Shown here piece by piece: positions 1 to 64,000 of a stretch of 64,000 bases of DNA. Under the pieces are notes generated by a model that ran no database searches, was not told where the DNA came from, and worked only from the letters and a program-made list of their open reading frames with translations. Position 1 is the first letter of the stretch. Each line of letters starts with the position of its first letter. The translations under genes were made by a program, and so were the position numbers. The stretch is from Polynucleobacter sp. 73C-SIWE (GTDB lineage Bacteria; Pseudomonadota; Gammaproteobacteria; Burkholderiales; Burkholderiaceae): NCBI RefSeq assembly GCF_018882465.1, contig NZ_JACVOK010000002.1:62001-126000 (forward strand), read 5' to 3'.

Positions 1-1778
1 GTGCGAATATGTAGTTGATGCAAAGAAGCGATTGCTTCTATTGCATTCGTTTTAAGTTCATCCCCAAAAGCAAAGATCGCAATCGGTGATGATGTCGATA
101 CATTCACTAATACAGAGACAGTCTGCCCAGCTTCAAAGCAAGTTTGAGCCTTTTGAATAACCTCCGCTTGATGTGGGTTTGAATCAAGTGACGCAACACT
201 TTGTAAGCAGAGGGCCTGACCTGCCCATGGACCAGTACTAGGCTTGCCGCTAATGCCGATGCCTGGTAGCGCCTTGCTTTCTGTGGGCGGGATGGGACTC
301 AATCCTTTTTGCTTGGCTGTATCTAGTAAAGCTTTAGCTAAAGGGTGTTCACTGCCTAATTGCAAACCTGCAGCACTCGCCAAGATGGCGTCATCATCAG
401 CTGAACTAGTCAATGAAATTAAATTGAGAAGTCTGGGTTTGCCAATCGTCAGTGTTCCGGTTTTATCAAAGGCAACGATACTTAAGCGATGCGCGAGTTC
501 AAGCACTTGGGGATCTTTAATCAAAATGCCAAAGCGGGCAGCAACGCCAGTACCCGCCATAATGGCTGCAGGTGTTGCTAAACCAAGAGCGCATGGACAG
601 GCAATCACCAGCACAGACACCGCTCTTAAGATTGCGATTGATGCGGAATCTAAATAAAACCAATTGATTAATCCCGTGATGATGGCAATCACAATGACGC
701 TCGGTACAAAAATTGCGCTAACTTGATCTACTAATTTTTGAATTGGTGCTTTCTGAGTTTGCGCATCTTCTACTAAAGAAATAATTTTAGAGAGAACACT
801 TTCAACGCCAACAGCTTGCGCCTCAATGACTAGAACACCTTCGCCATTGAGCGACCCGCCAATGACTTTTAGACCAATGGATTTTTTGACGGGGGCGCTT
901 TCACCAGTAAGGAGAGATTCATCTACATGGCTGCTACCAAGCAAAATTAGGCCATCCACGGGAATGCGTTCACCTGGTAATACCAGCACTCGATCTTTTG
1001 GAAAGACCTGCTCTAGTGGCAGGTCGCGATATTGATCTGGCGAGCCACCTTCTGCGACTGCGATGTTAGGGTTGAGAACTTTAGCGTGCTCTGGCCACAG
1101 TTTTTGCAGTGCTCGAATTGCCTCACTGGTTTGCTGCTTGGCACGAGCCTCTAGCCACTTACCCAAAAGCACCATACAAATGATGACTGCTGATCCTTCG
1201 AAATACAGTTCATGTGACGCATGGGGTGAGACTAGCATTTGATAAATACTTAAACCATAGGCGGCACTAGTACCTAGTGCAACTAGTAGATCCATATTGC
1301 CAACGCCAGACATCACTGATTTAAATCCGGCTTTATAAAAACGCCATCCTAAAAAGAACTGAATTGGACTAGCGAGCAGTAATTGCCATTTTGGCGAGAG
1401 CGCCCAATGAATTCCAAACGGCATGAGAAGCATGGGCAGAAACAATGGGGCAGAAAGAGCAAAACCTAGTAAAACTCTGCCCAAGCCATCGCTACCCCAA
1501 AAGGATTGCGAGGTTTTCAGTGCAGTAATTGCATGGGATTTACTTAATTGCGCCTCATAGCCAGTCTTTTGGACTGTCGCAATGACTTCTCCAATTTTTG
1601 TGGGCGATGATGCATTCAGACGAATTCTGGCTTGTTCAGTCGCCAGATTGACACTTGCAGCTTCCACGCCGGGGATTTTATCTAGCGCTTTTTCAACCCT
1701 GCCTACGCAGGATGCGCAGGTCATTCCACCTATATCTAGAGTAAATAACTCAGAATGGATCTCTTTTGGGGTGCTCAT
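1..1778 (-). CDS. copA: Copper-translocating P1B-type ATPase, C-terminus cut by window edge
   Basis: Pumps Cu(I) out of the cytoplasm using ATP. The reverse strand is open from an ATG at 1778 to the left edge (592 codons). Seen in order: an N-terminal heavy-metal domain with GMTCASC (Cys21, Cys24), the actuator loop TGES (about 291), the transmembrane metal site CPC (394-396) and the phosphorylation motif DKTGT (Asp438), then SEHPLAKA with the P1B-type His-Pro pair (478-479). The CPC motif marks a Cu(I)-type pump. The hinge motif and last membrane helices lie outside the window, so completeness cannot be judged. It is divergent from a CopZ-like gene 51 bases away. I saw no clear CueR-type palindrome in that gap. 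Confidence 0.95.
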   Translation of the reverse strand, partial: MSTPKEIHSELFTLDIGGMTCASCVGRVEKALDKIPGVEAASVNLATEQARIRLNASSPTKIGEVIATVQKTGYEAQLSKSHAITALKTSQSFWGSDGLGRVLLGFALSAPLFLPMLLMPFGIHWALSPKWQLLLASPIQFFLGWRFYKAGFKSVMSGVGNMDLLVALGTSAAYGLSIYQMLVSPHASHELYFEGSAVIICMVLLGKWLEARAKQQTSEAIRALQKLWPEHAKVLNPNIAVAEGGSPDQYRDLPLEQVFPKDRVLVLPGERIPVDGLILLGSSHVDESLLTGESAPVKKSIGLKVIGGSLNGEGVLVIEAQAVGVESVLSKIISLVEDAQTQKAPIQKLVDQVSAIFVPSVIVIAIITGLINWFYLDSASIAILRAVSVLVIACPCALGLATPAAIMAGTGVAARFGILIKDPQVLELAHRLSIVAFDKTGTLTIGKPRLLNLISLTSSADDDAILASAAGLQLGSEHPLAKALLDTAKQKGLSPIPPTESKALPGIGISGKPSTGPWAGQALCLQSVASLDSNPHQAEVIQKAQTCFEAGQTVSVLVNVSTSSPIAIFAFGDELKTNAIEAIASLHQLHIR

Positions 1779-1829
1779 ATAGAAGATAATCTACTGCATA
1801 GGACCATATTTACAGTAAAAGAGGCTTAT

Positions 1830-2024
1830 ATGTTGAGTTTAAAAGTGTCTGGAATGACTTGTGGGGGCTGTATTAATGCTGTTACTCGGGCAATTCAAGC
1901 CCAGGATCCGCAAGCCAAGGTAAAGGCTGATTTAGCATCCCAAGTGGTTGATCTTGAAACTTCTTTGTCGGCTGCGCAAGCTAGCCAGATCATTGCTGAC
2001 GCAGGTTTTCCAGTTACTCAATAA
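1830..2024 (+). CDS. copZ: CopZ-like heavy-metal-binding chaperone
   Basis: A 64-residue single heavy-metal-associated domain (HMA) protein expected to carry Cu(I) in the cytoplasm to the ATPase encoded divergently. The metal-binding motif GMTCGGC lies at residues 8-14, followed by the usual beta-alpha-beta pattern ending in IIADAGFPV. I chose the ATG at 1830 because it gives the normal HMA length of 60-70 residues; an upstream in-frame ATG at 1755 would reach into the start of the ATPase gene. Pairing with the pump strongly supports copper handling, though HMA domains can also bind other soft metals. Confidence 0.9.
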   Translation: MLSLKVSGMTCGGCINAVTRAIQAQDPQAKVKADLASQVVDLETSLSAAQASQIIADAGFPVTQ

Positions 2025-2040
2025 ACTGCCAGGTAGGCCA

Positions 2041-2077
2041 TAACCGCTTGTTAAGCAAGGTTTTGCTGGTGCGGTTA
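2041..2077. terminator. Weak hairpin after copZ
   Basis: TAACCGC (2041-2047) and GCGGTTA (2071-2077) form an inverted repeat around a loop that itself contains AGCAAGGTTTTGCT. There is no long T run, so this is at best a weak terminator between copZ and apbC. Confidence 0.3.
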
Positions 2078-2154
2078 ATCTAGTCGCTATTCAATAAAAT
2101 TAACAAAAGTAATTCTGGGTATTCATTCGGAATAACTGGGTATAGGAGAAAGTA

Positions 2155-3243
2155 GTGTCAGTAACTGTAGAAGCTGTACAAGGTGCCCTTAAGAATTTGC
2201 TGGACCCCAATACTAAGATTGACTTTGTAACAGCCAAAAATCTCAAGAATTTGCGTGTTGAAGATGGCGATGTTTCGTTTGATGTCGTTTTAGGCTATCC
2301 CGCTAAAAGTCAGTTTGACTCCATTCGTAAATCTGTCATTAATGCTGTGCGCGAATTGCCCGGCGTTAAAAATGTCAGCGTCAATGTGAGCAGCCAAATT
2401 GTTGCGCATGCTGTGCAACGTGGAGTGAAGTTATTACCTGGCGTTAAAAATATTATTGCTGTTGCTAGTGGTAAGGGCGGAGTAGGTAAATCTACTACCG
2501 CTGTGAACTTAGCTTTGGCTCTTGCTGCAGAGGGTGCACAAGTCGGAATATTGGATGCCGATATTTATGGACCAAGTCAACCAATGATGCTTGGCATTAC
2601 TGGTCGACCAGAATCTATTGAAGAAAACACGATTGAGCCAATGGAAGGTCATGGCCTGCAAGCAAGTTCTATTGGTTTCTTAATTGAAGAAGATGCGCCG
2701 ATGGTGTGGCGCGGTCCCATGGTGACTTCCGCTCTAGAGCAACTTCTTCGTCAAACTCGCTGGCGTGATTTGGATTACTTAATTGTGGATATGCCCCCAG
2801 GTACTGGTGATATTCAGTTAACCCTGTCACAAAAAGTGCCTGTGACTGGCTCGGTGATTGTGACCACTCCTCAGGACATTGCTTTATTAGATGCTCGTAA
2901 GGGATTGAAGATGTTTGAGAAGGTGGGCGTGCCCATTATTGGCATCATTGAAAACATGAGCACTTATGTCTGTACAAAGTGCGGGCACGAAGAGCATATT
3001 TTTGGTGCTGGTGGTGGTGAAAAAATGTGCAAAGAGTATGGCGTTGATTTCTTGGGTGCGTTACCGCTGAATTTATCAATTCGTGAGCAGGCTGATGCTG
3101 GGCGTCCAACCGTAGTGGCCGATCCTGATAGCGCTATTAGCGCAATCTATAAGAACATCGCTCGACAAGTTGCCATTCGTGTTGCTACTCTGTCTAAAGA
3201 TATGAGTAGTAAATTTCCAAGCATTGTTGTTCAAAACACTTGA
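2155..3243 (+). CDS. apbC: Iron-sulfur cluster carrier protein ApbC (Mrp/NBP35 family)
   Basis: A cytoplasmic P-loop ATPase that binds and transfers [4Fe-4S] clusters to apo-enzymes. Residues 1-95 are a MIP18/DUF59-like domain. The Mrp-type deviant Walker A GKGGVGKST lies at about 109-117, followed by DADIYGPSQP and IVDMPPGTGD. The paired cysteines of CTKCG (about 279-282) are the cluster ligands at the dimer interface. The start is a GTG at 2155 preceded by AGGAG about six bases upstream. The length (362) is normal for the long Mrp form. The location directly before an Fe-S-rich formate dehydrogenase operon fits a role in loading those clusters, but that is inference. Confidence 0.95.
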   Translation: MSVTVEAVQGALKNLLDPNTKIDFVTAKNLKNLRVEDGDVSFDVVLGYPAKSQFDSIRKSVINAVRELPGVKNVSVNVSSQIVAHAVQRGVKLLPGVKNIIAVASGKGGVGKSTTAVNLALALAAEGAQVGILDADIYGPSQPMMLGITGRPESIEENTIEPMEGHGLQASSIGFLIEEDAPMVWRGPMVTSALEQLLRQTRWRDLDYLIVDMPPGTGDIQLTLSQKVPVTGSVIVTTPQDIALLDARKGLKMFEKVGVPIIGIIENMSTYVCTKCGHEEHIFGAGGGEKMCKEYGVDFLGALPLNLSIREQADAGRPTVVADPDSAISAIYKNIARQVAIRVATLSKDMSSKFPSIVVQNT

Positions 3244-3257
3244 GGTCCTGAGGATTT

Positions 3258-3797
3258 ATGCGCTTTGCAGTATTAATGCGTAAACAAAATCTGGATAACC
3301 CATGGGTTTCATATCGATGGGCGCCTCGGGAGGTCTTGCCTGATTTTGGACAATTCAATCCACAAAGCCTGGAAAGCAATTCCATATCAGGTCAGTTTTT
3401 GGGGCGAGATGACGATGGTGAGTCTTGGTTGTTTACCGGCTTTGAATTAAATCTTTTTCCTGATGAAGCTGAAGGCTACTATCTCAATGTTTCAGCGACC
3501 ACACCGGCATGGTTTGTGATGTGGAGATTAGAGGAAGACATTGAGCGTTATGTTGATGAGCAATCTCTCTCTCTTGCTAAAGCTGAAATAACGTTGGCAG
3601 TGCCACATCGCATTTGCGTGAGCTATAACGAGGCCGCCCGATTACTTGATGGTGGAGAGTCAGTCGATACAGTCCCCATGAGCGATGAGCATGCTTCTTG
3701 GTTGCAGGAATACGTTAATGAAAACTATCGGCCTGAGCCAAAGAAGCGACATAAGCCAGCCTCATTCAAAGGCGCCCAGCGCCCAGCGGAGGAATAA
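3258..3797 (+). CDS. DUF3305 protein of the formate dehydrogenase operon
   Basis: A 179-residue soluble protein with the N-terminal signature of the DUF3305 family (RFAVLMRK, then W-rich stretches such as WVSYRWAP and ESWLFTGFEL). No signal peptide or cysteine motif is visible. The function is unknown; the family is typically found beside DUF3306 and formate dehydrogenase genes, as here. Its stop codon overlaps the ATG of the next gene by one base, implying translational coupling. The C-terminus is basic (KKRHKPASFKG). A role as an FDH maturation or assembly factor is inferred from context only. Confidence 0.85.
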   Translation: MRFAVLMRKQNLDNPWVSYRWAPREVLPDFGQFNPQSLESNSISGQFLGRDDDGESWLFTGFELNLFPDEAEGYYLNVSATTPAWFVMWRLEEDIERYVDEQSLSLAKAEITLAVPHRICVSYNEAARLLDGGESVDTVPMSDEHASWLQEYVNENYRPEPKKRHKPASFKGAQRPAEE

Positions 3798-4345
3798 TGG
3801 CCGAGGGTTTCTTAAGTCGCTGGTCAAAGCGTAAGGCTGGAAAGTCAGATGATCCAGTAGAGCAGCCCAAAGAAGTTGCCAAGAGCCCAGCACCAGTTTC
3901 TCCAGAGGAGCCAGCTCCACCACCGGTAACCTTGGAGGATGTGGAGAAGATTGATCGTTTTGATCCTGATTTCTCTGCCTTCATGAAGCCAGATGTAGAT
4001 CCTGCTGTGCAGCAGGCTGCGCTCAAAAAGATGTTTACCGATCCACATTTCAATGTAATGGATGGTCTAGATATCTATATAGATGACTATTCCAAGCCCG
4101 ATCCTTTACCCCCGGGCATGCTTGAGCGAATGGTGCAAAGCGATATGCTCGGGCTTTTCAGTAAGCCCGATGCTACGGCCGAAGAGGAAAAGCAGGCAGA
4201 AGAGCAAATAGCGTCCTCTCAAGCCAATGAGAAGCTTTTGGAGGCTCAAGACCAAACTGATTTAACATCCACAGATTCAACGGCGCAGACAAAATCTGCT
4301 CATTTGGATGAAGTGCCCATAGAGCCTGCCCAGAAAAAAACTTAA
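3797..4345 (+). CDS. DUF3306 protein of the formate dehydrogenase operon
   Basis: A 182-residue, acidic, Pro/Glu-rich protein starting GFLSRWSKRKAG, the typical DUF3306 N-terminus. A central folded segment contains DFSAFMKPDVDPAVQQAALKK, DPHFNVMDGLDIYIDDY, followed by a Gln/Glu/Ala-rich tail that looks disordered. No signal peptide or metal motif. It overlaps DUF3305 by one base and is followed 11 bases later by the large ferredoxin gene. The pair is a known companion of formate dehydrogenase genes in proteobacteria; the molecular role is not established. Confidence 0.85.
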   Translation: MAEGFLSRWSKRKAGKSDDPVEQPKEVAKSPAPVSPEEPAPPPVTLEDVEKIDRFDPDFSAFMKPDVDPAVQQAALKKMFTDPHFNVMDGLDIYIDDYSKPDPLPPGMLERMVQSDMLGLFSKPDATAEEEKQAEEQIASSQANEKLLEAQDQTDLTSTDSTAQTKSAHLDEVPIEPAQKKT

Positions 4346-4356
4346 GAAGATAGTGC

Positions 4357-6447
4357 ATGAGTCAAAAATTAGTCTGTAATTGCAATGGCACCATGCCTTT
4401 GGATACAAAGGCGCTTGGTGTTCCAGTGCATCGCTCCTTATGTAGACAAGAGGTCGGCACTTTCTTAAAAGCGCTTGATGGATCTGATTCATTAGTGGTT
4501 GCTTGTACCCAAGAGGGCGCTCTATTTAATGAGCTAGCTGAGCAGTCCGAAAAGCCTTTGGTGGCTCCTCTGCGTTTTGTCAATATTCGTGAGGTTGCTG
4601 GCTGGACCCAGGAGGCCAAACTATCGGGACCGAAGATTGCATCTTTACTTGCTTTGGCTGACATGCCGGAAGCTGAGCCCGTTCCCGTCGTCAATTATCA
4701 AAGCCAAGGTAGGCTCTTAATTGTTGGCGCAGGATCTTTGGTATTGCCTTGGGCAGAAAAGCTCGGCGCTTCATTAGATATTTCTGTTTTGTGTACCGAG
4801 CCTGGTGACTTACCTTTGGTACGTAACTATCCAATCTATACAGGCAAAGTGACTAAGCTGGATGGTTACCTCGGCAATTTTTCTGTTGATTGGGATCTCG
4901 AGAACCCAATTGACCCAGAGATGTGTACTCGTTGTGGCGCTTGCGTTGAAGCTTGCCCAGAGAATGCAATTGATCTCTCCTTTCAGATTGATTTAAACAA
5001 ATGCAAGTCGCATCGTTCATGTGTGACTGCGTGCGCAAGTATTGGCGCAATCTCCTTTGATCGCAAGGAGCGTGCACGTAATGCAGAGTTTGATTTGATT
5101 TTGGATTTGCGTGCTGATCCCAAGATGCGCATGAGCCAAACACCTCAGGGATATTTCGCACCGGGCAAGGATCCGCTAGATCAAGCGATGGTAGTAAATC
5201 AATTGCTGGAGATGGTGGGTGAGTTTGAGAAGCCAAAATATTTTGTCTATAACGAAAAAATTTGCGCGCATGGTCGCAACGGTAAAGTAGGTTGCAGCGC
5301 TTGTATTGATGTTTGTTCGACAGGTGCGATTGGCTCTATATTCAAAAATGGTCAAGGCAGTGTTGAGGTCAATCCGAATCTTTGTATGGGTTGTGGAGCA
5401 TGTTCCACAGCTTGCCCATCCGGTGCAATGCGTTACAACTACCCTAGCGTACCCCATCAAGGTAAAGAATTAAAAACGCTTGCCACGGTATTTACTGCTG
5501 TAGCCCAAAAGCTTCATCAAGCTGCGGCGCCAAGTCTGCTATTGCATACCTTAAAGGCTGGCACCAAAATCATTGATGGCCTGGGCCGCTCTGCGCACGT
5601 GATGCCTAAACAATTTGAGGCTTTGCCGTCATTTGTTATTCCATATGGCATTGAGCATATTGCGTCTACTGGCTTGGATCTATGGCTGGGTGCGCTCAGT
5701 TATGGTTTTGCTGAGGTAGCCTTGCTTTTAAGTGGTGACGAGGATCCCGCTTATCGCGCAACTCTTGAAGAGCAGGCGCATCTTGCCAATGCGATATTGA
5801 AGGCTTATGGCTTTGATGAGCGCATTCATTTAATCATGGCCCAATCAGTCGATGATTTGCAGTCAGTTTCTAAAGCAATGGGTGCTATGCGTCAGCGTGG
5901 CTCCTTGAGTGCAATTTGCACCCCTGCAAGTTTTGGCTTATCTAATCAGAAACGGGAAACCGTGGAAGCAGTGCTTGAACATTTGCAAAAACAAGCCAAG
6001 ACTCCATTGCCAGAGGCGGGAGCCGCTCTACCCAATTCATCTTTGTTGGGCGGTTTAAATATCAATAAAGATGCCTGCACTTTGTGTATGTCTTGCGTCA
6101 GTAGCTGTCCTGAGGGCGCGCTATTAGATAATCCAGATGAGCCAATCCTCTCCTTTATTGAGAAGCAGTGCGTTCAGTGCGGCATTTGTGTTCAGACATG
6201 CCCAGAACAAGCTTTGATATTAAACCCCCGTTTGCAAACTGTAGAGCAGCGCAAGCAAAAAACAACGCTTAACGAGACCCAAGCTTTTCATTGCATTAGC
6301 TGCGGTAAAGCTTTTGGAACTTTGAAGATGGTTGATCTGATGTTGACTAAGTTAGGTGCTCATGGCGCATTTGCGGGCGCGGCAATGGATAGACTCAAGA
6401 TGTGTGGTGATTGTCGAGTAGTTGATATGGTGAAGAAAGAAACATGA
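4357..6447 (+). CDS. Large multi-cluster [4Fe-4S] ferredoxin of the FDH operon
   Basis: A 696-residue cytoplasmic protein with at least six cysteine clusters: CTRCGACVEACP, CKSHRSCVTACAS, CAHGRNGKVGC followed by CSACIDVC, CMGCGACSTACP, CTLCMSCVSSCP and CVQCGICVQTCP, then a C-terminal CISC...CGDC pair. The N-terminus carries CNCNG. Between residues about 390 and 560 is a Cys-poor domain that I do not recognise. It overlaps the TorD-like gene by four bases (ATGA). It is probably an electron-transfer or cluster/cofactor-assembly partner of FDH rather than a structural subunit, because the enzyme's own Fe-S subunit is encoded downstream. Confidence 0.85.
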   Translation: MSQKLVCNCNGTMPLDTKALGVPVHRSLCRQEVGTFLKALDGSDSLVVACTQEGALFNELAEQSEKPLVAPLRFVNIREVAGWTQEAKLSGPKIASLLALADMPEAEPVPVVNYQSQGRLLIVGAGSLVLPWAEKLGASLDISVLCTEPGDLPLVRNYPIYTGKVTKLDGYLGNFSVDWDLENPIDPEMCTRCGACVEACPENAIDLSFQIDLNKCKSHRSCVTACASIGAISFDRKERARNAEFDLILDLRADPKMRMSQTPQGYFAPGKDPLDQAMVVNQLLEMVGEFEKPKYFVYNEKICAHGRNGKVGCSACIDVCSTGAIGSIFKNGQGSVEVNPNLCMGCGACSTACPSGAMRYNYPSVPHQGKELKTLATVFTAVAQKLHQAAAPSLLLHTLKAGTKIIDGLGRSAHVMPKQFEALPSFVIPYGIEHIASTGLDLWLGALSYGFAEVALLLSGDEDPAYRATLEEQAHLANAILKAYGFDERIHLIMAQSVDDLQSVSKAMGAMRQRGSLSAICTPASFGLSNQKRETVEAVLEHLQKQAKTPLPEAGAALPNSSLLGGLNINKDACTLCMSCVSSCPEGALLDNPDEPILSFIEKQCVQCGICVQTCPEQALILNPRLQTVEQRKQKTTLNETQAFHCISCGKAFGTLKMVDLMLTKLGAHGAFAGAAMDRLKMCGDCRVVDMVKKET

Positions 6448-7091
6448 GCGAAATCTCAAAAGAAGCAAAAGATCAGCCCTCAACAGAGGTTGGCGATATT
6501 GGTTTACCAGAGGATTTAGCTAGGGCCGACCTCTACGGCTTAATTGCCAGATTTTTTCAATTACCACCAGATCAAGAGCTTTTGGATCAAATTGCTGCGA
6601 CTGCTAACCAACAGGATGCTGCTGATGAGGCGCCTTTAGCTAAAGTTTGGATGGATGTGGTTGAGGTAGCTAAAAATAATCCTGCCAAAGCTTGGCATGA
6701 TGAGTTTGATTTGAATTTCATTAGTGTTGGTAAGCCTAATGTTGTTCTCAATGGCTCTTATTACATGGCAGGGCACTTAAACGAGAAGCCACTCGTCAAT
6801 ATTCGTAGGGCGCTTGAGGAGTTTGGTCTTGAGGCTGCCGAGGAGGTGACTGAGACTGAAGACCATATCTCAGCTCTGTGTGAAGTGATGCGCTACTTGA
6901 TTGCTGGTGATGATGTCGAGATATCAAACCTTACAAATCAAAGGGTTTTCTTTAATGAGCACATTCGCCCTTGGTATGACGATTTTTGTAATGCTATCGA
7001 GGGTATTCCCGATATGCATCTCTATCACCCAATCGCCGCGCTGACCAGAGAATTCCTAGCAATCGAGGGACAGAGCTTCGACATGATTTGA
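6444..7091 (+). CDS. TorD/DmsD-family Mo-enzyme chaperone
   Basis: A 215-residue all-helical cytoplasmic chaperone of the TorD family, which binds the Tat signal of molybdoenzymes and holds them until the cofactor is inserted. Seen: DLYGLIARFFQLPPD near the start, the family core HDEFDLNFISVG, and ETEDHISALCEVMRYLI followed by FFNEHIRPWYDDFCNAI, all typical. It overlaps the ferredoxin gene by four bases. The natural client is FdhA, whose gene follows 407 bases downstream and which has a twin-arginine signal. Confidence 0.92.
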   Translation: MSEISKEAKDQPSTEVGDIGLPEDLARADLYGLIARFFQLPPDQELLDQIAATANQQDAADEAPLAKVWMDVVEVAKNNPAKAWHDEFDLNFISVGKPNVVLNGSYYMAGHLNEKPLVNIRRALEEFGLEAAEEVTETEDHISALCEVMRYLIAGDDVEISNLTNQRVFFNEHIRPWYDDFCNAIEGIPDMHLYHPIAALTREFLAIEGQSFDMI

Positions 7092-7206
7092 TGTTGTGTC
7101 ATTTTGCGGGAAAACCCTTAGGTGCATTTAGATATACATATGTGCTAAAAATGCAAATACGAATTACACTTGCTGCAGATCAAGAATAATTAAATAGGAG
7201 CATGCC

Positions 7207-7428
7207 ATGAGCACAAAATCCAAAGTTGCTTTAAGCGAAGAAAACAAGCCTTCACGCCGGAAGTTCTTTATTGGTGCAGGCGCTACTGTAGGGGCTGTTG
7301 CAGTTGCCTCTCAAACCTCTATTGGCAAAGCTGTCATCCAAGAAATTGGCAGCACTGTAAAAGGTAAGGGCGAAGGCCATACGATTACTGCTCACATGCG
7401 TAAGTATTACGAAAGCACCATGCTGTAA
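7207..7428 (+). CDS. Small twin-arginine FDH-region protein
   Basis: A 73-residue protein with the Tat motif SRRKFFIGAGA at residues 16-26 followed by a hydrophobic stretch rich in Ala and Val, and a short mature part ending in HMRKYYESTML. It belongs to the known group of small Tat-signal proteins encoded directly before formate dehydrogenase alpha subunits. AGGAG precedes the ATG by seven bases. It probably stays membrane-anchored or is exported with FDH; its role is unknown. Confidence 0.88.
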   Translation: MSTKSKVALSEENKPSRRKFFIGAGATVGAVAVASQTSIGKAVIQEIGSTVKGKGEGHTITAHMRKYYESTML

Positions 7429-7497
7429 ATAGTTGCATTACTAAATATTGTTTTAACTGTTACTAAATAAATAAAAAAACTTTTTCAGGGACAACAT

Positions 7498-10476
7498 ATG
7501 AGTCTGACTCGTAAATCAAACACCCCACAGAGCAGTCGCTCCACATCTCATTTGATTGGTAGCTTGTCGCGCGGTTTAAAAGCGGCGGTACCTACGATGG
7601 ATCGCCGAACATTCTTGAAGCGTTCAGGTGTTGGCGTTGGTGCTGGTATCGCTGCAAGCCAGCTGACGATGGTGCAAAAGGTTTCTGCTGAGCAAAGCAA
7701 AGCAATGCTCGACGGTAAAGGCAAGATCGAGGTTAAAAGAACGATTTGTACCCACTGCTCAGTTGGTTGCGCTACAGATGCTACTGTTGAGAATGGTGTT
7801 TGGGTTCGTCAAGATTCTGTATTCGATTCGCCAATCAATATGGGTGCCTACTGTGCCAAGGGAGCTTCCTTGCGTGAGCACGGTCATGGCGACTATCGCT
7901 TGCGCTACCCAATGAAGTTGGTTGATGGAAAGTATCAGCGCATTTCTTGGGATCAAGCCCTTACTGAAATTACTGCCCAAATGAAGAGCATTCGTGAGAA
8001 ATATTCTCCTGATGCAATGTATTTCATTGGTTCATCAAAGCACAATAACGAACAAGCCTACTTACTCCGTAAGTGGGTTTCTTTCTTTGGTACAAACAAT
8101 ACAGACCATCAGGCTCGTATTTGTCACTCCACAACGGTTGCCGGTGTAGCAAACACCTGGGGCTATGGTGCGATGACCAATAGCTACAACGATATGATGA
8201 ACTCTAAAGCTGCCATGTACATTGGCTCAAATGCTGCAGAGGCACACCCAGTTTCGATGTTGAGCTTGTTGCATGCAAAAGAAAATGGTTGCAAGGTAAT
8301 CGTGGTTGACCCACGTTACACACGTACTGCCGCTAAGTCAGATCAGTACGTACGCATTCGTTCTGGTACTGATATTCCTTTCTTGTTTGGTCTCCTGTAT
8401 CACATCTTCAAAAATGGCTGGGAAGATAAGAAGTACATCAATGACCGCGTCTACGGTATGGATGAGATCCGCAAAGAAGTAATGGAAAAGTGGACTCCTG
8501 CAAACGTTGAAGAAGCTTGCGGTGTACCTGAAGCGCAAATGTATAAAGTCGCTGAAACCTTAGCTAAGAATCGTCCGAGCACGGTTGTTTGGTGTATGGG
8601 TCAAACACAGCACACCATCGGTAACTCTATGGTTCGTGCATCATGCATTTTGCAGTTGGCCCTAGGTAACGTTGGTAAGTCTGGTGGCGGAACTAATATT
8701 TTCCGCGGTCACGATAACGTTCAGGGTGCAACTGACGTAGGTCCTAATCCAGATTCATTGCCTGGCTACTATGGTTTGGCTGCTGGCTCATGGAAACACT
8801 ATGCAACAGTTTGGGGTGTTGATTACGAGTGGATCAAAGGTCGTTATGCACCAGACATGATGGAGAAATCAGGCACTACCGTTTCTCGTTGGGTTGATGC
8901 TGTGCTTGAGAAGAACGACATGATTGATCAGCAAACCAGCGTTAAAGGTTTGTTCTTCTGGGGTCATGCTCCTAACTCACAGACTCGTGGCCTTGATATG
9001 AAGCGCGCAATGGACACCTTGGATCTGCTCGTTGTAGTTGATCCATATCCAAGCGCAACTGCTGCAATGGCTGCAATGCCATCAGCAGAGGGTCAGTCAG
9101 TAAACAAGAATCGCAATGTTTATTTACTGCCAGCTGCAACTCAGTTTGAGACCTGCGGAACTGCAACTGCATCTAATCGTTCATTGCAGTGGCGCGAGAA
9201 AGTCATCGACCCTTTATTCGAGTCCGTACCTGACCATGTGATCATGCAAGCGTTTGCTGATCGCCTAGGTTTCGGTGAAGAGTTGTCAAAGAACTACAAG
9301 ATGCTGAGCACCAAGTTTGCTGGAAAGCAATGGAAAGAGCCGCAGATTGAAGATATCTTGCGTGAGATTAATCGCTCCGTTTGGACGATTGGTTACACCG
9401 GCCAAACTCCAGAGCGCCTCAAAGCTCACATGAGAATGGTTGCTACATTTGATCCGAAGACCCTTAAATCACGAGGTGGTGTTGACCCAGTAACTGGTTA
9501 CGACACTACTGGAGATTACTATGGTTTGCCTTGGCCTTGTTATGGAACAGCTGCAATTAAGCATCCAGGTTCACCAAATCTCTATGACACCAGTAAGAGT
9601 GTGATGGAGGGCGGTGGTAACTTCCGTGCCAACTTTGGTATTGAGAAAGATGGCAAGACCTTGCTAGCAGAAGATGGCTCTTACTCAAAGGGTTCCGCAA
9701 TCAAGACCGGCTATCCAGAGTTCGATCACGTATTTGTGAAGAAGCTCGGTTGGTGGAATCAGTTGACTGAAGATGAGCAAAAAGCTGCTGAAGGTAAGAA
9801 CTGGAAGACTGACTTGTCTGGCGGTATTCAACGGGTTGTGATGAAGAATGGTTGTCATCCATTTGGTAATGCGAAAGCTCGCGCAGTTGTTTGGAACTTC
9901 CCAGATGCAGTTCCAATTCACCGTGAAGCGCTCTACAGCACTAACGCTGCAATGATGCGCAAGTACCCAACGTCTGCAGATAAGAAGAATTTCTGGCGCT
10001 TGCCAACGCTTTATAAGACCGTTCAGGATCAAAACTTGAATGAGAAGCTCTATGAGAAGTTCCCAATTATTTTGACCTCAGGTCGTTTGGTTGAGTACGA
10101 GGGCGGCGGAGATGAGACTCGTTCCAACCCATGGTTGGCAGAGTTGCAACAAGAAAACTTCGTGGAGATTAATCCTAAGGCTGCAGCAGATCGCGGTATT
10201 AAGAACTGGGATTATGTTTGGGTTAAATCTCCTACAGGCGCCAAAATTAAGGTGCGTGCATTAGTGACTGAGCGTGTTGATCAAGGAACTGCTTTTGTGC
10301 CATTCCACTTTGCAGGATGGTGGCAAGGTAATGACTTGCGTAAGTACTATCCAGAAGGTGCGGCCCCAGTTGTTCTGGGTGAAGCGGTCAATACTGCAAC
10401 GACTTATGGTTACGACCAGGTGACGATGATGCAAGAGACTAAAACCACTATGTGTCAAATCGAGAAATTTGCCTAA
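7498..10476 (+). CDS. fdhA: Formate dehydrogenase catalytic subunit alpha (Mo/W-bis-MGD)
   Basis: A 992-residue catalytic subunit that oxidises formate to CO2 at a Mo or W bis-MGD centre on the periplasmic side. The Tat motif DRRTFLKRSG is at 35-44. One [4Fe-4S] cluster is bound by Cys84, Cys87, Cys91 and Cys119 (CTHCSVGC...GAYC). The metal ligand is Cys209 in ARICHS, followed by His210, so this is a cysteine and not a selenocysteine enzyme. The C-terminal molybdopterin dinucleotide domain is intact (LTSGRLVEYEGGGDETRSNP, FHFAGWW). I kept the ATG at 7498; an internal ATG at 7597 directly before the Tat motif is possible. The N-type organisation with FdhB and a cytochrome b implies quinone-linked respiration. 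Confidence 0.97.
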   Translation: MSLTRKSNTPQSSRSTSHLIGSLSRGLKAAVPTMDRRTFLKRSGVGVGAGIAASQLTMVQKVSAEQSKAMLDGKGKIEVKRTICTHCSVGCATDATVENGVWVRQDSVFDSPINMGAYCAKGASLREHGHGDYRLRYPMKLVDGKYQRISWDQALTEITAQMKSIREKYSPDAMYFIGSSKHNNEQAYLLRKWVSFFGTNNTDHQARICHSTTVAGVANTWGYGAMTNSYNDMMNSKAAMYIGSNAAEAHPVSMLSLLHAKENGCKVIVVDPRYTRTAAKSDQYVRIRSGTDIPFLFGLLYHIFKNGWEDKKYINDRVYGMDEIRKEVMEKWTPANVEEACGVPEAQMYKVAETLAKNRPSTVVWCMGQTQHTIGNSMVRASCILQLALGNVGKSGGGTNIFRGHDNVQGATDVGPNPDSLPGYYGLAAGSWKHYATVWGVDYEWIKGRYAPDMMEKSGTTVSRWVDAVLEKNDMIDQQTSVKGLFFWGHAPNSQTRGLDMKRAMDTLDLLVVVDPYPSATAAMAAMPSAEGQSVNKNRNVYLLPAATQFETCGTATASNRSLQWREKVIDPLFESVPDHVIMQAFADRLGFGEELSKNYKMLSTKFAGKQWKEPQIEDILREINRSVWTIGYTGQTPERLKAHMRMVATFDPKTLKSRGGVDPVTGYDTTGDYYGLPWPCYGTAAIKHPGSPNLYDTSKSVMEGGGNFRANFGIEKDGKTLLAEDGSYSKGSAIKTGYPEFDHVFVKKLGWWNQLTEDEQKAAEGKNWKTDLSGGIQRVVMKNGCHPFGNAKARAVVWNFPDAVPIHREALYSTNAAMMRKYPTSADKKNFWRLPTLYKTVQDQNLNEKLYEKFPIILTSGRLVEYEGGGDETRSNPWLAELQQENFVEINPKAAADRGIKNWDYVWVKSPTGAKIKVRALVTERVDQGTAFVPFHFAGWWQGNDLRKYYPEGAAPVVLGEAVNTATTYGYDQVTMMQETKTTMCQIEKFA

Positions 10477-10503
10477 GTCAAAAAATAAAGTCAGGAGAAC
10501 ACA

Positions 10504-11160
10504 ATGGCAAGAATGAAATTTATCTGCGACACAGAGCGATGCATCGAATGCAACGGCTGTGTGACTGCTTGTAAGAACGATAATGAGGTGCCTTGGGGTG
10601 TGAATCGTCGCCGTGTTGTTACGGTAAACGACGGCATCATCGGCCAAGAGAAGTCGATTTCAGTTGCTTGTATGCACTGTACCGACGCTCCTTGTATGGC
10701 TGTGTGCCCAGTAGACTGCTTCTACCGCACGGATGAAGGCGTCGTCCTTCATGACAAGGATATTTGTATTGGTTGTGGATACTGCTCATTTGCATGCCCA
10801 TTTGGTGCGCCACAGTTCCTTAGCAAGGGCGCCTTTGGCTCCCGCAGCAAGATGGACAAGTGCACATTCTGTAGTGGCGGCCCTGAAGAGAACGGCAGCG
10901 TTGCTGAGTTTGAGAAATATGGCCGTAATCGCCTTGCAGAAGGTAAGTTGCCTCTCTGCGCAGAAATGTGTTCTACCAAGGCTTTGATTGGTGGTGATAG
11001 CGATATCATCTCCGGCATCTTCAATAACCGGGTTGCAACTCGTGAAAAGAATGGCAAGTATGCAGGTTCCAAGGCATTTGGTTGGACTACTGCTTATGGT
11101 GGGCCAGATACTCCAGCGCCAACCCCAACGCCTGCTGCAAAAATTCCAGGAGCCAAATAA
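10504..11160 (+). CDS. fdhB: Formate dehydrogenase iron-sulfur subunit beta
   Basis: A 218-residue electron-transfer subunit with four [4Fe-4S] clusters, passing electrons from FdhA to the membrane cytochrome b. Clusters seen: CDTERCIECNGCVTAC, CMHCTDAPCMAVC, CIGCGYCSFAC and CTFCSGG...CAEMC. There is no Tat or Sec signal, consistent with export as a passenger of FdhA. The C-terminus is Pro/Ala-rich (DTPAPTPTPAAK). AGGAG lies five bases before the ATG. Its TAA overlaps the ATG of the next gene by one base. Confidence 0.95.
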   Translation: MARMKFICDTERCIECNGCVTACKNDNEVPWGVNRRRVVTVNDGIIGQEKSISVACMHCTDAPCMAVCPVDCFYRTDEGVVLHDKDICIGCGYCSFACPFGAPQFLSKGAFGSRSKMDKCTFCSGGPEENGSVAEFEKYGRNRLAEGKLPLCAEMCSTKALIGGDSDIISGIFNNRVATREKNGKYAGSKAFGWTTAYGGPDTPAPTPTPAAKIPGAK

Positions 11161-11396
11161 TGAAATTCAATTTCAAAACTCTCGGCTTATGTTTTGCAGC
11201 AGCAACTCTGTTGGCCGCATGTTCTGAGCCACCAGAAATTGCAGCAAAGGCGGCAAAGCGTCCTGATGTAGCGCCTTACATGGGCGCTGATAATGGCTTC
11301 ATGACCAAAAACTGGACACCAAAGAATCAAGCCAGTTGGACTGAATCTGTTGATAAGCGCACTCAGGGTCAAAACGAATACAGTCGCGTTAAGTGA
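11160..11396 (+). CDS. Small lipoprotein in the FDH operon
   Basis: A 78-residue predicted lipoprotein: a charged start (MKFNFK), a hydrophobic stretch and the lipobox LLAAC, giving a mature protein of about 58 residues starting at Cys. The mature part contains APYMGADNGFMTKNWTPK and ends in YSRVK. It starts on the last base of the fdhB stop codon, so it is almost certainly translated with FdhB. I do not recognise the family. Its position between the beta and cytochrome b subunits suggests a periplasmic accessory subunit or assembly factor (inference). Confidence 0.75.
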   Translation: MKFNFKTLGLCFAAATLLAACSEPPEIAAKAAKRPDVAPYMGADNGFMTKNWTPKNQASWTESVDKRTQGQNEYSRVK

Positions 11397-11443
11397 TCAA
11401 CTAAACAACAATAAATAAAACGAAAACGTTTAAGGACATGTGT

Positions 11444-12499
11444 ATGAAACGATCATTTTCTAAAGTTCTACGCACTTTGGTAGTGGCTGCTGGTTTGTCG
11501 CTGACTCTGGCAAGCGGAATGACTTATGCAGAGCGCGCAGCAATGGCGCCTTTGCCTTCTCCTAGTGGGGTCGATATTCCTCCTAAATCAGTGCCAGCCA
11601 ATCCCAATAGCCTAGCTAATGGGACTCAAGCTCAAGCTCAGCCAGCCAATCCATCAATCTTTACATCTGCTAATAGCGATCCGTATAACTACGTTAGCAT
11701 CCCAGACAAAGAGTCTAGCGTTCTGATTCAGCGCTCTGGTGAGCAGTGGCGTGTGATTCGTAATGGCGTGATTACCGTCTATGGTGGTTGGTTATTAGCG
11801 ATCGCATTCTTTGCCATTGCAGCGGTTTTTATTATCAAGGGCCCAATCAAATTACACGCGCCGCTATCTGGCCACAAAATCAAGCGGTTTAATGGCTTCG
11901 AACGCTTTACTCACTGGGTAATGGCCGCGAGTTTTATTGGACTTGCTGTGACTGGTATCCTGATTTTATGGGGTAAGTATTTTGCTATGCCCTTAATGGG
12001 CGGAGTGGCTTACGGTACTTTCCTCAATATTTGTAAAAATATCCATAACTATTCTGGTCCGTTATTTACACTCAGTATTATTATTTTCTTCCTACTTTTT
12101 GCTACCAGAAATATTCCTGGACAAGGCGATCTTACTTGGATTAAATCGTTCGGCGGACTGTTTGGCGGAAAGCACCCTCCAGCAGGTTTCTTTAACTTCG
12201 GTGAAAAAATCTGGTTCTGGTTTGGCATGACTTTCTTAGGCTTGGTGATCTCGGGCTCTGGCCTTGTGCTTGATATGATCGTACCGTTCATGCAGATTGA
12301 GTACGTCCGCGGAACTATGCAGATAGCTAATATCATTCATAGTGGCGCTTCGATCTTGATGATGACGATGGCTATGGGTCACATTTACATTGGCTCTATT
12401 GGCATGCAAGGCTCTTCAGATGGCATGATGTCTGGTTACGTTGATGCAACCTGGGCAAAAGAGCACCATGAGCTCTGGTACAACAAAGTTAATAAATAA
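11444..12499 (+). CDS. fdhC: Formate dehydrogenase cytochrome b subunit gamma
   Basis: A membrane cytochrome b556 that takes electrons from FdhB to quinone. A signal peptide (cleavage near SGMTYA) is followed by a Pro-rich periplasmic segment of about 60 residues and four membrane helices. Probable haem-ligand histidines are in FERFTHWVMAA (helix 1), KNIHNYSG (helix 2) and ANIIHSGASI with MAMGHIYIGS in the last helix. I chose the ATG at 11444: the AAGGA at 11432-11436 is seven bases away, whereas the ATG at 11438 would leave one base. Total about 351 residues, normal for the family. Confidence 0.93.
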   Translation: MKRSFSKVLRTLVVAAGLSLTLASGMTYAERAAMAPLPSPSGVDIPPKSVPANPNSLANGTQAQAQPANPSIFTSANSDPYNYVSIPDKESSVLIQRSGEQWRVIRNGVITVYGGWLLAIAFFAIAAVFIIKGPIKLHAPLSGHKIKRFNGFERFTHWVMAASFIGLAVTGILILWGKYFAMPLMGGVAYGTFLNICKNIHNYSGPLFTLSIIIFFLLFATRNIPGQGDLTWIKSFGGLFGGKHPPAGFFNFGEKIWFWFGMTFLGLVISGSGLVLDMIVPFMQIEYVRGTMQIANIIHSGASILMMTMAMGHIYIGSIGMQGSSDGMMSGYVDATWAKEHHELWYNKVNK

Positions 12500-12510
12500 G
12501 GAATAAGGCC

Positions 12511-12780
12511 ATGAAAAAAATCATCGCTTTTACATTCTGTGCATTCACTGCAACTTCGGTTATGGCTGCATTACCTCCATTAACTCCGGAGGCGAAAGAG
12601 GCCAAGGCGTTGGCTGATGCAAAGACTGCTTATGCGGGTCGGGTTGGTGCATATCAACTTTGCCAGGCAATCAACAAAGTGGCTGATCAATATAGAGTTC
12701 CGGGTACACCAGCGCCCGCTGCTTGCACTGCACCGCCACCATTTGTTGCTCCTGTAGCAGCAGCACCAGCGGCTAAGTAA
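12511..12780 (+). CDS. Small secreted protein ending the FDH operon
   Basis: An 89-residue protein with a Sec signal peptide (MKKIIAFTFCAFTATSVMAA), followed by a helical segment (TPEAKEAKALADAKTAYAG), two cysteines in the mature part (AYQLCQAINK and PAACTAPPP) that could form a disulfide, and a Pro/Ala tail. Unrecognised family. It is 11 bases after the cytochrome b gene and therefore probably in the FDH transcript. Its stop directly abuts the stop of the convergent tupC. Confidence 0.7.
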   Translation: MKKIIAFTFCAFTATSVMAALPPLTPEAKEAKALADAKTAYAGRVGAYQLCQAINKVADQYRVPGTPAPAACTAPPPFVAPVAAAPAAK

Positions 12781-13488
12781 TTAGTCGGCTAGAAGCTCTT
12801 GATGTAGGTAGCGTTTAGCTGCCTGTGTTTGGGGATCTAAAAAGAAGGGGCCTACGGGTCCCTTTTCTTTTATCTCGCCACGATCAATAAAGATAATGTA
12901 TTGCGCCAGTCTTTGCACTTGAGCAAGTTGATGTGAAGAAAAAATCACGTCAGTGTCATGCACATCAAACCCACGAATCATTTCTTCAACTTGCTCGGTT
13001 GTGTTGGGATCTAGGTTAGCAGTGGGTTCATCTAGCAAGACTAAGTTTGGCTTTTGCAAAATTGCTCGGCCTAGGCATAGTTTCTGCCTCTCGCCGGCGG
13101 AGAGTTTATGAGCGGGTGTAGAGGCTAGACTTTTCAACCCGACTCGCTCTAGCACTTGTTCAATTTCTACAGCGCTAATAGCAGAGTCTGTATCCATGAC
13201 CATGCTCAAATTCGCTCTCGTAGAGGCTTTAATCATCGGAGTGTGATGCAAAACTAATGCAGTCTTATTAGAGAAGGAGTAGCTTACTGTTCCAGTATCT
13301 GGTTTGATGAGTCCATCTAATAGTTTTAATAAAGTGGTTTTACCTGCACCATTTGGGCCAATGCAAGCAGTAATGCGATCAGCCGGAATGATGGCATGAG
13401 GAATATTCAGAATGGTTCTGCCATTACTGATAACCGTAATATCTTTGAGTTCAATGCACCTCTCAAATTGTTCGGTCATATTATCCAT
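12781..13488 (-). CDS. tupC: Tungstate ABC transporter ATP-binding protein
   Basis: A 235-residue cytoplasmic ATPase of an oxyanion importer. Walker A GPNGAGKTTLL, signature LSAGERQKL, Walker B LVLLDEPTAN and the H-loop SSHQ are all intact. I start at 13488 (MDNMTEQ), preceded by GGAG seven bases upstream; the longer reading starting at 13545 would overlap the permease by 65 bases. There is no C-terminal TOBE domain, unlike ModC. It follows the TupB-type permease with an eight-base overlap. The tungstate assignment rests on the permease. Confidence 0.88.
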   Translation of the reverse strand: MDNMTEQFERCIELKDITVISNGRTILNIPHAIIPADRITACIGPNGAGKTTLLKLLDGLIKPDTGTVSYSFSNKTALVLHHTPMIKASTRANLSMVMDTDSAISAVEIEQVLERVGLKSLASTPAHKLSAGERQKLCLGRAILQKPNLVLLDEPTANLDPNTTEQVEEMIRGFDVHDTDVIFSSHQLAQVQRLAQYIIFIDRGEIKEKGPVGPFFLDPQTQAAKRYLHQELLAD

Positions 13489-14176
13489 AGCGACGCTCCG
13501 CAATTTGACGAACTGCAAATGTGAAAAGATTTGCCAATAGAACAATTCCTAATAAGACAATGCCCAGTGCAAGCGCTAGAGGGAGATCACCTTTACTGGT
13601 TTCTAAAGCGATGGCTGTAGTCATCGTTCTAGTCGAATGATCGATATTGCCGCCCACAATCATGACGGCACCAACCTCAGAAATTGCTCTCGCAAGACCA
13701 GCTAGGATGGCAATTGTTAGGGAGAAGCGACAGTCCCAAATGAGCCATTTGAAGCGTGAAAAGGATGGCAATCTGAGACTGAGGAAAGAGTCTCTATGAA
13801 TTCTCCAGGAGTCCTCCAGAATTTGACGGCTTAGGGCTGCAATTAAAGGGGTTGTCAGTAGAATTTGGGCAAGGATCATGCCCTTGGTAGTAAATAGCCA
13901 GCCCCAGGGTCCTAGAGGTCCTGAGCGAGATAGCATGAGATATACCAGCACCCCAACAATGACTGTAGGGACCCCCATTAGAGTGTTTAAGACAACGATG
14001 ATCCACTTCTTGCCTTTAAATTCTTCTGTAGCGAGTAAAGCTCCAACGGGTAGACCAATGAGCGTCCCAAAAAAGAGGGCAGTTAAGCTGACCTGGAGAG
14101 AAACCAGGACGATTCCTAAAACCCCCCGATCTAGGTGGGCGAGCAGGGCAATAGCATCTTGAAAAGCGGTCAACAT
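13481..14176 (-). CDS. tupB: Tungstate ABC transporter permease
   Basis: A 231-residue inner-membrane permease with about five to six helices. The segment MGVPTVIVGVLVYLMLSRSG is characteristic of TupB-type tungstate permeases, and the cytoplasmic coupling loop lies around ARAISEVGAVMIVGGN (EAA-loop equivalent). It forms an operon with TupC. No substrate-binding protein gene is adjacent; the likely TupA is at 48353-49177. Being convergent with the FDH operon, which needs W or Mo, supports the assignment. Confidence 0.9.
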   Translation of the reverse strand: MLTAFQDAIALLAHLDRGVLGIVLVSLQVSLTALFFGTLIGLPVGALLATEEFKGKKWIIVVLNTLMGVPTVIVGVLVYLMLSRSGPLGPWGWLFTTKGMILAQILLTTPLIAALSRQILEDSWRIHRDSFLSLRLPSFSRFKWLIWDCRFSLTIAILAGLARAISEVGAVMIVGGNIDHSTRTMTTAIALETSKGDLPLALALGIVLLGIVLLANLFTFAVRQIAERRYG

Positions 14177-14243
14177 GGACCTGATTCTATCAAGGCAATG
14201 GCAAAATGAGCTTAATGCAATTCATACCCCTAATTTCTGACTT

Positions 14244-14444
14244 ATGGCTGAAGTAGTTTGCCTCTGTAACGAGGTTCTTGATGAGGACCTGCGAGAGTAC
14301 CTTGATACCCATGCTATCGGCTCAATAGAGGAGTTGCGTGAGCAGGCGTCTATTTGCAATAAATGCATGCAATGCCAAGAGTTGGTTGAGGGCGAAATCT
14401 ATTTGGCACGTGTAAGACGTCAGCGTGCAGCAGGACAGTTTTAA
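14244..14444 (+). CDS. Bfd-like [2Fe-2S]-binding protein
   Basis: A 66-residue protein with the cysteine pattern CLC (residues 6-8) and CNKCMQC (38-44), that is C-x1-C...C-x2-C as in bacterioferritin-associated ferredoxin and the NirB/NifU Bfd domain. It would bind one [2Fe-2S] cluster. Typical Bfd mobilises iron from bacterioferritin, but no bacterioferritin gene is visible here. The stop overlaps the start of the next gene by one base, placing it in an operon with an EEP hydrolase and cardiolipin synthase. Confidence 0.85.
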   Translation: MAEVVCLCNEVLDEDLREYLDTHAIGSIEELREQASICNKCMQCQELVEGEIYLARVRRQRAAGQF

Positions 14445-15196
14445 TGAGTCAAGATAGAAGCGCTCGTTTCACGGTCATGAGCATGAACGTGCACAAAGGC
14501 GTTTCTCCTTTACATCGGCACTCCACCATTTATCAGTTACGCCAAAGGATGCGAAGCCATCATCCTGACTTATTGTTTCTTCAAGAATTACAACAAGAGC
14601 ATCGGGGCAGGATTAGGCGATTTGGGCAGTGGCCATTAACAGAGCTAACTCACTTTCTGTCAGAAGATTTTTGGCATGATTGGCATTATGGAAAAAATAT
14701 GGAGTATCCGGATGGCCACCACGGCAATGCGATTTTATCGAAGCATCCTTTGCGCAAGGGCCTAAATTACGATATTTCTGCCTATCGGTTTGAAAGACGA
14801 GGCCTATTACATAGCGTCACTCAACTAGATGGATTGAATCAGCCAATTCACTGCTTCTGTGTGCACTTAGCTCTATTTGAGCGCGGCAGAGAGCGCCAGC
14901 TAGAGCAAATCATTGGATATATTGCGGATTTGACGCAGAATGGTCCGACCATTGTCGCGGGAGACTTTAATGATTGGCGTAATCGCTTGGGTGCACCCAT
15001 GAAAGAAGCTGGCTTTGAGGAGGTGTTTGAGACCCTCACTGGCTCACCCGCCAAAACCTTCCCGAGCATTAGGCCGCTATTGGCAATGGATCGAATCTAT
15101 GTACGCGGGATGAAGATTCATTCTGCAGAAATTTTGCACGATTGGATGAGCTTATCTGATCATTTAGGCATTGCAGCAGAACTGGAAATCAAATGA
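14444..15196 (+). CDS. Endonuclease/exonuclease/phosphatase (EEP) family protein
   Basis: A 250-residue soluble metal-dependent phosphohydrolase. Family motifs: SMNVHKG near the N-terminus, FLQELQQEHRG (metal-binding Glu), GNAILSKHP, VAGDFNDWRNR (catalytic Asp-Phe-Asn) and LSDHLGIAAELE (catalytic Asp-His). It resembles E. coli YbhP, which is encoded with cardiolipin synthase ClsB, the same pairing seen here (four-base overlap with the downstream gene). A lipid-related phosphatase role is therefore possible, but the substrate is not known. Confidence 0.9.
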   Translation: MSQDRSARFTVMSMNVHKGVSPLHRHSTIYQLRQRMRSHHPDLLFLQELQQEHRGRIRRFGQWPLTELTHFLSEDFWHDWHYGKNMEYPDGHHGNAILSKHPLRKGLNYDISAYRFERRGLLHSVTQLDGLNQPIHCFCVHLALFERGRERQLEQIIGYIADLTQNGPTIVAGDFNDWRNRLGAPMKEAGFEEVFETLTGSPAKTFPSIRPLLAMDRIYVRGMKIHSAEILHDWMSLSDHLGIAAELEIK

Positions 15197-16671
15197 ACGA
15201 CCTACTCAGCGTTTTCTTGAAAAATATTTTTGAGCTCAATATCAATTGGCTTTTATATATTCACTTCATATTAGTCACCTACTTTATCGGTGTCATTATT
15301 TCCGTTAGAAGACCAGTAGGTATAGCGTTTGCCTGGATTTTTATTGTGATGACTTTCCCTGTTTTGGGTATCAGTTTGTACGTTCTCATAGGCGAGCGCC
15401 CAGTTGGTCGCAAGTTGACACGAAAAATTACCCGCATGAATCGCGAGTATGAGCACATTACGGAGAAAGCATGTCAAGACTATGCCGAGGATAGGGGGCA
15501 GATACCTTTGGAGGGTAGGGCTTTAAGTCTTTTAGCGGAAGCTAAAAATGGATCTCCAGTAGTTGCCGGTAATAAGCTTGAGCTACACACCGATTCCTTA
15601 GAGATCTTGCAGTGCTTCATTGATGAAATTAATCAGGCTAAGCAAAGCTTGCATCTCGAGTTTTATATTTGGGCTCTAGGTGGATCTGCGGATCAGGTTG
15701 GTGAGGCGATGGTAGCTGCAGCCAAGAGAGGAGTGGCATGTCGCGTACTCCTGGATTCATTGGGAAGTAAAGATTGGTTTAAATCTCAATGGCCGCGACG
15801 CTTTCGTAATGCTGGTATTCAAGTAACGGAAGCCTTACCAATTCAGATTGGAAGATTCCAGTTTCGCCGAGCCGATTTACGCTTACATCGGAAAATTTTT
15901 GTAATTGATGGTGCGATTGTGTGGACAGGTAGCATGAACCTAGTAGATCCCCGTACCTTTAAACAAGACTCAGGAGTGGGTGAGTGGGTTGATGCCATGG
16001 TGCGGGTTGAGGGGCCAGTTGCTGCGCAATTCGAACTGACATTTGCTTTCGATTGGAGCGTTGATAATCCTAGCATCACCCACTTTAATGAATGTGTTCC
16101 AGCTACCTCACCCCACGAAGGTAATGTTATTGCTCAGAAACTTGCTTCTGGACCAGTTTATCGAGATGACATTCTCTATCAAGTCCTGCTCTCTGCAATT
16201 CTTGACGCTCGAGAAGAGCTCACTATTACGACTCCTTACTTTGGGCCCGATGATGGCTTGATGCAGGCGCTCATGGCGGCCGCAAGAAGGGGCGTGAATG
16301 TCACTTTAATTATTCCAAAGTTAAATGATTCAACATTAGTGGCTTGGAGTAGTAAGAGTTATTACGATGATTTATTACGATCAGGGGTGAAGATTGCAGA
16401 GTTTCATGGTGGCTTACTGCATACCAAGAGCCTATTGATTGACAAAAGAACTGCCATCTTTGGATCGGTTAACTTTGATCAAAGGAGTTTGCGTCTGAAC
16501 TTTGAGATCAGCCTCATTGTTTATAACGAGGACTTCTGCGTCAAACTCCAAAAGCTCATTAACTCTTATTTAGAGAAATCAGATTACGTTGATCTTGCTA
16601 GTTGGATAAAACGACCTCGCTGGCATCATTACCTTGAAAATGCAGCCCATCTCACTTCTCCGCTGCTTTAA
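15193..16671 (+). CDS. cls: Cardiolipin synthase, phospholipase D family
   Basis: A 492-residue membrane enzyme that joins phosphatidyl groups to make cardiolipin. Two N-terminal helices (residues about 15-65, with the LGISLYVLIGERPVG segment) are followed by two PLD catalytic domains: HRKIFVIDGAIVWTGS (HxK...D motif 1) and HTKSLLIDKRTAIFGS (motif 2). The double PLD signature and N-terminal membrane segment fit the ClsA-type layout. It overlaps the EEP gene by four bases and its stop overlaps that of the convergent CoA transferase gene. Confidence 0.95.
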   Translation: MNDLLSVFLKNIFELNINWLLYIHFILVTYFIGVIISVRRPVGIAFAWIFIVMTFPVLGISLYVLIGERPVGRKLTRKITRMNREYEHITEKACQDYAEDRGQIPLEGRALSLLAEAKNGSPVVAGNKLELHTDSLEILQCFIDEINQAKQSLHLEFYIWALGGSADQVGEAMVAAAKRGVACRVLLDSLGSKDWFKSQWPRRFRNAGIQVTEALPIQIGRFQFRRADLRLHRKIFVIDGAIVWTGSMNLVDPRTFKQDSGVGEWVDAMVRVEGPVAAQFELTFAFDWSVDNPSITHFNECVPATSPHEGNVIAQKLASGPVYRDDILYQVLLSAILDAREELTITTPYFGPDDGLMQALMAAARRGVNVTLIIPKLNDSTLVAWSSKSYYDDLLRSGVKIAEFHGGLLHTKSLLIDKRTAIFGSVNFDQRSLRLNFEISLIVYNEDFCVKLQKLINSYLEKSDYVDLASWIKRPRWHHYLENAAHLTSPLL

Positions 16672-17852
16672 ATTGCGCCACTAGCGCGCATGCTGGCGAT
16701 ATCGGCCTCTGCCAAGCCTAACTCTTTCAAAATGGAGTCAGTATGTTCACCTACAGCTGGAATAGGATCCATGCGATAGTCGTAACTGTCATTGAGTCCC
16801 GGAGGTAGTAGCGCTGCAACGGGTCCATTGGGTGTGCCAACCTCTGTAAATCGATTGCGAGCTCTCAGCTGCTCATGCTTCCAAAGGCCTTCCATATCAT
16901 TCAGATGGGCATTGGCAATCTGAGCTTTTTCTAATCTCGCAATCAGCTGTTCTGAACTCAGCTTACTAAAGCAGGTATTGATAATCTCGAGTAATTCTGA
17001 CCGTTTGTCATTACGCTTGAAATTTCGATCAAAGCGTTCATCTTTAGCGAGCGCTGGATTCTCTAAGACTATTTCGCAAAATTGCACCCATTCACGTTCA
17101 TTCTGAAGACCCAGCATGACTGTCTTACCATCACCAGCTTTGAAAGGGCCATAGGGATAAATGGTTGCATGAGACGCACCGTTTCTTGCTGGTGGGTTCG
17201 CGCCTTTGTAGGCGTAGTACATCGGAAAGCTCATCCACTCACCTAGGGCCTCTAACATGGAGATATCGATGACTGTACCCTTGCCAGTTTTTCCTCTTTG
17301 CAATAAGGCTGCCAAGATATTGGTGTAGGCATACATGCCTGCCGCAATATCGGCGATGGAGTTTCCAGCCTTGCTGGGTGTTTCGGGTGTTCCTGTAATC
17401 GAAAGAAAGCCTGCTTCACTTTGTATCAAGAGATCGTAGGCCTTTTTATCGCGATAGGGGCCGTCGTTGCCATACCCTGAAATAGCGCAGGTAATCAAAC
17501 CAGGATTTTCTTTCTGCAAAACCTCTGGACTCAGACCCATACGAGCTGCCGCACCTGGAGCAAGATTTTGAATAAAGACATCGGCAGTCTTTAGTAGGCG
17601 CTTGAGTATTGCTAAAGCTGAATCTTGTTTTAGGTCGAGGGTTAAGCTTTCTTTTGACCGATTGACCCATACAAAGTGTGATGAAAGTCCATCGACTTGA
17701 GTATCGTAGCCCCTTGCAAAATCGCCATCTCCAGGACGTTCAATTTTGATGATGCGTGCTCCTAGGTCTGCTAGCTGACGAGTGCAGAATGGGGCGGCAA
17801 TGACATGTTCTAGTGCAACAACAGTAATTCCATCAAGTGGGCGAATACTCAT
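16668..17852 (-). CDS. CaiB/BaiF (class III) CoA transferase 1
   Basis: A 394-residue CoA transferase of family III that moves CoA between carboxylic acids. Seen: the N-terminal GITVVALEHVIAAPFC and IKIERPGDGDFARGYD, AISGYGNDGPYRDKKAYDLL, and NSIADIAAG, whose Asp is the residue that forms the acyl-aspartyl anhydride. The C-terminal GEHTDSILKELGL is typical. It lies 9 bases after the acyl-CoA dehydrogenase in the same operon, suggesting that it activates the acid that the dehydrogenase then oxidises. The exact acid cannot be told from sequence. Confidence 0.92.
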   Translation of the reverse strand: MSIRPLDGITVVALEHVIAAPFCTRQLADLGARIIKIERPGDGDFARGYDTQVDGLSSHFVWVNRSKESLTLDLKQDSALAILKRLLKTADVFIQNLAPGAAARMGLSPEVLQKENPGLITCAISGYGNDGPYRDKKAYDLLIQSEAGFLSITGTPETPSKAGNSIADIAAGMYAYTNILAALLQRGKTGKGTVIDISMLEALGEWMSFPMYYAYKGANPPARNGASHATIYPYGPFKAGDGKTVMLGLQNEREWVQFCEIVLENPALAKDERFDRNFKRNDKRSELLEIINTCFSKLSSEQLIARLEKAQIANAHLNDMEGLWKHEQLRARNRFTEVGTPNGPVAALLPPGLNDSYDYRMDPIPAVGEHTDSILKELGLAEADIASMRASGAI

Positions 17853-17861
17853 AATGTTCTA

Positions 17862-19031
17862 TTAGAAAGATCTTGGTAGACCAAGAACATGCTCGGCTAT
17901 GTAGGAGTAGATCAAGTTTGTTGAGATTGGAGCTACTTGATAGAGGCGTGTTTCTCTAAATTTGCGCTCCACATCGTACTCATTGGCAAAGCCAAAGCCA
18001 CCATGGGTTTGTAAACAGACATTAGCAGCCTCCCAGGACGCTTTGGCAGCCAAGTACTTCGCCATATTTGCTTCGGGCCCACAAGGCTCATGGTTGTCGA
18101 ACAACTCACAGGCCTTAAAGCGCATGAGATTAGCCGCCTCAGTTTCGATATAGCTATCCGCAATCGGAAACTGAATACCTTGATTCTTTCCAATCGGACG
18201 ATCAAATACCACGCGATCATTCGCGTAACGCCGGGCGCGATCAATAAACCAGTAAGCATCGCCAATACATTCGGCTGCAATCAGCACACGCTCAGCATTA
18301 AGGCCATCAAGAATGTATTTAAATCCCTGGCCTTCTGTGCCAATCAGATTTTCTGCGGGTATCTCTAAGTTATCAAAGAACACTTCATTAGTTTCATGAT
18401 TCACCATATTGGCAATAGGTCTGACTTCCATGCCCTTACCAATAGCATCTGCAAGATTGACGATGAAGATCGACATCCCTTCAGATTTACGCTGCACTTC
18501 ACTAATGGGAGTGGTACGAGCGAGCAAAATCATGAGATCAGAATGTTGAATACGAGAAATCCAAACTTTCTGACCATTCACAACATATTTGTCACCCTTT
18601 TTGACAGCCGTAGTTTTTAGTTTAGTAGTGTCGGTGCCGGTAGTGGGTTCGGTAACGGCCATACTTTGTAGACGTAATTCACCACTCGCGATTTTTGGTA
18701 AGTACATTTTCTTCTGCGCATCAGACCCATGACGCAGCAAAGTGCCCATGTTGTACATCTGCCCATGACATGAGCCAGAGTTGCCGCCCGAGAAATTAAT
18801 CTCTTCCATGATGACAGAAGCTTCGGCTAAACCTAATCCAGAGCCGCCATACTCTTCTGGAATTAACGCGGCCAACCAGCCCGCTTCAGTCATTGCTTTT
18901 ACAAAGGCTTCTGGATAGCCTCGCTCGTGATCTACCCTTTGCCAGTAGGCTGAGTCGAATGTTCCGCAGAGGTCTCGTAAGGCCTCGCGCATATCCTGAT
19001 ATTGATCTGGTTTAGGAATAGGGTGATTCAT
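17862..19031 (-). CDS. Acyl-CoA dehydrogenase family protein
   Basis: A 389-residue FAD enzyme introducing a 2,3 double bond into an acyl-CoA. Seen: PEEYGGSGLGLAEASVIMEE, MAVTEPTTGTDT and YVVNGQKVWISR (FAD/substrate region), FDRPIGKNQGIQFPIAD and LQTHGGFGFANEYDVERKFR. The C-terminus reads RLYQVAPISTNLIYSYIAEH, so the Glu of the usual YEGT catalytic motif is absent; a different base or a different chemistry is possible. It is first in an operon with CoA transferase 1. Confidence 0.92.
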   Translation of the reverse strand: MNHPIPKPDQYQDMREALRDLCGTFDSAYWQRVDHERGYPEAFVKAMTEAGWLAALIPEEYGGSGLGLAEASVIMEEINFSGGNSGSCHGQMYNMGTLLRHGSDAQKKMYLPKIASGELRLQSMAVTEPTTGTDTTKLKTTAVKKGDKYVVNGQKVWISRIQHSDLMILLARTTPISEVQRKSEGMSIFIVNLADAIGKGMEVRPIANMVNHETNEVFFDNLEIPAENLIGTEGQGFKYILDGLNAERVLIAAECIGDAYWFIDRARRYANDRVVFDRPIGKNQGIQFPIADSYIETEAANLMRFKACELFDNHEPCGPEANMAKYLAAKASWEAANVCLQTHGGFGFANEYDVERKFRETRLYQVAPISTNLIYSYIAEHVLGLPRSF

Positions 19032-19171
19032 GGAGGACTCTTTTTATGGTTTATTTTGTGATTTAGGCACTAGTTTAAGCAAGATTTGAAAATCCTGGAG
19101 AATGATCAAAATCAGGCGAAAATAGCCTCATTCTGAACTGAATATTCTGTATAGATAGCTAAATAAGGGAC

Positions 19172-20389
19172 ATGAACTTTCACATGCAAAAGAATCGCCA
19201 ACAAATCCTTGCTGGAGTCAAAGTTTTAGAGTTGGGTCAACTTATTGCCGGACCCTTTGCCTCAAAGACGCTTGCTGATTTTGGAGCTGAGGTCATCAAG
19301 GTCGAGTCACCGGGCGTTGGCGACCCTTTGCGTAAGTGGCGCATGCTTCATGAGGGCACCTCAGTTTGGTGGCAGGCGCAATCGCGCAACAAGCAATCTA
19401 TCTGCTTAGATCTGCGTGTTAAAGAAGGCCAGGCAATTGCCAGAAAGTTAGCGCTTGAGGCAGATGTTGTGATTGAAAATTTTCGCCCAGGTACGCTAGA
19501 GAAGTGGGGTTTGGGCTGGGAAGAGTTACATCAAGCAAATCCAAAGTTAATTATGTTGCGCATCTCTGGTTACGGTCAGGATGGCCCAAGACGTGATGAG
19601 CCGGGTTTTGCTGCAATTGGAGAGGCGATGGCTGGTTTGCGTTATATCACTGGCCATCCAAATGAGGTGCCGGTGAGAGCGGGCGTATCACTTGGCGATA
19701 CGATCGCGGGTTTGCATGGTGCACTTGGGGTATTACTGGCCTTATACGAGCGAGATGCTCGCGGTGGCCAAGGCCAAATGATTGATGTCGCTTTGTATGA
19801 AGCGGTATTTAATTTGACTGAGAGCCTACTACCGGAGTACTCGGCTTTTGGTGCCATACGTCAGCCTGCAGGCGGCGCTTTGCCAGGCATCGCACCTTCT
19901 AATGCATATCGATGCGCTGATGGGCAGTATGTATTAATCGCCGGCAATGGAGACTCGATATACAAGCGTTTGATGGCTTTAATTGGTAGATCAGATTTGG
20001 GCGAGGATCCTACCTTGGCATTTAATGATGGCCGCGCCAGAAGGGTGGCTGAGATTGATGCGGCGATTAATGCCTGGACCCAGACTCTCACTCTTGATGA
20101 AGTGCTTAAAGGCCTGCTTGAAGCAGAAGTGCCTTCTGGCAAGATTTATACCGCCAAAGATATTGCTGAAGATCCGCATTATGAAGCTAGGGGTGTAATT
20201 GAGACTGTTCGGGCTGCTGATGGCTTAGAAGTTCAGGTTCCCGGAATTATTCCGAAGCTTTCTCAAAATCCCGGATCAATTCGTTATCGCGCTCCTACAT
20301 TAGGAGAGCATACTGATGAAGTGCTTAAATCTGCTGGCCTCACTGAAGAACAAATTACGACCCTGAAAAAATCTGGGGTTCTCGCTTAA
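19172..20389 (+). CDS. CaiB/BaiF (class III) CoA transferase 2
   Basis: A 405-residue family III CoA transferase, divergent from the dehydrogenase operon. Seen: VKVLELGQLIAGPFASK, VIKVESPGVGDPLRKWR, SQSICLDL-like dimer segment, RISGYGQDGPRRDEPGF, and GVSLGDTIAG with the catalytic Asp. The C-terminus has GEHTDEVLKSAGL. Resembles succinyl-CoA- or formyl-CoA-type dicarboxylate transferases; substrate unresolved. Start: ATG at 19172 sits close to an AAGGGA; the ATG at 19184 is an alternative. The stop overlaps the start of the next gene by one base. Confidence 0.9.
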   Translation: MNFHMQKNRQQILAGVKVLELGQLIAGPFASKTLADFGAEVIKVESPGVGDPLRKWRMLHEGTSVWWQAQSRNKQSICLDLRVKEGQAIARKLALEADVVIENFRPGTLEKWGLGWEELHQANPKLIMLRISGYGQDGPRRDEPGFAAIGEAMAGLRYITGHPNEVPVRAGVSLGDTIAGLHGALGVLLALYERDARGGQGQMIDVALYEAVFNLTESLLPEYSAFGAIRQPAGGALPGIAPSNAYRCADGQYVLIAGNGDSIYKRLMALIGRSDLGEDPTLAFNDGRARRVAEIDAAINAWTQTLTLDEVLKGLLEAEVPSGKIYTAKDIAEDPHYEARGVIETVRAADGLEVQVPGIIPKLSQNPGSIRYRAPTLGEHTDEVLKSAGLTEEQITTLKKSGVLA

Positions 20390-20892
20390 TGGATCAAGCG
20401 CTCCAGCATTTTTTCGGATGGTTTGGTTTGCCATCCGTTGGATTGCCTGCCGTATTCATCAGTGCCTTTGTTTCAGCAACATTACTCCCCGTAGGTTCCG
20501 AGCCTATTTTATTTGGGTATACCTCGCTTAACCCCGATATGTACTGGTTTGCAATCTTCGTTGCAACTATTGGCAATACGCTAGGCGGAATGTTTGATTG
20601 GTGGCTTGGATTGATCTCTCGCAATAGTTTTGAATCCCTAAAAGGTCCTACACATAGCAAAATGCAATCTTGGCTTGAAGAGCGGGGTCCTAAGATGCTT
20701 TTACTTTCTTGGCTACCCGGTTTTGGGGATCCTCTTTGTATTGCGGCTGGTTGGCTCCGCTTAGCTTGGTTTCCGTGCCTAATTTATATGTTTATTGGTA
20801 AGTTACTCCGCTACCTCACTATGACGTGGCTACTCACCTTAGTTCCAGATAGCTATTGGCACCAATTGGGACATTGGTTGCATCTGATCTAA
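20389..20892 (+). CDS. YqaA/DedA-like (VTT domain) membrane protein
   Basis: A 167-residue inner-membrane protein with about four helices and the SNARE-associated/VTT-like pattern: a short amphipathic N-terminal part, FVSATLLPVGSEPILFGY, ATIGNTLGGMFDWWLG and LLSWLPGFGDPLCIAAGWLR. It matches the YqaA branch. DedA/VTT proteins are linked to lipid scrambling and membrane homeostasis; the role of YqaA is not known. One-base overlap with the upstream CoA transferase suggests co-translation, though a functional link is not evident. Confidence 0.85.
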   Translation: MDQALQHFFGWFGLPSVGLPAVFISAFVSATLLPVGSEPILFGYTSLNPDMYWFAIFVATIGNTLGGMFDWWLGLISRNSFESLKGPTHSKMQSWLEERGPKMLLLSWLPGFGDPLCIAAGWLRLAWFPCLIYMFIGKLLRYLTMTWLLTLVPDSYWHQLGHWLHLI

Positions 20893-20945
20893 ATCTATTC
20901 GTTGTATCCTACGTTTTTATTATTTCACTCGTTGAGAATATTGAT

Positions 20946-21722
20946 ATGTCTTCTTTAAAAGGTAAAACAGCCCTGGTAACAGGATCTACTAGCGGTATTG
21001 GCTTAGGAATGGCAATTGCATTGGCTAAGCAGGGCGTTAACATCATGGTGAATGGTTTTGGTGAGAAAGATGAGGCGATCGCCAAAATCAAAGCCTGTGA
21101 TGTAGAGGTAGATTACCACGGTGCAGATATGAGCAAGCCCGCTGAGATCGCGGATCTGATTCAGCAAACTGAAAAACGTTTTGGTTCATTAGATATCTTG
21201 ATCAATAACGCTGGCATTCAATATACATCTAATGTTGAAGAGTTTCCAACAGACAAGTGGGATGCCATTATTGCGATCAACCTGAGCTCTGCATTTCATA
21301 CAACCCATCATGCGTTACCGGGTATGAAAAAAAGGAACTGGGGTCGCATTATTAATATTGCCTCTGTACATGGCTTGGTAGCTTCTACGCAAAAATCCGC
21401 TTACGTTGCAGCTAAGCATGGAATTATTGGTTTGACCAAAGTCACCGCTCTTGAGAATGCGCGAACTGGTATTACCTGTAATGCAATTTGCCCGGGCTGG
21501 GTATTGACTCCCTTGGTTCAAAAGCAGGTAGATGCAAGAGCCGAGCGAGAAGGCATTTCCAATGATGCGGCAAAGACTGCTTTGGTCTCTGAGAAGCAAC
21601 CATCTGGAGAGTTTGTGACTCCAGAGCAATTGGCTGCTTTAGCAGTATTCCTCTGCGGTCCAGATGCATCTGAAGTGCGTGGGGTAGCTTGGAATATGGA
21701 TGGTGGCTGGGCTGCGCAATAA
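20946..21722 (+). CDS. bdhA: 3-hydroxybutyrate dehydrogenase (SDR family)
   Basis: A 258-residue short-chain dehydrogenase oxidising D-3-hydroxybutyrate to acetoacetate with NAD, used to degrade stored polyhydroxybutyrate. Seen: TGSTSGIGLGMA (cofactor loop), NNAGIQ, catalytic Ser-Tyr-Lys in IASVHGLV...SAYVAAKHG, and AICPGWVLTPLVQKQ, characteristic of this enzyme. The ATG at 20946 gives the standard length; upstream in-frame codons run into the preceding gene. HMG-CoA lyase next to it points to ketone-body-type metabolism. Confidence 0.93.
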   Translation: MSSLKGKTALVTGSTSGIGLGMAIALAKQGVNIMVNGFGEKDEAIAKIKACDVEVDYHGADMSKPAEIADLIQQTEKRFGSLDILINNAGIQYTSNVEEFPTDKWDAIIAINLSSAFHTTHHALPGMKKRNWGRIINIASVHGLVASTQKSAYVAAKHGIIGLTKVTALENARTGITCNAICPGWVLTPLVQKQVDARAEREGISNDAAKTALVSEKQPSGEFVTPEQLAALAVFLCGPDASEVRGVAWNMDGGWAAQ

Positions 21723-21746
21723 GCAGACCTAGATGCTTCACCCATG

Positions 21747-21783
21747 AATGCCAGCATGTCAATCTTGCTGGCATTTTGTTTTT
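21747..21783. terminator. Intrinsic terminator between bdhA and HMG-CoA lyase
   Basis: AATGCCAGC (21747-21755) pairs with GCTGGCATT (21767-21775), followed by TTGTTTTT on the plus strand. It ends the bdhA transcript just before the stop of the convergent lyase gene. Confidence 0.8.
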
Positions 21784-21788
21784 AGACT

Positions 21789-22733
21789 TCAGCTTTGGCA
21801 GGGCGCCTCATAGATACGATCTACTTTACCCGCCATTAATAGTTGGCTTGGTAATGTGCGGCCAAACAATGATTGCAAATCTTTTGAACACGCTAATAAT
21901 GTATCGATCTGCATATTGGTTTTAAAGCCCATGAGATCTAACATGTGCACCAACTCTTCAGTACAGATGTTGCCGGTGGCTCCTGGGGCGTAAGGGCAGC
22001 CTCCTAAACCACCTAATGAGGAGTCAAAGCGATCAATGCCGCTATTGACAGCAGCAAGAGCATTGGCGAGCCCCATCCCACGGGTATTGTGGAAATGTAG
22101 CGTCCATTGCAGATTTGGATATTTGGTTTGTACTGCTTCGCAAACGGCTTGTACCTGAGCAGGATTAGCCATGCCCGTAGTGTCGCAGACGGTAATGCCG
22201 CGTACACCAGCAGCAGCAAAACGATCTATCCAGTGCATTAATTCTGGTAAAGAAGTCATGCCTGCCATGGGGCAACCAAAACTAGTGGATAGAGAAATGT
22301 TTGTAGCAGTATTGTTCGCATGGGCTAAATCAATCACAGAAGCCAGCCCTTTGAACGAGTCTTCACGACTCATTTTGAGGTTAGATTGGTTATGCGCTTC
22401 GCTCACTGACATCACTAAATTGAATTCATCCACACCAACGCTCAATGCACGCTCGGCACCCTTGAGATTCGGAATAAGGACGGTGTATTCAACACCGGGG
22501 ACTCGATCAATGCCGCGCATGACTGCCTCAGCGTCAGCAAGCATTGGAATGGCTTTAGGGCTAGTGAAGGAGGTCACTTCAATCTTGGCGTATCCAGCAC
22601 GACTTAAGCGATTGATCAGGGCAATCTTTTCCTCGGTAGGGACGAACTGACTTTCCGCCTGAAATCCATCCCGAGTGACTACCTCTTGAATGAAGATTCG
22701 TTTTGGGTTTTGGGGGGATGGGGTGCCGGTCAT
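21789..22733 (-). CDS. Hydroxymethylglutaryl-CoA lyase family protein
   Basis: A 314-residue TIM-barrel lyase that splits HMG-CoA to acetyl-CoA and acetoacetate. Seen: IQEVVTRDGFQAES (Arg-Asp active site), KIEVTSFTSPKAIPML, TLHFHNTRGMGLANALAA (metal-binding His residues) and GGLGGCPYAPGATGN with the catalytic Cys. Length normal. The closely related citramalyl-CoA lyases share these motifs, so with two family III CoA transferases nearby a C5-dicarboxylate function is an alternative. Confidence 0.9.
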   Translation of the reverse strand: MTGTPSPQNPKRIFIQEVVTRDGFQAESQFVPTEEKIALINRLSRAGYAKIEVTSFTSPKAIPMLADAEAVMRGIDRVPGVEYTVLIPNLKGAERALSVGVDEFNLVMSVSEAHNQSNLKMSREDSFKGLASVIDLAHANNTATNISLSTSFGCPMAGMTSLPELMHWIDRFAAAGVRGITVCDTTGMANPAQVQAVCEAVQTKYPNLQWTLHFHNTRGMGLANALAAVNSGIDRFDSSLGGLGGCPYAPGATGNICTEELVHMLDLMGFKTNMQIDTLLACSKDLQSLFGRTLPSQLLMAGKVDRIYEAPCQS

Positions 22734-22887
22734 ATTGAGGTGCAGATTTGATGCCCAAAGCGGGCTAAGCCTCTATTTTAAGTATGATTTCTGAAATTTT
22801 GCCTGACCAAACAAAAAAGTCAGAATAGTCTATAGTTACCTCAAAATACCGTATTTTTATTGGTTAATTTAATTATAAGGAACGCAA

Positions 22888-23466
22888 ATGGAACACACCC
22901 TACCGCAGTTGCCGTACGCTCTTGATGCTTTGGCGCCCTATATTTCTAAGGAAACTTTGGAGTATCACTATGGAAAACATCATCAGACCTACGTAACTAA
23001 TCTAAATAATTTGATTAAGGGGACTGAGTTTGAAGCTGCAACCCTTGAGGAAATTGTAAAGAAATCAGCGGGTGGTGTATTTAATAATGCCGCTCAAGTT
23101 TGGAATCATACGTTTTACTGGATGGGTATGAAGCCAAATGGAGGGGGAGCGCCTACTGGTGCATTGGCCGACGCAATCAATGCTAAGTGGGGCTCATTCG
23201 ATAAATTTAAGGAAGAGTTTACAAAGTGTGCCGTTGGCACCTTTGGATCTGGTTGGGCTTGGTTGGTTAAGAAGTCAGATGGCAGTCTGGATCTTGTTTC
23301 AACAAGCAACGCCGCCACTCCTTTGACAACTGATGCAAAACCTTTGTTGACTTGTGATGTCTGGGAGCATGCTTACTACATCGATACCCGCAATGCTCGC
23401 CCAAAATATTTGGAAAACTTTTGGAACCTGGTTAACTGGGATTTTGCTAGCAAGAATTTTGCTTAA
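22888..23466 (+). CDS. sodB: Superoxide dismutase [Fe]
   Basis: A 192-residue cytosolic enzyme that converts superoxide to peroxide and oxygen. Metal ligands: His in [11 protein letters not shown], His in QVWNHTFYW, and Asp/His in [13 protein letters not shown]. The [11 protein letters not shown] and FGSGWAWLV patterns fit the iron form. The start is preceded by TAAGGAA. It is followed 26 bases later by a PuuD-like membrane protein. The 154-base leader before it is AT-rich; I saw no confident operator there. Confidence 0.96.
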
Positions 23467-23492
23467 TCCAAGAGATCTATAGAGAAAATTAT

Positions 23493-24086
23493 ATGACTTC
23501 AATTTTGACCTCTTTGGGACGTACTGTTTTAGCTGGTTTCGTACTTCTCATTCTTATTATCTTTGCTTTGGGTGGTAACTTTAGTTCTGCTGAACTGCCA
23601 TTCATCTTCCGCTGGTTACATGTGATGTTCGGTGTGATGTGGATTGGTTTGCTCTGGTACTTCAACTTTGTACAAATTCCTTCAATGCCAAAAATTCCTG
23701 ACGAGCAAAAGCCAGCAATTGGCAAAGTGATTGCTCCAACTGCATTGTTTTGGTTCCGTTGGGCAGCACTTCTAACCGTTGTTACAGGTGTAATCGTGGC
23801 AATCGTTAATGGCTATGCACATCAAGCCTTCACATTACAAGCCCCATTCCGCGCAATTGGTTTGGGCATGTGGATCGCCTTGGTAATGGCATTCAACGTT
23901 TGGTTCATTATTTGGCCAAATCAGAAACGTGCTCTTGGTATTGTTTCTGTTGAACCAGATGTGAAGGCAAAATCTGCACGTGTTGCAATGCTGACTTCCC
24001 GTTTGAATACAGTACTCTCAGTGCCAATGTTGTTCTTGATGGTTGCTCAGTCACACAACACAACTTGGTTTGTGATCGTTTCTTAA
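23493..24086 (+). CDS. PuuD/COG3748-like membrane protein
   Basis: A 197-residue integral membrane protein with about four to five helices. It shows FIFRWLHVMFGVMWIGLLWYFNF and FWFRWAALLTVVTGVIVA, with histidines in helices as in the N-terminal membrane domain of PuuD-type urate hydroxylases (COG3748). It has no C-terminal cytochrome c domain, which full-length PuuD carries, so urate oxidation should not be assumed. A strong terminator follows. Confidence 0.75.
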   Translation: MTSILTSLGRTVLAGFVLLILIIFALGGNFSSAELPFIFRWLHVMFGVMWIGLLWYFNFVQIPSMPKIPDEQKPAIGKVIAPTALFWFRWAALLTVVTGVIVAIVNGYAHQAFTLQAPFRAIGLGMWIALVMAFNVWFIIWPNQKRALGIVSVEPDVKAKSARVAMLTSRLNTVLSVPMLFLMVAQSHNTTWFVIVS

Positions 24087-24105
24087 TCACTTCGTTGTTA
24101 TTGAT

Positions 24106-24132
24106 AAAAAGGCCCGCATTGCGGGCCTTTTT
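24106..24132. terminator. Strong bidirectional terminator
   Basis: AAAAAGGCCCGC (24106-24117) and GCGGGCCTTTTT (24121-24132) around a three-base loop, giving T runs on both strands between two convergent genes. Confidence 0.92.
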
Positions 24133-24164
24133 ATTTCATCAACTCCAAAAGCGCAGCCATCAAA

Positions 24165-25331
24165 TTACTGAAGCAATGGTGGCAACTCTTTGGTGAGACT
24201 TGCTCGTTGCGAGGTGGCCGTACCCATTAAGGCAAAGCCTAGTAGCTTGCCGTCGTCACCTTCGAAGCGGGCTTCGACACCGCCCTCTGTCGCGGTAGTC
24301 TTCCATTGACCCTGGGTACCTTTAGCCGGTGGTGAAACTATTGTTGGTAGGGCAGGAGTTTTTACCATGACGGGCATTGCTGGGTAGCTAAGCGCTGTCA
24401 CTTGTCCAAGTAGTGTTGGTGCCAGGGCTCTTGCAGACTGCATGATGGGCATAACATAGGGGAGCACCAAACCTTCAACCTCCGCACAATCACCAAGTGA
24501 GTAGATATTTTGTTGGCTAGTTTCTAGCTCGCGATTCACCTGAATGCCTAGACCTGTCTTAATGCCTGCTGCTTTGGCTAAGTCAATCCGCGGTTTTAGG
24601 CCAACCGCAGACAGTACAACATCACATGAGATGGAGTTGCCATTGGCAAGACTAATTTCAATATCATTTCCATTGCGATTGATGGCTTGAGCAGTGGTGG
24701 AGAAGTGCCAGCGCACCCCCGCAGTACTGAGTTTATTTTGTAATTCTTTTGCTGCCGCTTCAGGCAATAAGCGGCCTAGTGCTTGGGATGCCAAATCAAT
24801 CACATCAACCTCATAGCCGCCCAATACCAAATCATTGGCAAACTCACAGCCGATTAAGCCAGCCCCAAGAATTGCCACCTTCTTTTTATTTGCAATGGCA
24901 CTCCTGAATTTAGCGTAATCCTCTAAGTCATTGACAGTGAGAACTTCATTGGCAGCGCTACCTTCCAACGGTAGCTGAATTTGATCAGCACCTAAGGCCA
25001 TTACAAGCTTGGCATAAGAGAGGGCGCCTTTGCTTGTTTGCAATGTTTGAGTTGCGACATCAATTGCGGTGACATCAGTCTCAGCGAGAATATTTACTTC
25101 CAATTGCGTTGCCATGCCTTCGACCGGCGTAGAGACGAGTTGAGTAGCCTCTTTGTTGCTTGCAAAAGCGGTGGAGAGCATTGGTTTGGAGTAAAAATAA
25201 CCAGGCTCTCGGGTAATTAAGGTGATGGGTGCTGTTTTGTCTAGTTTACGAATTTCACGAATCAGGGTGTATCCAGCCAAGCCACTGCCAATAATGACAA
25301 TGCTGGAAGATTGAGATGTATTTTGGGTCAA
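24165..25331 (-). CDS. rubB: Rubredoxin-NAD(+) reductase (FAD-dependent)
   Basis: A 388-residue flavoprotein that passes electrons from NAD(P)H to rubredoxin. Seen: GSGLAGYTLIREIRK (FAD-binding Rossmann fold), a second dinucleotide motif AILGAGLIGCEFANDL, and YSLGDCAEVEG near the FAD-binding C-terminal part. The RubB assignment rests on similarity of layout and on the rubredoxin gene directly upstream (53-base gap, same strand). No alkane hydroxylase is visible, so the terminal acceptor may be an oxygen- or ROS-handling enzyme elsewhere. Confidence 0.88.
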   Translation of the reverse strand: MTQNTSQSSSIVIIGSGLAGYTLIREIRKLDKTAPITLITREPGYFYSKPMLSTAFASNKEATQLVSTPVEGMATQLEVNILAETDVTAIDVATQTLQTSKGALSYAKLVMALGADQIQLPLEGSAANEVLTVNDLEDYAKFRSAIANKKKVAILGAGLIGCEFANDLVLGGYEVDVIDLASQALGRLLPEAAAKELQNKLSTAGVRWHFSTTAQAINRNGNDIEISLANGNSISCDVVLSAVGLKPRIDLAKAAGIKTGLGIQVNRELETSQQNIYSLGDCAEVEGLVLPYVMPIMQSARALAPTLLGQVTALSYPAMPVMVKTPALPTIVSPPAKGTQGQWKTTATEGGVEARFEGDDGKLLGFALMGTATSQRASLTKELPPLLQ

Positions 25332-25384
25332 AGCTAAGCTCCAGGCGGATAAAGGATGAATCAGAAGTGCAGTATCAACTGATC

Positions 25385-25552
25385 TTAGCCTACTTGAACC
25401 ATTTCAAAGTCAGACTTGGATACGCCGCAATCTGGGCACTCCCAGCTATCAGGGACGTCAGCCCAAGCGGTGCCAGGTGCAATACCCTCGCTTGGTAAGC
25501 CTTGAGCCTCATCATAAATAAAGCCACACACGATACATTGCCAAGTTTTCAT
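25385..25552 (-). CDS. rubA: Rubredoxin
   Basis: A 55-residue electron carrier with one Fe(Cys)4 centre: CIVCGF (residues 6-11) and CPDCGVSK (39-46), with the usual IYDEAQGLP and [11 protein letters not shown] segments. I chose the ATG at 25552 because AAGGAA lies a few bases upstream and the length is typical; the frame extends further upstream but that part has no rubredoxin similarity. It is the first gene of an operon with its reductase. Confidence 0.95.
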
Positions 25553-25692
25553 ATTGATTTCCTTAATATCAGGCCTCAATTTTAAATTTAATCTGAATAT
25601 TTTTCTTGAGACGCGTGATTTAGCTAAATTCAGCAAAAGTCATCAATTCTTGTTAGAGTGATCGATCTCATACTTATTCATAAAGGCTTCAG

Positions 25693-26793
25693 ATGTCAGG
25701 TAAAGAAATCATGTTCACCCCGGTTACTCTTGGCGCAATTCAGTTAAAAAACCGTCTTGTAATGGCACCATTGACGCGGATGCGCGCAGTCGCTGGCGAT
25801 GTCCCAAATCCTTTAGCAAAGACCTATTACGCCCAGCGTGCAAGTGCTGGCTTAATTATTACTGAGGCAACGCAAATTTCTCAGCTAGGCATGGGATATC
25901 CAGCAACACCAGGTATTTATTCTCCAGCCCAAACTGCAGCCTGGAAAGAGATTGTTGAAGCGGTTCATGCTAAGGGTGGGGCGATTGTTGCGCAACTATG
26001 GCATGTGGGTCGTATTTCTCATTCTTCATTACACTCAGAGCAAGGTGTTCCGGAAGCACCCTCTGCGATTGCTGCTGCAGGACAAACTTATGGCGCCGAT
26101 TGGAAGCTGCATGACTACGAGACTCCTAAGGCAATGAGCCTTGAAGATATCGCTCGTTTACTCAATGAGTTTGAGGCTGCTGCACAAAATGCCAAAGCAG
26201 CCGGTTTTGATGGTATCGAAATTCACTCAGCCAATGGCTATTTATTAGATCAATTCTTGCAAGACAAGACTAACCAACGTACTGATCAATATGGCGGCTC
26301 CGTAGACAATCGCCTGCGACTCTTGGGTGAGGTGATCGAGACTGTCAGCAAAGTATTCTCGAGTGATCGCGTAGGTGTTCGTCTTTCCCCTTACGGCAGC
26401 TTTAATGATATTGCTGATAGTGATCCGATTGCCCTGTTTACTGCCGCAATCAATAAATTAAATGGCTACAACTTGGCTTATGTCCATATGATCGAGCCAA
26501 GAGCAACTGGCGCTGGCGGTGGAGACAAGATGAATGATGGGGCGCCAGTCACATCAGAGCTCTTCCGCGCAATATATAAAGGTAAATTTATTACTGCAGG
26601 TGGTTACGATCAGGCTCTGGGCGAAAAAGTGCTTGAGGAGGGCTTGGCTGATGCGGTTGCCTATGGCCGCATTTATATTGCCAATCCTGATTTAGTAGAG
26701 CGCTTCAAATTGAATGCTCCTCTGAATCCATATAACCGCGCTACTTTCTATGGTGGTCAAGAAGCTGGCTATACGGACTATCCAGCACTTTAA
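25693..26793 (+). CDS. nemA: Old yellow enzyme family alkene reductase
   Basis: A 366-residue FMN-dependent NAD(P)H oxidoreductase reducing activated C=C bonds and, in relatives, N-ethylmaleimide or nitrate esters. Seen: VMAPLTRMRA, AQLWHVGRISH, GFDGIEIHSANGYLLDQFL (FMN and substrate residues), DQYGGSVDNRLRLLGEV and VAYGRIYIANPDLVERF. AAAGG precedes the ATG at 25693 with six bases of spacing. Single-gene unit with its own terminator; the symbol reflects the subfamily and is tentative. Confidence 0.9.
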   Translation: MSGKEIMFTPVTLGAIQLKNRLVMAPLTRMRAVAGDVPNPLAKTYYAQRASAGLIITEATQISQLGMGYPATPGIYSPAQTAAWKEIVEAVHAKGGAIVAQLWHVGRISHSSLHSEQGVPEAPSAIAAAGQTYGADWKLHDYETPKAMSLEDIARLLNEFEAAAQNAKAAGFDGIEIHSANGYLLDQFLQDKTNQRTDQYGGSVDNRLRLLGEVIETVSKVFSSDRVGVRLSPYGSFNDIADSDPIALFTAAINKLNGYNLAYVHMIEPRATGAGGGDKMNDGAPVTSELFRAIYKGKFITAGGYDQALGEKVLEEGLADAVAYGRIYIANPDLVERFKLNAPLNPYNRATFYGGQEAGYTDYPAL

Positions 26794-26810
26794 GTCAATT
26801 TGCTTGACTC

Positions 26811-26846
26811 AATAAACCCCGCTGTTAGAAGTGGGGTTTATTTTTT
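26811..26846. terminator. Terminator after old yellow enzyme
   Basis: AATAAACCCC (26811-26820) pairs with GGGGTTTATT around a loop, followed by T run. Its right end overlaps the stop codon region of the small convergent gene at 26838. Confidence 0.85.
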
Positions 26847-27014
26847 ATCTTCAGGATCTTTCAGAAGATCGAAGTGATTGGCAACTAGTAATAAAGCAAT
26901 GGATGCGCAGCCCATGGCAAAGAACTGCCATTGATGCAACATTGCTGTACCTATAACAGTCATTAAAATTGTCCAGCCAACAGCCATCTTCGCTTTTTTA
27001 GAGAGCGGCTTCAT
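26838..27014 (-). CDS. Small membrane protein, 58 residues
   Basis: An open frame from ATG at 27014 to TAA at 26838 encoding a basic N-terminus (MKPLSKKAK) followed by two hydrophobic segments (VGWTILMTVIGTAML and FFAMGCASIALLLVA) and an acidic/basic tail (LKDPEDKK). This layout of positive N-terminus then two helices looks like a genuine small inner-membrane protein, not a random frame. No family recognised. Its 3' end lies inside the old yellow enzyme terminator. Confidence 0.6.
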   Translation of the reverse strand: MKPLSKKAKMAVGWTILMTVIGTAMLHQWQFFAMGCASIALLLVANHFDLLKDPEDKK

Positions 27015-27170
27015 ATTCTATTAACCCTTAAGTATTCGCTTTAACTTTCCTTAACATGCAAGGAAGTGAATCGTTCTTGATGATGTAATGTTGCCATAAA
27101 GTCGTGAAGCTATTTTTGGCATCTAAAAAGTCCGTAGTTTTCAGTAGGATTAATGTGGGACAGCTCGCCA

Positions 27171-27359
27171 CTAGTTCAGCCTAACTTTAGCGCTGAGTTC
27201 GTTGAGGGCGCCTCTTTTATCGACCTGGGAGAGCCTGAGAGCCTCAGTTTCAAAGTCGAGCTGGCCGGGATGAAATTGATCATCGTTTTGTAAGTCGATT
27301 ACATAAGTCCAGACAAGCTCGCGACCGCGGTTCTTAAAGACATCAACTACACGTTTCAT
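27171..27359 (-). CDS. Hypothetical protein, 62 residues
   Basis: A short soluble protein (MKRVVDVFKNRGRELVWTYV...) mixing charged and hydrophobic residues with predicted strand-helix character (ALRLSQVDKRGALNELSAKVR). No family recognised. It lies 24 bases after the DUF4239 gene on the same strand and could share its transcript. The clean frame and codon pattern make it plausibly real. Confidence 0.5.
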   Translation of the reverse strand: MKRVVDVFKNRGRELVWTYVIDLQNDDQFHPGQLDFETEALRLSQVDKRGALNELSAKVRLN

Positions 27360-27382
27360 ATGTACCGCCTTTGTGGTGATGC

Positions 27383-28168
27383 TTAATTGCTGGCTGGGGA
27401 AGAGGTTTCAGTCTTAGTCTGCGTGTTTAATACGTTCTTCAGTGTAATCAAGTTTCGTGGCTCAATCCGAATAACGCCACCTCGAGGACTATCAATATCT
27501 GCAATCAAGAAAAACGAGACAGCAATAACAAAAGGGAAAATCATGAAGAGGACAATGTTCTTCTGAAAGTTACGCGCTCCAAATCCAACCAATAAGTTGG
27601 CGCAAACGGCGATAGCCGCCATGAGGAGCCAGGCGGTGCTAGGAATGCGATTCCACCAGGCAGCTTGCACGTAGCCTTGTGAATTCAGAACATCATTCAT
27701 ACCTGAGACCACCAGTGCAATCGTTGCAGTTTGGTTGCTACGAGCAGTCGGTAAAATCTCATTCCATAGATCATTCTGTAGTTGATCCGTCTTTAGATGG
27801 ATGTCCTTGATTTTTTCGCGCTCTTGTTTTGAATAGAACAGAATACGCTGATCTAAGTATTGCATGAGTAAATCTTTGGTAACCTGGCTTGCCTTCGGGG
27901 GAAGTAGGTCTGCTCGCAAATATTCCGTGCCAATCGCATTTGCTTCACTTTCCTCCAGGGTCTCCCTTAGGTCATGTCGATCAATTGCCATGGAAAAGGT
28001 AAAGCCAATCAGAAGTGCTAATAAAGTTAATGTGGCTGTTTGGATGATGCCCAGGTCTTCAGAGGTTTCAGTATCTTTAGTCCGATAGCGGCTGAGGATT
28101 GTATTGCCAAACCAAACGCAAAATGCAATTCCGAAAACAAGTAGAGGGTTGTTGAGTATTGAGCTAAT
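27383..28168 (-). CDS. DUF4239 (bestrophin-like) membrane protein with no standard start codon
   Basis: A membrane protein of about 261 residues resembling DUF4239. The family's conserved segment LLALLIGFTFSMAIDRHDLR followed by EEAN-like ESEANAIGTEYLRADLLPP is present, but the first ATG (27991) falls at the end of helix 2 inside that segment, so real coding must begin upstream. The frame is open back to the TAA of the lactate dehydrogenase gene (28171-28169), in the same frame, with no ATG, GTG or TTG. The most likely start is ATT at 28168-28166, directly after that TAA, with AGGA nine bases upstream. Four helices in total: two at the N-terminus and two near residues 175-225. Confidence 0.7.
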   Translation of the reverse strand: MSSILNNPLLVFGIAFCVWFGNTILSRYRTKDTETSEDLGIIQTATLTLLALLIGFTFSMAIDRHDLRETLEESEANAIGTEYLRADLLPPKASQVTKDLLMQYLDQRILFYSKQEREKIKDIHLKTDQLQNDLWNEILPTARSNQTATIALVVSGMNDVLNSQGYVQAAWWNRIPSTAWLLMAAIAVCANLLVGFGARNFQKNIVLFMIFPFVIAVSFFLIADIDSPRGGVIRIEPRNLITLKNVLNTQTKTETSSPASN

Positions 28169-29314
28169 TTAAAAAGTTCCTGGATACAAAATATCTTTAG
28201 TGACATTCTGGATATCGCGATGGCCAGTAAATGCCATAGTGATATCCAACTCATTCTTAATAATTTCTAGGCACTTCGTAACGCCAGCTTCACCCATGGC
28301 GCCTAAGCCATACAAAAATGGACGACCGATCATAGTACCGCGAGCGCCTAAGGCCCATGCCTTTAGAACATCTTGGCCAGATCGAATACCGCCATCCATC
28401 CATACTTCAATATCTTTGCCAACAGCTTCCACTATTCCTGGAAGAGCCTGAATGCTAGAGACAGCGCCATCCAATTGACGGCCACCGTGATTGGAAACAA
28501 TCAGGGCATCGGCCCCAGAGTTTGCAGCCATGCGCGCATCGTCCTCATCCAAGATTCCCTTGATGATGAGTTTTCCGCCCCAGAGTTTTTTAATCCACTC
28601 CACATCACTCCAGCTTAATCCTGGATCAAATTGTTCTGCAGTCCAGGAAGAAAGCGAGGACATATTTCCTACGCCGGTTGCGTGCCCCACAATATTGCGG
28701 AAAGTTCTACGTGGTGTCATCGCCATTCCAAGACACCAGCGTGGTTTAGTGGCCATATTGATCATATTCGTGATCGTCAGCTTAGGAGGGGCTGAGAGAC
28801 CGTTCTTAAGATCTTTATGACGCTGACCCAAAATTTGGAGGTCGAGAGTCAAAACTAGGGCTGAGCACTTCGCAGCTTTTGCTCGCTCAATTAAGCGCTC
28901 AATAAAACCGCGATCTTTCATTACATAGAGCTGAAACCAAAATGGTTTAGTGGTGCGTTCTGCCACATCTTCGATAGAGCAGATGCTCATCGTGGATAAA
29001 CAAAAAGGGACGCCAAATTTTTCTGCAGCTTTAGCAGCTAAAATTTCACCATCAGCATGCTGCATCCCGGTAAGTCCGGTTGGCGCAAGCGCTACTGGCA
29101 TCGTGACTTCTTGACCGACCATGGTTGTTTTGGTTGTGCGGTTAGTCATATCAACGGCAACGCGCTGACGCAACTTGATCTTCTGAAAATCAGATTCATT
29201 AGCGCGATAGGTGGATTCCGTCCAAGAACCTGAATCTGCATAGTCATAGAACATCTTGGGAGTACGTTTTTTGTGGAGTATCCGCAAGTCTTCGATATTG
29301 GTAATGATTGCCAC
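28169..29314 (-). CDS. lldD: L-lactate dehydrogenase / FMN alpha-hydroxy-acid oxidase
   Basis: A 381-residue FMN enzyme oxidising L-lactate or another 2-hydroxy acid to the keto acid, feeding the respiratory chain. Seen: FYDYADSGSWTE (N-terminal), PVALAPTGLTGMQHADGE, LYVMKDRGF, IIKGILDEDDARMA (Lys), and SNHGGRQLDGAVSS carrying the catalytic His and substrate Arg, then DGGIRSGQDVLKA. Closely followed in the same frame by the DUF4239 gene, which suggests co-translation. Confidence 0.93.
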   Translation of the reverse strand: MAIITNIEDLRILHKKRTPKMFYDYADSGSWTESTYRANESDFQKIKLRQRVAVDMTNRTTKTTMVGQEVTMPVALAPTGLTGMQHADGEILAAKAAEKFGVPFCLSTMSICSIEDVAERTTKPFWFQLYVMKDRGFIERLIERAKAAKCSALVLTLDLQILGQRHKDLKNGLSAPPKLTITNMINMATKPRWCLGMAMTPRRTFRNIVGHATGVGNMSSLSSWTAEQFDPGLSWSDVEWIKKLWGGKLIIKGILDEDDARMAANSGADALIVSNHGGRQLDGAVSSIQALPGIVEAVGKDIEVWMDGGIRSGQDVLKAWALGARGTMIGRPFLYGLGAMGEAGVTKCLEIIKNELDITMAFTGHRDIQNVTKDILYPGTF

Positions 29315-29453
29315 AATATATCCTTCTGTTGAATGCCTTTTATATGAGACATTTATCTAATTAAGCTCTATCTTAGCAATACCAAGGATTTGTTTCTACA
29401 ATGCTAGGGTATCCCTCGATTGGGACCCTAAATCCCTAACCATCACCTCCTTC

Positions 29454-30365
29454 ATGCCTCAACTGAATCTCGCAACCACCTCTTATTTACTGATTGCCAC
29501 TGCTTTATGGGCTGGTAATGCGATTGCTGGGCGTGTTTTGGTGGCTAGCGCAGCTGTTTCACCGATTACCCTCAGTTTGGTACGTTGGGGTTTGGCGGCA
29601 TTACTGTTGCTGCCATTAGGATGGAGAGTGTTTGCACCTAGTAGTGCTTTATGGCAAAACAAGAAGCGCTTTGTCTTATTAGGCTTATTTGGCGTTGGAA
29701 GTTACAACGTACTTTTATATCTTGCGCTAGAAACTTCAACAGCCATCAATGTCACCTTGATTGGTGCCAGCATGCCCATCTGGATGTTGCTGATTGGTGC
29801 TCTTTTTTATCAAACCAAACCTGGACTATTACAGTTAGTTGGTGCAGTTGTCTCGCTACTTGGTGTGGCAATTGTATTAACGAGAGGTGATTTATCGACC
29901 TTGCTTTCAATGGAGATGGTACTCGGCGACTTATTAATCATGTTGGCGACGATTACCTGGGCTTTTTATAGTTGGATGTTAAGTCGACCTGGTGTGAGCA
30001 CTGAGCGCCAATGGCCTTGGGCCGAATTTTTAATGGCGCAGGTTTTTGTGGGCTTATTGTGGACGGGGTTCTTTGACGTTTTTGAGATTGCCGCTGGTCA
30101 GGCATATTTAGAGCTCAATCTCTGGACTGCTTCTCTCATTCTTTTTGTCGCAGTTGGCCCCTCACTAATTGCTTATCGTTGCTGGGGATTAGGTGTGAAT
30201 GGGGCAGGGCCTACAGTTGCCGCTTTCTTTGCCAACTTCATTCCTTTATTCACGGCAATCCTGTCTGCCGCTATGCTGGGTGAACCACCGAGGCTCTTTC
30301 ATGGCCTGGCGTTTGCCTTGATCGTGATTGGGATTGTCATTTCTTCGAGAAGAAAACAGCAGTAA
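29454..30365 (+). CDS. EamA/DMT-family transporter 1
   Basis: A 303-residue inner-membrane protein with ten predicted helices as two EamA repeats. Seen: LIATALWAGNAIAGRVLV at the start, NVTLIGASMPIWMLLIGALF in the first repeat, and FFANFIPLFTAILSAAMLGE near the end of the second. Exporters of amino acids and metabolites belong here; the substrate cannot be predicted. It stands alone, with the lactate dehydrogenase gene divergent upstream. Confidence 0.9.
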   Translation: MPQLNLATTSYLLIATALWAGNAIAGRVLVASAAVSPITLSLVRWGLAALLLLPLGWRVFAPSSALWQNKKRFVLLGLFGVGSYNVLLYLALETSTAINVTLIGASMPIWMLLIGALFYQTKPGLLQLVGAVVSLLGVAIVLTRGDLSTLLSMEMVLGDLLIMLATITWAFYSWMLSRPGVSTERQWPWAEFLMAQVFVGLLWTGFFDVFEIAAGQAYLELNLWTASLILFVAVGPSLIAYRCWGLGVNGAGPTVAAFFANFIPLFTAILSAAMLGEPPRLFHGLAFALIVIGIVISSRRKQQ

Positions 30366-30430
30366 AAAGCGGTAAATGCTCGAAAAAGGCCTTCCTAATG
30401 CGGTTTTTTGAGGATCGCCCAAAAAGGCCT

Positions 30431-30449
30431 CTAAATCAGTATCATTTAG
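30431..30449. promoter_or_regulatory. Candidate operator CTAAAT...ATTTAG
   Basis: CTAAAT (30431-30436) and ATTTAG (30444-30449) form an inverted repeat 31 bases before the aminotransferase ATG. The left half CTAAATCAG is repeated in a perfect palindrome upstream of the LOG gene at 35741-35759, which suggests a shared DNA-binding protein. Two AAAAAGGCCT copies flank this stretch at 30383 and 30421. Confidence 0.3.
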
Positions 30450-30479
30450 GGCTAATCACACAATTCCTAGGAAATTACT

Positions 30480-31628
30480 ATGCCAGGTTTACTCCCCAAC
30501 GTTGATCCAGACGGTTTATTAGAGTTCTCAGTCGTTTATACCGACCGCTCCTTAAATCACATGTCTGAAGAGTTCAAACGTGTGATGGTTGATATTTCAA
30601 GTGTGCTCAAAGATGCTTATAACGCGAGCTCTGCTGTAATCGTTCCTGGTAGCGGTACATTCGGCATGGAGGCTGTAGCCCGTCAATTTGCCAACAATCA
30701 AAAGTGTTTGGTTCTACGTAATGGCTGGTTTAGCTACCGTTGGACACAAATTTTTGACCTAGCCAATATTACGAACGACATTACCGTCATCAAAGGTCGT
30801 CAGTTGGAAGCATCTACTCAGGGTGTATTTGCACCAGCACCGATTGAAGAGGTAGTGGCTTTTATCAAGAAAGAAAAACCAGCAGTAGTTTTTGCGCCGC
30901 ACGTAGAAACCTCCGCAGGCATCATCCTGCCAGATGACTATCTCAAAGCAGTTGGTGAAGCTGTCCGCTCTGTAAATGGTTTGTTTGTATTAGATTGCAT
31001 CGCTTCAGGTGCAATGTGGGTAGATATGAAGGCCTGTAATGTAGATGTGGTGATTACAGCGCCGCAAAAAGGCTGGAGCAGCTCCCCATGCTGCGCATTG
31101 ATCGCACTTGGTGAGAGAGCACGCGAGCGTATTGATGCTACTCAAAGTACTAGCTTCTCGATGGATCTCAAAAAGTGGATGCAGATTATGGAAGCCTATG
31201 AAAAGGGTGGTCATGTGTATCACACGACGATGCCTACCGATGCGCTCAAGATCTTACGCAACGTCATGAAAGAAACTCAGTCACTAGGCTTTGCAGCGTT
31301 AAAGGCAAAGCAAGTAGAGTTGGGCACTAAAGTTCGAGATTTATTGGTATCCAAAGGCTATCACTCTGTTTCTGCTAAAGGATTTCAAGCTCCTGGCGTA
31401 GTGGTGAGCTATACCAAGGACCCAGATATTCAATCTGGTAAGAAATTTATTGCACTGGGTTTACAAACTGCTGCAGGCGTTCCTTTGCAGTGCGACGAAA
31501 GACCAGACTTCCGTACATTCCGTATCGGCTTATTTGGCTTGGAGAAGTTAGCTCACGTAGATCGTACGCTTGGCTATCTCTCAGCAGCCCTGGAGAAGAT
31601 TACCGAGGCAGAAGCTCAGCCTGCGTAA
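30480..31628 (+). CDS. Class V aminotransferase (alanine-glyoxylate type)
   Basis: A 382-residue PLP enzyme. Seen: VIVPGSGTFGMEAVARQF (phosphate-binding loop), NGWFSYRW, VFAPHVETSAGIILPDDYL, LFVLDCIASGAMWVDM (PLP Asp) and APQKGWSSSPCCALIALG, where Lys is the Schiff-base residue. The layout matches alanine/serine-glyoxylate aminotransferases of class V. The precise donor and acceptor remain open. It has its own terminator and a candidate operator. Confidence 0.9.
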   Translation: MPGLLPNVDPDGLLEFSVVYTDRSLNHMSEEFKRVMVDISSVLKDAYNASSAVIVPGSGTFGMEAVARQFANNQKCLVLRNGWFSYRWTQIFDLANITNDITVIKGRQLEASTQGVFAPAPIEEVVAFIKKEKPAVVFAPHVETSAGIILPDDYLKAVGEAVRSVNGLFVLDCIASGAMWVDMKACNVDVVITAPQKGWSSSPCCALIALGERARERIDATQSTSFSMDLKKWMQIMEAYEKGGHVYHTTMPTDALKILRNVMKETQSLGFAALKAKQVELGTKVRDLLVSKGYHSVSAKGFQAPGVVVSYTKDPDIQSGKKFIALGLQTAAGVPLQCDERPDFRTFRIGLFGLEKLAHVDRTLGYLSAALEKITEAEAQPA

Positions 31629-31647
31629 TAGCTTCCCGCGTTCAATC

Positions 31648-31675
31648 AAGGCCATCTGATGATGGCCTTTTTCTT
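31648..31675 (+). terminator. Terminator after aminotransferase
   Basis: AAGGCCATC (31648-31656), loop TGAT, GATGGCCTT (31661-31669), then a T-rich run. Good intrinsic terminator. Confidence 0.9.
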
Positions 31676-31779
31676 TTTTACCTGGCCAGTGGATTGCGAG
31701 TTGCTTGACTAAAATTGAAGCATTGAGAGCAAATTTTTGAGTATTATCAAATTATCCATAAACCATCCTGGAGAATTCC

Positions 31780-32016
31780 ATGATTGCTCGTATTGTCCGC
31801 CTGTATCTGGCCACTCTTATTTCTGCAGCTATTGGCATTTCTCCAATTTCAGTGATGGCTGCTGATCCAGCTCCTGGAGCGACACCCGCAGCCACTCCAA
31901 CAGAAGCTCCGGCAAATAAAGCTCAGAAAAAAGTGAAGAAAGAAAAGAAAGCTGAGAAAAAATCAAAGAAGAAGTCAAAGAAGAAATCGAAGTCCACTAC
32001 AGACACGGCCACTTAG
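31780..32016 (+). CDS. Small secreted Lys-rich protein
   Basis: A 78-residue protein with a Sec signal peptide (MIARIVRLYLATLISAAIG... cleaved after VMA), then an Ala/Pro/Thr linker (ATPAATPTEAPANK) and a strongly basic tail with repeated KKSK units before STTDTAT. No family recognised beyond similar low-complexity cell-envelope proteins. A positively charged periplasmic tail could bind lipopolysaccharide, nucleic acid or peptidoglycan, which is speculative. It is alone, between two terminators. Confidence 0.65.
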   Translation: MIARIVRLYLATLISAAIGISPISVMAADPAPGATPAATPTEAPANKAQKKVKKEKKAEKKSKKKSKKKSKSTTDTAT

Positions 32017-32034
32017 TAATCATTTACCCCTTCA

Positions 32035-33012
32035 TCAATTTAGGGGCTCTGTTTTATCAAGGTCATCGGGTTCACTAGAGTTCGGTGACTTTTTTCTTGG
32101 GCTGTCTTTGCGAACCAACAACCACATTGCCGCGATCACTAAAGTCATTCCACTAATTTGAATCCAGGTGATGGGTTCTGACAAAATAAAATAACCCATA
32201 AAGATAGTTGATACTGGACCTAATATTCCGGCTTGCGCTACTAGCGGTGAGCCAATACGGTTTATGGCCACCATAATTAGCAACATCGGGATCACTGTAC
32301 ACAGACCGGCATTTAATAGGCTTAACCAATAAATTGCTTGGGTTTGCTCGAAAATCGCGCTTGGGTTGTAAAACGATGACTGTATTAAGCTAAAAAATGC
32401 AGAAGCGGTGCTCGCATAGACTACTAAGCGCACGCTACCAATGCGCTGAACCATTTCACCTGAGCCAATCATATAGGTTGCATAGGCGCAGGCGCTTCCA
32501 AATACTAAGATCATGCCGAGCCATGCGCTCAAGCCGGTAGAGCTTGCATCCTGAATAAAGACGATGAATACACCAAGGTAGCCTACTACTAGTGCATACC
32601 ACTGCAAACGAGAGATCGTTTTATGCAAGACAAAATACGATATGAGAAGCACGATCGTTGGTGTGAGGTACAACACAATTCTCTCAAGACCAACAGAGAT
32701 ATATTGCAGTCCAAGAAAATCTAAGTAACTCGATAGAAAGTAACCTAAAAAGCCCAAGAAAACTAACTTCAATCGATCGGACCATGCAAGGGGACTCATT
32801 GCTTTTCTGCGAGACTCCCACCAATAGATTATCCAGAACATGGGGAGTGCCATGAGCATTCGTAAGGCTAAAAGCGTTTCTGAATTAGCGCCATAGCCAA
32901 AAGCAAGTTTGATGAGAACAGCCTTTCCAGAGAAGAGCATGGAGCCAACTCCGGCCATCAAGATGCCATAGAGGTAGCGGCGATGGTGATAGGCTGCGTT
33001 TGCTGATTGCAT
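32035..33012 (-). CDS. EamA/DMT-family transporter 2
   Basis: A 325-residue ten-helix drug/metabolite transporter. Seen: YGILMAGVGSMLFSGKAVLI, YLDFLGLQYISVGLERIVLYL (typical second half of repeat one), and GPVSTIFMGYFILSEPITW in repeat two. The C-terminal tail is polar (RKKSPNSSEPDDLDKTE). Seven bases separate it from the upstream nnrD gene on the same strand, so they are likely co-transcribed, without an obvious functional tie. Confidence 0.9.
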   Translation of the reverse strand: MQSANAAYHHRRYLYGILMAGVGSMLFSGKAVLIKLAFGYGANSETLLALRMLMALPMFWIIYWWESRRKAMSPLAWSDRLKLVFLGFLGYFLSSYLDFLGLQYISVGLERIVLYLTPTIVLLISYFVLHKTISRLQWYALVVGYLGVFIVFIQDASSTGLSAWLGMILVFGSACAYATYMIGSGEMVQRIGSVRLVVYASTASAFFSLIQSSFYNPSAIFEQTQAIYWLSLLNAGLCTVIPMLLIMVAINRIGSPLVAQAGILGPVSTIFMGYFILSEPITWIQISGMTLVIAAMWLLVRKDSPRKKSPNSSEPDDLDKTEPLN

Positions 33013-33018
33013 GGGACT

Positions 33019-33903
33019 TTATAGCAGCTTATTTAATAAGCTTCTCATCTCCAGGATAGTTTCTGAGGGGGTTAAACCAATTGGGCCAACACCTTGACGA
33101 ACTAGACTATCAGCTGCTGTTGCATGTAGTTGTACGGCAATGCCCGTAGATTCCCATAAATTGAGTTGGTGGCGAACCCCCTGGACTGCGATTGCAGCAA
33201 TACTTCCCGTGAGAACGTCTCCCATGCCTCCGGTGCCCATGCCTGGATTGCCTTCTTGGCACTGCAGGGCAGGGTGTTTGGTTGAGCCAATTAAAGTGTG
33301 CTGACCCTTTAGGACAACAATACATTGCGTCAGTGCAATTAATTGTTCTAAAGTGGCTAAGCGATCAGATTGAACGTTCTCTGTAGCAATACCGAGTAGT
33401 TTAGCTGCTTCGCCTGGATGCGGTGTCAGCACAACCTGATCAGGAAATTGTTGATTACGATTTTGTAATGCCGATAAAAGATCTTTTGATTCTGCAATCA
33501 GATTGAGTGCATCTGCATCAATCATTAAAGGAATGCTTGGGTATTGAAGTACTCCAATGAGTAATCTAGAGGCAAGAGTGGACTTACCAAGTCCTGGGCC
33601 AATCGCAATGACATCAGGCTGAGTAATTCTTAAGACATCATCAATCTGTGTACTTGCCAATCGAATCATTAGTTCAGGAGACTCTGGGCATGCTTTTGCG
33701 GATGCGGGGTCTAATATTTCTAGAATGGTCCAGCCAGCACCTAGATGCAGGCAGGCATTGCCAGCAAGTAAAAGGGCGCCTGCCATCCCTGGCGCGCCGC
33801 CTATTAAAAGAGCTTTACCTGCAGTGCCTTTATGTTCACTAGCACCGCGTTTTAAGCGCTTGGCTAATGCAAAAGTGTCCAGTTTTGATGTTGGTGCGGT
33901 CAT
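33019..33903 (-). CDS. nnrD: NAD(P)HX dehydratase
   Basis: A 294-residue ribokinase-fold enzyme that repairs hydrated NAD(P)H using ADP or ATP. Motifs: LIGGAPGMAGALLLAGNACL, AIGPGLGKS, MIDADALNLIA, VLTPHPGEAAKLLG, VVLKGQHTLIG and NPGMGTGGMGDVLTG (catalytic GMGD). The NnrE epimerase domain, fused N-terminally in many bacteria, is missing here, and must be encoded elsewhere. Confidence 0.95.
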   Translation of the reverse strand: MTAPTSKLDTFALAKRLKRGASEHKGTAGKALLIGGAPGMAGALLLAGNACLHLGAGWTILEILDPASAKACPESPELMIRLASTQIDDVLRITQPDVIAIGPGLGKSTLASRLLIGVLQYPSIPLMIDADALNLIAESKDLLSALQNRNQQFPDQVVLTPHPGEAAKLLGIATENVQSDRLATLEQLIALTQCIVVLKGQHTLIGSTKHPALQCQEGNPGMGTGGMGDVLTGSIAAIAVQGVRHQLNLWESTGIAVQLHATAADSLVRQGVGPIGLTPSETILEMRSLLNKLL

Positions 33904-33965
33904 ATCAGTAGTATCACCCTGATTGGGGTGTTTGAACTCATTGTAAGAGAGAGTATGCTGAAAAT

Positions 33966-35381
33966 ATGAAGATCCAATTTCTTGGTGCTGCTGGTGAGGT
34001 TACTGGTTCACGTCATTCTGTAGAGCTCACTCTTGCTGGAAGGCAGAAGCGCTTTATGGTTGACTATGGAATGTTTCAAGGTGGGCGAGAGGCTACGAAT
34101 AAAAATATAGAGCCCTTACCATTCTCACCCAACGATCTTGATTTTATAGTGCTGACGCACGCACACATTGATCACAGCGGTCTATTACCACGTTTGTGCG
34201 CTCAGGGATTTAGCGGCCCTATTTATTGCACTACCGCCACTTTTGAGTTGTTAAAAATTTTGCTACCGGATAGCGCGTATTTACAGCGTGCTGATGTTGA
34301 TAGAGCAGATCGCAAGCAGAAAGCTGGAAAGTGGCGCGGGGAAATGCCCATCGCCTTATATTCTCGTGAAGAGGTGGATCTCGCTTTATCGCAATTTACA
34401 GTTTTGCAATATGGGCAAGTAGTTGAGGCGATCCCAGGTATTCAATTAGAGTTTCGCAATGCAGGGCATATTCTGGGGTCGGCAATAGCCATCATAGATA
34501 TCACTGAAGATAATGCCCAGAAAAAGCGCTGTGTTTTTTCGGGAGACATTGGGATGAAGGGCAAAGTTCTGATGCCTGACCCCGACGTCATTTCAAATGC
34601 TGATGTGCTACTTGTTGAGTCAACTTATGGAGATCGCCAGCACCGTAGCTTGCAAGATACTGAAGATGAATTAGTGGAGGTGATTTCATCCACAATGACT
34701 GCACACGGCAATATTGTGATGCCTGCTTTTGCAGTTGGCCGTACACAAGAAATTTTATTCCTATTGATTGATCTTGTGAGAAGAGGGCGCCTGCCGCATT
34801 TAAGTATTTGGGTGGATTCACCTATGGCAACTGCTGCCACCCATTTGACTCAGCATTTCTTTTCACAGTTAGATAGTCAGTCTCAGGCAACATTTGAATG
34901 GTTCAAGGCCAATCCAGAGTCTGTCGATTTACGATTTATCGCTGATGTTGAGGAATCTAAGGCGCTCAATAAAATCAAAGGAGGCGCCATCATTATCTCG
35001 GCAAGTGGCATGTGCGATGCTGGACGCATTGTTCATCATTTGGCCAGTAATCTACCGCGTGAGCAAAATGCCATCATCATTACGGGATTTCAAGCGTATG
35101 GAAGTTTGGGTAGACGCCTGGTGGATAAAGCTAAGAAGGTACGCTTATTTGGTGAGGAGGTACTCGTGAAGGCATCCATCCACACCATCGGAGGATTATC
35201 TGCCCATGCGGATCGGGCTGGCTTGCTAGATTGGCTGAAGGGATTTGAGCTGCCGCCTAAATCAGTCTTTGTGGTTCATGGTGAGCCCGAGTCTTCCTCG
35301 GTATTTGCTGAATGTATCCGAGATGAATTGGGCTGGAAAAACGTCATCATCCCTGAACGCTTACATACCTACCCTTGTTAG
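33966..35381 (+). CDS. MBL-fold/beta-CASP RNA nuclease
   Basis: A 471-residue metallo-beta-lactamase-fold protein with a beta-CASP insertion, related to CPSF-73/YSH1-type RNA processing nucleases. Zinc motifs: THAHIDHSGLLP (HxHxDH), NAGHILGS, FSGDIG, then the beta-CASP region LVESTYGDR and IISASGMCDAGRIVHHL, and the C-terminal GGLSAHADRAGLLDWL with VFVVHGEPESS. All catalytic positions are intact. It is likely an RNA endo/exonuclease; targets unknown. It is divergent from nnrD and stands alone. Confidence 0.92.
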   Translation: MKIQFLGAAGEVTGSRHSVELTLAGRQKRFMVDYGMFQGGREATNKNIEPLPFSPNDLDFIVLTHAHIDHSGLLPRLCAQGFSGPIYCTTATFELLKILLPDSAYLQRADVDRADRKQKAGKWRGEMPIALYSREEVDLALSQFTVLQYGQVVEAIPGIQLEFRNAGHILGSAIAIIDITEDNAQKKRCVFSGDIGMKGKVLMPDPDVISNADVLLVESTYGDRQHRSLQDTEDELVEVISSTMTAHGNIVMPAFAVGRTQEILFLLIDLVRRGRLPHLSIWVDSPMATAATHLTQHFFSQLDSQSQATFEWFKANPESVDLRFIADVEESKALNKIKGGAIIISASGMCDAGRIVHHLASNLPREQNAIIITGFQAYGSLGRRLVDKAKKVRLFGEEVLVKASIHTIGGLSAHADRAGLLDWLKGFELPPKSVFVVHGEPESSSVFAECIRDELGWKNVIIPERLHTYPC

Positions 35382-35420
35382 GCTAATGACCAGATCCTGC
35401 TTGTATTGATTGACATAAAA

Positions 35421-35442
35421 AAACCGCGGCGGACCGCGGTTT
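35421..35442. terminator. Bidirectional terminator
   Basis: AAACCGCGG (35421-35429), loop CGGA, CCGCGGTTT (35434-35442), with A run before and T-rich after, between convergent genes. Confidence 0.9.
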
Positions 35443-35461
35443 GATTTAGCTGAAGAAAAAA

Positions 35462-35656
35462 TTACTTCTTAGCGTCTGCTGCTGGAGCCGCTGCTGGAGC
35501 TGCTGGTGCAGCTGCTTTCTTAGCTTCTTCCATGTGAGCTGCTTCTGCGCCATGCTTTTCGCCGCCCATATCAATGTCGCCGTCGCCTTTGATGAGTAAA
35601 TAGGCGGTGGCACTAATTAATACCAGTACCATGATGATGATTGCACGGTTGCTCAT
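35462..35656 (-). CDS. Small membrane-anchored Ala-rich protein
   Basis: A 64-residue protein: a single N-terminal helix (AIIIMVLVLISATAYLLI), an acidic GDGDIDMGGEK segment, and an Ala/Pro/Lys tail (KKAAAPAAPAAAPAADAKK). It looks like a single-pass inner-membrane protein with a soluble tail. No family recognised. A good GGAAAAGC-type site lies just before the ATG. Confidence 0.65.
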   Translation of the reverse strand: MSNRAIIIMVLVLISATAYLLIKGDGDIDMGGEKHGAEAAHMEEAKKAAAPAAPAAAPAADAKK

Positions 35657-35740
35657 TGCTTTTCCTTCAGTTTGGTTGAAATTAGCCCAATATTAACCCT
35701 TGTTGGAGCCGGGGTAAATCCCAACTACCCCTAAGGATCT

Positions 35741-35759
35741 CTAAATCAGGCTGATTTAG
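35741..35759. promoter_or_regulatory. Perfect palindrome upstream of the LOG gene
   Basis: CTAAATCAGGCTGATTTAG reads as two 8-base arms separated by three bases. It lies 95 bases before the LOG ATG and about 85 bases before the divergent small gene's start at 35656. Half-site shared with 30431. Size and symmetry suit a dimeric repressor site. Confidence 0.45.
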
Positions 35760-35853
35760 GTATTAATACTAAGTTTTGGGCAGAATGATTAGGTCTTATT
35801 GCCATAAATGTAAGGGGTAAGATGGGCATGACACCGATACCTAAGGCAAGCAT

Positions 35854-36711
35854 ATGAGTTCAAAGCTCCCCATTAATAACGCTCAGACCATTACAGATTT
35901 TTTAAGTCTGGAGCCTCATCAAATTTCTGAAGAGAGTTCAGAAGAGTCTTATAAGTTTGCATTTGATGATGAAGCATTTTTAGCGCGCAGAGAAACGATT
36001 GGAATTCGTTTCGAGTTAGAGTTGTTAAAGCCAGAAATTCTACTCAGCGAGCATGGCATTGATCACACCATCACAGTCTTTGGCTCAACGCGTTTTGTGA
36101 GTCATGAAAAAGCCTTGGAAATGGAAAAGGGCGCTCAGACTGCTGATGAGAAGGCTAAAGCAAATAAAGCCTTACTGCATTCTCGCTATTATGAATCTGC
36201 TCGTGAGTTTGGTGCCATGGTTGCCCAGTACAACAACGCCCAGACTGAGGACTCCAATAAATTACATATTTGTACTGGTGGCGGACCCGGAATTATGGAG
36301 GCTGCTAATCGCGGTGCATTTGAAGCGGGGGATAAAACGATTGGCTTTAACATTAGCTTGCCACGAGAGCAGCACCCTAATCCATACATCAGTCCAGGTT
36401 TAAGTTTTCGTTTCCACTATTTTGCTTTGCGTAAGATGCACTTCATGCTGCGGGCAAGAGCAATCGTTGCATTTCCTGGCGGATTTGGCTCCTTTGATGA
36501 GCTCTTTGAGGTACTCACCTTAATGCAGACTAAAAAGGTAACCCGCTTTCCAGTCATTCTGATGGGTAAAGAGTTTTGGAATCAGATGGTCCATTTTCAG
36601 GAGATGATTGAGTTTGGCGTGATTGATGAGGGCGACATGAAGGTGATCCACTTTGCTGAGACGGCAGAAGAGGCCTGGGGAATTATCAGTAATCACTATC
36701 AATTAAGTTGA
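35854..36711 (+). CDS. LOG family protein (TIGR00730)
   Basis: A 285-residue Rossmann-fold protein of the LOG family, which includes cytokinin nucleoside 5'-monophosphate phosphoribohydrolases and PpnN-type nucleotide hydrolases. Seen: TVFGSTRF, CTGGGPGIMEAANRGAFEAG, and FALRKMHFMLRARAIVAFPGGFGSFDELFEVL with the PGGxG..E active site (Ser in place of the common Thr). An N-terminal extension of about 60 residues precedes the core. Nucleotide monophosphate hydrolysis is likely. Confidence 0.9.
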   Translation: MSSKLPINNAQTITDFLSLEPHQISEESSEESYKFAFDDEAFLARRETIGIRFELELLKPEILLSEHGIDHTITVFGSTRFVSHEKALEMEKGAQTADEKAKANKALLHSRYYESAREFGAMVAQYNNAQTEDSNKLHICTGGGPGIMEAANRGAFEAGDKTIGFNISLPREQHPNPYISPGLSFRFHYFALRKMHFMLRARAIVAFPGGFGSFDELFEVLTLMQTKKVTRFPVILMGKEFWNQMVHFQEMIEFGVIDEGDMKVIHFAETAEEAWGIISNHYQLS

Positions 36712-36763
36712 TAGAGTCTAACCAGGCAATCGCTTCGCCTGTAAAATACGTAAAAGCCTAATC

Positions 36764-37276
36764 ATGACTCCACAAGACGCCAGCATCGCTTCCTCTCTAG
36801 ATCTACCCAGCTACTTACTGGGTGCCGTCATGCTATTGCTGGTGATGATTTTTCATGGCCTTGTACTGCTGCAAATTGCCAAACGATATGAAGTTAAATC
36901 TTTTTTGTATTTGGCTGAAAAGAAATATTCAGAAGTTAGTCTAAGTTTCTACATTAGTATTTTTTGTTTGTTCTTAACGCATATCGCTGAAATAATTATT
37001 TGGGGTATTGCTCTGTATGCTTTCAAGCTAGTTCCGGCCTTAGGTCAAAGTATTTTGTTTAGCGGTAGCACTTATACCGCTATGGGGTTCATGGAAGATA
37101 TCCTGCCTGAAGGCTGGAAAATGTTAGCTGTCATTATTGCCTTCTCTGGTATGTTTGCTTTTGCCTGGACTGCCTCGGTCATGATCTCCATGACTAAAAA
37201 CTTTCGTCAAGCCTATACCAAGCATCACATGGAAAAACTCAATATTTCTTCTGAAGTCATTGATCGTTTTAAATAG
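36764..37276 (+). CDS. Two-helix ion-channel-like membrane protein
   Basis: A 170-residue membrane protein with helices at residues about 14-38, 65-90 and 115-140. The segment FSGSTYTAMGFMEDILPEGWKML before the last helix resembles the pore loop of two-helix K+ channels, but the canonical TVGYG filter reads TYTAMGF. The C-terminal tail (NFRQAYTKHHMEKL) is basic and cytosolic. The next gene starts four bases later, so the two are probably co-translated. Confidence 0.65.
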   Translation: MTPQDASIASSLDLPSYLLGAVMLLLVMIFHGLVLLQIAKRYEVKSFLYLAEKKYSEVSLSFYISIFCLFLTHIAEIIIWGIALYAFKLVPALGQSILFSGSTYTAMGFMEDILPEGWKMLAVIIAFSGMFAFAWTASVMISMTKNFRQAYTKHHMEKLNISSEVIDRFK

Positions 37277-37279
37277 GAT

Positions 37280-38497
37280 ATGACCAAGATATGGGATGCC
37301 GTCATCATTGGCGGAGGAGCAGCCGGCTTATTTTGTGCCGGAGTCGCAGGTCAACTAGGAAAAAAAGTATTAGTTCTTGATCATGCTCCAGTATTAGGTG
37401 AGAAGATCCGTATTAGCGGCGGTGGCCGCTGTAACTTTACTAATGTGCACAGTAGTCCGGCGAATTTTCTTTCTTTGAATCCCCATTTCGTCAAAAGTGC
37501 ACTTGCTAAATATCCATCAAAAGAGTTTATCAAGCTAGTGAGCACCTACGGTATTGCTTATCACGAGAAGCATCAGGGACAACTCTTTTGTGATGACTCT
37601 GCCAAGCAAATTATTGAGATGCTGATGTCAGAGTGCGCTAAGGGTAAGGTCAGTATCCGTAATCCTGTTTCGGTTGAGTCTATTGCCCGCGATGCATCCG
37701 GCTGGAATGTCCATACCAACGTGGGAATTGAAAAAACTAAGGCAGTGGTGATGGCTACAGGTGGTTTGCCAGTTCCGGCAATTGGCGCTACTGCTTACTC
37801 ATTGGATATCGCAAAACAATTTGGGCTTTCGGTAGTAGACCCACGGCCCGCATTGGTACCGCTATCGTTTACTGCAGATAACTTCAGCAATCTTAATGAT
37901 CTAGCTGGCCTAAGTGTTCCCGTCAGAATTGCCTCGGGTTCAAAAGGCCATCGTTATGGCGCCTGCCGATTTAATGAAGACTTGCTCTTGACCCATAAGG
38001 GCTTATCGGGTCCAGCAGTTCTACAGGCAAGTAGTTATTGGGTTGAGGGTGAGCCGATTCATATTGACTGGCTCGGTGCCGTTGAGGTGGAGGGTGGATT
38101 TAATTGTGATACGTTATTTAATGATGATGTTAATCGTTTAAAACTTGCTGAGACCATACTGTCTTCTGTTTTGCCGCAGCGCTTAGCCAAAGCCTTTGCT
38201 GATCAAAGAAATCTCAGTGGTCGCAAATGGGCTGAGGTATCCAAGAAAGATCGTCAAGCCCTAAAGGAGTTACTCACCAATTGGTCTGTGAAGCCTGCTG
38301 GGACTTTGGGCTGGAAAAAGGCCGAGGTTATGTTAGGTGGTGTAGATACGAAAGAGCTAGATGGCCAGACCATGATGTCACGTGCACATCCGGGGCTATT
38401 TTTTATCGGCGAGTGTGTTGATGTTACTGGTCACTTGGGTGGTCATAACTTTCAATGGGCTTGGGCCAGTGGTTTTGTCTGTGCCCAGGCGATCTAA
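37280..38497 (+). CDS. YhiN/HI0933-like flavoprotein
   Basis: A 405-residue NAD(P)/FAD-dependent oxidoreductase. Seen: IIGGGAAGLFCAGVAGQLGK (FAD fold), EKIRISGGGRCNFTN (the family signature), VVMATGGLPVPAIGATAYS, and GHLGGHNFQWAWASGFVCA at the C-terminus. The family is widespread but its substrate is unknown. Starts three bases after the pore-like gene stop. Confidence 0.92.
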   Translation: MTKIWDAVIIGGGAAGLFCAGVAGQLGKKVLVLDHAPVLGEKIRISGGGRCNFTNVHSSPANFLSLNPHFVKSALAKYPSKEFIKLVSTYGIAYHEKHQGQLFCDDSAKQIIEMLMSECAKGKVSIRNPVSVESIARDASGWNVHTNVGIEKTKAVVMATGGLPVPAIGATAYSLDIAKQFGLSVVDPRPALVPLSFTADNFSNLNDLAGLSVPVRIASGSKGHRYGACRFNEDLLLTHKGLSGPAVLQASSYWVEGEPIHIDWLGAVEVEGGFNCDTLFNDDVNRLKLAETILSSVLPQRLAKAFADQRNLSGRKWAEVSKKDRQALKELLTNWSVKPAGTLGWKKAEVMLGGVDTKELDGQTMMSRAHPGLFFIGECVDVTGHLGGHNFQWAWASGFVCAQAI

Positions 38498-38526
38498 GAT
38501 TTAATCACTTTTTGCCCTATAAAGTA

Positions 38527-38913
38527 TTAAGGCTGATTTCTCATCCAGTCAGCAGTATTAAAGAGAGACTCTTCTAACTGCTTGGCGACATTACCCTCAA
38601 TGCCACATTCTTGAAGTGCTTGATACATGCAAGCTAGCCACTGATTACGTTCATCTAAGCCGATCTTAAAGGGGAGATGTCTGGCCCTCAGCATGGGGTG
38701 ACCATATTTGGGTGAATAAACATCTGGGCCACCCATCCAACCGGTTAGGAAGAACTTCAGCTTTTCTCGAGAGCTGGAAAGATCTTGAGGGTGCATAGCC
38801 CTCAAATCAGAAAACTCAGGCTCTAGGGCCATTAAATCGTAGAAGCGGTCGACGATCTCATCTACTCGATCGATCCCACCGATTGCCTCATAAATTGTCT
38901 GTCTTTCAGTCAT
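38527..38913 (-). CDS. Group II truncated haemoglobin
   Basis: A 128-residue small haem protein binding oxygen or NO. Seen: YEAIGGIDRVDEIVDRFYD (helix A/B), MHPQDLSSSREKLKFFLTGWMGGP (helix E), RHLPFKIGLDERNQWLACM with the proximal His and the Trp typical of group II at G8. Likely oxygen or NO handling. Monocistronic by layout. Confidence 0.93.
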   Translation of the reverse strand: MTERQTIYEAIGGIDRVDEIVDRFYDLMALEPEFSDLRAMHPQDLSSSREKLKFFLTGWMGGPDVYSPKYGHPMLRARHLPFKIGLDERNQWLACMYQALQECGIEGNVAKQLEESLFNTADWMRNQP

Positions 38914-38946
38914 ATTGTCATTTTAATGCCTTAAATTAGGGGGAAA

Positions 38947-38973
38947 TTGGCAGTTTGCTAATTTCGGTATAGA
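38947..38973 (+). promoter_or_regulatory. Candidate sigma-70 promoter of phasin-like gene
   Basis: TTGGCA (38947-38952) and TATAGA (38968-38973) are separated by 15 bases, slightly short, ending 46 bases before the ATG at 39020. Confidence 0.35.
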
Positions 38974-39019
38974 GTTGAAGTGAAGACTTTCATAAACCCT
39001 TATTGATAGGAGCTCAAAA

Positions 39020-39547
39020 ATGGATGCAAAAGAATTGCAAAAATGGCAACGTGAAAAAGCTAAAGAAATGTTTGATTACTCACATACGCTATTAGAGGCT
39101 GCGAAGAAGCTCAGCGAGCATCATCTTGCAGAGATGGAGTGGGGTATGAAAAATGCCTTGGAGAGCGCAAAGTCAGCTGCTAAGAATGATTTGGCAAAGC
39201 TAAAAGATTTGCAGGAAGAGGCTGCTAAAGAGGCTGCTAAACGCGCAGCCACTTATCAGAAGAAAGTTAAATCTGTTTTAAAGGATCTCGGTGATAGCGC
39301 TGCAGATGAGACAGAAAAGCACCTGGAGAAAGTTCGCGCTTCTTTAGTAACCTGGCTTGAAGACGCCGAAAACAAAATGCCCGCACAGGCAGATAAGTTA
39401 TCAAAAGTGGTTCATGAGATGTCCACCACTGGACAGAAGATGTTCAAAGAAGGGCGCCGCATCGTAAATGAAGTTGCAGACGCTGCTGAAAAGAATATTG
39501 ACGATATGGTCAAGAAATCTTCGGGATCCAAGAAAAAGTCTGACTAA
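39020..39547 (+). CDS. Phasin-like coiled-coil protein
   Basis: A 175-residue, almost wholly helical, Ala/Lys/Glu-rich protein with no signal peptide and long heptad-like stretches (LAKLKDLQEEAAKEAAKRAATYQ, HLEKVRASLVTWLEDAE), ending KKSSGSKKKSD. It resembles phasins that coat polyhydroxybutyrate granules and the PhaM/PhaF type with a basic tail that binds DNA. The 3-hydroxybutyrate dehydrogenase at 20946 agrees with PHB metabolism. AGGAG precedes the ATG. Confidence 0.6.
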   Translation: MDAKELQKWQREKAKEMFDYSHTLLEAAKKLSEHHLAEMEWGMKNALESAKSAAKNDLAKLKDLQEEAAKEAAKRAATYQKKVKSVLKDLGDSAADETEKHLEKVRASLVTWLEDAENKMPAQADKLSKVVHEMSTTGQKMFKEGRRIVNEVADAAEKNIDDMVKKSSGSKKKSD

Positions 39548-39576
39548 TGAGCTAACGCAGTACTTTATTCACAGTC

Positions 39577-39608
39577 AAAACCGCCTCAAATATTGGGGCG
39601 GTTTTTTA
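39577..39608 (+). terminator. Terminator after phasin-like gene
   Basis: AAACCGCC (39578-39585) and GGCGGTTT around a ten-base loop, followed by six Ts. Its right end touches the stop of the convergent gene at 39606. Confidence 0.88.
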
Positions 39609-39827
39609 TTGCCAGCCCTGTATCCATAGCTCGCTATTGGTGAGGTCACGCCAGGCAATCAGCGAAACCTTCTTTGTATAGACTGCCTCAATTTCAACAA
39701 ACTCAATTTTTTCGTTTGGTGGCTCCGGAAGAATGACTTTACTTACCAAGAAATGCTTCTGTTTAGCAATCGGTTTCACTGCTGTCCATTTAGTCAGTAA
39801 AAGTTTCTTGGGGCTCAGTGGATTCAT
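39606..39827 (-). CDS. TIGR02450 family Trp-rich protein
   Basis: A 73-residue protein starting NPLSPKKLLLTKWTAVKP and containing EKHFLV-like KQKHFLVSKV, IEFVEIEAVYTKK and AWRDLTNSELWIQGW, which is the pattern of the TIGR02450 Trp-rich family of unknown function. I start at the ATG at 39827; the longer reading from 39902 overlaps the upstream lipoprotein gene. Seven bases separate it from that gene, so an operon is likely. Confidence 0.85.
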   Translation of the reverse strand: MNPLSPKKLLLTKWTAVKPIAKQKHFLVSKVILPEPPNEKIEFVEIEAVYTKKVSLIAWRDLTNSELWIQGWQ

Positions 39828-39834
39828 GGCTGTT

Positions 39835-40140
39835 TTAGAGAGCATTGCATTGATAGTTCCTTTCTCTGGTAATGAGTTCACCAGAGGACGGAGTAAAAAC
39901 ATGGCTTGAATTTTGGATCACTGGTGGGCATTTTTCATCAAAGTAGCTTTGATTACCCAGGCTGCCGCAATAGTCAAGCTTGAGATTCTGAAATTCCATC
40001 TGCGCTTTTCTTAGCACCATAGAAATTTTCATCTCCGTAGCTGAGTTACAACTCCAACTCGTATAGGTTTCACGCTCGCAGGCTAATAAGCTGAATAGAG
40101 TAAGAGCCAAGACGCTAAGTCGAATCAATTTCAGGTGCAT
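39835..40140 (-). CDS. Small lipoprotein
   Basis: A 101-residue predicted lipoprotein with signal MHLKLIRLSVLALTLFSLLAC (lipobox LLAC). The mature part has four more cysteines (in SWSCNS, LDYCGS, EKCPP and YQCNA), an even number that could form two disulfides. No family recognised. Shares an operon with the TIGR02450 gene. Confidence 0.7.
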   Translation of the reverse strand: MHLKLIRLSVLALTLFSLLACERETYTSWSCNSATEMKISMVLRKAQMEFQNLKLDYCGSLGNQSYFDEKCPPVIQNSSHVFTPSSGELITRERNYQCNAL

Positions 40141-40197
40141 GAGCTTAGCATAGCGAATATTTTGAATCCGCGTCTAGCGCGCATCAGAAGCGAATGA

Positions 40198-41784
40198 CTA
40201 TAAAACCCAGAAGTGATGGGTTCCATCCTTACCCAGTTGATCGACTAAGCCAAACTCCCAATCTAAGTAAGCCTGCATTGCTGCAGGATCAACGCTAGTA
40301 CCCTCATAAGGCCGTTTATAGCGATCTAATGGTGGAGAGGCTAAGTGACTAGGTCCTTTCTCGAGGGCAAGACCGGCAGCAGTCCAGGTAGTATTGCCAC
40401 CCTCCAATACCAACACTTCAGCATTAGTAAGGGATTGAAACTCTTGTGCAACAAAAATGCTTAATTCAGTTGGGGTGCTAGTGAGTACATAGCGATCTAC
40501 TTGCGGAATCTGTTTGATTGCATCAGCTAATTGTGAGCGCAATGCATACCAGCTGCCTGGAATATGACCCTTCACGTAATTGGCGTGGGTACTGAAATCC
40601 ACCGCAATCGTATTGCTATCAGACTGAAGCCACTGCGAGACCGTGCCAGAATCCACAAATTGAACCTGGGGTAGTGTGGGTAGAGGCGCTTTCCAAATTC
40701 CTTTCTCAGTAAGATCAGAACTCTTAATGCCATCAACCACATAAACATCCCATGCCATCTGTGCCAACCAAGAGGCTGGCATATTGGCTCTGACGCTACT
40801 ACTCGGGTCTGCTAAGACAATACGGGCGCCACGCACTGGAGCGACCATCTCCGTTTCTTGCACTAGTTGGCCGCCTGGGACAGAGCGAAAGTCTGGAAGA
40901 TGACCTACTTCATATTCTTCAGGCGTACGCGTATCAAAGAAATACGTTGTGCGCTCTGATTGGAGTTTCCATTTTTCAATTTCAGCAAGGTTAGTACGTT
41001 TTACATTTGCTCTGTCGGCAACATTGCGTGACCGATCTGATGCCTCGCTTGCCGTGCTCTCACTCACTTCCTTAAATTGACGACTCTGACCTATGTCTAA
41101 TTCTTGTCCAGCAAGAGTCCAGCCAATGGTACCGTTCCGCAGTGCATTGACCTCATTCGGAATACCAGCATTAATCAAAGACTGTGTGCCAATGATGCTT
41201 CGTGTTCTGCCAGCGCAGTTCACAATGATCTTGGTTTTTGGATTAGGTGCTAGCTCAGGAACACGCAATACCAATTCTGCACCTGGAACACTAATACCAC
41301 TTGGGATACTCATGGTGTTGTATTCATCAAAGCGACGTACATCTACCACTACAACATCTTCTTGATCATCCAAGAGTTTTTTAACCTCTTGGGCTGATAG
41401 AGAGGGAGTGTGACGCTTAGATTCCACTAGCTCTCCAAAAGACTTGCTAGGTACGTTGACATCTCGGAATAATTCTCCACCAGCAGCTTTCCAGCCCTGA
41501 ACTCCACCTTCGAACACAGATACATCGGTATAGCCAAGCGCAATTAATCGCTGTGCTGCAAGGGTGGCATCACCTTCGCCATCATCGAGGGTAACGATAG
41601 GAACATTCTTTCTAGGTAGCTTGGCATAAGCATCAATCTCAATGCGGGAGAGAGGAACATTAGCGGCAAACAAAGGATGTTCTTGTGCATGAGGATCTTC
41701 CTCACGCACATCTAAAAAAGCAATCTCTTCTTTATTGAGGAGCTTATTGCGGACAAACGCATAGTGTTTAGTTGGAATACTCAT
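40198..41784 (-). CDS. Four-domain rhodanese-related protein
   Basis: A 528-residue cytosolic protein built of four rhodanese (sulfurtransferase) domains at about 10-105, 125-230, 265-350 and 365-460. Only domain 2 keeps a catalytic cysteine (Cys190 in NCAGRTRS). The equivalent loops read TLDDGEG in domain 1, ADPSSSVRA in domain 3 and TSTPTELS in domain 4, all without Cys. The C-terminus (DPAAMQAYLDWEFGLVDQLG) is a short extension. Such multi-rhodanese proteins are linked to sulfur assimilation or thiosulfate handling; the substrate is unknown. Confidence 0.88.
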   Translation of the reverse strand: MSIPTKHYAFVRNKLLNKEEIAFLDVREEDPHAQEHPLFAANVPLSRIEIDAYAKLPRKNVPIVTLDDGEGDATLAAQRLIALGYTDVSVFEGGVQGWKAAGGELFRDVNVPSKSFGELVESKRHTPSLSAQEVKKLLDDQEDVVVVDVRRFDEYNTMSIPSGISVPGAELVLRVPELAPNPKTKIIVNCAGRTRSIIGTQSLINAGIPNEVNALRNGTIGWTLAGQELDIGQSRQFKEVSESTASEASDRSRNVADRANVKRTNLAEIEKWKLQSERTTYFFDTRTPEEYEVGHLPDFRSVPGGQLVQETEMVAPVRGARIVLADPSSSVRANMPASWLAQMAWDVYVVDGIKSSDLTEKGIWKAPLPTLPQVQFVDSGTVSQWLQSDSNTIAVDFSTHANYVKGHIPGSWYALRSQLADAIKQIPQVDRYVLTSTPTELSIFVAQEFQSLTNAEVLVLEGGNTTWTAAGLALEKGPSHLASPPLDRYKRPYEGTSVDPAAMQAYLDWEFGLVDQLGKDGTHHFWVL

Positions 41785-42189
41785 ATCTTTTCTTGGTTAA
41801 TGTAAGTCGCTAATTAGGGAAGTATCTCTATCAATAATTGCAATTTCTTAAAAGTCTTTGGTGATATCGTAAGTGAGATTGGTGTAGGCGCTGAATGCAA
41901 TAGAGTAATGCACCGCATTATGAAACCGGGCATGGTCTTCAGATGCCATTTTTTGCTGCGAGTGCAGCAAAAATGGTGCTTCCTGCCTAAATGACACTCA
42001 AAAGTTCTCACATTTAGGCATAGTCAGGAGCTTGTTTGGGCATCCCTTGTAAAAGAGGGTGGAATCGGCATTGCAAGCAACCCTGTTTCTAGGCGTTATC
42101 CCTGATAAAAAGGCCATTTCCCGCTGTTTTTATGGGGATATACTGACTCCGTTGTAGGTAGGAATATTTATTTGATAACGGGAGACAAG
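41785..42189. other. Intergenic region, 405 bases, with two inverted repeats
   Basis: No convincing gene. Two hairpins occur in a row: CCATTTTTTGCTGC/GCAGCAAAAATGG (41946-41976, four-base loop, one bulged T) and GCCTAAATG/CATTTAGGC (41985-41993 and 42011-42019). The plus-strand frames 41818-41984 and 42025-42105 are open and the second reads WASLVKEGGIGIASN, faintly like the end of a LysR effector domain, so this may be decayed coding DNA. TATACT at 42139-42144 could be a -10 box for the downstream gene. Confidence 0.35.
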
Positions 42190-42378
42190 ATGTCACAACA
42201 CGATACATTGTTGGCTGCTTTTGAAACATACAAAGCTGAAAACGAAAAATTCATTGAAAAAGGCATTAAGGCATCTGCAGCACGTGCTCGTAAGGCCTTA
42301 CAAGAAATCGCCGGCGCATGCAAAGAGCGTCGCAAAGAAATTACTGCTACAAAAGAGGCAATGGAAGCTAAGAAGTAA
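42190..42378 (+). CDS. Small Lys/Ala-rich histone H1-like protein
   Basis: A 62-residue, strongly helical, charged protein (MSQHDTLLAAFETYKAENEK...KASAARARKALQEIAGACKERRKE). It looks like the short basic helical proteins conserved across Burkholderiales, often called histone H1-like, that may bind nucleic acid. I start at 42190 with GGAGA just upstream; a TTG at 42172 is in frame. It has a possible own promoter and a strong terminator, typical of a well-expressed gene. Confidence 0.75.
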   Translation: MSQHDTLLAAFETYKAENEKFIEKGIKASAARARKALQEIAGACKERRKEITATKEAMEAKK

Positions 42379-42399
42379 TTCTCAAGCAACTTCATCCGC

Positions 42400-42428
42400 A
42401 AGCCTAGCCTTCATCAGCTAGGCTTTTT
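42400..42428 (+). terminator. Terminator after H1-like gene
   Basis: AAGCCTAGC and GCTAGGCTT around an eight-base loop, followed by a T run. Confidence 0.9.
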
Positions 42429-42439
42429 CCTTATTGGCT

Positions 42440-42733
42440 TCAAATCGCTACCGCAAAGAGTGTCAACTTCATTGCATCATTGCGTATTGCAACCAAAGCT
42501 TGATACTCAGGACTATGAACCCAAGCTTTTGCATCTTCTTGGCTCGGAAAAGTAAGCTCTACGAACGCGTTAAATCTGCTGCAATTTAATTCATTCCAAA
42601 ATATCTCGGTAACACTGCCACGGTTTTGAATACGGCCCTTATAAAGCTCAACCGTTTGGCCAACTTTGCTGCGGTATAGTTCAAAGGCTTTTTGATCTGT
42701 CAATTCCATTAGCCCAATTACTTTTGCTGTCAT
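42440..42733 (-). CDS. DUF1330 domain protein
   Basis: A 97-residue ferredoxin-fold protein (ABM/DUF1330 type): AKVIGLMELTDQKAFELYRS..., RGSVTEIFWNELNCSRFNAFVELTFPSQEDAKAW and YQALVAIRNDAMKLTLFAV. The family often occurs as small oligomers of unknown role. Divergent from the cupin gene 57 bases away. Confidence 0.85.
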   Translation of the reverse strand: MTAKVIGLMELTDQKAFELYRSKVGQTVELYKGRIQNRGSVTEIFWNELNCSRFNAFVELTFPSQEDAKAWVHSPEYQALVAIRNDAMKLTLFAVAI

Positions 42734-42790
42734 ATATATTCTCTTTTAGTGATCCATAAGAGAAGTTTATATCTAAGATATAGTTCTGAA

Positions 42791-43060
42791 ATGAACAGGG
42801 CGGAATTTATTCAGATCTTGCAGCAGGAGGGTTATCCTGATCCTGTTGAAGTCAAGCAAACTCCCAATGGCTCACTAGGTGAGCACACTCATCCATTCGC
42901 AGTTAAAGCTTTAGTGATTGATGGAAGTATCGAGATTGCAATCCAAGGTAATCGCAAGACCTACTCTGCTGGAGATGTCTTTGAGCTTGAGCTTGAAGAA
43001 TCCCATTCAGAGAGCTACGGGCCTACTGGAGTGACCTATTTAGCCTCAAGAAACTACTAA
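42791..43060 (+). CDS. Cupin-domain protein
   Basis: An 89-residue single cupin barrel: GEHTHPFAVKALVIDGSIEI carries the metal-binding histidines of motif 1 (HTH), and YSAGDVFELELEESHSESYG covers motif 2 with a second His. I start at 42791; the longer reading from 42749 would take in the gap before it. The stop lies 15 bases inside the end of the convergent selD gene. Likely a small metal-binding regulator or isomerase, not specified further. Confidence 0.8.
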   Translation: MNRAEFIQILQQEGYPDPVEVKQTPNGSLGEHTHPFAVKALVIDGSIEIAIQGNRKTYSAGDVFELELEESHSESYGPTGVTYLASRNY

Positions 43061-44107
43061 AGGCTTATCTTGTCGTTTGCTCATCTGGCCAATGACACGT
43101 GCACCCAAGAAGTGATGATGACTGAAGATATCAAGCACTTCTTGAACACATTCAGGGGCACAAGAAACGAGAAGACCGCCACTCGTTTGCGGATCAGTTA
43201 ATAAGGCCAGTTGCGCTGGTGTGAAGTTTGCCGGAATGCCAACATCGGATCCATAGCTTTGCCAATTACGATCTGAAGCGCCAGTAATAACGCCATCATC
43301 CGCTAGTGCTTGAACATTGGATAGCAGGGGAACTTGGCTCCAGTCAATATGGGCAGTGCAGTTAGATCCTCTGGCGAGTTCCAGTGTATGCCCTGCTAAC
43401 CCAAATCCAGTGACATCTGTTAAGGCATGAACGCCAGAAAGCTTTGCTAAGTCGGGGCCAGCAGCATTGAGCTTAGTAGTGTTAGAAATCATTTCGCGAT
43501 AACCATCTGGACCCAGGACATCTTTTTTCAGGGCGGCAGACAGAATGCCTACACCAAGTGGCTTACCTAGTATCAACACGTCACCAGGTTTTGCGTTTGC
43601 GTTACTCTTGACACGCTTTGGATCGACTAAGCCAATGGCAACTAAACCATAAATCGGTTCAACGGAATCAATCGTATGGCCTCCCGCAATCGGAATCCCC
43701 GCACTACGGCAGGCTTCAGTACCGCCCTCCAAAATACGAGCAATTGTTTTATTGGATAAAACCTTAATGGGCATTCCAACTAAGGCCAGAGCAAACAACG
43801 GTGTGCCACCCATTGCATATATATCGCTGATTGCGTTAGTTGCAGCAATCTTGCCGAAATCAAATGGGTCATCCACAATCGGCATAAAGAAATCAGTTGT
43901 TGCTACGATCGCTTGAGACTCATTGATTTGATAAACAGCTGCATCATCAGAGGTTTCAATCCCAATCAGTAATTCTTTAGGGAATGGCAGTTGCGGAACG
44001 TTCTTAAGAATTTCAGAAAGAACACCAGGTGCAATCTTGCAGCCACAGCCACCACCATGAGAGAGGGACGTGAGACGGGGTTCATTAGCTTGAATATCTT
44101 GAGTCAT
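43046..44107 (-). CDS. selD: Selenide, water dikinase
   Basis: A 353-residue enzyme making selenophosphate from selenide and ATP. The N-terminal glycine-rich loop SHGGGCGCK carries the active residue Cys21, as Cys and not Sec. Seen also: DDAAVYQI, ATTDFFMPIVDDPFDFGKIA, AGGHTIDSVEPIYGLVAIG and ALTDVTGFGLAGH. FDH here uses Cys, and no selA, selB or mnmH is in the window, so its product most likely serves tRNA selenouridine or is used elsewhere. Confidence 0.95.
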   Translation of the reverse strand: MTQDIQANEPRLTSLSHGGGCGCKIAPGVLSEILKNVPQLPFPKELLIGIETSDDAAVYQINESQAIVATTDFFMPIVDDPFDFGKIAATNAISDIYAMGGTPLFALALVGMPIKVLSNKTIARILEGGTEACRSAGIPIAGGHTIDSVEPIYGLVAIGLVDPKRVKSNANAKPGDVLILGKPLGVGILSAALKKDVLGPDGYREMISNTTKLNAAGPDLAKLSGVHALTDVTGFGLAGHTLELARGSNCTAHIDWSQVPLLSNVQALADDGVITGASDRNWQSYGSDVGIPANFTPAQLALLTDPQTSGGLLVSCAPECVQEVLDIFSHHHFLGARVIGQMSKRQDKPLVVS

Positions 44108-44131
44108 GAAAATATTTTATCCGAAGGAGTT

Positions 44132-45427
44132 CTACCGACTGAAGCTTCTCTTGGGTGGGCTAGAGCGCTTTGCTGGAGCTTTTTTGGCTGGCGCTCGACC
44201 GGCTCCACCATTAGCGGTCTTAGGCTTTCTGGATTGCTGGTGCTGTTGACTACGCAGCTGAATGGGTTGAGCGACTGCATTGGGATCAGGTTCAAACCCT
44301 GTGATAACCTCTTGCGGTAATTTTTGCTTAATCAACTTTTCGATATCTCTGAGCATTTGATGCTCATCAATACAGACTAAAGACACAGCAACACCATTCG
44401 ATCCTGCACGCCCAGTCCGTCCAATACGATGGACATAATCTTCAGATACGTTTGGCAAGTCATAGTTCACTACATGGGGTAGCTGATCAATATCAATACC
44501 ACGTGCTGCAATATCGGTTGCTACTAATGCGGTTAACTTACCCGCCTTGAAATCAGCCAATGCTTTTGTTCTTGCTGTTTGACTCTTATTTCCATGAATG
44601 GCCATGCTAGTGATGCCATCTTTTTCCAATTGAGTTACCAGTTTGTTGGCGCCATGCTTGGTGCGAGTGAAAACTAACACTTGTTTCCAGTCATTCGATT
44701 GAATCAAATGGGCTAATAGCGGGTGCTTCTTAGTGCGATCTACCGGATGAATCAGCTGAGCAATCGCTTCGTTAGCACTATTGCTGCGAGCTACCTCAAT
44801 CAGTGCGGGTGAATTTAAGAGACCATCTGCGAGTGCTTTAATCTCAGTTGAGAAGGTGGCTGAAAACAGGAGGTTTTGACGTTGCTTAGGTAGGGCAGCC
44901 AAAATCTTTTTGATGTCTCTTAAGAAGCCCATATCGAGCATGCGATCAGCTTCATCTAAAACGAGAATTTCAATATCGTTGAGTGAGACGCATTTTTGCG
45001 ACATCAAATCAAGCAAGCGTCCTGGTGTAGCAACCAAGATATCGAGACCACCAGCGATGGCTTTAATTTGCGGATTGGCACCAACACCACCAAAAATGAC
45101 GGTGGACTTCAGGCTGGTGTATTTGCCATAGGTGACAACTGACTCTTGAACTTGGGCTGCTAGTTCACGAGTAGGAGTCAGAATGAGTACACGTAAGAGG
45201 CGTTTGCCTGAGCTTGGTTTTATAGTGCTAAGCCGCTGCAAAATGGGGAGGGTAAATCCGGCAGTTTTGCCAGTGCCGGTTTGTGCTGCGGCGAGAAGAT
45301 CGCCACCTTTCAGCACTGCAGGAATCGACTTCGCCTGAATTGGGGTGGGGCTGGTATAGCCTTCCTCAGCAATAGCGCGAAGAATAGGTTCGGATAAACC
45401 GAGGTCTGTAAATAACATAGGGGCCAA
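44132..45427 (-). CDS. rhlE: DEAD-box RNA helicase, RhlE type
   Basis: A 431-residue RNA helicase that remodels RNA duplexes. Motifs in order: Q-motif [14 protein letters not shown], Walker [76 protein letters not shown] and [10 protein letters not shown]. The C-terminal tail is basic and Ala/Lys/Pro-rich ([19 protein letters not shown]), typical of RhlE for RNA binding. Gene name is by subfamily likeness. Confidence 0.93.
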
Positions 45428-45529
45428 TAAAGTATTGACCCGTATTCAATTAAACGACTATCCCGGTCAATGGGGTGGGCTGCCACGCTAGAGCGTTTGC
45501 AGTAAGAACCCTATTTTAAGTCATCTAGG

Positions 45530-45958
45530 CTAATTGGCTAAAAAGAGCCAATCTGGCAAGGCCTTGGGCTTTAGGGTGGTGGTATCAACACAAACAATAT
45601 GCAATGTGGCACTGGCTATCACTTGCATTTCTTGCTCATCGCCATTCTGAATTTTTCTCTGCGCATTTTGTTTGACTACTACCTGCGTGCGACCCCGATG
45701 CTCAATGACTTGATCAATGTATAAAAGATCATCTAAACGTCCGGGCTTATAAAAGTGCATTGTTAGTTCTCTCACTGGCAGCAAGATACCAAAGTCATTG
45801 ATGAGCTTGCTTGGGCTGAGATCACGCTGCGCCAACCATTCTGCGCGACTGCGTTCAAAGATTTCCAGATAGCGGCCATGGTAAACAAAGCCAGCAGCAT
45901 CAGTATCGGAGTAGCACACACGATGAACGTATGGAAATGCAGGGTGGCTTATAGTCAT
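45530..45958 (-). CDS. Hotdog-fold acyl-CoA thioesterase (YbgC type)
   Basis: A 142-residue 4-hydroxybenzoyl-CoA-thioesterase-like enzyme. Seen: HRVCYSDTDAAGFVYHGRYLEIFERSRAEW, where the Asp after SDTD is catalytic, and TMHFYKPGRLDDLLYIDQVI. Hydrolyses short acyl-CoA or acyl-ACP. Sixteen bases separate it from the GNAT gene on the same strand. Confidence 0.9.
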   Translation of the reverse strand: MTISHPAFPYVHRVCYSDTDAAGFVYHGRYLEIFERSRAEWLAQRDLSPSKLINDFGILLPVRELTMHFYKPGRLDDLLYIDQVIEHRGRTQVVVKQNAQRKIQNGDEQEMQVIASATLHIVCVDTTTLKPKALPDWLFLAN

Positions 45959-45974
45959 AAGAAGTGGGTGATAA

Positions 45975-46421
45975 TTAAATGGTTTTTTCTAATAAGAGAA
46001 TCATATTACGATGGGCAATTCCTGCTTCGTCGTAGATGGGCCCCTCGGCTACAAAGCCGAACTTTGCATAAAAAGGGGCTGCAGAGATTTGGGAGTGCAG
46101 CACTAGGGTTGAGACTCCTTCTGCTTTAGCCACAGTAATGAGGCTACTCAAAATCGCTGCGCCAATATGTTGATTGCGATAGGCGCTTAAGACTGCCATG
46201 CGGCCAATTTGTGCATGATGATTACCCAGTCTCACTAATCGCCCAGTGCTTACACAAAGACCATCTTGGTAGGCTAAAGCATGCTTTGCTAAAGGGTCAT
46301 GCTCGTCTAGCTCCATATTCTCTGGGACACCCTGCTCTTCGATGAATACCTTCTTTCGTATAGAGTAGGCCTCTTGGGAAGCCTCTTGCCAGGACTTAAT
46401 GAGAATTTCTAGGGTATTCAA
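45975..46421 (-). CDS. GNAT-family acetyltransferase (ElaA-like)
   Basis: A 148-residue acetyltransferase. Seen: YSIRKKVFIEEQGVPENMELDEHDP, typical of ElaA, and the acetyl-CoA-binding segment IGRMAVLSAYRNQHIGAAIL (R/Q-x-x-G-x-G/A variant), then APFYAKFGFVAEG. Substrate unknown. Likely in one transcript with the thioesterase. Confidence 0.88.
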   Translation of the reverse strand: MNTLEILIKSWQEASQEAYSIRKKVFIEEQGVPENMELDEHDPLAKHALAYQDGLCVSTGRLVRLGNHHAQIGRMAVLSAYRNQHIGAAILSSLITVAKAEGVSTLVLHSQISAAPFYAKFGFVAEGPIYDEAGIAHRNMILLLEKTI

Positions 46422-46460
46422 AGGGTTTGGTAATGAATAGTCAGTTGTAGTAGGGATATA

Positions 46461-46482
46461 GGCTTAATTTACCAAATAAGCC
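46461..46482. repeat. Short inverted repeat upstream of 46568
   Basis: GGCTTA (46461-46466) and TAAGCC (46477-46482), separated by ten bases, lie between the divergent GNAT gene and the duplicated-domain protein. Possible operator; no family match. Confidence 0.25.
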
Positions 46483-46567
46483 CAGGAAACTACATAGGTC
46501 ATGGTTACAATGATTTATGGTCCAGATTTGGGCTTAACCTCACCTACTTACTTGCTTAGGAGTTATT

Positions 46568-47149
46568 TTGAAAAAATCCTTACTTACCGGTTTATTTGCT
46601 GCAGCGGGCTTAGCTTTTGCAACTTCTGTTTTCGCTCAGGCGCCTGCAAAGATGCTGCCTTTGGCTGCTGAAGTGATTGTGCTGACTGCAACCGTTGATT
46701 CTGTTGATGTCAAAAAGCGCATCGTTGTATTAAAAGATGCAAACGGTAACACAGCACAAATGAATGTTGCTAAATCGGTCAATGATTTAGAGAAGGTAAA
46801 GAAGGGCGATATTTTTGTGGTGGAGCATGCACAAGCGATTGCTGTTGGTTTAACAGCTGCTGCTAAAGATGCTAAGCCAGGTGTTTCAGGTGTGCGTTCT
46901 GTAACAGTAGCAGGCAAAGGTTCTGCTAAGCCATTTGAAGAAACTACCGACACTATCTATGCAACAGTGAAGATTTCCACAATCGATACAAAAACACGTA
47001 TCGTTACTTTCACAATGCCAAACGGCGAGAAGCAAAAGGTTAAAGTTGATCCAGCAGTTCTCGGTCTTGAGAAATTCAAAGCTGGTGATGACGTAATCGT
47101 TGAGTTCGTTGACGATACGGCCATTGGTTTTGTAACACCTAAGAAGTAA
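46568..47149 (+). CDS. Periplasmic protein with two tandem related beta-rich domains
   Basis: A 193-residue exported protein: a Sec signal peptide (cleavage after VFAQA) and two repeated domains, about residues 35-93 and 135-190. Repeat 1 has ATVDSVDVKKRIVVLKDANG then DLEKVKKGDIFVVEHAQAIAVG; repeat 2 has ATVKISTIDTKTRIVTFTMPNG then GLEKFKAGDDVIVEFVDDTAIG. Start is a TTG with AGGAG six bases upstream. Function unknown. Confidence 0.85.
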   Translation: MKKSLLTGLFAAAGLAFATSVFAQAPAKMLPLAAEVIVLTATVDSVDVKKRIVVLKDANGNTAQMNVAKSVNDLEKVKKGDIFVVEHAQAIAVGLTAAAKDAKPGVSGVRSVTVAGKGSAKPFEETTDTIYATVKISTIDTKTRIVTFTMPNGEKQKVKVDPAVLGLEKFKAGDDVIVEFVDDTAIGFVTPKK

Positions 47150-47182
47150 TACAGCATCTCTGGCACAGTGCCAGAGGCTGGT

Positions 47183-47208
47183 AAAAAGCCCGCAGATGCG
47201 GGCTTTTT
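47183..47208. terminator. Bidirectional terminator
   Basis: AAAAAGCCCGC, loop AGAT, GCGGGCTTTTT, between the duplicated-domain gene and the convergent molbindin gene. Confidence 0.92.
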
Positions 47209-47229
47209 CTTATCGTAAAGCTTGACTAC

Positions 47230-47454
47230 TTAGGCGCTTTTAGCAACCATGACATCGGATGCCTTAATGACTGCCCAGGCTTGATCACCAACTTTGAGGT
47301 TTAATTCATCAACCGCTTCATTGGTAATGGAGGCGGTAACAATGTGGCCGCCACCAATATCCAACTTAACGTGAGAAGTGGTTTGACCCATTTTGAGTTC
47401 AACAACTTTCCCGCTCAGGGTATTGCGTGCGCTAAGTTTGACTTTCAGTTCCAT
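47230..47454 (-). CDS. mop: Molbindin, single TOBE (Mop) domain protein
   Basis: A 74-residue cytoplasmic Mop/TOBE protein (SARNTLSGKVVELKMGQTTSHVKLDIGGGHIVTASITNEAVDELNLKVGD), the classic molbindin pattern that binds molybdate or tungstate as an oligomer and buffers it in the cell. Eight bases after the receptor gene upstream on the same strand, within the oxyanion island, making a W/Mo role clear. Confidence 0.92.
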   Translation of the reverse strand: MELKVKLSARNTLSGKVVELKMGQTTSHVKLDIGGGHIVTASITNEAVDELNLKVGDQAWAVIKASDVMVAKSA

Positions 47455-47462
47455 GATTTCTC

Positions 47463-48335
47463 CTAATGAACGTACTGCTTTGCATATGCTGCATCATTAT
47501 AAAGAGGCTCTTTGTACTGAGATTTACCGTAGTTACGAATAATGGCCTGACCCTCATCTGAGGCGACAAATTGAATGAATTTGACGGCAATATCGCGATC
47601 TGAAGTCTTGCTAGAGGGGGCTGCAAGCGCATCATAGGTATTCACTAGAAACTTATCGCCCCTATAAAGAATCTGCAAATTAGGCGCCACATCTTTTTCT
47701 GCCACCCAGGTACTGCTGTCAGACATAAAATAAGCATTCTCCGCATTCGCTCTCTTGAGAGAGGCAGTCATGAAGTCATTGGTAATGATGTACCAATTAC
47801 CCTCAGGTGTAATACCTGCCTTTTTCCAGATATCCATTTCTTTTTGGTGGGTGCCTGATTTGTCACCCCTAGAAATAAACTTAGCCTGAGCTTTAGCTAT
47901 CTTAGAGTAGGCATCTGCTCCACTCGTGGCAATCTTAATATTAGCTGGATCATTTTTTGGACCAACAATATAAAACTCGTTGGAGCCAATTAATGTACGA
48001 TCGGTGGCCCAACCCTCGGCAATTGCTTTATTCACTGCCTCAGGAGCGTGCACCATGATCATATCGACTTGTTGTGTCTTTAGGAGATTCAGTGACGCTC
48101 CGCTACCAGCCTTAATCCAAATAAGACGAGCACCTTCTTTTTTATCAAAGGCTTCGCCGAGTGCTTGCAAGAGACCAAGCTCACCTGGGCTACCTGTAGC
48201 TAGCTTGAAACTTTTATTTCCTTGCCCATAAATGGCTTCAGATTTGAGTGGGTTGGTTTGTGCCATTGTGGTTTGTATCGCTACGCTAGCAATAATGCTA
48301 GTTAGCAGATATTTCCATAATCGTGAAGAGATCAT
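47463..48335 (-). CDS. Oxyanion-type ABC receptor, diverged TupA paralogue
   Basis: A 290-residue periplasmic receptor with a Sec signal (cleavage after TTMAQ). It is a paralogue of the adjacent TupA: both share FxSRGDKSGTH plus E-x-x-x-W-K-x-A-G-I and Y-F/I...STWV/GTWI-type segments. The TupA loop SSTTSTEQSGL reads ATGSPGELGLL here, so the ligand loop has changed. Substrate may be molybdate, tungstate or another anion. It sits between tupA and the molbindin gene in one transcriptional direction. Confidence 0.82.
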   Translation of the reverse strand: MISSRLWKYLLTSIIASVAIQTTMAQTNPLKSEAIYGQGNKSFKLATGSPGELGLLQALGEAFDKKEGARLIWIKAGSGASLNLLKTQQVDMIMVHAPEAVNKAIAEGWATDRTLIGSNEFYIVGPKNDPANIKIATSGADAYSKIAKAQAKFISRGDKSGTHQKEMDIWKKAGITPEGNWYIITNDFMTASLKRANAENAYFMSDSSTWVAEKDVAPNLQILYRGDKFLVNTYDALAAPSSKTSDRDIAVKFIQFVASDEGQAIIRNYGKSQYKEPLYNDAAYAKQYVH

Positions 48336-48352
48336 TTTATTTAGCTATCCAA

Positions 48353-49177
48353 TTATTTCTTGGCATTTGGGAAGAAAAGCTGTTCACCATCAATCTTGTA
48401 GCTGGCAATCACTTCCTGCCCATTTTTAGAGATCAACCAGTCAATAAACTCTTGTCCCTGGGCTTTCTTCACGCTAGGAAACTTAGCTGGGTTGACCAGC
48501 ATCACACCATATTGATTAAAGAGCTTAGGGTCGCCTTGCACTAGGATCGTTAAATCACCACGGTTCTTAAAGCTAATCCAAGTTCCACGGTCGGCCAAGA
48601 TATAGCCATTCATCGCAGAAGCAGTGTTGAGGGCAGGACCCATACCAGAACCCGTTTCTTTGTACCAAGCAGTGCCAGGGGCGATAGCGATGCCAGCACC
48701 TTTCCAGTAACGCAGTTCGGCAGCATGTGTGCCGCTCTTATCGCCACGCGATACAAATGGCGCTTGAGCACCAGCAATCTTTTGTAGAGCCACTTGAATA
48801 TCTTTGCCACCACCCACTTTTGCAGGATCTGATTTAGGCCCGATGAGGACAAAATCGTTGTACATCACTTCATAGCGTTTTGTGGAGAATCCGTCTTCAA
48901 CAAACTTTTCTTCAGCAGCCTTGTCATGAACAAACACAACATCGGCATCGCCACGACGTCCAATATCGAGAGCCTGACCAGTACCTACCGCAACGACTTT
49001 GGCATCAATCCCCGTTTTCATTTTAAAAATAGGAAGGATGAAGTTAAAGAGGCCACTTTGCTCAGTAGAGGTAGTGGATGACACCACAATGCTTTTTTCT
49101 TGGGCATACACCTGAGAACTGCCTATCAAGATTGTTACCAGGACGCCAATAAATAGATTTGAGATTAGCTTTTTCAT
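48353..49177 (-). CDS. tupA: Tungstate ABC transporter substrate-binding protein
   Basis: A 274-residue periplasmic receptor. Seen after the signal peptide (cleavage after VYAQ): IVVSSTTSTEQSGLFNF, the TTST motif that marks tungstate receptors; GTGQALDIGRRGDADVVFVH, YNDFVLIGPKSDPA and FVSRGDKSGTHAAELRYWK. I start at the ATG at 49177; a TTG at 49186 is in frame. Its membrane and ATPase partners are not adjacent and are probably TupB/TupC at 12781-14176. Confidence 0.9.
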   Translation of the reverse strand: MKKLISNLFIGVLVTILIGSSQVYAQEKSIVVSSTTSTEQSGLFNFILPIFKMKTGIDAKVVAVGTGQALDIGRRGDADVVFVHDKAAEEKFVEDGFSTKRYEVMYNDFVLIGPKSDPAKVGGGKDIQVALQKIAGAQAPFVSRGDKSGTHAAELRYWKGAGIAIAPGTAWYKETGSGMGPALNTASAMNGYILADRGTWISFKNRGDLTILVQGDPKLFNQYGVMLVNPAKFPSVKKAQGQEFIDWLISKNGQEVIASYKIDGEQLFFPNAKK

Positions 49178-49213
49178 AGGACTCAATAAATAGTTGATTA
49201 AAACGATATCATC

Positions 49214-49256
49214 GCATACATTAATACTTATTGAATATGCAAAAAATTACATATGC
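49214..49256. promoter_or_regulatory. Candidate regulator sites between tupA and the ModE-like gene
   Basis: GCATA (49214-49218), TATGC (49236-49240) and TATGC (49252-49256, overlapping the ATG) form an inverted repeat plus an extra half-site. CGATATCATCG (49204-49214) is close by. It is a natural place for autoregulation by the divergent regulator; not a match to the E. coli ModE box. Confidence 0.3.
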
Positions 49257-50275
49257 AAATTGAGATCCGTCCTACGTTAGTTGTTCAATCCCAGGCTGAG
49301 GGCAGGGGCTCTATAGACTTGATTTGGCTCTCGCGTCTCCTCAAGGACATAGGAAGTGGCAGCTCTTTAGTAGTGGCAAGTAAGAAATCCGGCACCTCTT
49401 ATCGGGGTGCCTGGGGAAAATTAAATCAAGTTGAAGCCAGCTTGGGTATGCCTTTGATTGTGAGAACCAAAGGCCATGGATCAATATTGACTGAATTTGG
49501 AACTTTCTTCCTTCAGTTTATTGATGAGATGCAAGCCAATCATCATGAGAGTGGTAATGCCTATCAGGACATTTTGCTAAAAGAAATTAAAAAGATAGAA
49601 AAATCAGAAAGTGCTCGATGGAAATTTCTATCGAGTAGCGATTCCATCATTCAAAGAGCGGTAGCAGAGGTTAAGGGTTTTGATTTAAAAATTGCTGGCT
49701 CAGGAGAATCTTTAGAGAAGTTATTGAATAATGAAGCACATATTGCTGGCTACCATGTCTCAGATGAAAAAAGTTCAAAAGCTATTCATCGTCGATTATC
49801 AAAAAGTGGAATACAAATCTATCCTGTCATGAAGCGCACACAGGGGCTGATTGTTAAAAAAGGAAATCCTTTGCGGATACGTTCAATAGATGATTTGGTG
49901 GACCGAAAGGTACGATTTATTAATCGACAAATTGGTTCTGGCACTAGATTGCTCTTGGATACCTTGCTCATGGAGGAGGGAATTGAGCCTTCTGACATTA
50001 ATGGTTATTTACATGAGGAGTTCACTCACTCTGCAGTAGCGAATGCCATTTTGGCAAGTAAAGCAGATGTAGGAATGGGTGTTAAGAATGTCGCCATAGA
50101 AAATGGGCTGGGATTTGTGCCTTTGAAAGATGAAATTTTCTTCATCGCCATGCATAGAGAGATGGTTTCTCAGTCCGATGCTTCAAAATTGATTCGGAAG
50201 ATTCGGAGTTACTCTGGTGAGACTCCAGGTTATAAAGCGATTAGCCTGAATCGCCAGATTGAAGGCTGGTTATAA
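49253..50275 (+). CDS. ModE-like regulator fused to a periplasmic-binding-protein-like domain
   Basis: A 340-residue DNA-binding protein. Residues about 15-95 form a LysR/ModE-type winged helix with TSYRGAWGKLNQVEASLG and the PLIVRTKGHGSILTEFG wing. From about 120 on is a PBP-like sensor (PF12727 type): IAGSGESLEKLL, RTQGLIVKKGNPLRIRS, VRFINRQIGSGTRLLLD, HSAVANAILASKADVGMG. It resembles molybdate-responsive regulators that sense the anion directly. Divergent from tupA, and 29 bases before modA. Probably represses oxyanion uptake genes. Confidence 0.82.
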   Translation: MQIEIRPTLVVQSQAEGRGSIDLIWLSRLLKDIGSGSSLVVASKKSGTSYRGAWGKLNQVEASLGMPLIVRTKGHGSILTEFGTFFLQFIDEMQANHHESGNAYQDILLKEIKKIEKSESARWKFLSSSDSIIQRAVAEVKGFDLKIAGSGESLEKLLNNEAHIAGYHVSDEKSSKAIHRRLSKSGIQIYPVMKRTQGLIVKKGNPLRIRSIDDLVDRKVRFINRQIGSGTRLLLDTLLMEEGIEPSDINGYLHEEFTHSAVANAILASKADVGMGVKNVAIENGLGFVPLKDEIFFIAMHREMVSQSDASKLIRKIRSYSGETPGYKAISLNRQIEGWL

Positions 50276-50304
50276 ATGAATAGCGGGGCTAGAATAGTTT
50301 TGCT

Positions 50305-51060
50305 ATGAAATTCCGTCTCTACTATTTACTTGCCCCTTTATTCTTCTGTGCAAATCTTGTGTGGGCGCAAACGACAACTGTAGCGGTTGCAGCCAATATG
50401 AAGGATGCGTTTAGCGAAATCAGTCTAGCCTATAAGGCCGCAGGTAATTCTGAGCCTAGGATTGTGTATGGCTCATCCGGCAATTTTTCAGCACAGATTA
50501 TGAATGGCGCCCCATTTAAGTTATTCATATCTGCTGATGAATATTTTCCGCTTGAGCTCTATAAACAGGGTAAGACAATCGACGATGGTCTTGTATACGC
50601 TATTGGTAAGTTGGCGATCATCTCCAAAAACTCCACTGGGATACGATTACTTGATAACAAGTCTGAATTGATCAAGGCAATCAATAAAGCGAATAAGATT
50701 GCCATTGCTAAGCCTGAGCTAGCGCCCTATGGAAGAGCTGCTGTGGAGTATCTCAAGGCAGAGGGGCTATGGAATATTGCTAAAGATAAGTTGATCTATG
50801 CAGATAATGTTGGTATTGCAACGATGTACGTAGTAACGGGCGCGGCTGATTTGGGCTTTACTGCGCTATCTTTAGCAAGGTCTGCAGAGGTTAGCAAAGA
50901 GACAAGCTATATTCTTCCTAGCAGTAATTTATATGAGCCAATTAAACAGAGAATGGTTTTAATCAAAAACGCTCCACGGGAGGCAGTAACGCTTTATCAA
51001 TTCATGCAAAGCCCTCAAGCGAAATTGATTCTTCAGAGGTACGGTTACAGTACCCCTTAA
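50305..51060 (+). CDS. modA: Molybdate ABC transporter substrate-binding protein
   Basis: A 251-residue periplasmic receptor (Sec signal ending LVWAQ). Seen: VAVAANMKDAFSEIS, IVYGSSGNFSAQIMNGAPFKLFISADEYF (Ser/Ala ligand residues of ModA), AIAKPELAPYGRAAVEYL and DNVGIATMYVVTGAADLGFTALS. No ModB or ModC gene is nearby. It is probably transcribed with the upstream regulator and may share another oxyanion transporter. Confidence 0.92.
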   Translation: MKFRLYYLLAPLFFCANLVWAQTTTVAVAANMKDAFSEISLAYKAAGNSEPRIVYGSSGNFSAQIMNGAPFKLFISADEYFPLELYKQGKTIDDGLVYAIGKLAIISKNSTGIRLLDNKSELIKAINKANKIAIAKPELAPYGRAAVEYLKAEGLWNIAKDKLIYADNVGIATMYVVTGAADLGFTALSLARSAEVSKETSYILPSSNLYEPIKQRMVLIKNAPREAVTLYQFMQSPQAKLILQRYGYSTP

Positions 51061-51133
51061 TTTTTGATTTTTCGCCTCTTTTCTCAATTTAGGCTACAGT
51101 CTTAGGTATTCATTTGTTTAAGAGAGCCTCTAC

Positions 51134-51529
51134 ATGAAACTAAAGTCCACTGTATTTCTGCTATCTAGCTTCCTAGGTGTTTTTCTTGTTGGATCGGTGC
51201 ATGCCCAGTCTGGCGAAAATACGTATAAGCAAGTCTGTGCAAGCTGCCATGGGGCTGGCGTTCTGAATGCTCCTAAGCTTGGAGATAAAGCAAAGTGGGC
51301 GCCACTGATTGCTGAGGGGCAAGTAATACTGACGGCACATGGTTATGTTGGGGTGCGATCTATGCCTGCTAAAGGCGGTAATCCTAATCTAAGTATCGAA
51401 GGATTTGCTGATGCCTTAGTTTATATGGTGAATAACTCAGGTGGTAACTGGAAGTCGCCGAATGCGCAAACCATTGCAGCTATCAATAAAGAAGTTGAGG
51501 CTCGCAAAGCAGGATTAAATAAGAAGTAA
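51134..51529 (+). CDS. Cytochrome c5-like protein
   Basis: A 131-residue exported class I cytochrome c: signal peptide (cleavage after VHAQ), haem site VCASCHGAG (CxxCH), and the distal Met in RSMPAKGGNPNLS, as in c5/cytochrome c_555 types. Small diffusible electron carrier in the periplasm, perhaps between the quinol oxidase and other enzymes. Single gene, adjacent to modA only by position. Confidence 0.9.
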   Translation: MKLKSTVFLLSSFLGVFLVGSVHAQSGENTYKQVCASCHGAGVLNAPKLGDKAKWAPLIAEGQVILTAHGYVGVRSMPAKGGNPNLSIEGFADALVYMVNNSGGNWKSPNAQTIAAINKEVEARKAGLNKK

Positions 51530-51592
51530 GACAGCAGAGCGATCAGTTCATTCAGCGCTAAGAAGCACTCCTAGCGCTGAATATTCAATGGC

Positions 51593-52591
51593 TTAGTCCG
51601 CTTTAATTCCAGCATCCTTGATTACTTTAGCCCACATATTCAATTCTCTTTGAATTCGCTTTGCTGAATCAGCTGGCGTAAGGTAGTTCACATATACGCC
51701 AGCAGCTAACATGCGCTCTTGTACATCGGGGCGCTGCAAAATCACTTTGATATCGTTATTGAGTTTGTCAATAATCGGTTTTGGCGTACCTGCAGGAGCC
51801 AAAATTCCGAACATGCTCACAACATCAAAGTTGGGTAAGCCAGTAGCTTCGGTAATAGTTGGCACATCAGGTAACTGACTAATACGTTTAGCAGTGGTTA
51901 CTGCTAAAGCTCTTAATTGGCCAGCTTGAATAAATTGCAGTGCCGCCGGAACAGTCTCGGACATGGTGAGTACTTGACCGCCTACCAGGTCTGTCATAGC
52001 AGGACCGCTACCTTTATAGGGCACATGCAAGAGATCCAAGCCTAATTGTGCGCGGAACATTTCCATTGCTAGGCGTTGTGGTGCACCTGCGCCCGAAGAT
52101 GCAAAGGTGAGTTTGCCTGGATTGGCTTTGGCATAAGCGATAAATTCCTTCATATTCTTCACGGGAACAGAAGGGTTCACTACAAACACTAGCGGCACTA
52201 CACCAACAACACCTATAGGCGTAAAATCTTTTTCTAAGTTGTATTTAATGCCATCTTTGTTAAGGTTGGTATTAATCGCATGTGATGTGAGGGCACCCAT
52301 CAATAAGGTGTAACCATCTGCAGGTGACTTAGCCACCATATCCGCACCAATATTGCCGCTATCTCCAGAGCGGTTATCAGGGAGTACTTGCTGACCTAGT
52401 GACTTGGACAGCTCTTGTGCCATGATGCGACCAATCACATCAGTTGCGCCTCCTGGAGGAAAGGGAATCACCAGTCGAACTTGCTTGTCCGGATAGTTCT
52501 TGGTTGCTGCATCGGTTTGCGCTGAGGCATTGCCCATAATGGCAGTGGTGCAAAGTGCAATAAAAAGGGATTTTTGAATTAGTTGTCTCAT
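51593..52591 (-). CDS. Bug/TctC-type tripartite tricarboxylate receptor 1
   Basis: A 332-residue periplasmic solute-binding protein: signal peptide (cleavage after ASAQT), VRLVIPFPPGGATDVIGR (ligand loop), VLPDNRSGDSGNIGADMV, TFASSGAGAPQRLAMEMF, HVPYKGSGPAMTDLVGGQV and LPDVPTITEATGLPNF. Binds small carboxylates; ligand unknown. No TctA/TctB membrane genes nearby, as usual for Bug proteins. Confidence 0.92.
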   Translation of the reverse strand: MRQLIQKSLFIALCTTAIMGNASAQTDAATKNYPDKQVRLVIPFPPGGATDVIGRIMAQELSKSLGQQVLPDNRSGDSGNIGADMVAKSPADGYTLLMGALTSHAINTNLNKDGIKYNLEKDFTPIGVVGVVPLVFVVNPSVPVKNMKEFIAYAKANPGKLTFASSGAGAPQRLAMEMFRAQLGLDLLHVPYKGSGPAMTDLVGGQVLTMSETVPAALQFIQAGQLRALAVTTAKRISQLPDVPTITEATGLPNFDVVSMFGILAPAGTPKPIIDKLNNDIKVILQRPDVQERMLAAGVYVNYLTPADSAKRIQRELNMWAKVIKDAGIKAD

Positions 52592-52632
52592 ATCTTATTT
52601 TTTTATATAGGTTTGTAATACGAGTTCATATT

Positions 52633-52980
52633 ATGACCAAAATTGAGCTTCCTGTGCTAGATCAAGGAATGATGGATTTCACTAATTACAATGGATCCAT
52701 GAATCTTGAACCCCACCAGATTGAAGTTATTGGTTATTGCGCTGCATTCTTAACCACGATCGCCTTTTTGCCCCAAGCAATACAGTCTTGGCGCACCCGG
52801 GATTTATCAGGGGTGTCATTGGGCATGTACTCTCTATTTACTGCTGGGGTGGGGCTTTGGCTGATTTATGGCCTGATTATTGAGAAGTGGCCCCTAATAC
52901 TGGCAAATGCCTTGACCTTCGCTTTGGCTCTGAGCATCTTGTTGCTGAAATTGCGTCATACTTCAAAACATCGTAAATAA
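52633..52980 (+). CDS. SemiSWEET / PQ-loop sugar transporter-like protein
   Basis: A 115-residue membrane protein, three helices forming one SemiSWEET unit: EVIGYCAAFLTTIAFLPQAIQSWRTRD (PQ motif), SLGMYSLFTAGVGLWLIYGL and WPLILANALTFALALSILL. Dimers form sugar-type transporters. The true start may be the ATG at 52699 (MNLEPHQ), giving the usual length of about 93 residues; the first 22 residues are unlike the family. Confidence 0.85.
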   Translation: MTKIELPVLDQGMMDFTNYNGSMNLEPHQIEVIGYCAAFLTTIAFLPQAIQSWRTRDLSGVSLGMYSLFTAGVGLWLIYGLIIEKWPLILANALTFALALSILLLKLRHTSKHRK

Positions 52981-53014
52981 ACACTAATCCACAGCATCCC
53001 ATAGAAAGGGTTTT

Positions 53015-53707
53015 ATGAGTTCAGCATTTGTGATTGACCCACCACCAGTAGTGTCGCTGCCAGTGACTGGCGATACCCGTCGTTTTGCAGTAAATCGCAT
53101 CTATTGTGTTGGTCGCAACTATGCAGACCATGCGCGCGAAATGGGTCATGATCCGGATCGTGAGCCGCCATTCTTTTTTATGAAGCCAGCCAACTCTATC
53201 GTGACTGACGGCAAAGATATGGCTTACCCAAATTTATCTAAAGATGTGCACCACGAAATTGAAATGGTAGTTGCCATTGGTAAAGGTGGTGCCAATATTT
53301 CTGCTGATAAAGCCCTGGATCACGTATATGGTTATGGCGTTGGCTTAGATATGACAAGACGTGATTTACAAGGTGAGGCCAAAAAGATGGGGCGCCCGTG
53401 GGATACAGGCAAGGCATTTGATCAGGCAGCTCCTTGTGGAGAAATCACTCCGGTCACAAAGTGCGGCCATCCATCGAAAGGCGCCGTCAAACTTTTGGTG
53501 AATGGGGAAGTGCGTCAAGAGGGTGACTTAAACCAGCTCATTTGGAATGTGCCCGATACTATTGCTTACCTTTCTACTTTGTTTACTTTAGAGCCAGGCG
53601 ACTTAATCTACTCAGGTACTCCCGCAGGAGTTGGTCCAGTGAAGAAGGGTGATGTACTGATTGGAAGTGTTGAAGGCTTAGCTAATTTAAATACTAAAGT
53701 TATTTAA
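53015..53707 (+). CDS. Fumarylacetoacetate hydrolase (FAH) family enzyme
   Basis: A 230-residue metal-dependent hydrolase. Seen: IYCVGRNYADHAREMGHDP, PPFFFMKPANSIV, VHHEIEMVVAIGKGG (metal-binding Glu residues), GVGLDMTRRDLQ, and LIYSGTPAGVGPVKKGD. Layout fits fumarylpyruvate hydrolase-type enzymes of aromatic acid breakdown; the natural substrate is not fixed by neighbours. Confidence 0.9.
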   Translation: MSSAFVIDPPPVVSLPVTGDTRRFAVNRIYCVGRNYADHAREMGHDPDREPPFFFMKPANSIVTDGKDMAYPNLSKDVHHEIEMVVAIGKGGANISADKALDHVYGYGVGLDMTRRDLQGEAKKMGRPWDTGKAFDQAAPCGEITPVTKCGHPSKGAVKLLVNGEVRQEGDLNQLIWNVPDTIAYLSTLFTLEPGDLIYSGTPAGVGPVKKGDVLIGSVEGLANLNTKVI

Positions 53708-53764
53708 TATTTGATGCGCCGGCAAATTTGATGTCCTGGCGGCGGTCTGCGCTAGAATTCTTCT

Positions 53765-53923
53765 ATGTATATGTTCCTGCCTTTTCTGACAGCGTTGATC
53801 GGACTTATTTTGGTCTGGTTTGAAAAGCGTCTGGCGGGCTTGGTCCTATTAGCTATTACCGTTGGAATCCTACTTGTCTGGTTCCACTCTCATGCAACTA
53901 CTCATCTCAATCTCAGCCTGTGA
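53765..53923 (+). CDS. DUF5993 small membrane protein upstream of dsbB
   Basis: A 52-residue protein with two hydrophobic helices (FLPFLTALIGLILVWF, LVLLAITVGILLVWF), a positive loop between them (EKRLAG) and a His-containing tail. It matches the DUF5993 type of small membrane protein found upstream of DsbB. Its TGA overlaps the GTG start of dsbB by three bases (GTGA), so translation is coupled. It may form a partner subunit of DsbB. Confidence 0.78.
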   Translation: MYMFLPFLTALIGLILVWFEKRLAGLVLLAITVGILLVWFHSHATTHLNLSL

Positions 53924-54483
53924 GTAAGACTTCTTTTCCGTCTTTGGCCGCACTTGGCAATCAACTGGCTCTCATTGCAATTATTGGAGTTCTGTCTTAC
54001 GCCTTTGTGGATCAGCTTTATTTTGGCGAGTTGCCTTGCCCACTCTGCCTAATGCAGCGTATTGGATTTGTAATCATTGGCTTTGCCTTAGTTCTCAATA
54101 TTCGCTGTGGTGCACACTCGGCCCATTATGGTTGGGGCATTATTGGCGGTCTTATAGGGATGATGGTTTCATTACGCCAGGTGCTTTTGCATATCTTGCC
54201 TGGAGATAAAGGCTATGGATCTACCTTTTTGGAGTTGCATTTTTATACCTGGGCCTTTGTTGGCTATATCGGCTTGCTATTAGGCCTTGCAATTTTGCTC
54301 ATGTTGCCTAATCGCGATGTTCGTTCTCGTTCCATGTTTGCAAATACCTTAGTAATCATCTTTATCCTATTGGTAGCCGGTAATTTAATTTCTACCTTAT
54401 TGGAGTGCGGCATCGGCCCCTGTGCTGATGATCCTGTGAAGTATGAGGGCTTACTTTGGTTGCGCAACCGCTTCAGTTTTTAA
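53920..54483 (+). CDS. dsbB: Disulfide bond formation protein B
   Basis: A 187-residue four-helix inner-membrane protein that reoxidises DsbA using quinone. The first periplasmic pair is CPLC (in ELPCPLCLMQR); a second pair lies near the C-terminal loop in LLECGIGPCADDP. The start is GTG at 53920, overlapping the DUF5993 stop. Here the second pair lies close to the C-terminus, as in the DUF5993-associated short DsbB branch. Confidence 0.9.
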   Translation: MSKTSFPSLAALGNQLALIAIIGVLSYAFVDQLYFGELPCPLCLMQRIGFVIIGFALVLNIRCGAHSAHYGWGIIGGLIGMMVSLRQVLLHILPGDKGYGSTFLELHFYTWAFVGYIGLLLGLAILLMLPNRDVRSRSMFANTLVIIFILLVAGNLISTLLECGIGPCADDPVKYEGLLWLRNRFSF

Positions 54484-54491
54484 TAAAGCCG

Positions 54492-55484
54492 ATGACACCA
54501 TTTTCCAGGCTAATCAAGAGCCTCTTACTTGCTGTGTTCATTTGCTCTGGCGTATCAAACGCCCACTCACAAGTAAAGACAGTCTGGCCTAAGCAGGCCA
54601 TCAAGATCATTGTTACTTTTACGCCTGGTGGGGCGCCCGATGTCTTGGCGCGGATCTTGGCTGAAAATTGGCAGCAAAGTTTAGGCGTTCCAGTGCTCGT
54701 AGAAAATCGTCCTGGTTATGGTGGCAATATTGGCGCGGAGTTAGTTGCCAAAAGTGACCCCGATGGTTACACATTGCTCATTGGTACTGTGGGCATTCAT
54801 GCGATTAATGGGGCTCTTTATGACAAGATGTCTTTTGATCCTGTGAAAGATTTCACACCGATTAGTTTCTTGGCAAGTACTCCCAACGTTTTGATCGTGA
54901 ATAAACAACTGGGCGTGAGTAATGTGAATGAGCTCATTGCACTTGCAAAAGCTAAGCCAAATCAATTAACTTTCGGATCTTCTGGTGTTGGTACCTCTTT
55001 GCACATGTCCGGTGAGTTGTTTAAAGAAATGGCAGGAATTGATATTCGTCATATTCCTTACAAGGGGCGCGCACAATCATTGCCAGATTTAGTGAGCGGA
55101 CGTATCTCGATGCTATTTGATAACTTATCTTCTTCACTACCTTTGATTAAGGCGGGGGAGGTACAGGCTCTAGCGGTGACAACCTTAAAGCGTTCGCCTG
55201 CTGCCCCAGAGATTCCGACGCTAGCTGAGCAGGGATTGCCTGGATTTGAGGCGATTTCATGGTTCTCCTTGATGGCCCCAGCAAATTTGCCCCCATCTAT
55301 TCAAAAGCGTCTTAATCAGTTAACTAGACAAGCTCTGCAAAATCCAGACGTCAAAAATAGACTCCTATCGGGCGGTTTGGATCCTGCTCCTGGCAGTCCT
55401 GAGGACCTCTCCAAATTGATTGCAGCAGAGTCGCGAAAGTGGAGTAGGGTGGTTCAGCAGTCTGGCGCCAAAGTGGAGCCCTAA
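54492..55484 (+). CDS. Bug/TctC-type tripartite tricarboxylate receptor 2
   Basis: A 330-residue periplasmic receptor with signal (cleavage after NAHSQ). Seen: IKIIVTFTPGGAPDVLARIL, VLVENRPGYGGNIGAELV, TFGSSGVGTSLHMSGELFK, HIPYKGRAQSLPDLVSGRI, PEIPTLAEQGLPGFEA. I start at 54492, nine bases after dsbB ends; a longer reading from 54456 would overlap it. Ligand unknown. Confidence 0.92.
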   Translation: MTPFSRLIKSLLLAVFICSGVSNAHSQVKTVWPKQAIKIIVTFTPGGAPDVLARILAENWQQSLGVPVLVENRPGYGGNIGAELVAKSDPDGYTLLIGTVGIHAINGALYDKMSFDPVKDFTPISFLASTPNVLIVNKQLGVSNVNELIALAKAKPNQLTFGSSGVGTSLHMSGELFKEMAGIDIRHIPYKGRAQSLPDLVSGRISMLFDNLSSSLPLIKAGEVQALAVTTLKRSPAAPEIPTLAEQGLPGFEAISWFSLMAPANLPPSIQKRLNQLTRQALQNPDVKNRLLSGGLDPAPGSPEDLSKLIAAESRKWSRVVQQSGAKVEP

Positions 55485-55610
55485 AATCCTCTTTTCTTGT
55501 CAGCTTATGTCTCTTTAAAGCGTTATATAGGTAGGACAAAGATCAGGCGCTACAAATTCAAGATATTCGATTGAAAACTTATTCATCAGACCCTTTCTAA
55601 TCGACCCAAT

Positions 55611-57398
55611 TTGCCTAAATTTTCAGCATTAGACTTTTCTAAATTCGGAGCAGCAATATCCATGATTGGCGCTTGCCTATTGACTGGATGTGCAACCCAG
55701 ACTCAGCAAATCAAGATGAATGAGTCAAGGGACCAATTTAAGAATGGCGACATGCAAAGTACTGCTGCCACTATTCAAAGTATCTTTAAGGATAAAAATA
55801 CTCTGTATTACCTAGAGCTAGGCGGCGTACAAAGACTACAGGGCGCAAAGCAAATCCCTAATAGCACGCAGAACCTATTAGCGGCAGATCAATTGGTTGA
55901 GCAATGGGAGATTGCAACCAGCGACAAGCTCAAGCGCTCTTTTACAAGCATGAGTTCATACATCCTATCCGAGGGCTTAAGTAGTAATTACGACCCCAAG
56001 CCATATGAGGTGAGTTTATTAAGTCAGACGATTGCACTCAATCATTTATCACAGGGTCGCTGGAACGATGCCATGGTTGAGGCTAAAAAAATGGCACAAC
56101 GAGAAAAGGTGATCGAGGAACTGATTCAAAGTAAGGTCACAGCGGTATCTAAAGTAGAGCAACAACAACAAAATAATCAGAACACTAGGGGTGCTACTAG
56201 TCGTATTCAAAATATTGGCGGATATCCCATCAATCTCTTGGATGATGAGGAGACGCGCAGCCTGAAGAATGCTTATCAAAGTCCTGCGGCCTATTATTTA
56301 TCTGGCTTTATCCATGAATCCCAGGGTGAGGCTAGCTTAGCTGCCCCCGGCTATCGCCTAGCAATTGAACTGCGACCCTCAGTCAACTTTTTCAAGACCA
56401 GTATTGCTAAGTTGGACTCTAATATTGCCAATCAAGCTAAAAAAAGTTTTGCAGATACTCTGATTATGATTGATACAGGGTATATGCCTAAAATTAGCCC
56501 CCATCAGATTAGTCAGTCAGTGACTTTTGGCGGAAATTCAAAATTAGTGACCCTTACTTTTCCTGTGATCGAAAAATCAAGCGATCGTTTTGCGCCAAAC
56601 TATATTCAACTCGGTGATCGAGTGGCTAATCCAGAGTTAGTGGCCAATATCGATGCAATGGCTAGGAAAAATCTTCAAGATGAGATGCCGGCTTACGTTC
56701 TGAGAGCCACCTCGCGCGCGCTTGTATCCTTAGCCACTCAATATGCGGCAGACCAAGCTGCGCAACAGGCAGCTAGAAAAAATAATCAAAACAATCAGAA
56801 TAATAATGCGGCAATTATTGGCGCTATAGCAGGAATGCTTACTGGTTATGGCCTACAGGCAATTAATGTGACGGACGTACGCCATTGGTCAACATTGCCA
56901 GCACAAACTTATATGGCCAGAATGGGATTGCCGATTGGAACAACCGTTCTGAAATTTGCTTTGCCATCGGGCGTAATACAAAGTCAAACAGTAAATCTTG
57001 TCGGTGGCTATAACGTGATTTATATCCGTATGTTTAGAAATAAGGCAACTGTTCTCACATCAAATGATCCAGCAGCGCTTCCTCTTCCACCACAAGTCGT
57101 TGCACCACAAACAATTACCAATCCTGTTTCAACAGTCCCAAGGGCATCCTCAGACGAAGTTAAGCCCAAAGAGGGCGCCTTAGACGGATTTAAGAAGTTA
57201 TTCAGTGGTTTCATGGGTCCAAAACCGGAGGAGGCAACTCTGAGCGCCCCTGTGCTTGCAGCGCCCGTAGAGCCTGAATCTGCCGCCACAGTCCCAGCCG
57301 TAAACCCCATACCCAGGCCTGCAAGCGGTAATATGGATGGGTTGAAGCCCTATGAGCCACCCAGTTTACTCAACAGCCTTCAGCAGCTTTTTAATTAA
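55611..57398 (+). CDS. Large lipoprotein, COG3014-like
   Basis: A 595-residue predicted outer-membrane lipoprotein (lipobox LLTGC at about 23-27). It starts from TTG at 55611; the only nearby ATG (55662) would leave too short a signal. The N-terminal half looks like TPR-type helices (DQFKNGDMQSTAATIQSIFKDK, GRWNDAMVEAKKMAQ) with a YYLSGFIHESQGEASLAAPGY segment; two Asn/Gln-rich stretches and a Pro-rich C-terminal part follow. Related to COG3014, known as the upstream neighbour of ycfL-lpoB genes. Confidence 0.75.
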   Translation: MPKFSALDFSKFGAAISMIGACLLTGCATQTQQIKMNESRDQFKNGDMQSTAATIQSIFKDKNTLYYLELGGVQRLQGAKQIPNSTQNLLAADQLVEQWEIATSDKLKRSFTSMSSYILSEGLSSNYDPKPYEVSLLSQTIALNHLSQGRWNDAMVEAKKMAQREKVIEELIQSKVTAVSKVEQQQQNNQNTRGATSRIQNIGGYPINLLDDEETRSLKNAYQSPAAYYLSGFIHESQGEASLAAPGYRLAIELRPSVNFFKTSIAKLDSNIANQAKKSFADTLIMIDTGYMPKISPHQISQSVTFGGNSKLVTLTFPVIEKSSDRFAPNYIQLGDRVANPELVANIDAMARKNLQDEMPAYVLRATSRALVSLATQYAADQAAQQAARKNNQNNQNNNAAIIGAIAGMLTGYGLQAINVTDVRHWSTLPAQTYMARMGLPIGTTVLKFALPSGVIQSQTVNLVGGYNVIYIRMFRNKATVLTSNDPAALPLPPQVVAPQTITNPVSTVPRASSDEVKPKEGALDGFKKLFSGFMGPKPEEATLSAPVLAAPVEPESAATVPAVNPIPRPASGNMDGLKPYEPPSLLNSLQQLFN

Positions 57399-57410
57399 GA
57401 AAGACCGAGA

Positions 57411-57767
57411 ATGAAAAAATACCTTTTGATTCTATTGGCAGCTATTGCATTAGCTGCCTGCAGCTCAACCCCCTCGATGAAAGATATGACAGTGCGCATG
57501 GGTGACACTGACAGTATTCAGATTACGGATATGCGTAGCTTAATGCGCAATGGTGTTTTAACAGCGCAGGTAACTATTCAGAACGATAGTAAGTCCAACT
57601 TGGTTGCTTATCGTTTTAAATGGCTAGGCAAGAATGGTATGACTGTAAGCGATGAAGAAGCCTGGAAGCCGGTGACCATTGGTAAAGGTCAGTCGACTAT
57701 TATTACGGGGATCGCGCCCACACCAGATGCTACTGATTTTCGTTTTGAGTTAAATCAGTACAAATAA
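57411..57767 (+). CDS. ycfL: YcfL-like DUF1425 lipoprotein
   Basis: A 118-residue lipoprotein (signal MKKYLLILLAAIALAACSS, Cys17). The mature part is a beta-rich fold with TAQVTIQNDSKSNLVAYRFKWLGKNGM, matching the DUF1425/YcfL family. Usually found with lpoB, as here. It lies 12 bases after the COG3014-like gene. Confidence 0.88.
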   Translation: MKKYLLILLAAIALAACSSTPSMKDMTVRMGDTDSIQITDMRSLMRNGVLTAQVTIQNDSKSNLVAYRFKWLGKNGMTVSDEEAWKPVTIGKGQSTIITGIAPTPDATDFRFELNQYK

Positions 57768-57796
57768 ACTTTAGAGTAAACCTCTTTAATTAAAAA

Positions 57797-58393
57797 ATGA
57801 TCATGAAAATCCACACTAAAACTATCCATTTATCTGCATTGGCACTCTCTGCTGTTTTGTTGGCAGCGTGCTCAGGCCCGCAAGTTCGTTATGGCGATGC
57901 TAAAGCGGTTGAGACTGTCAACGTTAATTACGGTTCAACCGACTTGCAAATCATTGCTGAAGCGATGACGAGATCACTTTTGCAATCAAAAGCGATTTCT
58001 GGAAGCAAGGATGCACCGATTGTGACTTTGGCAGATGTCAAGAACAAGACCTCTGAATATATTGATACTCGTGTGATTACCGATAAGATTCGAACGCAAC
58101 TCATGAAGAGTGGTCAAGTCCGTTTTGCAGTGAGCGTTACCGAAATGCAAAATCAAACAGATGAGTTAAAGCGTCAAAATCAATCCGGCCTTTATAAGAA
58201 CAGTACGATCGCTAAAACTGGCAATATGCAGGGCGCCCAATATCGTATTGAAGGTTCAATTGCCTCTATCGTGAAGAGCACTAAAGACGTGAAAGATGTC
58301 TACTACGTCTTTAACTTAAATCTCATTAATAACGAATCAGGCTTGCTCGAGTGGGCTGATGAAAAAGAGATTCGCAAGACTGCCACCCGCTAA
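57797..58393 (+). CDS. lpoB: LpoB-like penicillin-binding protein activator
   Basis: A 198-residue outer-membrane lipoprotein (lipobox LLAAC). The mature domain shows the CsgG/LpoB fold: PIVTLADVKNKTSEYIDTRVITDKIRTQLMKSG, VRFAV, ..GAQYRIEGSIASIV and YYVFNLNLINNESGLLEWADEKEIRK. LpoB activates PBP1b for peptidoglycan synthesis. The start could be ATG at 57797 or 57803. Confidence 0.85.
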   Translation: MIMKIHTKTIHLSALALSAVLLAACSGPQVRYGDAKAVETVNVNYGSTDLQIIAEAMTRSLLQSKAISGSKDAPIVTLADVKNKTSEYIDTRVITDKIRTQLMKSGQVRFAVSVTEMQNQTDELKRQNQSGLYKNSTIAKTGNMQGAQYRIEGSIASIVKSTKDVKDVYYVFNLNLINNESGLLEWADEKEIRKTATR

Positions 58394-58409
58394 TCAAGGA
58401 ATTTAATTA

Positions 58410-59447
58410 ATGCCATTGCTTAAAAAATCGTTTCTAGTTTGTGCGGGAGTGGGCCTAGTCTTATTGACTGGCTGTGCTTCTAAGCCTCCTGCAGTCGTAC
58501 CAGAGCAGGCCATTGTTGGAAGGGTGGCTGCTGATCCTCCTAAGAACCCAGTGATTAATGCGCAGGCTCTGAAGGCGGAATCTAAATCAATTGCAGTAAC
58601 CGATATCTACTTCAAGAAAGAAGGCAAGAACTTAGTTTTCATTGAAGAGACCCGTCAAAAAACCAATAACAACGTTACCTCAACCATTACGCCTAGAACA
58701 ATTGAGGTAGATGCCGATAAGGCGGATGCTTCTGCTCTGACTGGTGGTCCAAACCCATCTGCATTTCCAGTGAAGTTCACTGATTTATCGGATCCGAAGC
58801 CCACTGCTCCAGTGGTCACTCCTGTAGATCCTCAGGCGTCGAGTAATAGCTCTAATGCCGAAACTCAGAGTTCTAAGAAGTCCGGTTATGAGAACAAGAT
58901 GGAGTATGGCGAGTTACGTTACTTAGCTAACCCAATTCGTGGCTTACTGATTCAATCAGGCTACAAAGTTGTACAAGCTCAATCAACAGTAGCTATGCCT
59001 AACCAGGGCGATGAGTTCTTTGATATCGTCAAGCGTATTAAAGTGGGTGATTTTGGTGACGCTGATTATGTTCTGTATGGCGTTTTAGCTGAAGTCTCCA
59101 ATACAGATAATGTGGCAGACATTCCTGGAACTAAATCGACTTCTCATCAGATGACGCTTGAGGTAACGGTAGACTTTAATATTGTTGACACTAAGACAGC
59201 CCAAATCGTCGCCTCATTCATCGCTTCTGGCGAAGGCAAGGATGTCCAAATTGATGGCAAAAATACTGGCTATAAACCAAGTACGGCAAAGCTCATGAAG
59301 CTTGCTTCTTTAGATTTGGCAGAAGATGTACGCAAGAACTTAGCAGCTCAGAATTTCGTGACCAATAACCCAGGATCTGCTGGGTATGAGCGCAATCTGA
59401 AGCGCCGTCTGGATGATGATGCTTCTACTTTAAAGGTTTATAAGTAA
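58410..59447 (+). CDS. Lipoprotein with CsgG/LpoB-like C-terminal domain
   Basis: A 345-residue lipoprotein (lipobox LLTGC). A low-complexity region (about residues 120-165, SSNSSNAETQSSKKSG) links a beta-rich N-terminal part to a C-terminal domain with MEYGELRYLANPIRGLL, DADYVLYGVLAEVSNTD and VDFNIVDTKTAQIVASFIASGEGKD, which resembles CsgG/LpoB-type folds. AAGGA is nine bases upstream of the ATG. Last gene of the four-lipoprotein cluster. Confidence 0.75.
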   Translation: MPLLKKSFLVCAGVGLVLLTGCASKPPAVVPEQAIVGRVAADPPKNPVINAQALKAESKSIAVTDIYFKKEGKNLVFIEETRQKTNNNVTSTITPRTIEVDADKADASALTGGPNPSAFPVKFTDLSDPKPTAPVVTPVDPQASSNSSNAETQSSKKSGYENKMEYGELRYLANPIRGLLIQSGYKVVQAQSTVAMPNQGDEFFDIVKRIKVGDFGDADYVLYGVLAEVSNTDNVADIPGTKSTSHQMTLEVTVDFNIVDTKTAQIVASFIASGEGKDVQIDGKNTGYKPSTAKLMKLASLDLAEDVRKNLAAQNFVTNNPGSAGYERNLKRRLDDDASTLKVYK

Positions 59448-59458
59448 GTAGAAAGATG

Positions 59459-60850
59459 CTACACCTGAAGCGGCGGATGCGTTCTTTCATAGCGCTCCGC
59501 TGTTCTTCTAAACAAATAGAGTAAAAAGCAGGCAGCCAATGCAAGACTTAAGCTATTGCCAGCCCAAAAGCCATTCGCACCTTGCAAGAATGTGGGTACG
59601 TTTCCAAAAACATTAAAGCCCATGAGGTAGCCGCCGCCAAGGCCGACACCCCATAGTGATCCTGCATAAATGACCATGGGCCAGAACGCGATTCGATATG
59701 CGCGCAGAATAAATGCTGCAGCGACTTGTAGAGCGTCAAAAACTTGATAGAAGGCAATAAACAAAAAGAGTGGAATTGAAAAGGCTTTTACTTCAGCTGG
59801 TGGATCATAGAGATCTAATAGCTGCATTCTGAAAAGCCAGACTGCTATACCAATCGTGATACAAGTAGCGGTTGTAAAGAAGACTGAAGACCAGCCAATC
59901 TCCTCAGCACGTTCTGGTTTATTTGCACCAATCGATTGCGATACTAATGTCATAGTTGCAATGGAGAGTGAGAGTGGGACCATATAAATGACAGTTCCCA
60001 TATTGGCCACAATCTGATGCCCAGCTAATGCGGTTGTTCCTAAGCGTGCAATAAACAGGGACATGAAGGTAAAGGAAGTAACCTCAATCAAATAGCTAAA
60101 GCCAATGGGAGCCCCTAGTTTTAGCAAGACCCAAATGCGATGCCAGTCAGGAGGGCTAAAGCGCGCAAAGATCATAAAGGGTCTATAGAAACGATCCAAT
60201 AGAACGAAGCCTAGGGTTAATAACATCCAAGTCCAGTTGATGATCACAGTAGCGACTGCGCAGCCAGGCCCACCCATACCTTCAATACCAAAGCCGCCGT
60301 AGATAAAGAGCAAGTTCAGGGGTAGCTTTAGTCCAAGACCAATGAGTTGAATGACAGTAATGACGGCAGGGCGAGAAACGGCATTGTGTAAGGCCATCAA
60401 GACACGCATTACCATGCTGGCGGGCAATCCAATCGCCAGAATATTGAGATACAACTTGGCTTTGTCTTCTATGTCCGGACTCAGATGAGAAATCTCAAGC
60501 ACATGATCTGCATTGGTCAAAATCAAACAGCCAAGAATGGTTAGTCCTAGTGCAAGCCAAGTAGCTTGTCTGACTTCTTCGCCGATTTCAGAATGCCGTT
60601 TAGCGCCAAAGAGCTGTCCAGCGATTGGCGCAAGAGCAGACACTACGCCAGTAAGGCCAACATAAACGCTAATAAATATCGCTGAAGCCATCGCTAAGGC
60701 AGCCAAGTCCTCGGCAGAGTAGCGAGCAGTCATGGCAGTATCGAGTACGCCAAAAGCTATCACTGCTAATTGGCCTATCAAAAGAGGGCCAGCGAGTTTG
60801 AGTAAAGCAGGAACGTCTTCGCGAAGTCGCGATAGTTTAAAGTGCGGCAC
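59459..60850 (-). CDS. MATE family efflux transporter
   Basis: A 463-residue, twelve-helix antiporter exporting cationic drugs or metabolites. Seen: LLIGQLAVIAFGVLDTAM at helix 1, PIAGQLFGAKRHSEIGEEVR, MVMRVLMALHNAVSRP and VSQSIGANKPERAEEIGW. It resembles the NorM branch. It follows the GT39 gene by three bases on the same strand. Confidence 0.93.
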   Translation of the reverse strand: MPHFKLSRLREDVPALLKLAGPLLIGQLAVIAFGVLDTAMTARYSAEDLAALAMASAIFISVYVGLTGVVSALAPIAGQLFGAKRHSEIGEEVRQATWLALGLTILGCLILTNADHVLEISHLSPDIEDKAKLYLNILAIGLPASMVMRVLMALHNAVSRPAVITVIQLIGLGLKLPLNLLFIYGGFGIEGMGGPGCAVATVIINWTWMLLTLGFVLLDRFYRPFMIFARFSPPDWHRIWVLLKLGAPIGFSYLIEVTSFTFMSLFIARLGTTALAGHQIVANMGTVIYMVPLSLSIATMTLVSQSIGANKPERAEEIGWSSVFFTTATCITIGIAVWLFRMQLLDLYDPPAEVKAFSIPLFLFIAFYQVFDALQVAAAFILRAYRIAFWPMVIYAGSLWGVGLGGGYLMGFNVFGNVPTFLQGANGFWAGNSLSLALAACFLLYLFRRTAERYERTHPPLQV

Positions 60851-60853
60851 TAT

Positions 60854-62572
60854 TTATTCCGGGATCACTTCGTACAGACGCAATCGTTCATCGCGGTCGG
60901 CGGCGCGACGGTCTTCCCAAAGCAAATGTAGCTTCTTCTTATTCAGCTTTGCGTAGGCTTTAGCTTCAGATTGGTTATGAGTGAGCATCCAAGGGCAATT
61001 GGAGTCATCACGCAGAGGAAGTTTTGTGAAATAACTAAAAGAGGCCAGCTGAGAGTCGCCGATATTACTGGTGTTAACGCAACCAGCACCGGCTGGAACT
61101 ACCTGTGCTAAACGAGCAGCTACTTGACGATAGGTCTTGGCGTAGTTAATGGTTGGTAACCAGAGCGTCATCAAGAGCACCCACATCAAGGTAGTGCCAG
61201 ATGCGGAAATAATCAGGCAGCGCCAGATTTCTTTGGGGGCGCGAGAAGTTCTCCAGCGCACTACTGCAAGCCATACTCCAGTAATAGCAATGGCAACTAC
61301 AAAGCCAAGCAGATTAAATTGACTTTCAAAGCCGGGAAGTAATCTACTAACATTGGAGGCGGTCGATTCTGGGAAGCCAGTAACTTTTGCTAGCCAAATA
61401 ATCCAAATCGCAATTGCGATGAGGGTAAAGCTAAACATCGCAAACCAATCAATGAAGCTAATCATGCTGCGCTTTAAGATCGGCAAGCTAAAGGCAGCAA
61501 TGATGGATAGGCTTGGAATCAAAATCATCAGGTCGTGTTCATTAGCCTCTAGGCGGAACAGTACATAAATGAAGCTACCAATAAATAAGCTCAGTGGAAT
61601 GCAAAGATGGGGAGCACGCCATGCGCCAGCTTCTTTGACTCGACCCCAGTGCGCTAATGAAATGATGGCGAGCGGCCATACTGGCCAAGCATAGGCCCAG
61701 AAGTTCACGCTCAGGAACCCAAGGGATTCCATAGAAGGGGTTGCTCTCATTTCTGGAACATTGCGCCAACCTTCTTCAGCAATGTGACGCAAATGAACTG
61801 GAAGATCTGCTAAATACCAAATGATTGGCCAAATCGCGAAACCAATTAAGCCTAAAACAGTACTTGTTAATGTCCAGCGAAAACGCAACTTTGCGTTGCT
61901 AGCGAGAACGGCAATGATCGTCGAGCTAACTACCATGAGGCTAAGAGCGAGATTGCTGGATAGGGCAACAATCACAATGCCAAGACCAGTCCAAAGGCCG
62001 CCTTGCCATGGTTTATCTAAGCCACGTACTGTTCCATAGAGCACGATGCTAATGCCCATGAGTTGCGCCATCATTGGCGTGGTTTCATGAGCGCGCTGTG
62101 CTAGACCGACGCAAGCTAAGAAGATGAGCAGTGCGCCATCCGCTAGAGTCATGCCGTAACTCTTTAGGTCTGGTTGGCCACCAACAGCAAGTGCCATTGG
62201 CTGCACTTCACGACGACGACCTAAAAGATAGGTGGCATACCAAATTGCTAAGGCAGCAGAGAAAAAGCAAACAGCAGAGTAAAGACGTGCCGCATTGGCA
62301 GCACCAATCAACCAACCAAATAAGTCAATGAAGGTCGCGCCAATCCAATAGGGAAGTGGTGCACCAAGAGAGGCATCGCGACCCGCGATGTGCGGAACAA
62401 TCCAATCTATGGAATTGCCGCGGAATAAAGTCCACATGCCGCCAAAGCCGATGGCATCTTCATTCTTCCAGGGATCCCGAAAGAAGAGGCCAGCAAAACC
62501 ATAAATTAATGTCAGCGCAAAAATAATGATGCGCGGAATCGATTTAGTAGCGGCGGCGGTAAGTTTGACCAT
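60854..62572 (-). CDS. GT39-type glycosyltransferase (ArnT-like)
   Basis: A 572-residue inner-membrane enzyme with about 11-12 helices. N-terminal FRDPWKNEDAIGFGGMW carries the conserved Asp-rich loop of GT39/ArnT enzymes that use a polyprenyl-linked sugar donor. A soluble C-terminal part follows helix 11 (ARLAQVVPAGAGCVN ... RDDSNCPWML). Sugar and acceptor are unknown; lipid A or cell-envelope glycan is a reasonable guess. Confidence 0.85.
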   Translation of the reverse strand: MVKLTAAATKSIPRIIIFALTLIYGFAGLFFRDPWKNEDAIGFGGMWTLFRGNSIDWIVPHIAGRDASLGAPLPYWIGATFIDLFGWLIGAANAARLYSAVCFFSAALAIWYATYLLGRRREVQPMALAVGGQPDLKSYGMTLADGALLIFLACVGLAQRAHETTPMMAQLMGISIVLYGTVRGLDKPWQGGLWTGLGIVIVALSSNLALSLMVVSSTIIAVLASNAKLRFRWTLTSTVLGLIGFAIWPIIWYLADLPVHLRHIAEEGWRNVPEMRATPSMESLGFLSVNFWAYAWPVWPLAIISLAHWGRVKEAGAWRAPHLCIPLSLFIGSFIYVLFRLEANEHDLMILIPSLSIIAAFSLPILKRSMISFIDWFAMFSFTLIAIAIWIIWLAKVTGFPESTASNVSRLLPGFESQFNLLGFVVAIAITGVWLAVVRWRTSRAPKEIWRCLIISASGTTLMWVLLMTLWLPTINYAKTYRQVAARLAQVVPAGAGCVNTSNIGDSQLASFSYFTKLPLRDDSNCPWMLTHNQSEAKAYAKLNKKKLHLLWEDRRAADRDERLRLYEVIPE

Positions 62573-62593
62573 GAACTCTATTTAAGCAAAAAC

Positions 62594-62626
62594 AAAAAAT
62601 AAAAAAGGCAGCAAACGCTGCCTTAA
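62594..62626 (-). terminator. Intrinsic terminator of rpmE2
   Basis: On the minus strand AAGGCAGC and GCTGCCTT (62605-62624 plus-strand coordinates, four-base loop) are followed by a T-rich tail. Downstream of the L31 gene. Confidence 0.85.
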
Positions 62627-62632
62627 TTATCT

Positions 62633-62661
62633 CGCAGGGCAGGTATTTCACATACCCTGCG
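62633..62661 (-). repeat. Second hairpin between rpmE2 stop and its terminator
   Basis: CGCAGGG (62633-62639) and CCCTGCG (62655-62661), with an internal GGTAT/ATACC that can compete for pairing. It comes first after the rpmE2 stop and may stabilise or process the mRNA end. Confidence 0.5.
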
Positions 62662-62673
62662 AATTGAAGTGAT

Positions 62674-63021
62674 TTAAGCCTTCTTCTTAGCTGGCTTTTC
62701 AGCAGCTTTAGCTTCTGCAGCAGCAGCTTTTTTCTCAGCTGTTTTAGCAGCGCCATCACCGGTAGCTTTAGCAACAGCTTTAGTACCGAATTTCTGACGG
62801 AATTTCTCAACACGACCGGCGGTATCCATGATTTTTTGGGTGCCAGTGTAGAAAGGGTGTGATTCAGATGAAGTCTCGATCTTGGCCAAAGGATATTCCT
62901 TGCCATCTTCCCACTTGATTGTCTCTTTAGTAGACATCGTGGAGCGAGTCTTGAAGCTGAAGTTATTGGAAACGTCTACAAAGACGATTTCACGATATTC
63001 GGGGTGAATGCCAGGTTTCAT
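62674..63021 (-). CDS. rpmE2: 50S ribosomal protein L31 type B with Ala/Lys extension
   Basis: A 115-residue L31 of the non-zinc type [20 protein letters not shown] and [29 protein letters not shown] are standard and no CxxC zinc motif is present. The normal protein is about 85-90 residues; here a tail of some 30 residues follows ([21 protein letters not shown]...), a low-complexity helix. Downstream of rho with its own terminator. Confidence 0.93.
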
Positions 63022-63155
63022 TTTGAGTCCTATGAGCGGGTAGCCGTTTAAGTTAATAACCTAAATACTTTCCCAAGTTAAAAGCAATAAAGGGTGCAAC
63101 AAAGGCGAAATTATGCCATGAAATCAATAACAAAGCGCACTTTCGGGGTCTAAAA

Positions 63156-63172
63156 GGGGCTAAAACAGCCCC
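63156..63172 (-). terminator. Terminator after rho
   Basis: GGGGCT/AGCCCC with a five-base loop, followed on the minus strand by TTTTAG. Modest strength. Confidence 0.6.
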
Positions 63173-63184
63173 CAGGACCCTAAA

Positions 63185-64000
63185 TTAGCCTCCACGACGC
63201 ATTAGGTCGAAGAATTCACCGTTGTTTTTGGTTGATTTGAGCTTATCCACAATGAAGTTCATCGCCTCGATATCGTCCATATCGGCCAGCAATTTACGCA
63301 ATACCCAGATCTTCTGGAGATTCTCTGCTTTAACCAAGAGCTCCTCACGACGGGTGCCCGACTTATTGAGGTTAATCGATGGGTAAACGCGACGCTCAGC
63401 GAGGCGACGCTCAAGATGAACTTCCATATTGCCCGTGCCCTTGAATTCTTCATAAATGAGGTCATCCATACGGCTACCCGTTTCAATCAGTGCGGTAGCG
63501 ATGATGGTCAACGAACCACCTTCTTCGATATTACGGGCTGCACCGAAGAAACGTTTTGGACGTTGCAATGCGTTTGCATCCACACCACCGGAGAGTACTT
63601 TGCCTGATGAAGGAACAACGGTGTTGTATGCGCGAGCAAGACGGGTAATCGAGTCAAGCAAGATGATCACATCTTTGCCCATCTCCACTAAACGTTTTGC
63701 TTTTTCAATCACCATCTCGGCGACTTGCACGTGACGAACTGCTGGCTCATCAAAAGTAGAGGCAACGACTTCACCGCGCACGGAGCGTTGCATCTCAGTC
63801 ACTTCTTCTGGGCGCTCGTCAACGAGCAAGACAATCAAAATCGCTTCAGGATTATTGGCGGCAATTGCGTGAGCAATGTGCTGCATCATCACGGTCTTAC
63901 CAGACTTCGGTGATGCTACGATCAAACCACGTTGGCCGTAACCAATCGGGGAGATCATGTCGATGATGCGACCAGTCAGATTTTCTTCTGCCTTGATGTC
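63185..64000 (-). CDS. rho: Transcription termination factor Rho, N-terminus outside window
   Basis: The C-terminal 271 residues of Rho, an RNA-dependent hexameric helicase that ends transcription. The frame is open to the right edge, where [11 protein letters not shown] precedes the ATPase domain. Seen: [20 protein letters not shown] (Walker A), [16 protein letters not shown] (Walker B region), [37 protein letters not shown] and the R-loop [17 protein letters not shown]. The RNA-binding N-terminus is not visible. Confidence 0.97.

Follow-up and report, generated by a model that had tools for sequence, protein, structure and literature searches.

A probable AUU start codon directly behind the lldD stop in Polynucleobacter DUF4239 genes

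The window analysed in this study, a stretch of 64,000 nucleotides from Polynucleobacter sp. 73C-SIWE, raises the question of how translation begins on a gene that lacks a conventional start codon. The initial annotation had pointed out a DUF4239 gene directly in frame behind the stop codon of lldD, and had offered initiation at AUU, readthrough of the lldD stop, or simply an ATG lost through mutation or sequencing error as explanations. Comparison of this junction across the genus and beyond suggested that the gene starts at the AUU, as discussed below.

The lldD-DUF4239 junction and the encoded protein

The upstream gene, lldD (28169..29314, reverse strand, as are all features of this locus), encodes a 381-aa protein of the FMN-dependent L-lactate dehydrogenase family (PF01070, E 7.3e-138), with the GTG start at 29314 taken as given in the ORF list. 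The protein scored above the cut-off of profile NF008398 and below the own cut-off of the LldD profile NF033901. The gene ends with the codons CCA GGA ACT TTT TAA, the TAA stop being located at 28171-28169, and is followed immediately by the ATT (28166..28168) that the junction comparison identified as the proposed AUU start. A Shine-Dalgarno-like AGGA (28178..28181) lies within the lldD codons CCA GGA, and the nine bases separating it from the ATT include, as the final three, the lldD TAA. When read from the ATT, the gene for the DUF4239 or bestrophin-like membrane protein occupies 27383..28168 and comprises 261 codons plus stop. ATG, GTG and TTG are absent from codons 1-59 of this frame, and the first in-frame ATG of the ORF list is codon 60 (27989..27991). 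On each of these points the sequence agreed with what had first been noted.

The window protein matched PF14023 (Bestrophin-like), which we take to be the family formerly named DUF4239, over residues 32-239 (E 2.6e-17, 63.6 bits against a cut-off of 32; profile positions 23-231 of 232). The domain thus begins 28 residues before the first methionine. The NCBIfam search of the same protein returned no match, and the sequence-profile search of the PDB gave no solved relative up to E 1.

In the structural model of the orthologue from locus L127 (mean pLDDT 86), helix 1 spans residues 8-28 and is followed by a 56-residue second helix (38-93) that contains the first-ATG codon, number 65 in this protein. 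The corresponding helix spans residues 33-88 in the model of the window copy, and the ATG at codon 60 falls within it. The best structural match of the L127 model was to chains of the bacterial bestrophin KpBest, with a Z score of 15.3 and 4.5 A over 246 residues, where helical proteins can reach a Z of about 13 by arrangement alone. Foldseek gave E 8.2e-5 and a TM of about 0.6 for this comparison, and E 3.7e-4 for the window copy. The next matches of the L127 model were the plant VCCN1 and animal bestrophins, with Z scores of 10.9-13.1 that are weak for helical proteins. The monomer models are therefore like KpBest in having a bestrophin-like fold, whereas sequence identity to KpBest is about 12%, and an anion-channel-like role for the DUF4239 protein can be offered as a guess from the models.

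Helix 1 of the window copy is shortened by a deletion of 15 nt (5 residues), placed at 28121..28126 by the junction sequences and the protein alignment and absent from the other 29 loci compared. The model of this copy is also less sure over its first 40 residues (pLDDT blocks of 46-60), although the window and L127 models were built from different alignments. Taken together, the models hint that the window copy, with helix 1 short by five residues, may be impaired.

Behind the DUF4239 gene, a conserved 62-aa ORF (27171..27359, reverse strand), found in relatives at 96, 86 and 75%, is a possible third gene of the operon; Pfam and NCBIfam searches of this ORF gave no match.

Conservation of the ATT within and outside the genus

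DUF4239 was searched for in 186 Polynucleobacter genomes, one per species. A match was obtained in 129 of them (102 of the 144 more complete ones) and none in the other 57. From the matches, 125 loci were taken, namely 117 with lldD and DUF4239 on the same strand and 8 unlinked homologues without lldD; matches roughly below 150 bits (mostly at 22-31% identity) and second pieces of split genes were left out, and the partial matches G072 and G035 were included among the fetched loci. Setting aside L125, in which DUF4239 is represented by its C-terminal part only, left 116 tandem genomes. The 57 genomes with no match, together with several broken copies, mark the DUF4239 gene as dispensable.

The codon at the start position was ATT in 111 of the 116 tandem genomes, ATG in three (L109, L111 and L112), TTG in one (L110) and ATC in one (L087); these genomes are related and their counts are not independent, a kinship that the tree-based counts given below address in part. 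The start lies 0-2 nt behind the lldD stop and on the same strand in 115 of the 116, and the ATG of L112 is placed by our own reading two bases behind the L112 TGA. Amongst the 111 ATT genomes, the gap between the lldD stop and the ATT is 0 bases in 65, one base in 45 (T in 29, A in 14, G in 2) and two bases (AA) in a single genome. Named records, which are largely the same genomes and cover isolates as well as MAGs from many strains, provided 68 tandem loci with the same pattern: 36 with ATT at gap 0, 29 at gap 1, one at gap 2, one with ATC and the equivalent of L112.

These gaps bear directly on two of the options that had been raised at the outset. Readthrough of the lldD UAA into an LldD-DUF4239 fusion would fit the gap-0 genomes (65 with ATT), the window among them, where the frame runs on past the TAA, but one or two extra bases put DUF4239 out of phase in 46 of the 111 ATT genomes. 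Additionally, the near-invariant third base of the ATT is unexpected for an internal isoleucine codon, and each outgroup homologue that was examined stands as a gene of its own. DUF4239 thus occurs in every one of the three phases with respect to lldD, so that neither readthrough nor any single frameshift can be the mechanism common to these genomes, and the probability of a fusion is close to nil. The loss of an ATG or of a base in the window strain, by mutation or sequencing error, would leave the gene broken or misread, as might be suspected from the 15-nt deletion of the window copy and from the broken DUF4239 copies of some congeners. For the start codon this is refuted by the ATT that 111 of the 116 genomes share here, and the named records span many strains, isolates and MAGs alike. 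An alignment of the junction with close relatives had been proposed as the way to recognize a real non-standard start, and the identical ATT is what this alignment revealed.

The broken DUF4239 copies L088, L114, L122 and L124 also retain the ATT, and its presence by itself is thus no proof of use. Codon changes were counted on a tree over 115 rows (L112 left out; five rows short or broken). Only one change among isoleucine codons was counted at the ATT column, compared to 11-35 in 14 other columns in which isoleucine is at least 80% conserved. Codon changes of all kinds numbered three at this column and 39 at the codon that follows, the median of 260 columns being 40; nine Met/Trp columns had 0-2 changes and, once, 7. 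So few changes indicate that the ATT is kept as ATT and not as isoleucine, and the codon itself appears to be under selection beyond its being an isoleucine codon.

The frame behind the ATT was compared in the same rows, using 16 pairs of our own choice, some with a shared member. Ahead of the first ATG, counting from codon 2, the dN/dS ratio was 0.070, and after it 0.085, showing that the earlier stretch evolves as protein. A start further downstream, either at GTG or TTG codons scattered along the frame or at the codon 60 ATG of the window (65 being its number in most relatives), could be argued from the first ATG being this same codon, 65 or its equivalent, in 107 of the 115 rows, and annotation software limited to ATG, GTG and TTG would be forced to choose such a start. 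This reading is contradicted by the dN/dS value ahead of the ATG and by the Pfam match that already runs from residue 32, and the model would lose its first helix and half of the second. Furthermore, the position of the first ATG, GTG or TTG varies widely, the commonest places each being common to only 18 of the 115 rows. We judge a downstream start to be highly implausible, and the ATG at 27991, from which a 202-aa ORF would result, is probably not the start of the window gene. If the gene starts at the ATT, software of this kind would lose 9 or more N-terminal residues in 107 of the 115 rows, and 41 or more in 54.

The DUF4239 gene also stood out within the window itself. In a BLAST scan of 67 window genes against stretches of three relatives, it had the longest conserved run before a first standard start, at 59 codons. 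The next-longest run to reach the beginning of its frame in a diverged relative was 32 codons (53824-54480, with a DsbB match and a GTG at 53920), and the third-longest was 20 codons (48356-49246). Many of the BLAST alignments begin some codons upstream of the first standard start, which is expected for near relatives.

Outside the genus, 11 homologues (L195, L196 and L198-L206) were aligned by counting the column from the conserved proline at position 8. ATG, GTG or TTG occupies the ATT column in seven of them, and the remaining four start elsewhere or are not readable. In the unlinked Polynucleobacter paralogues L116-L121, an ATG lies three codons ahead of the ATT position. Of the options first offered, initiation at AUU is strongly supported by these comparisons, since the ATT is conserved and some relatives, like most of the outgroup homologues examined, have a standard start in its place. 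The ATT could alternatively be some other DNA or RNA signal, such as a promoter or a binding site, with a variable non-standard codon nearby serving as the start, and in many species the junction is indeed a short block rich in A+T (TTTTTAAATT). This is very unlikely, given the ATG or TTG at exactly the place of the ATT in some relatives, the alignment of standard starts with it in seven of the 11 outgroup homologues, and an ATT that stays constant while the spacer ahead of it varies in length.

The history of the codon was followed on trees. A tree of 116 rows built with the junction excluded, and with L112 coded as ATG at gap 2, required at least three changes of gap and at least four of the start codon. 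The ATG/TTG trio was nested, with L108, within the gap-1 group in a DNA tree of lldD plus DUF4239, whereas a protein tree with outgroups placed the trio and L108 outside all ATT rows (support 91); both trees were quick ones, and long branches were flagged in both. The conflict allows either a single gain of the ATT that has been kept since, or a gain followed by reversal.

One homologue, L188, has the ATT in a different setting. Its protein is 66% identical, its contig is filed as a Neisseriaceae MAG, and the next gene upstream, at a distance of more than 200 nt, is an unrelated one for a membrane protein that by eye is Bax-inhibitor-like. The leader is AAAGAAAGGATTCTAAA followed by ATT; it reads AAAGGATTCTAAA-ATT and has an AAAGGA motif of its own. 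Between an in-frame TAG and the ATT there are six codons, none of which is ATG, GTG or TTG. In the protein tree L188 groups with the Polynucleobacter copy L185 (support 97), which suggests a gene transfer in which the ATT was kept, a view to be taken with caution as it comes from a single MAG contig. The retention of the ATT in L188 without lldD indicates that coupling to lldD is not the sole context in which this codon occurs.

Altogether, a start of the DUF4239 gene at AUU (ATT, 28168-28166) is very probably the best explanation of this locus, and that the AUU is the start codon can itself be regarded as nearly certain from the comparative data.

Restarting or fresh ribosomes and a possible part of IF3

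The end of lldD also carries information about how ribosomes may arrive at the AUU. The glycine codon that bears the AGGA, located about 9-11 nt ahead of the start in the tandem genomes, is GGA or GGG in 115 of the 116 genomes with DUF4239, the exception being L112, which has the ATG. The same codon is GGA or GGG in 12 of 23 lldD endings without DUF4239 (Fisher p 2e-9), and GGA and GGG together make up 20% of 3930 glycine codons in lldD bodies. The lldD stop is TAA in 115 of 116 endings with DUF4239 against 15 of 23 without (p 1e-6); both tests count related genomes as independent. The 23 usable endings were obtained by seeking lldD in 26 of the 57 genomes without a DUF4239 match, and they include two from G023, L246-L248 at only 72-73% identity, and L229, in which a remnant of the lost gene is left (TAATATTCCACAC, ATT included). 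From the bias in the glycine codon and the stop, the lldD ending looks shaped to serve the gene that follows. A Shine-Dalgarno motif is present in the sequence at a fitting distance from the ATT, though a shorter one than those of the S. aureus genes discussed below.

A conserved AGGA is also what would be needed if 30S subunits began afresh at the AUU, with the proximity to lldD reflecting operon packing and no reinitiation. Fresh initiation of this kind would be consistent with L188, which has kept the ATT and its own AAAGGA more than 200 nt behind another gene. The junction of the window is moreover weakly folded: the 60-nt sequence gave -1.3 kcal/mol (z +1.45), and no notable RNA structure was found at the junction in five folds (z -0.98, -0.48, -0.43, +0.60 and +1.45). 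On the other hand, the gap is 0-2 nt in all 111 ATT genomes, the TAA is kept to the extent described above, and a four-base motif with an AUU should be weak alone. For these reasons we consider fresh initiation rather unlikely.

Reinitiation at the AUU is likely to be the route taken, as judged from the 0-2 nt spacing and from the association between translational coupling and short distances indicated by the title of PMC10666635. Most initiation at the AUU would then probably be by ribosomes coupled to lldD. In the mechanism that we propose, ribosomes that end lldD 0-2 nt upstream would be held by the AGGA and restart at the AUU, where the initiator fMet-tRNA would pair with a mismatch at the third position, so that the protein would begin with methionine. 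IF3 discriminates against AUU, and a small share of the ribosomes would therefore restart. The bestrophin-like protein would be made in amounts far below those of LldD and would depend both on the translation of lldD and on the level of IF3. Since a bare AGGA is a weaker motif than the extended ones of S. aureus, the output may be very low.

Near-cognate starts appear to occur elsewhere in the genus. The infC start was AUC in 10 and AUA in 3 of 13 Polynucleobacter genomes (apparent starts, read by eye), which makes IF3 control of near-cognate starts plausible here. In the window genome infC apparently starts with ATC by eye. There, pcnB was considered as a second AUU gene and set aside, its start being apparently ATG (also by eye).

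An AUU start kept genus-wide is likely to be a rare way of holding a protein level down, and the evidence leans towards an IF3-limited low output as the property that selection keeps. Whether IF3 sets the ratio of the two operon proteins through an AUU restart codon throughout the genus is a proposal for which we see the case as evenly balanced. If it is true, the amount of the bestrophin-like channel would be a small, IF3-tuned fraction of that of lactate dehydrogenase. The junction offers a natural comparative set in this regard, with ATT, ATG, TTG and ATC at the start position and spacers of 0, 1 and 2 bases. It is suited to two points, namely whether restarting ribosomes are screened by IF3 in the same manner as fresh ones, and why a poor start codon is kept.

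Comparison with known near-cognate starts and coupled genes

Very few genes are known to begin with AUU. E. coli is described in PMC9410913 as having two of them, infC and pcnB, and discrimination by IF3 with low output is described for such starts (PMC4245954, PMC9410913). The DUF4239 gene resembles them in being a chromosomal gene with a near-cognate AUU start. It differs from infC, which autoregulates, in encoding a membrane protein and in starting 0-2 nt behind the lldD stop. Initiation at AUU is reportedly also found in the two-gene element IS911, which is said to rely on programmed -1 frameshifting; in contrast, no single frameshift spans the three phases in which DUF4239 is found.

Near-cognate starts conserved between species are described for cvfC1 (AUU) and ccpN (AUA) of S. 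aureus, whose reporters gave about 10% of the AUG output in poor medium, in the excerpted text of PMC13009471. The conservation is a likeness to DUF4239, whereas the S. aureus genes have very strong extended Shine-Dalgarno motifs according to the same excerpt, compared with an AGGA here. Moreover, cvfC1 is first in its own operon, while the DUF4239 start abuts the stop of another gene.

Near-cognate starts may also be conserved within a genus, as in Streptomyces. The sigR gene of these bacteria is the first gene of its pair. Its GTC start was reported in 32 of 34 species, is repressed by IF3 and sets the ratios of operon proteins, as set out in the matched portions of PMC5472188. Conservation within a genus is shared with DUF4239; the codon of sigR is GTC and not AUU, and in those portions it is accompanied by an extensive AGGAGGTG motif. 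For ainS of Vibrio fischeri and V. salmonicida, ATT codons have been proposed as starts, and the portion of PMC5601948 concerned describes them as conserved, in three strains only, with a conserved binding motif. The ainS codons open a transcript instead of standing at a stop-start junction, and they are starts by proposal only in that portion.

Genes that start within a few bases of an upstream stop are, on the other hand, familiar from termination-reinitiation, and DUF4239 shares this arrangement with them (PMC6728339, PMC10666635 and PMC2268962). As a difference, PMC6728339 deals with overlaps of the ATGA and TGATG type. Translational coupling is tied to overlaps or very short distances (PMC10666635). 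Extra IF3 lowers re-initiation, less so in the presence of a Shine-Dalgarno sequence, and IF3 disfavours non-canonical starts (PMC2268962). In vitro, more IF3 led to less use of AUU by the CAU anticodon, as stated in the excerpt of PMC10158994.

Among the matches listed from the open-licence literature, the matched passages held no AUU restart codon at a stop-start junction, IS911 being the nearest case. The search for Polynucleobacter together with non-canonical start codons gave no literature match, and the passages on Polynucleobacter start codons concern riboswitch candidates, with AUU, infC and lldD absent from those passages.

In its sequence-level features, as far as these were tested, the Polynucleobacter DUF4239 gene is of the same kind as infC, pcnB and cvfC1. 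It is set apart from the known AUU-start genes by where its putative AUU start is located, at the junction between the stop codon of one gene and the beginning of the next.

Probable loss and apparent transfer of DUF4239

Shortened, split or remnant copies of the DUF4239 membrane protein gene were observed in several species (loci L088, L114, L122, L124, L125 and L229), and a search of the genus found no DUF4239 match in 57 of 186 genomes. Based on these broken copies and on the genomes lacking a match, the gene is dispensable and has probably been lost repeatedly. The window copy, encoded on the minus strand, lacks 15 nt at 28121-28126, corresponding to five residues of helix 1 that are present in the other 29 loci compared; the gap is flanked by short GCATT repeats, and this copy may be impaired.

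Away from lldD, a DUF4239 copy on a contig filed as a Neisseriaceae MAG (L188:2001-2804) retains ATT together with its own AAAGGA motif, and clusters with the Polynucleobacter copies in the tree. This points to an apparent gene transfer in which the AUU start was carried along.

The lldD stop codon and small reading frames

The lldD stop codon is TAA in 115 of the 116 loci followed by DUF4239, compared with 15 of 23 otherwise. This near-fixation only in the presence of DUF4239 hints that the lldD stop also matters for the downstream gene. Directly downstream of DUF4239, a conserved minus-strand ORF of 62 aa (27171-27359), for which Pfam and NCBIfam searches returned no match, may represent a third operon gene. 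Elsewhere in the window, a DsbB-like gene with its GTG at 53920 is preceded by a conserved frame, at 53767-53920; the ATG at 53767 is in a different frame, which suggests a possible small overlapping ORF there.

Start codons of infC

By eye, Polynucleobacter infC appears to start with AUC (10 of 13 loci) or AUA (3 of 13) rather than AUU (L207, L209, L210, L213-L215, L217 and L219-L224). In L217 and L220, a stop immediately upstream, also identified by eye, leaves no room for a start before it.
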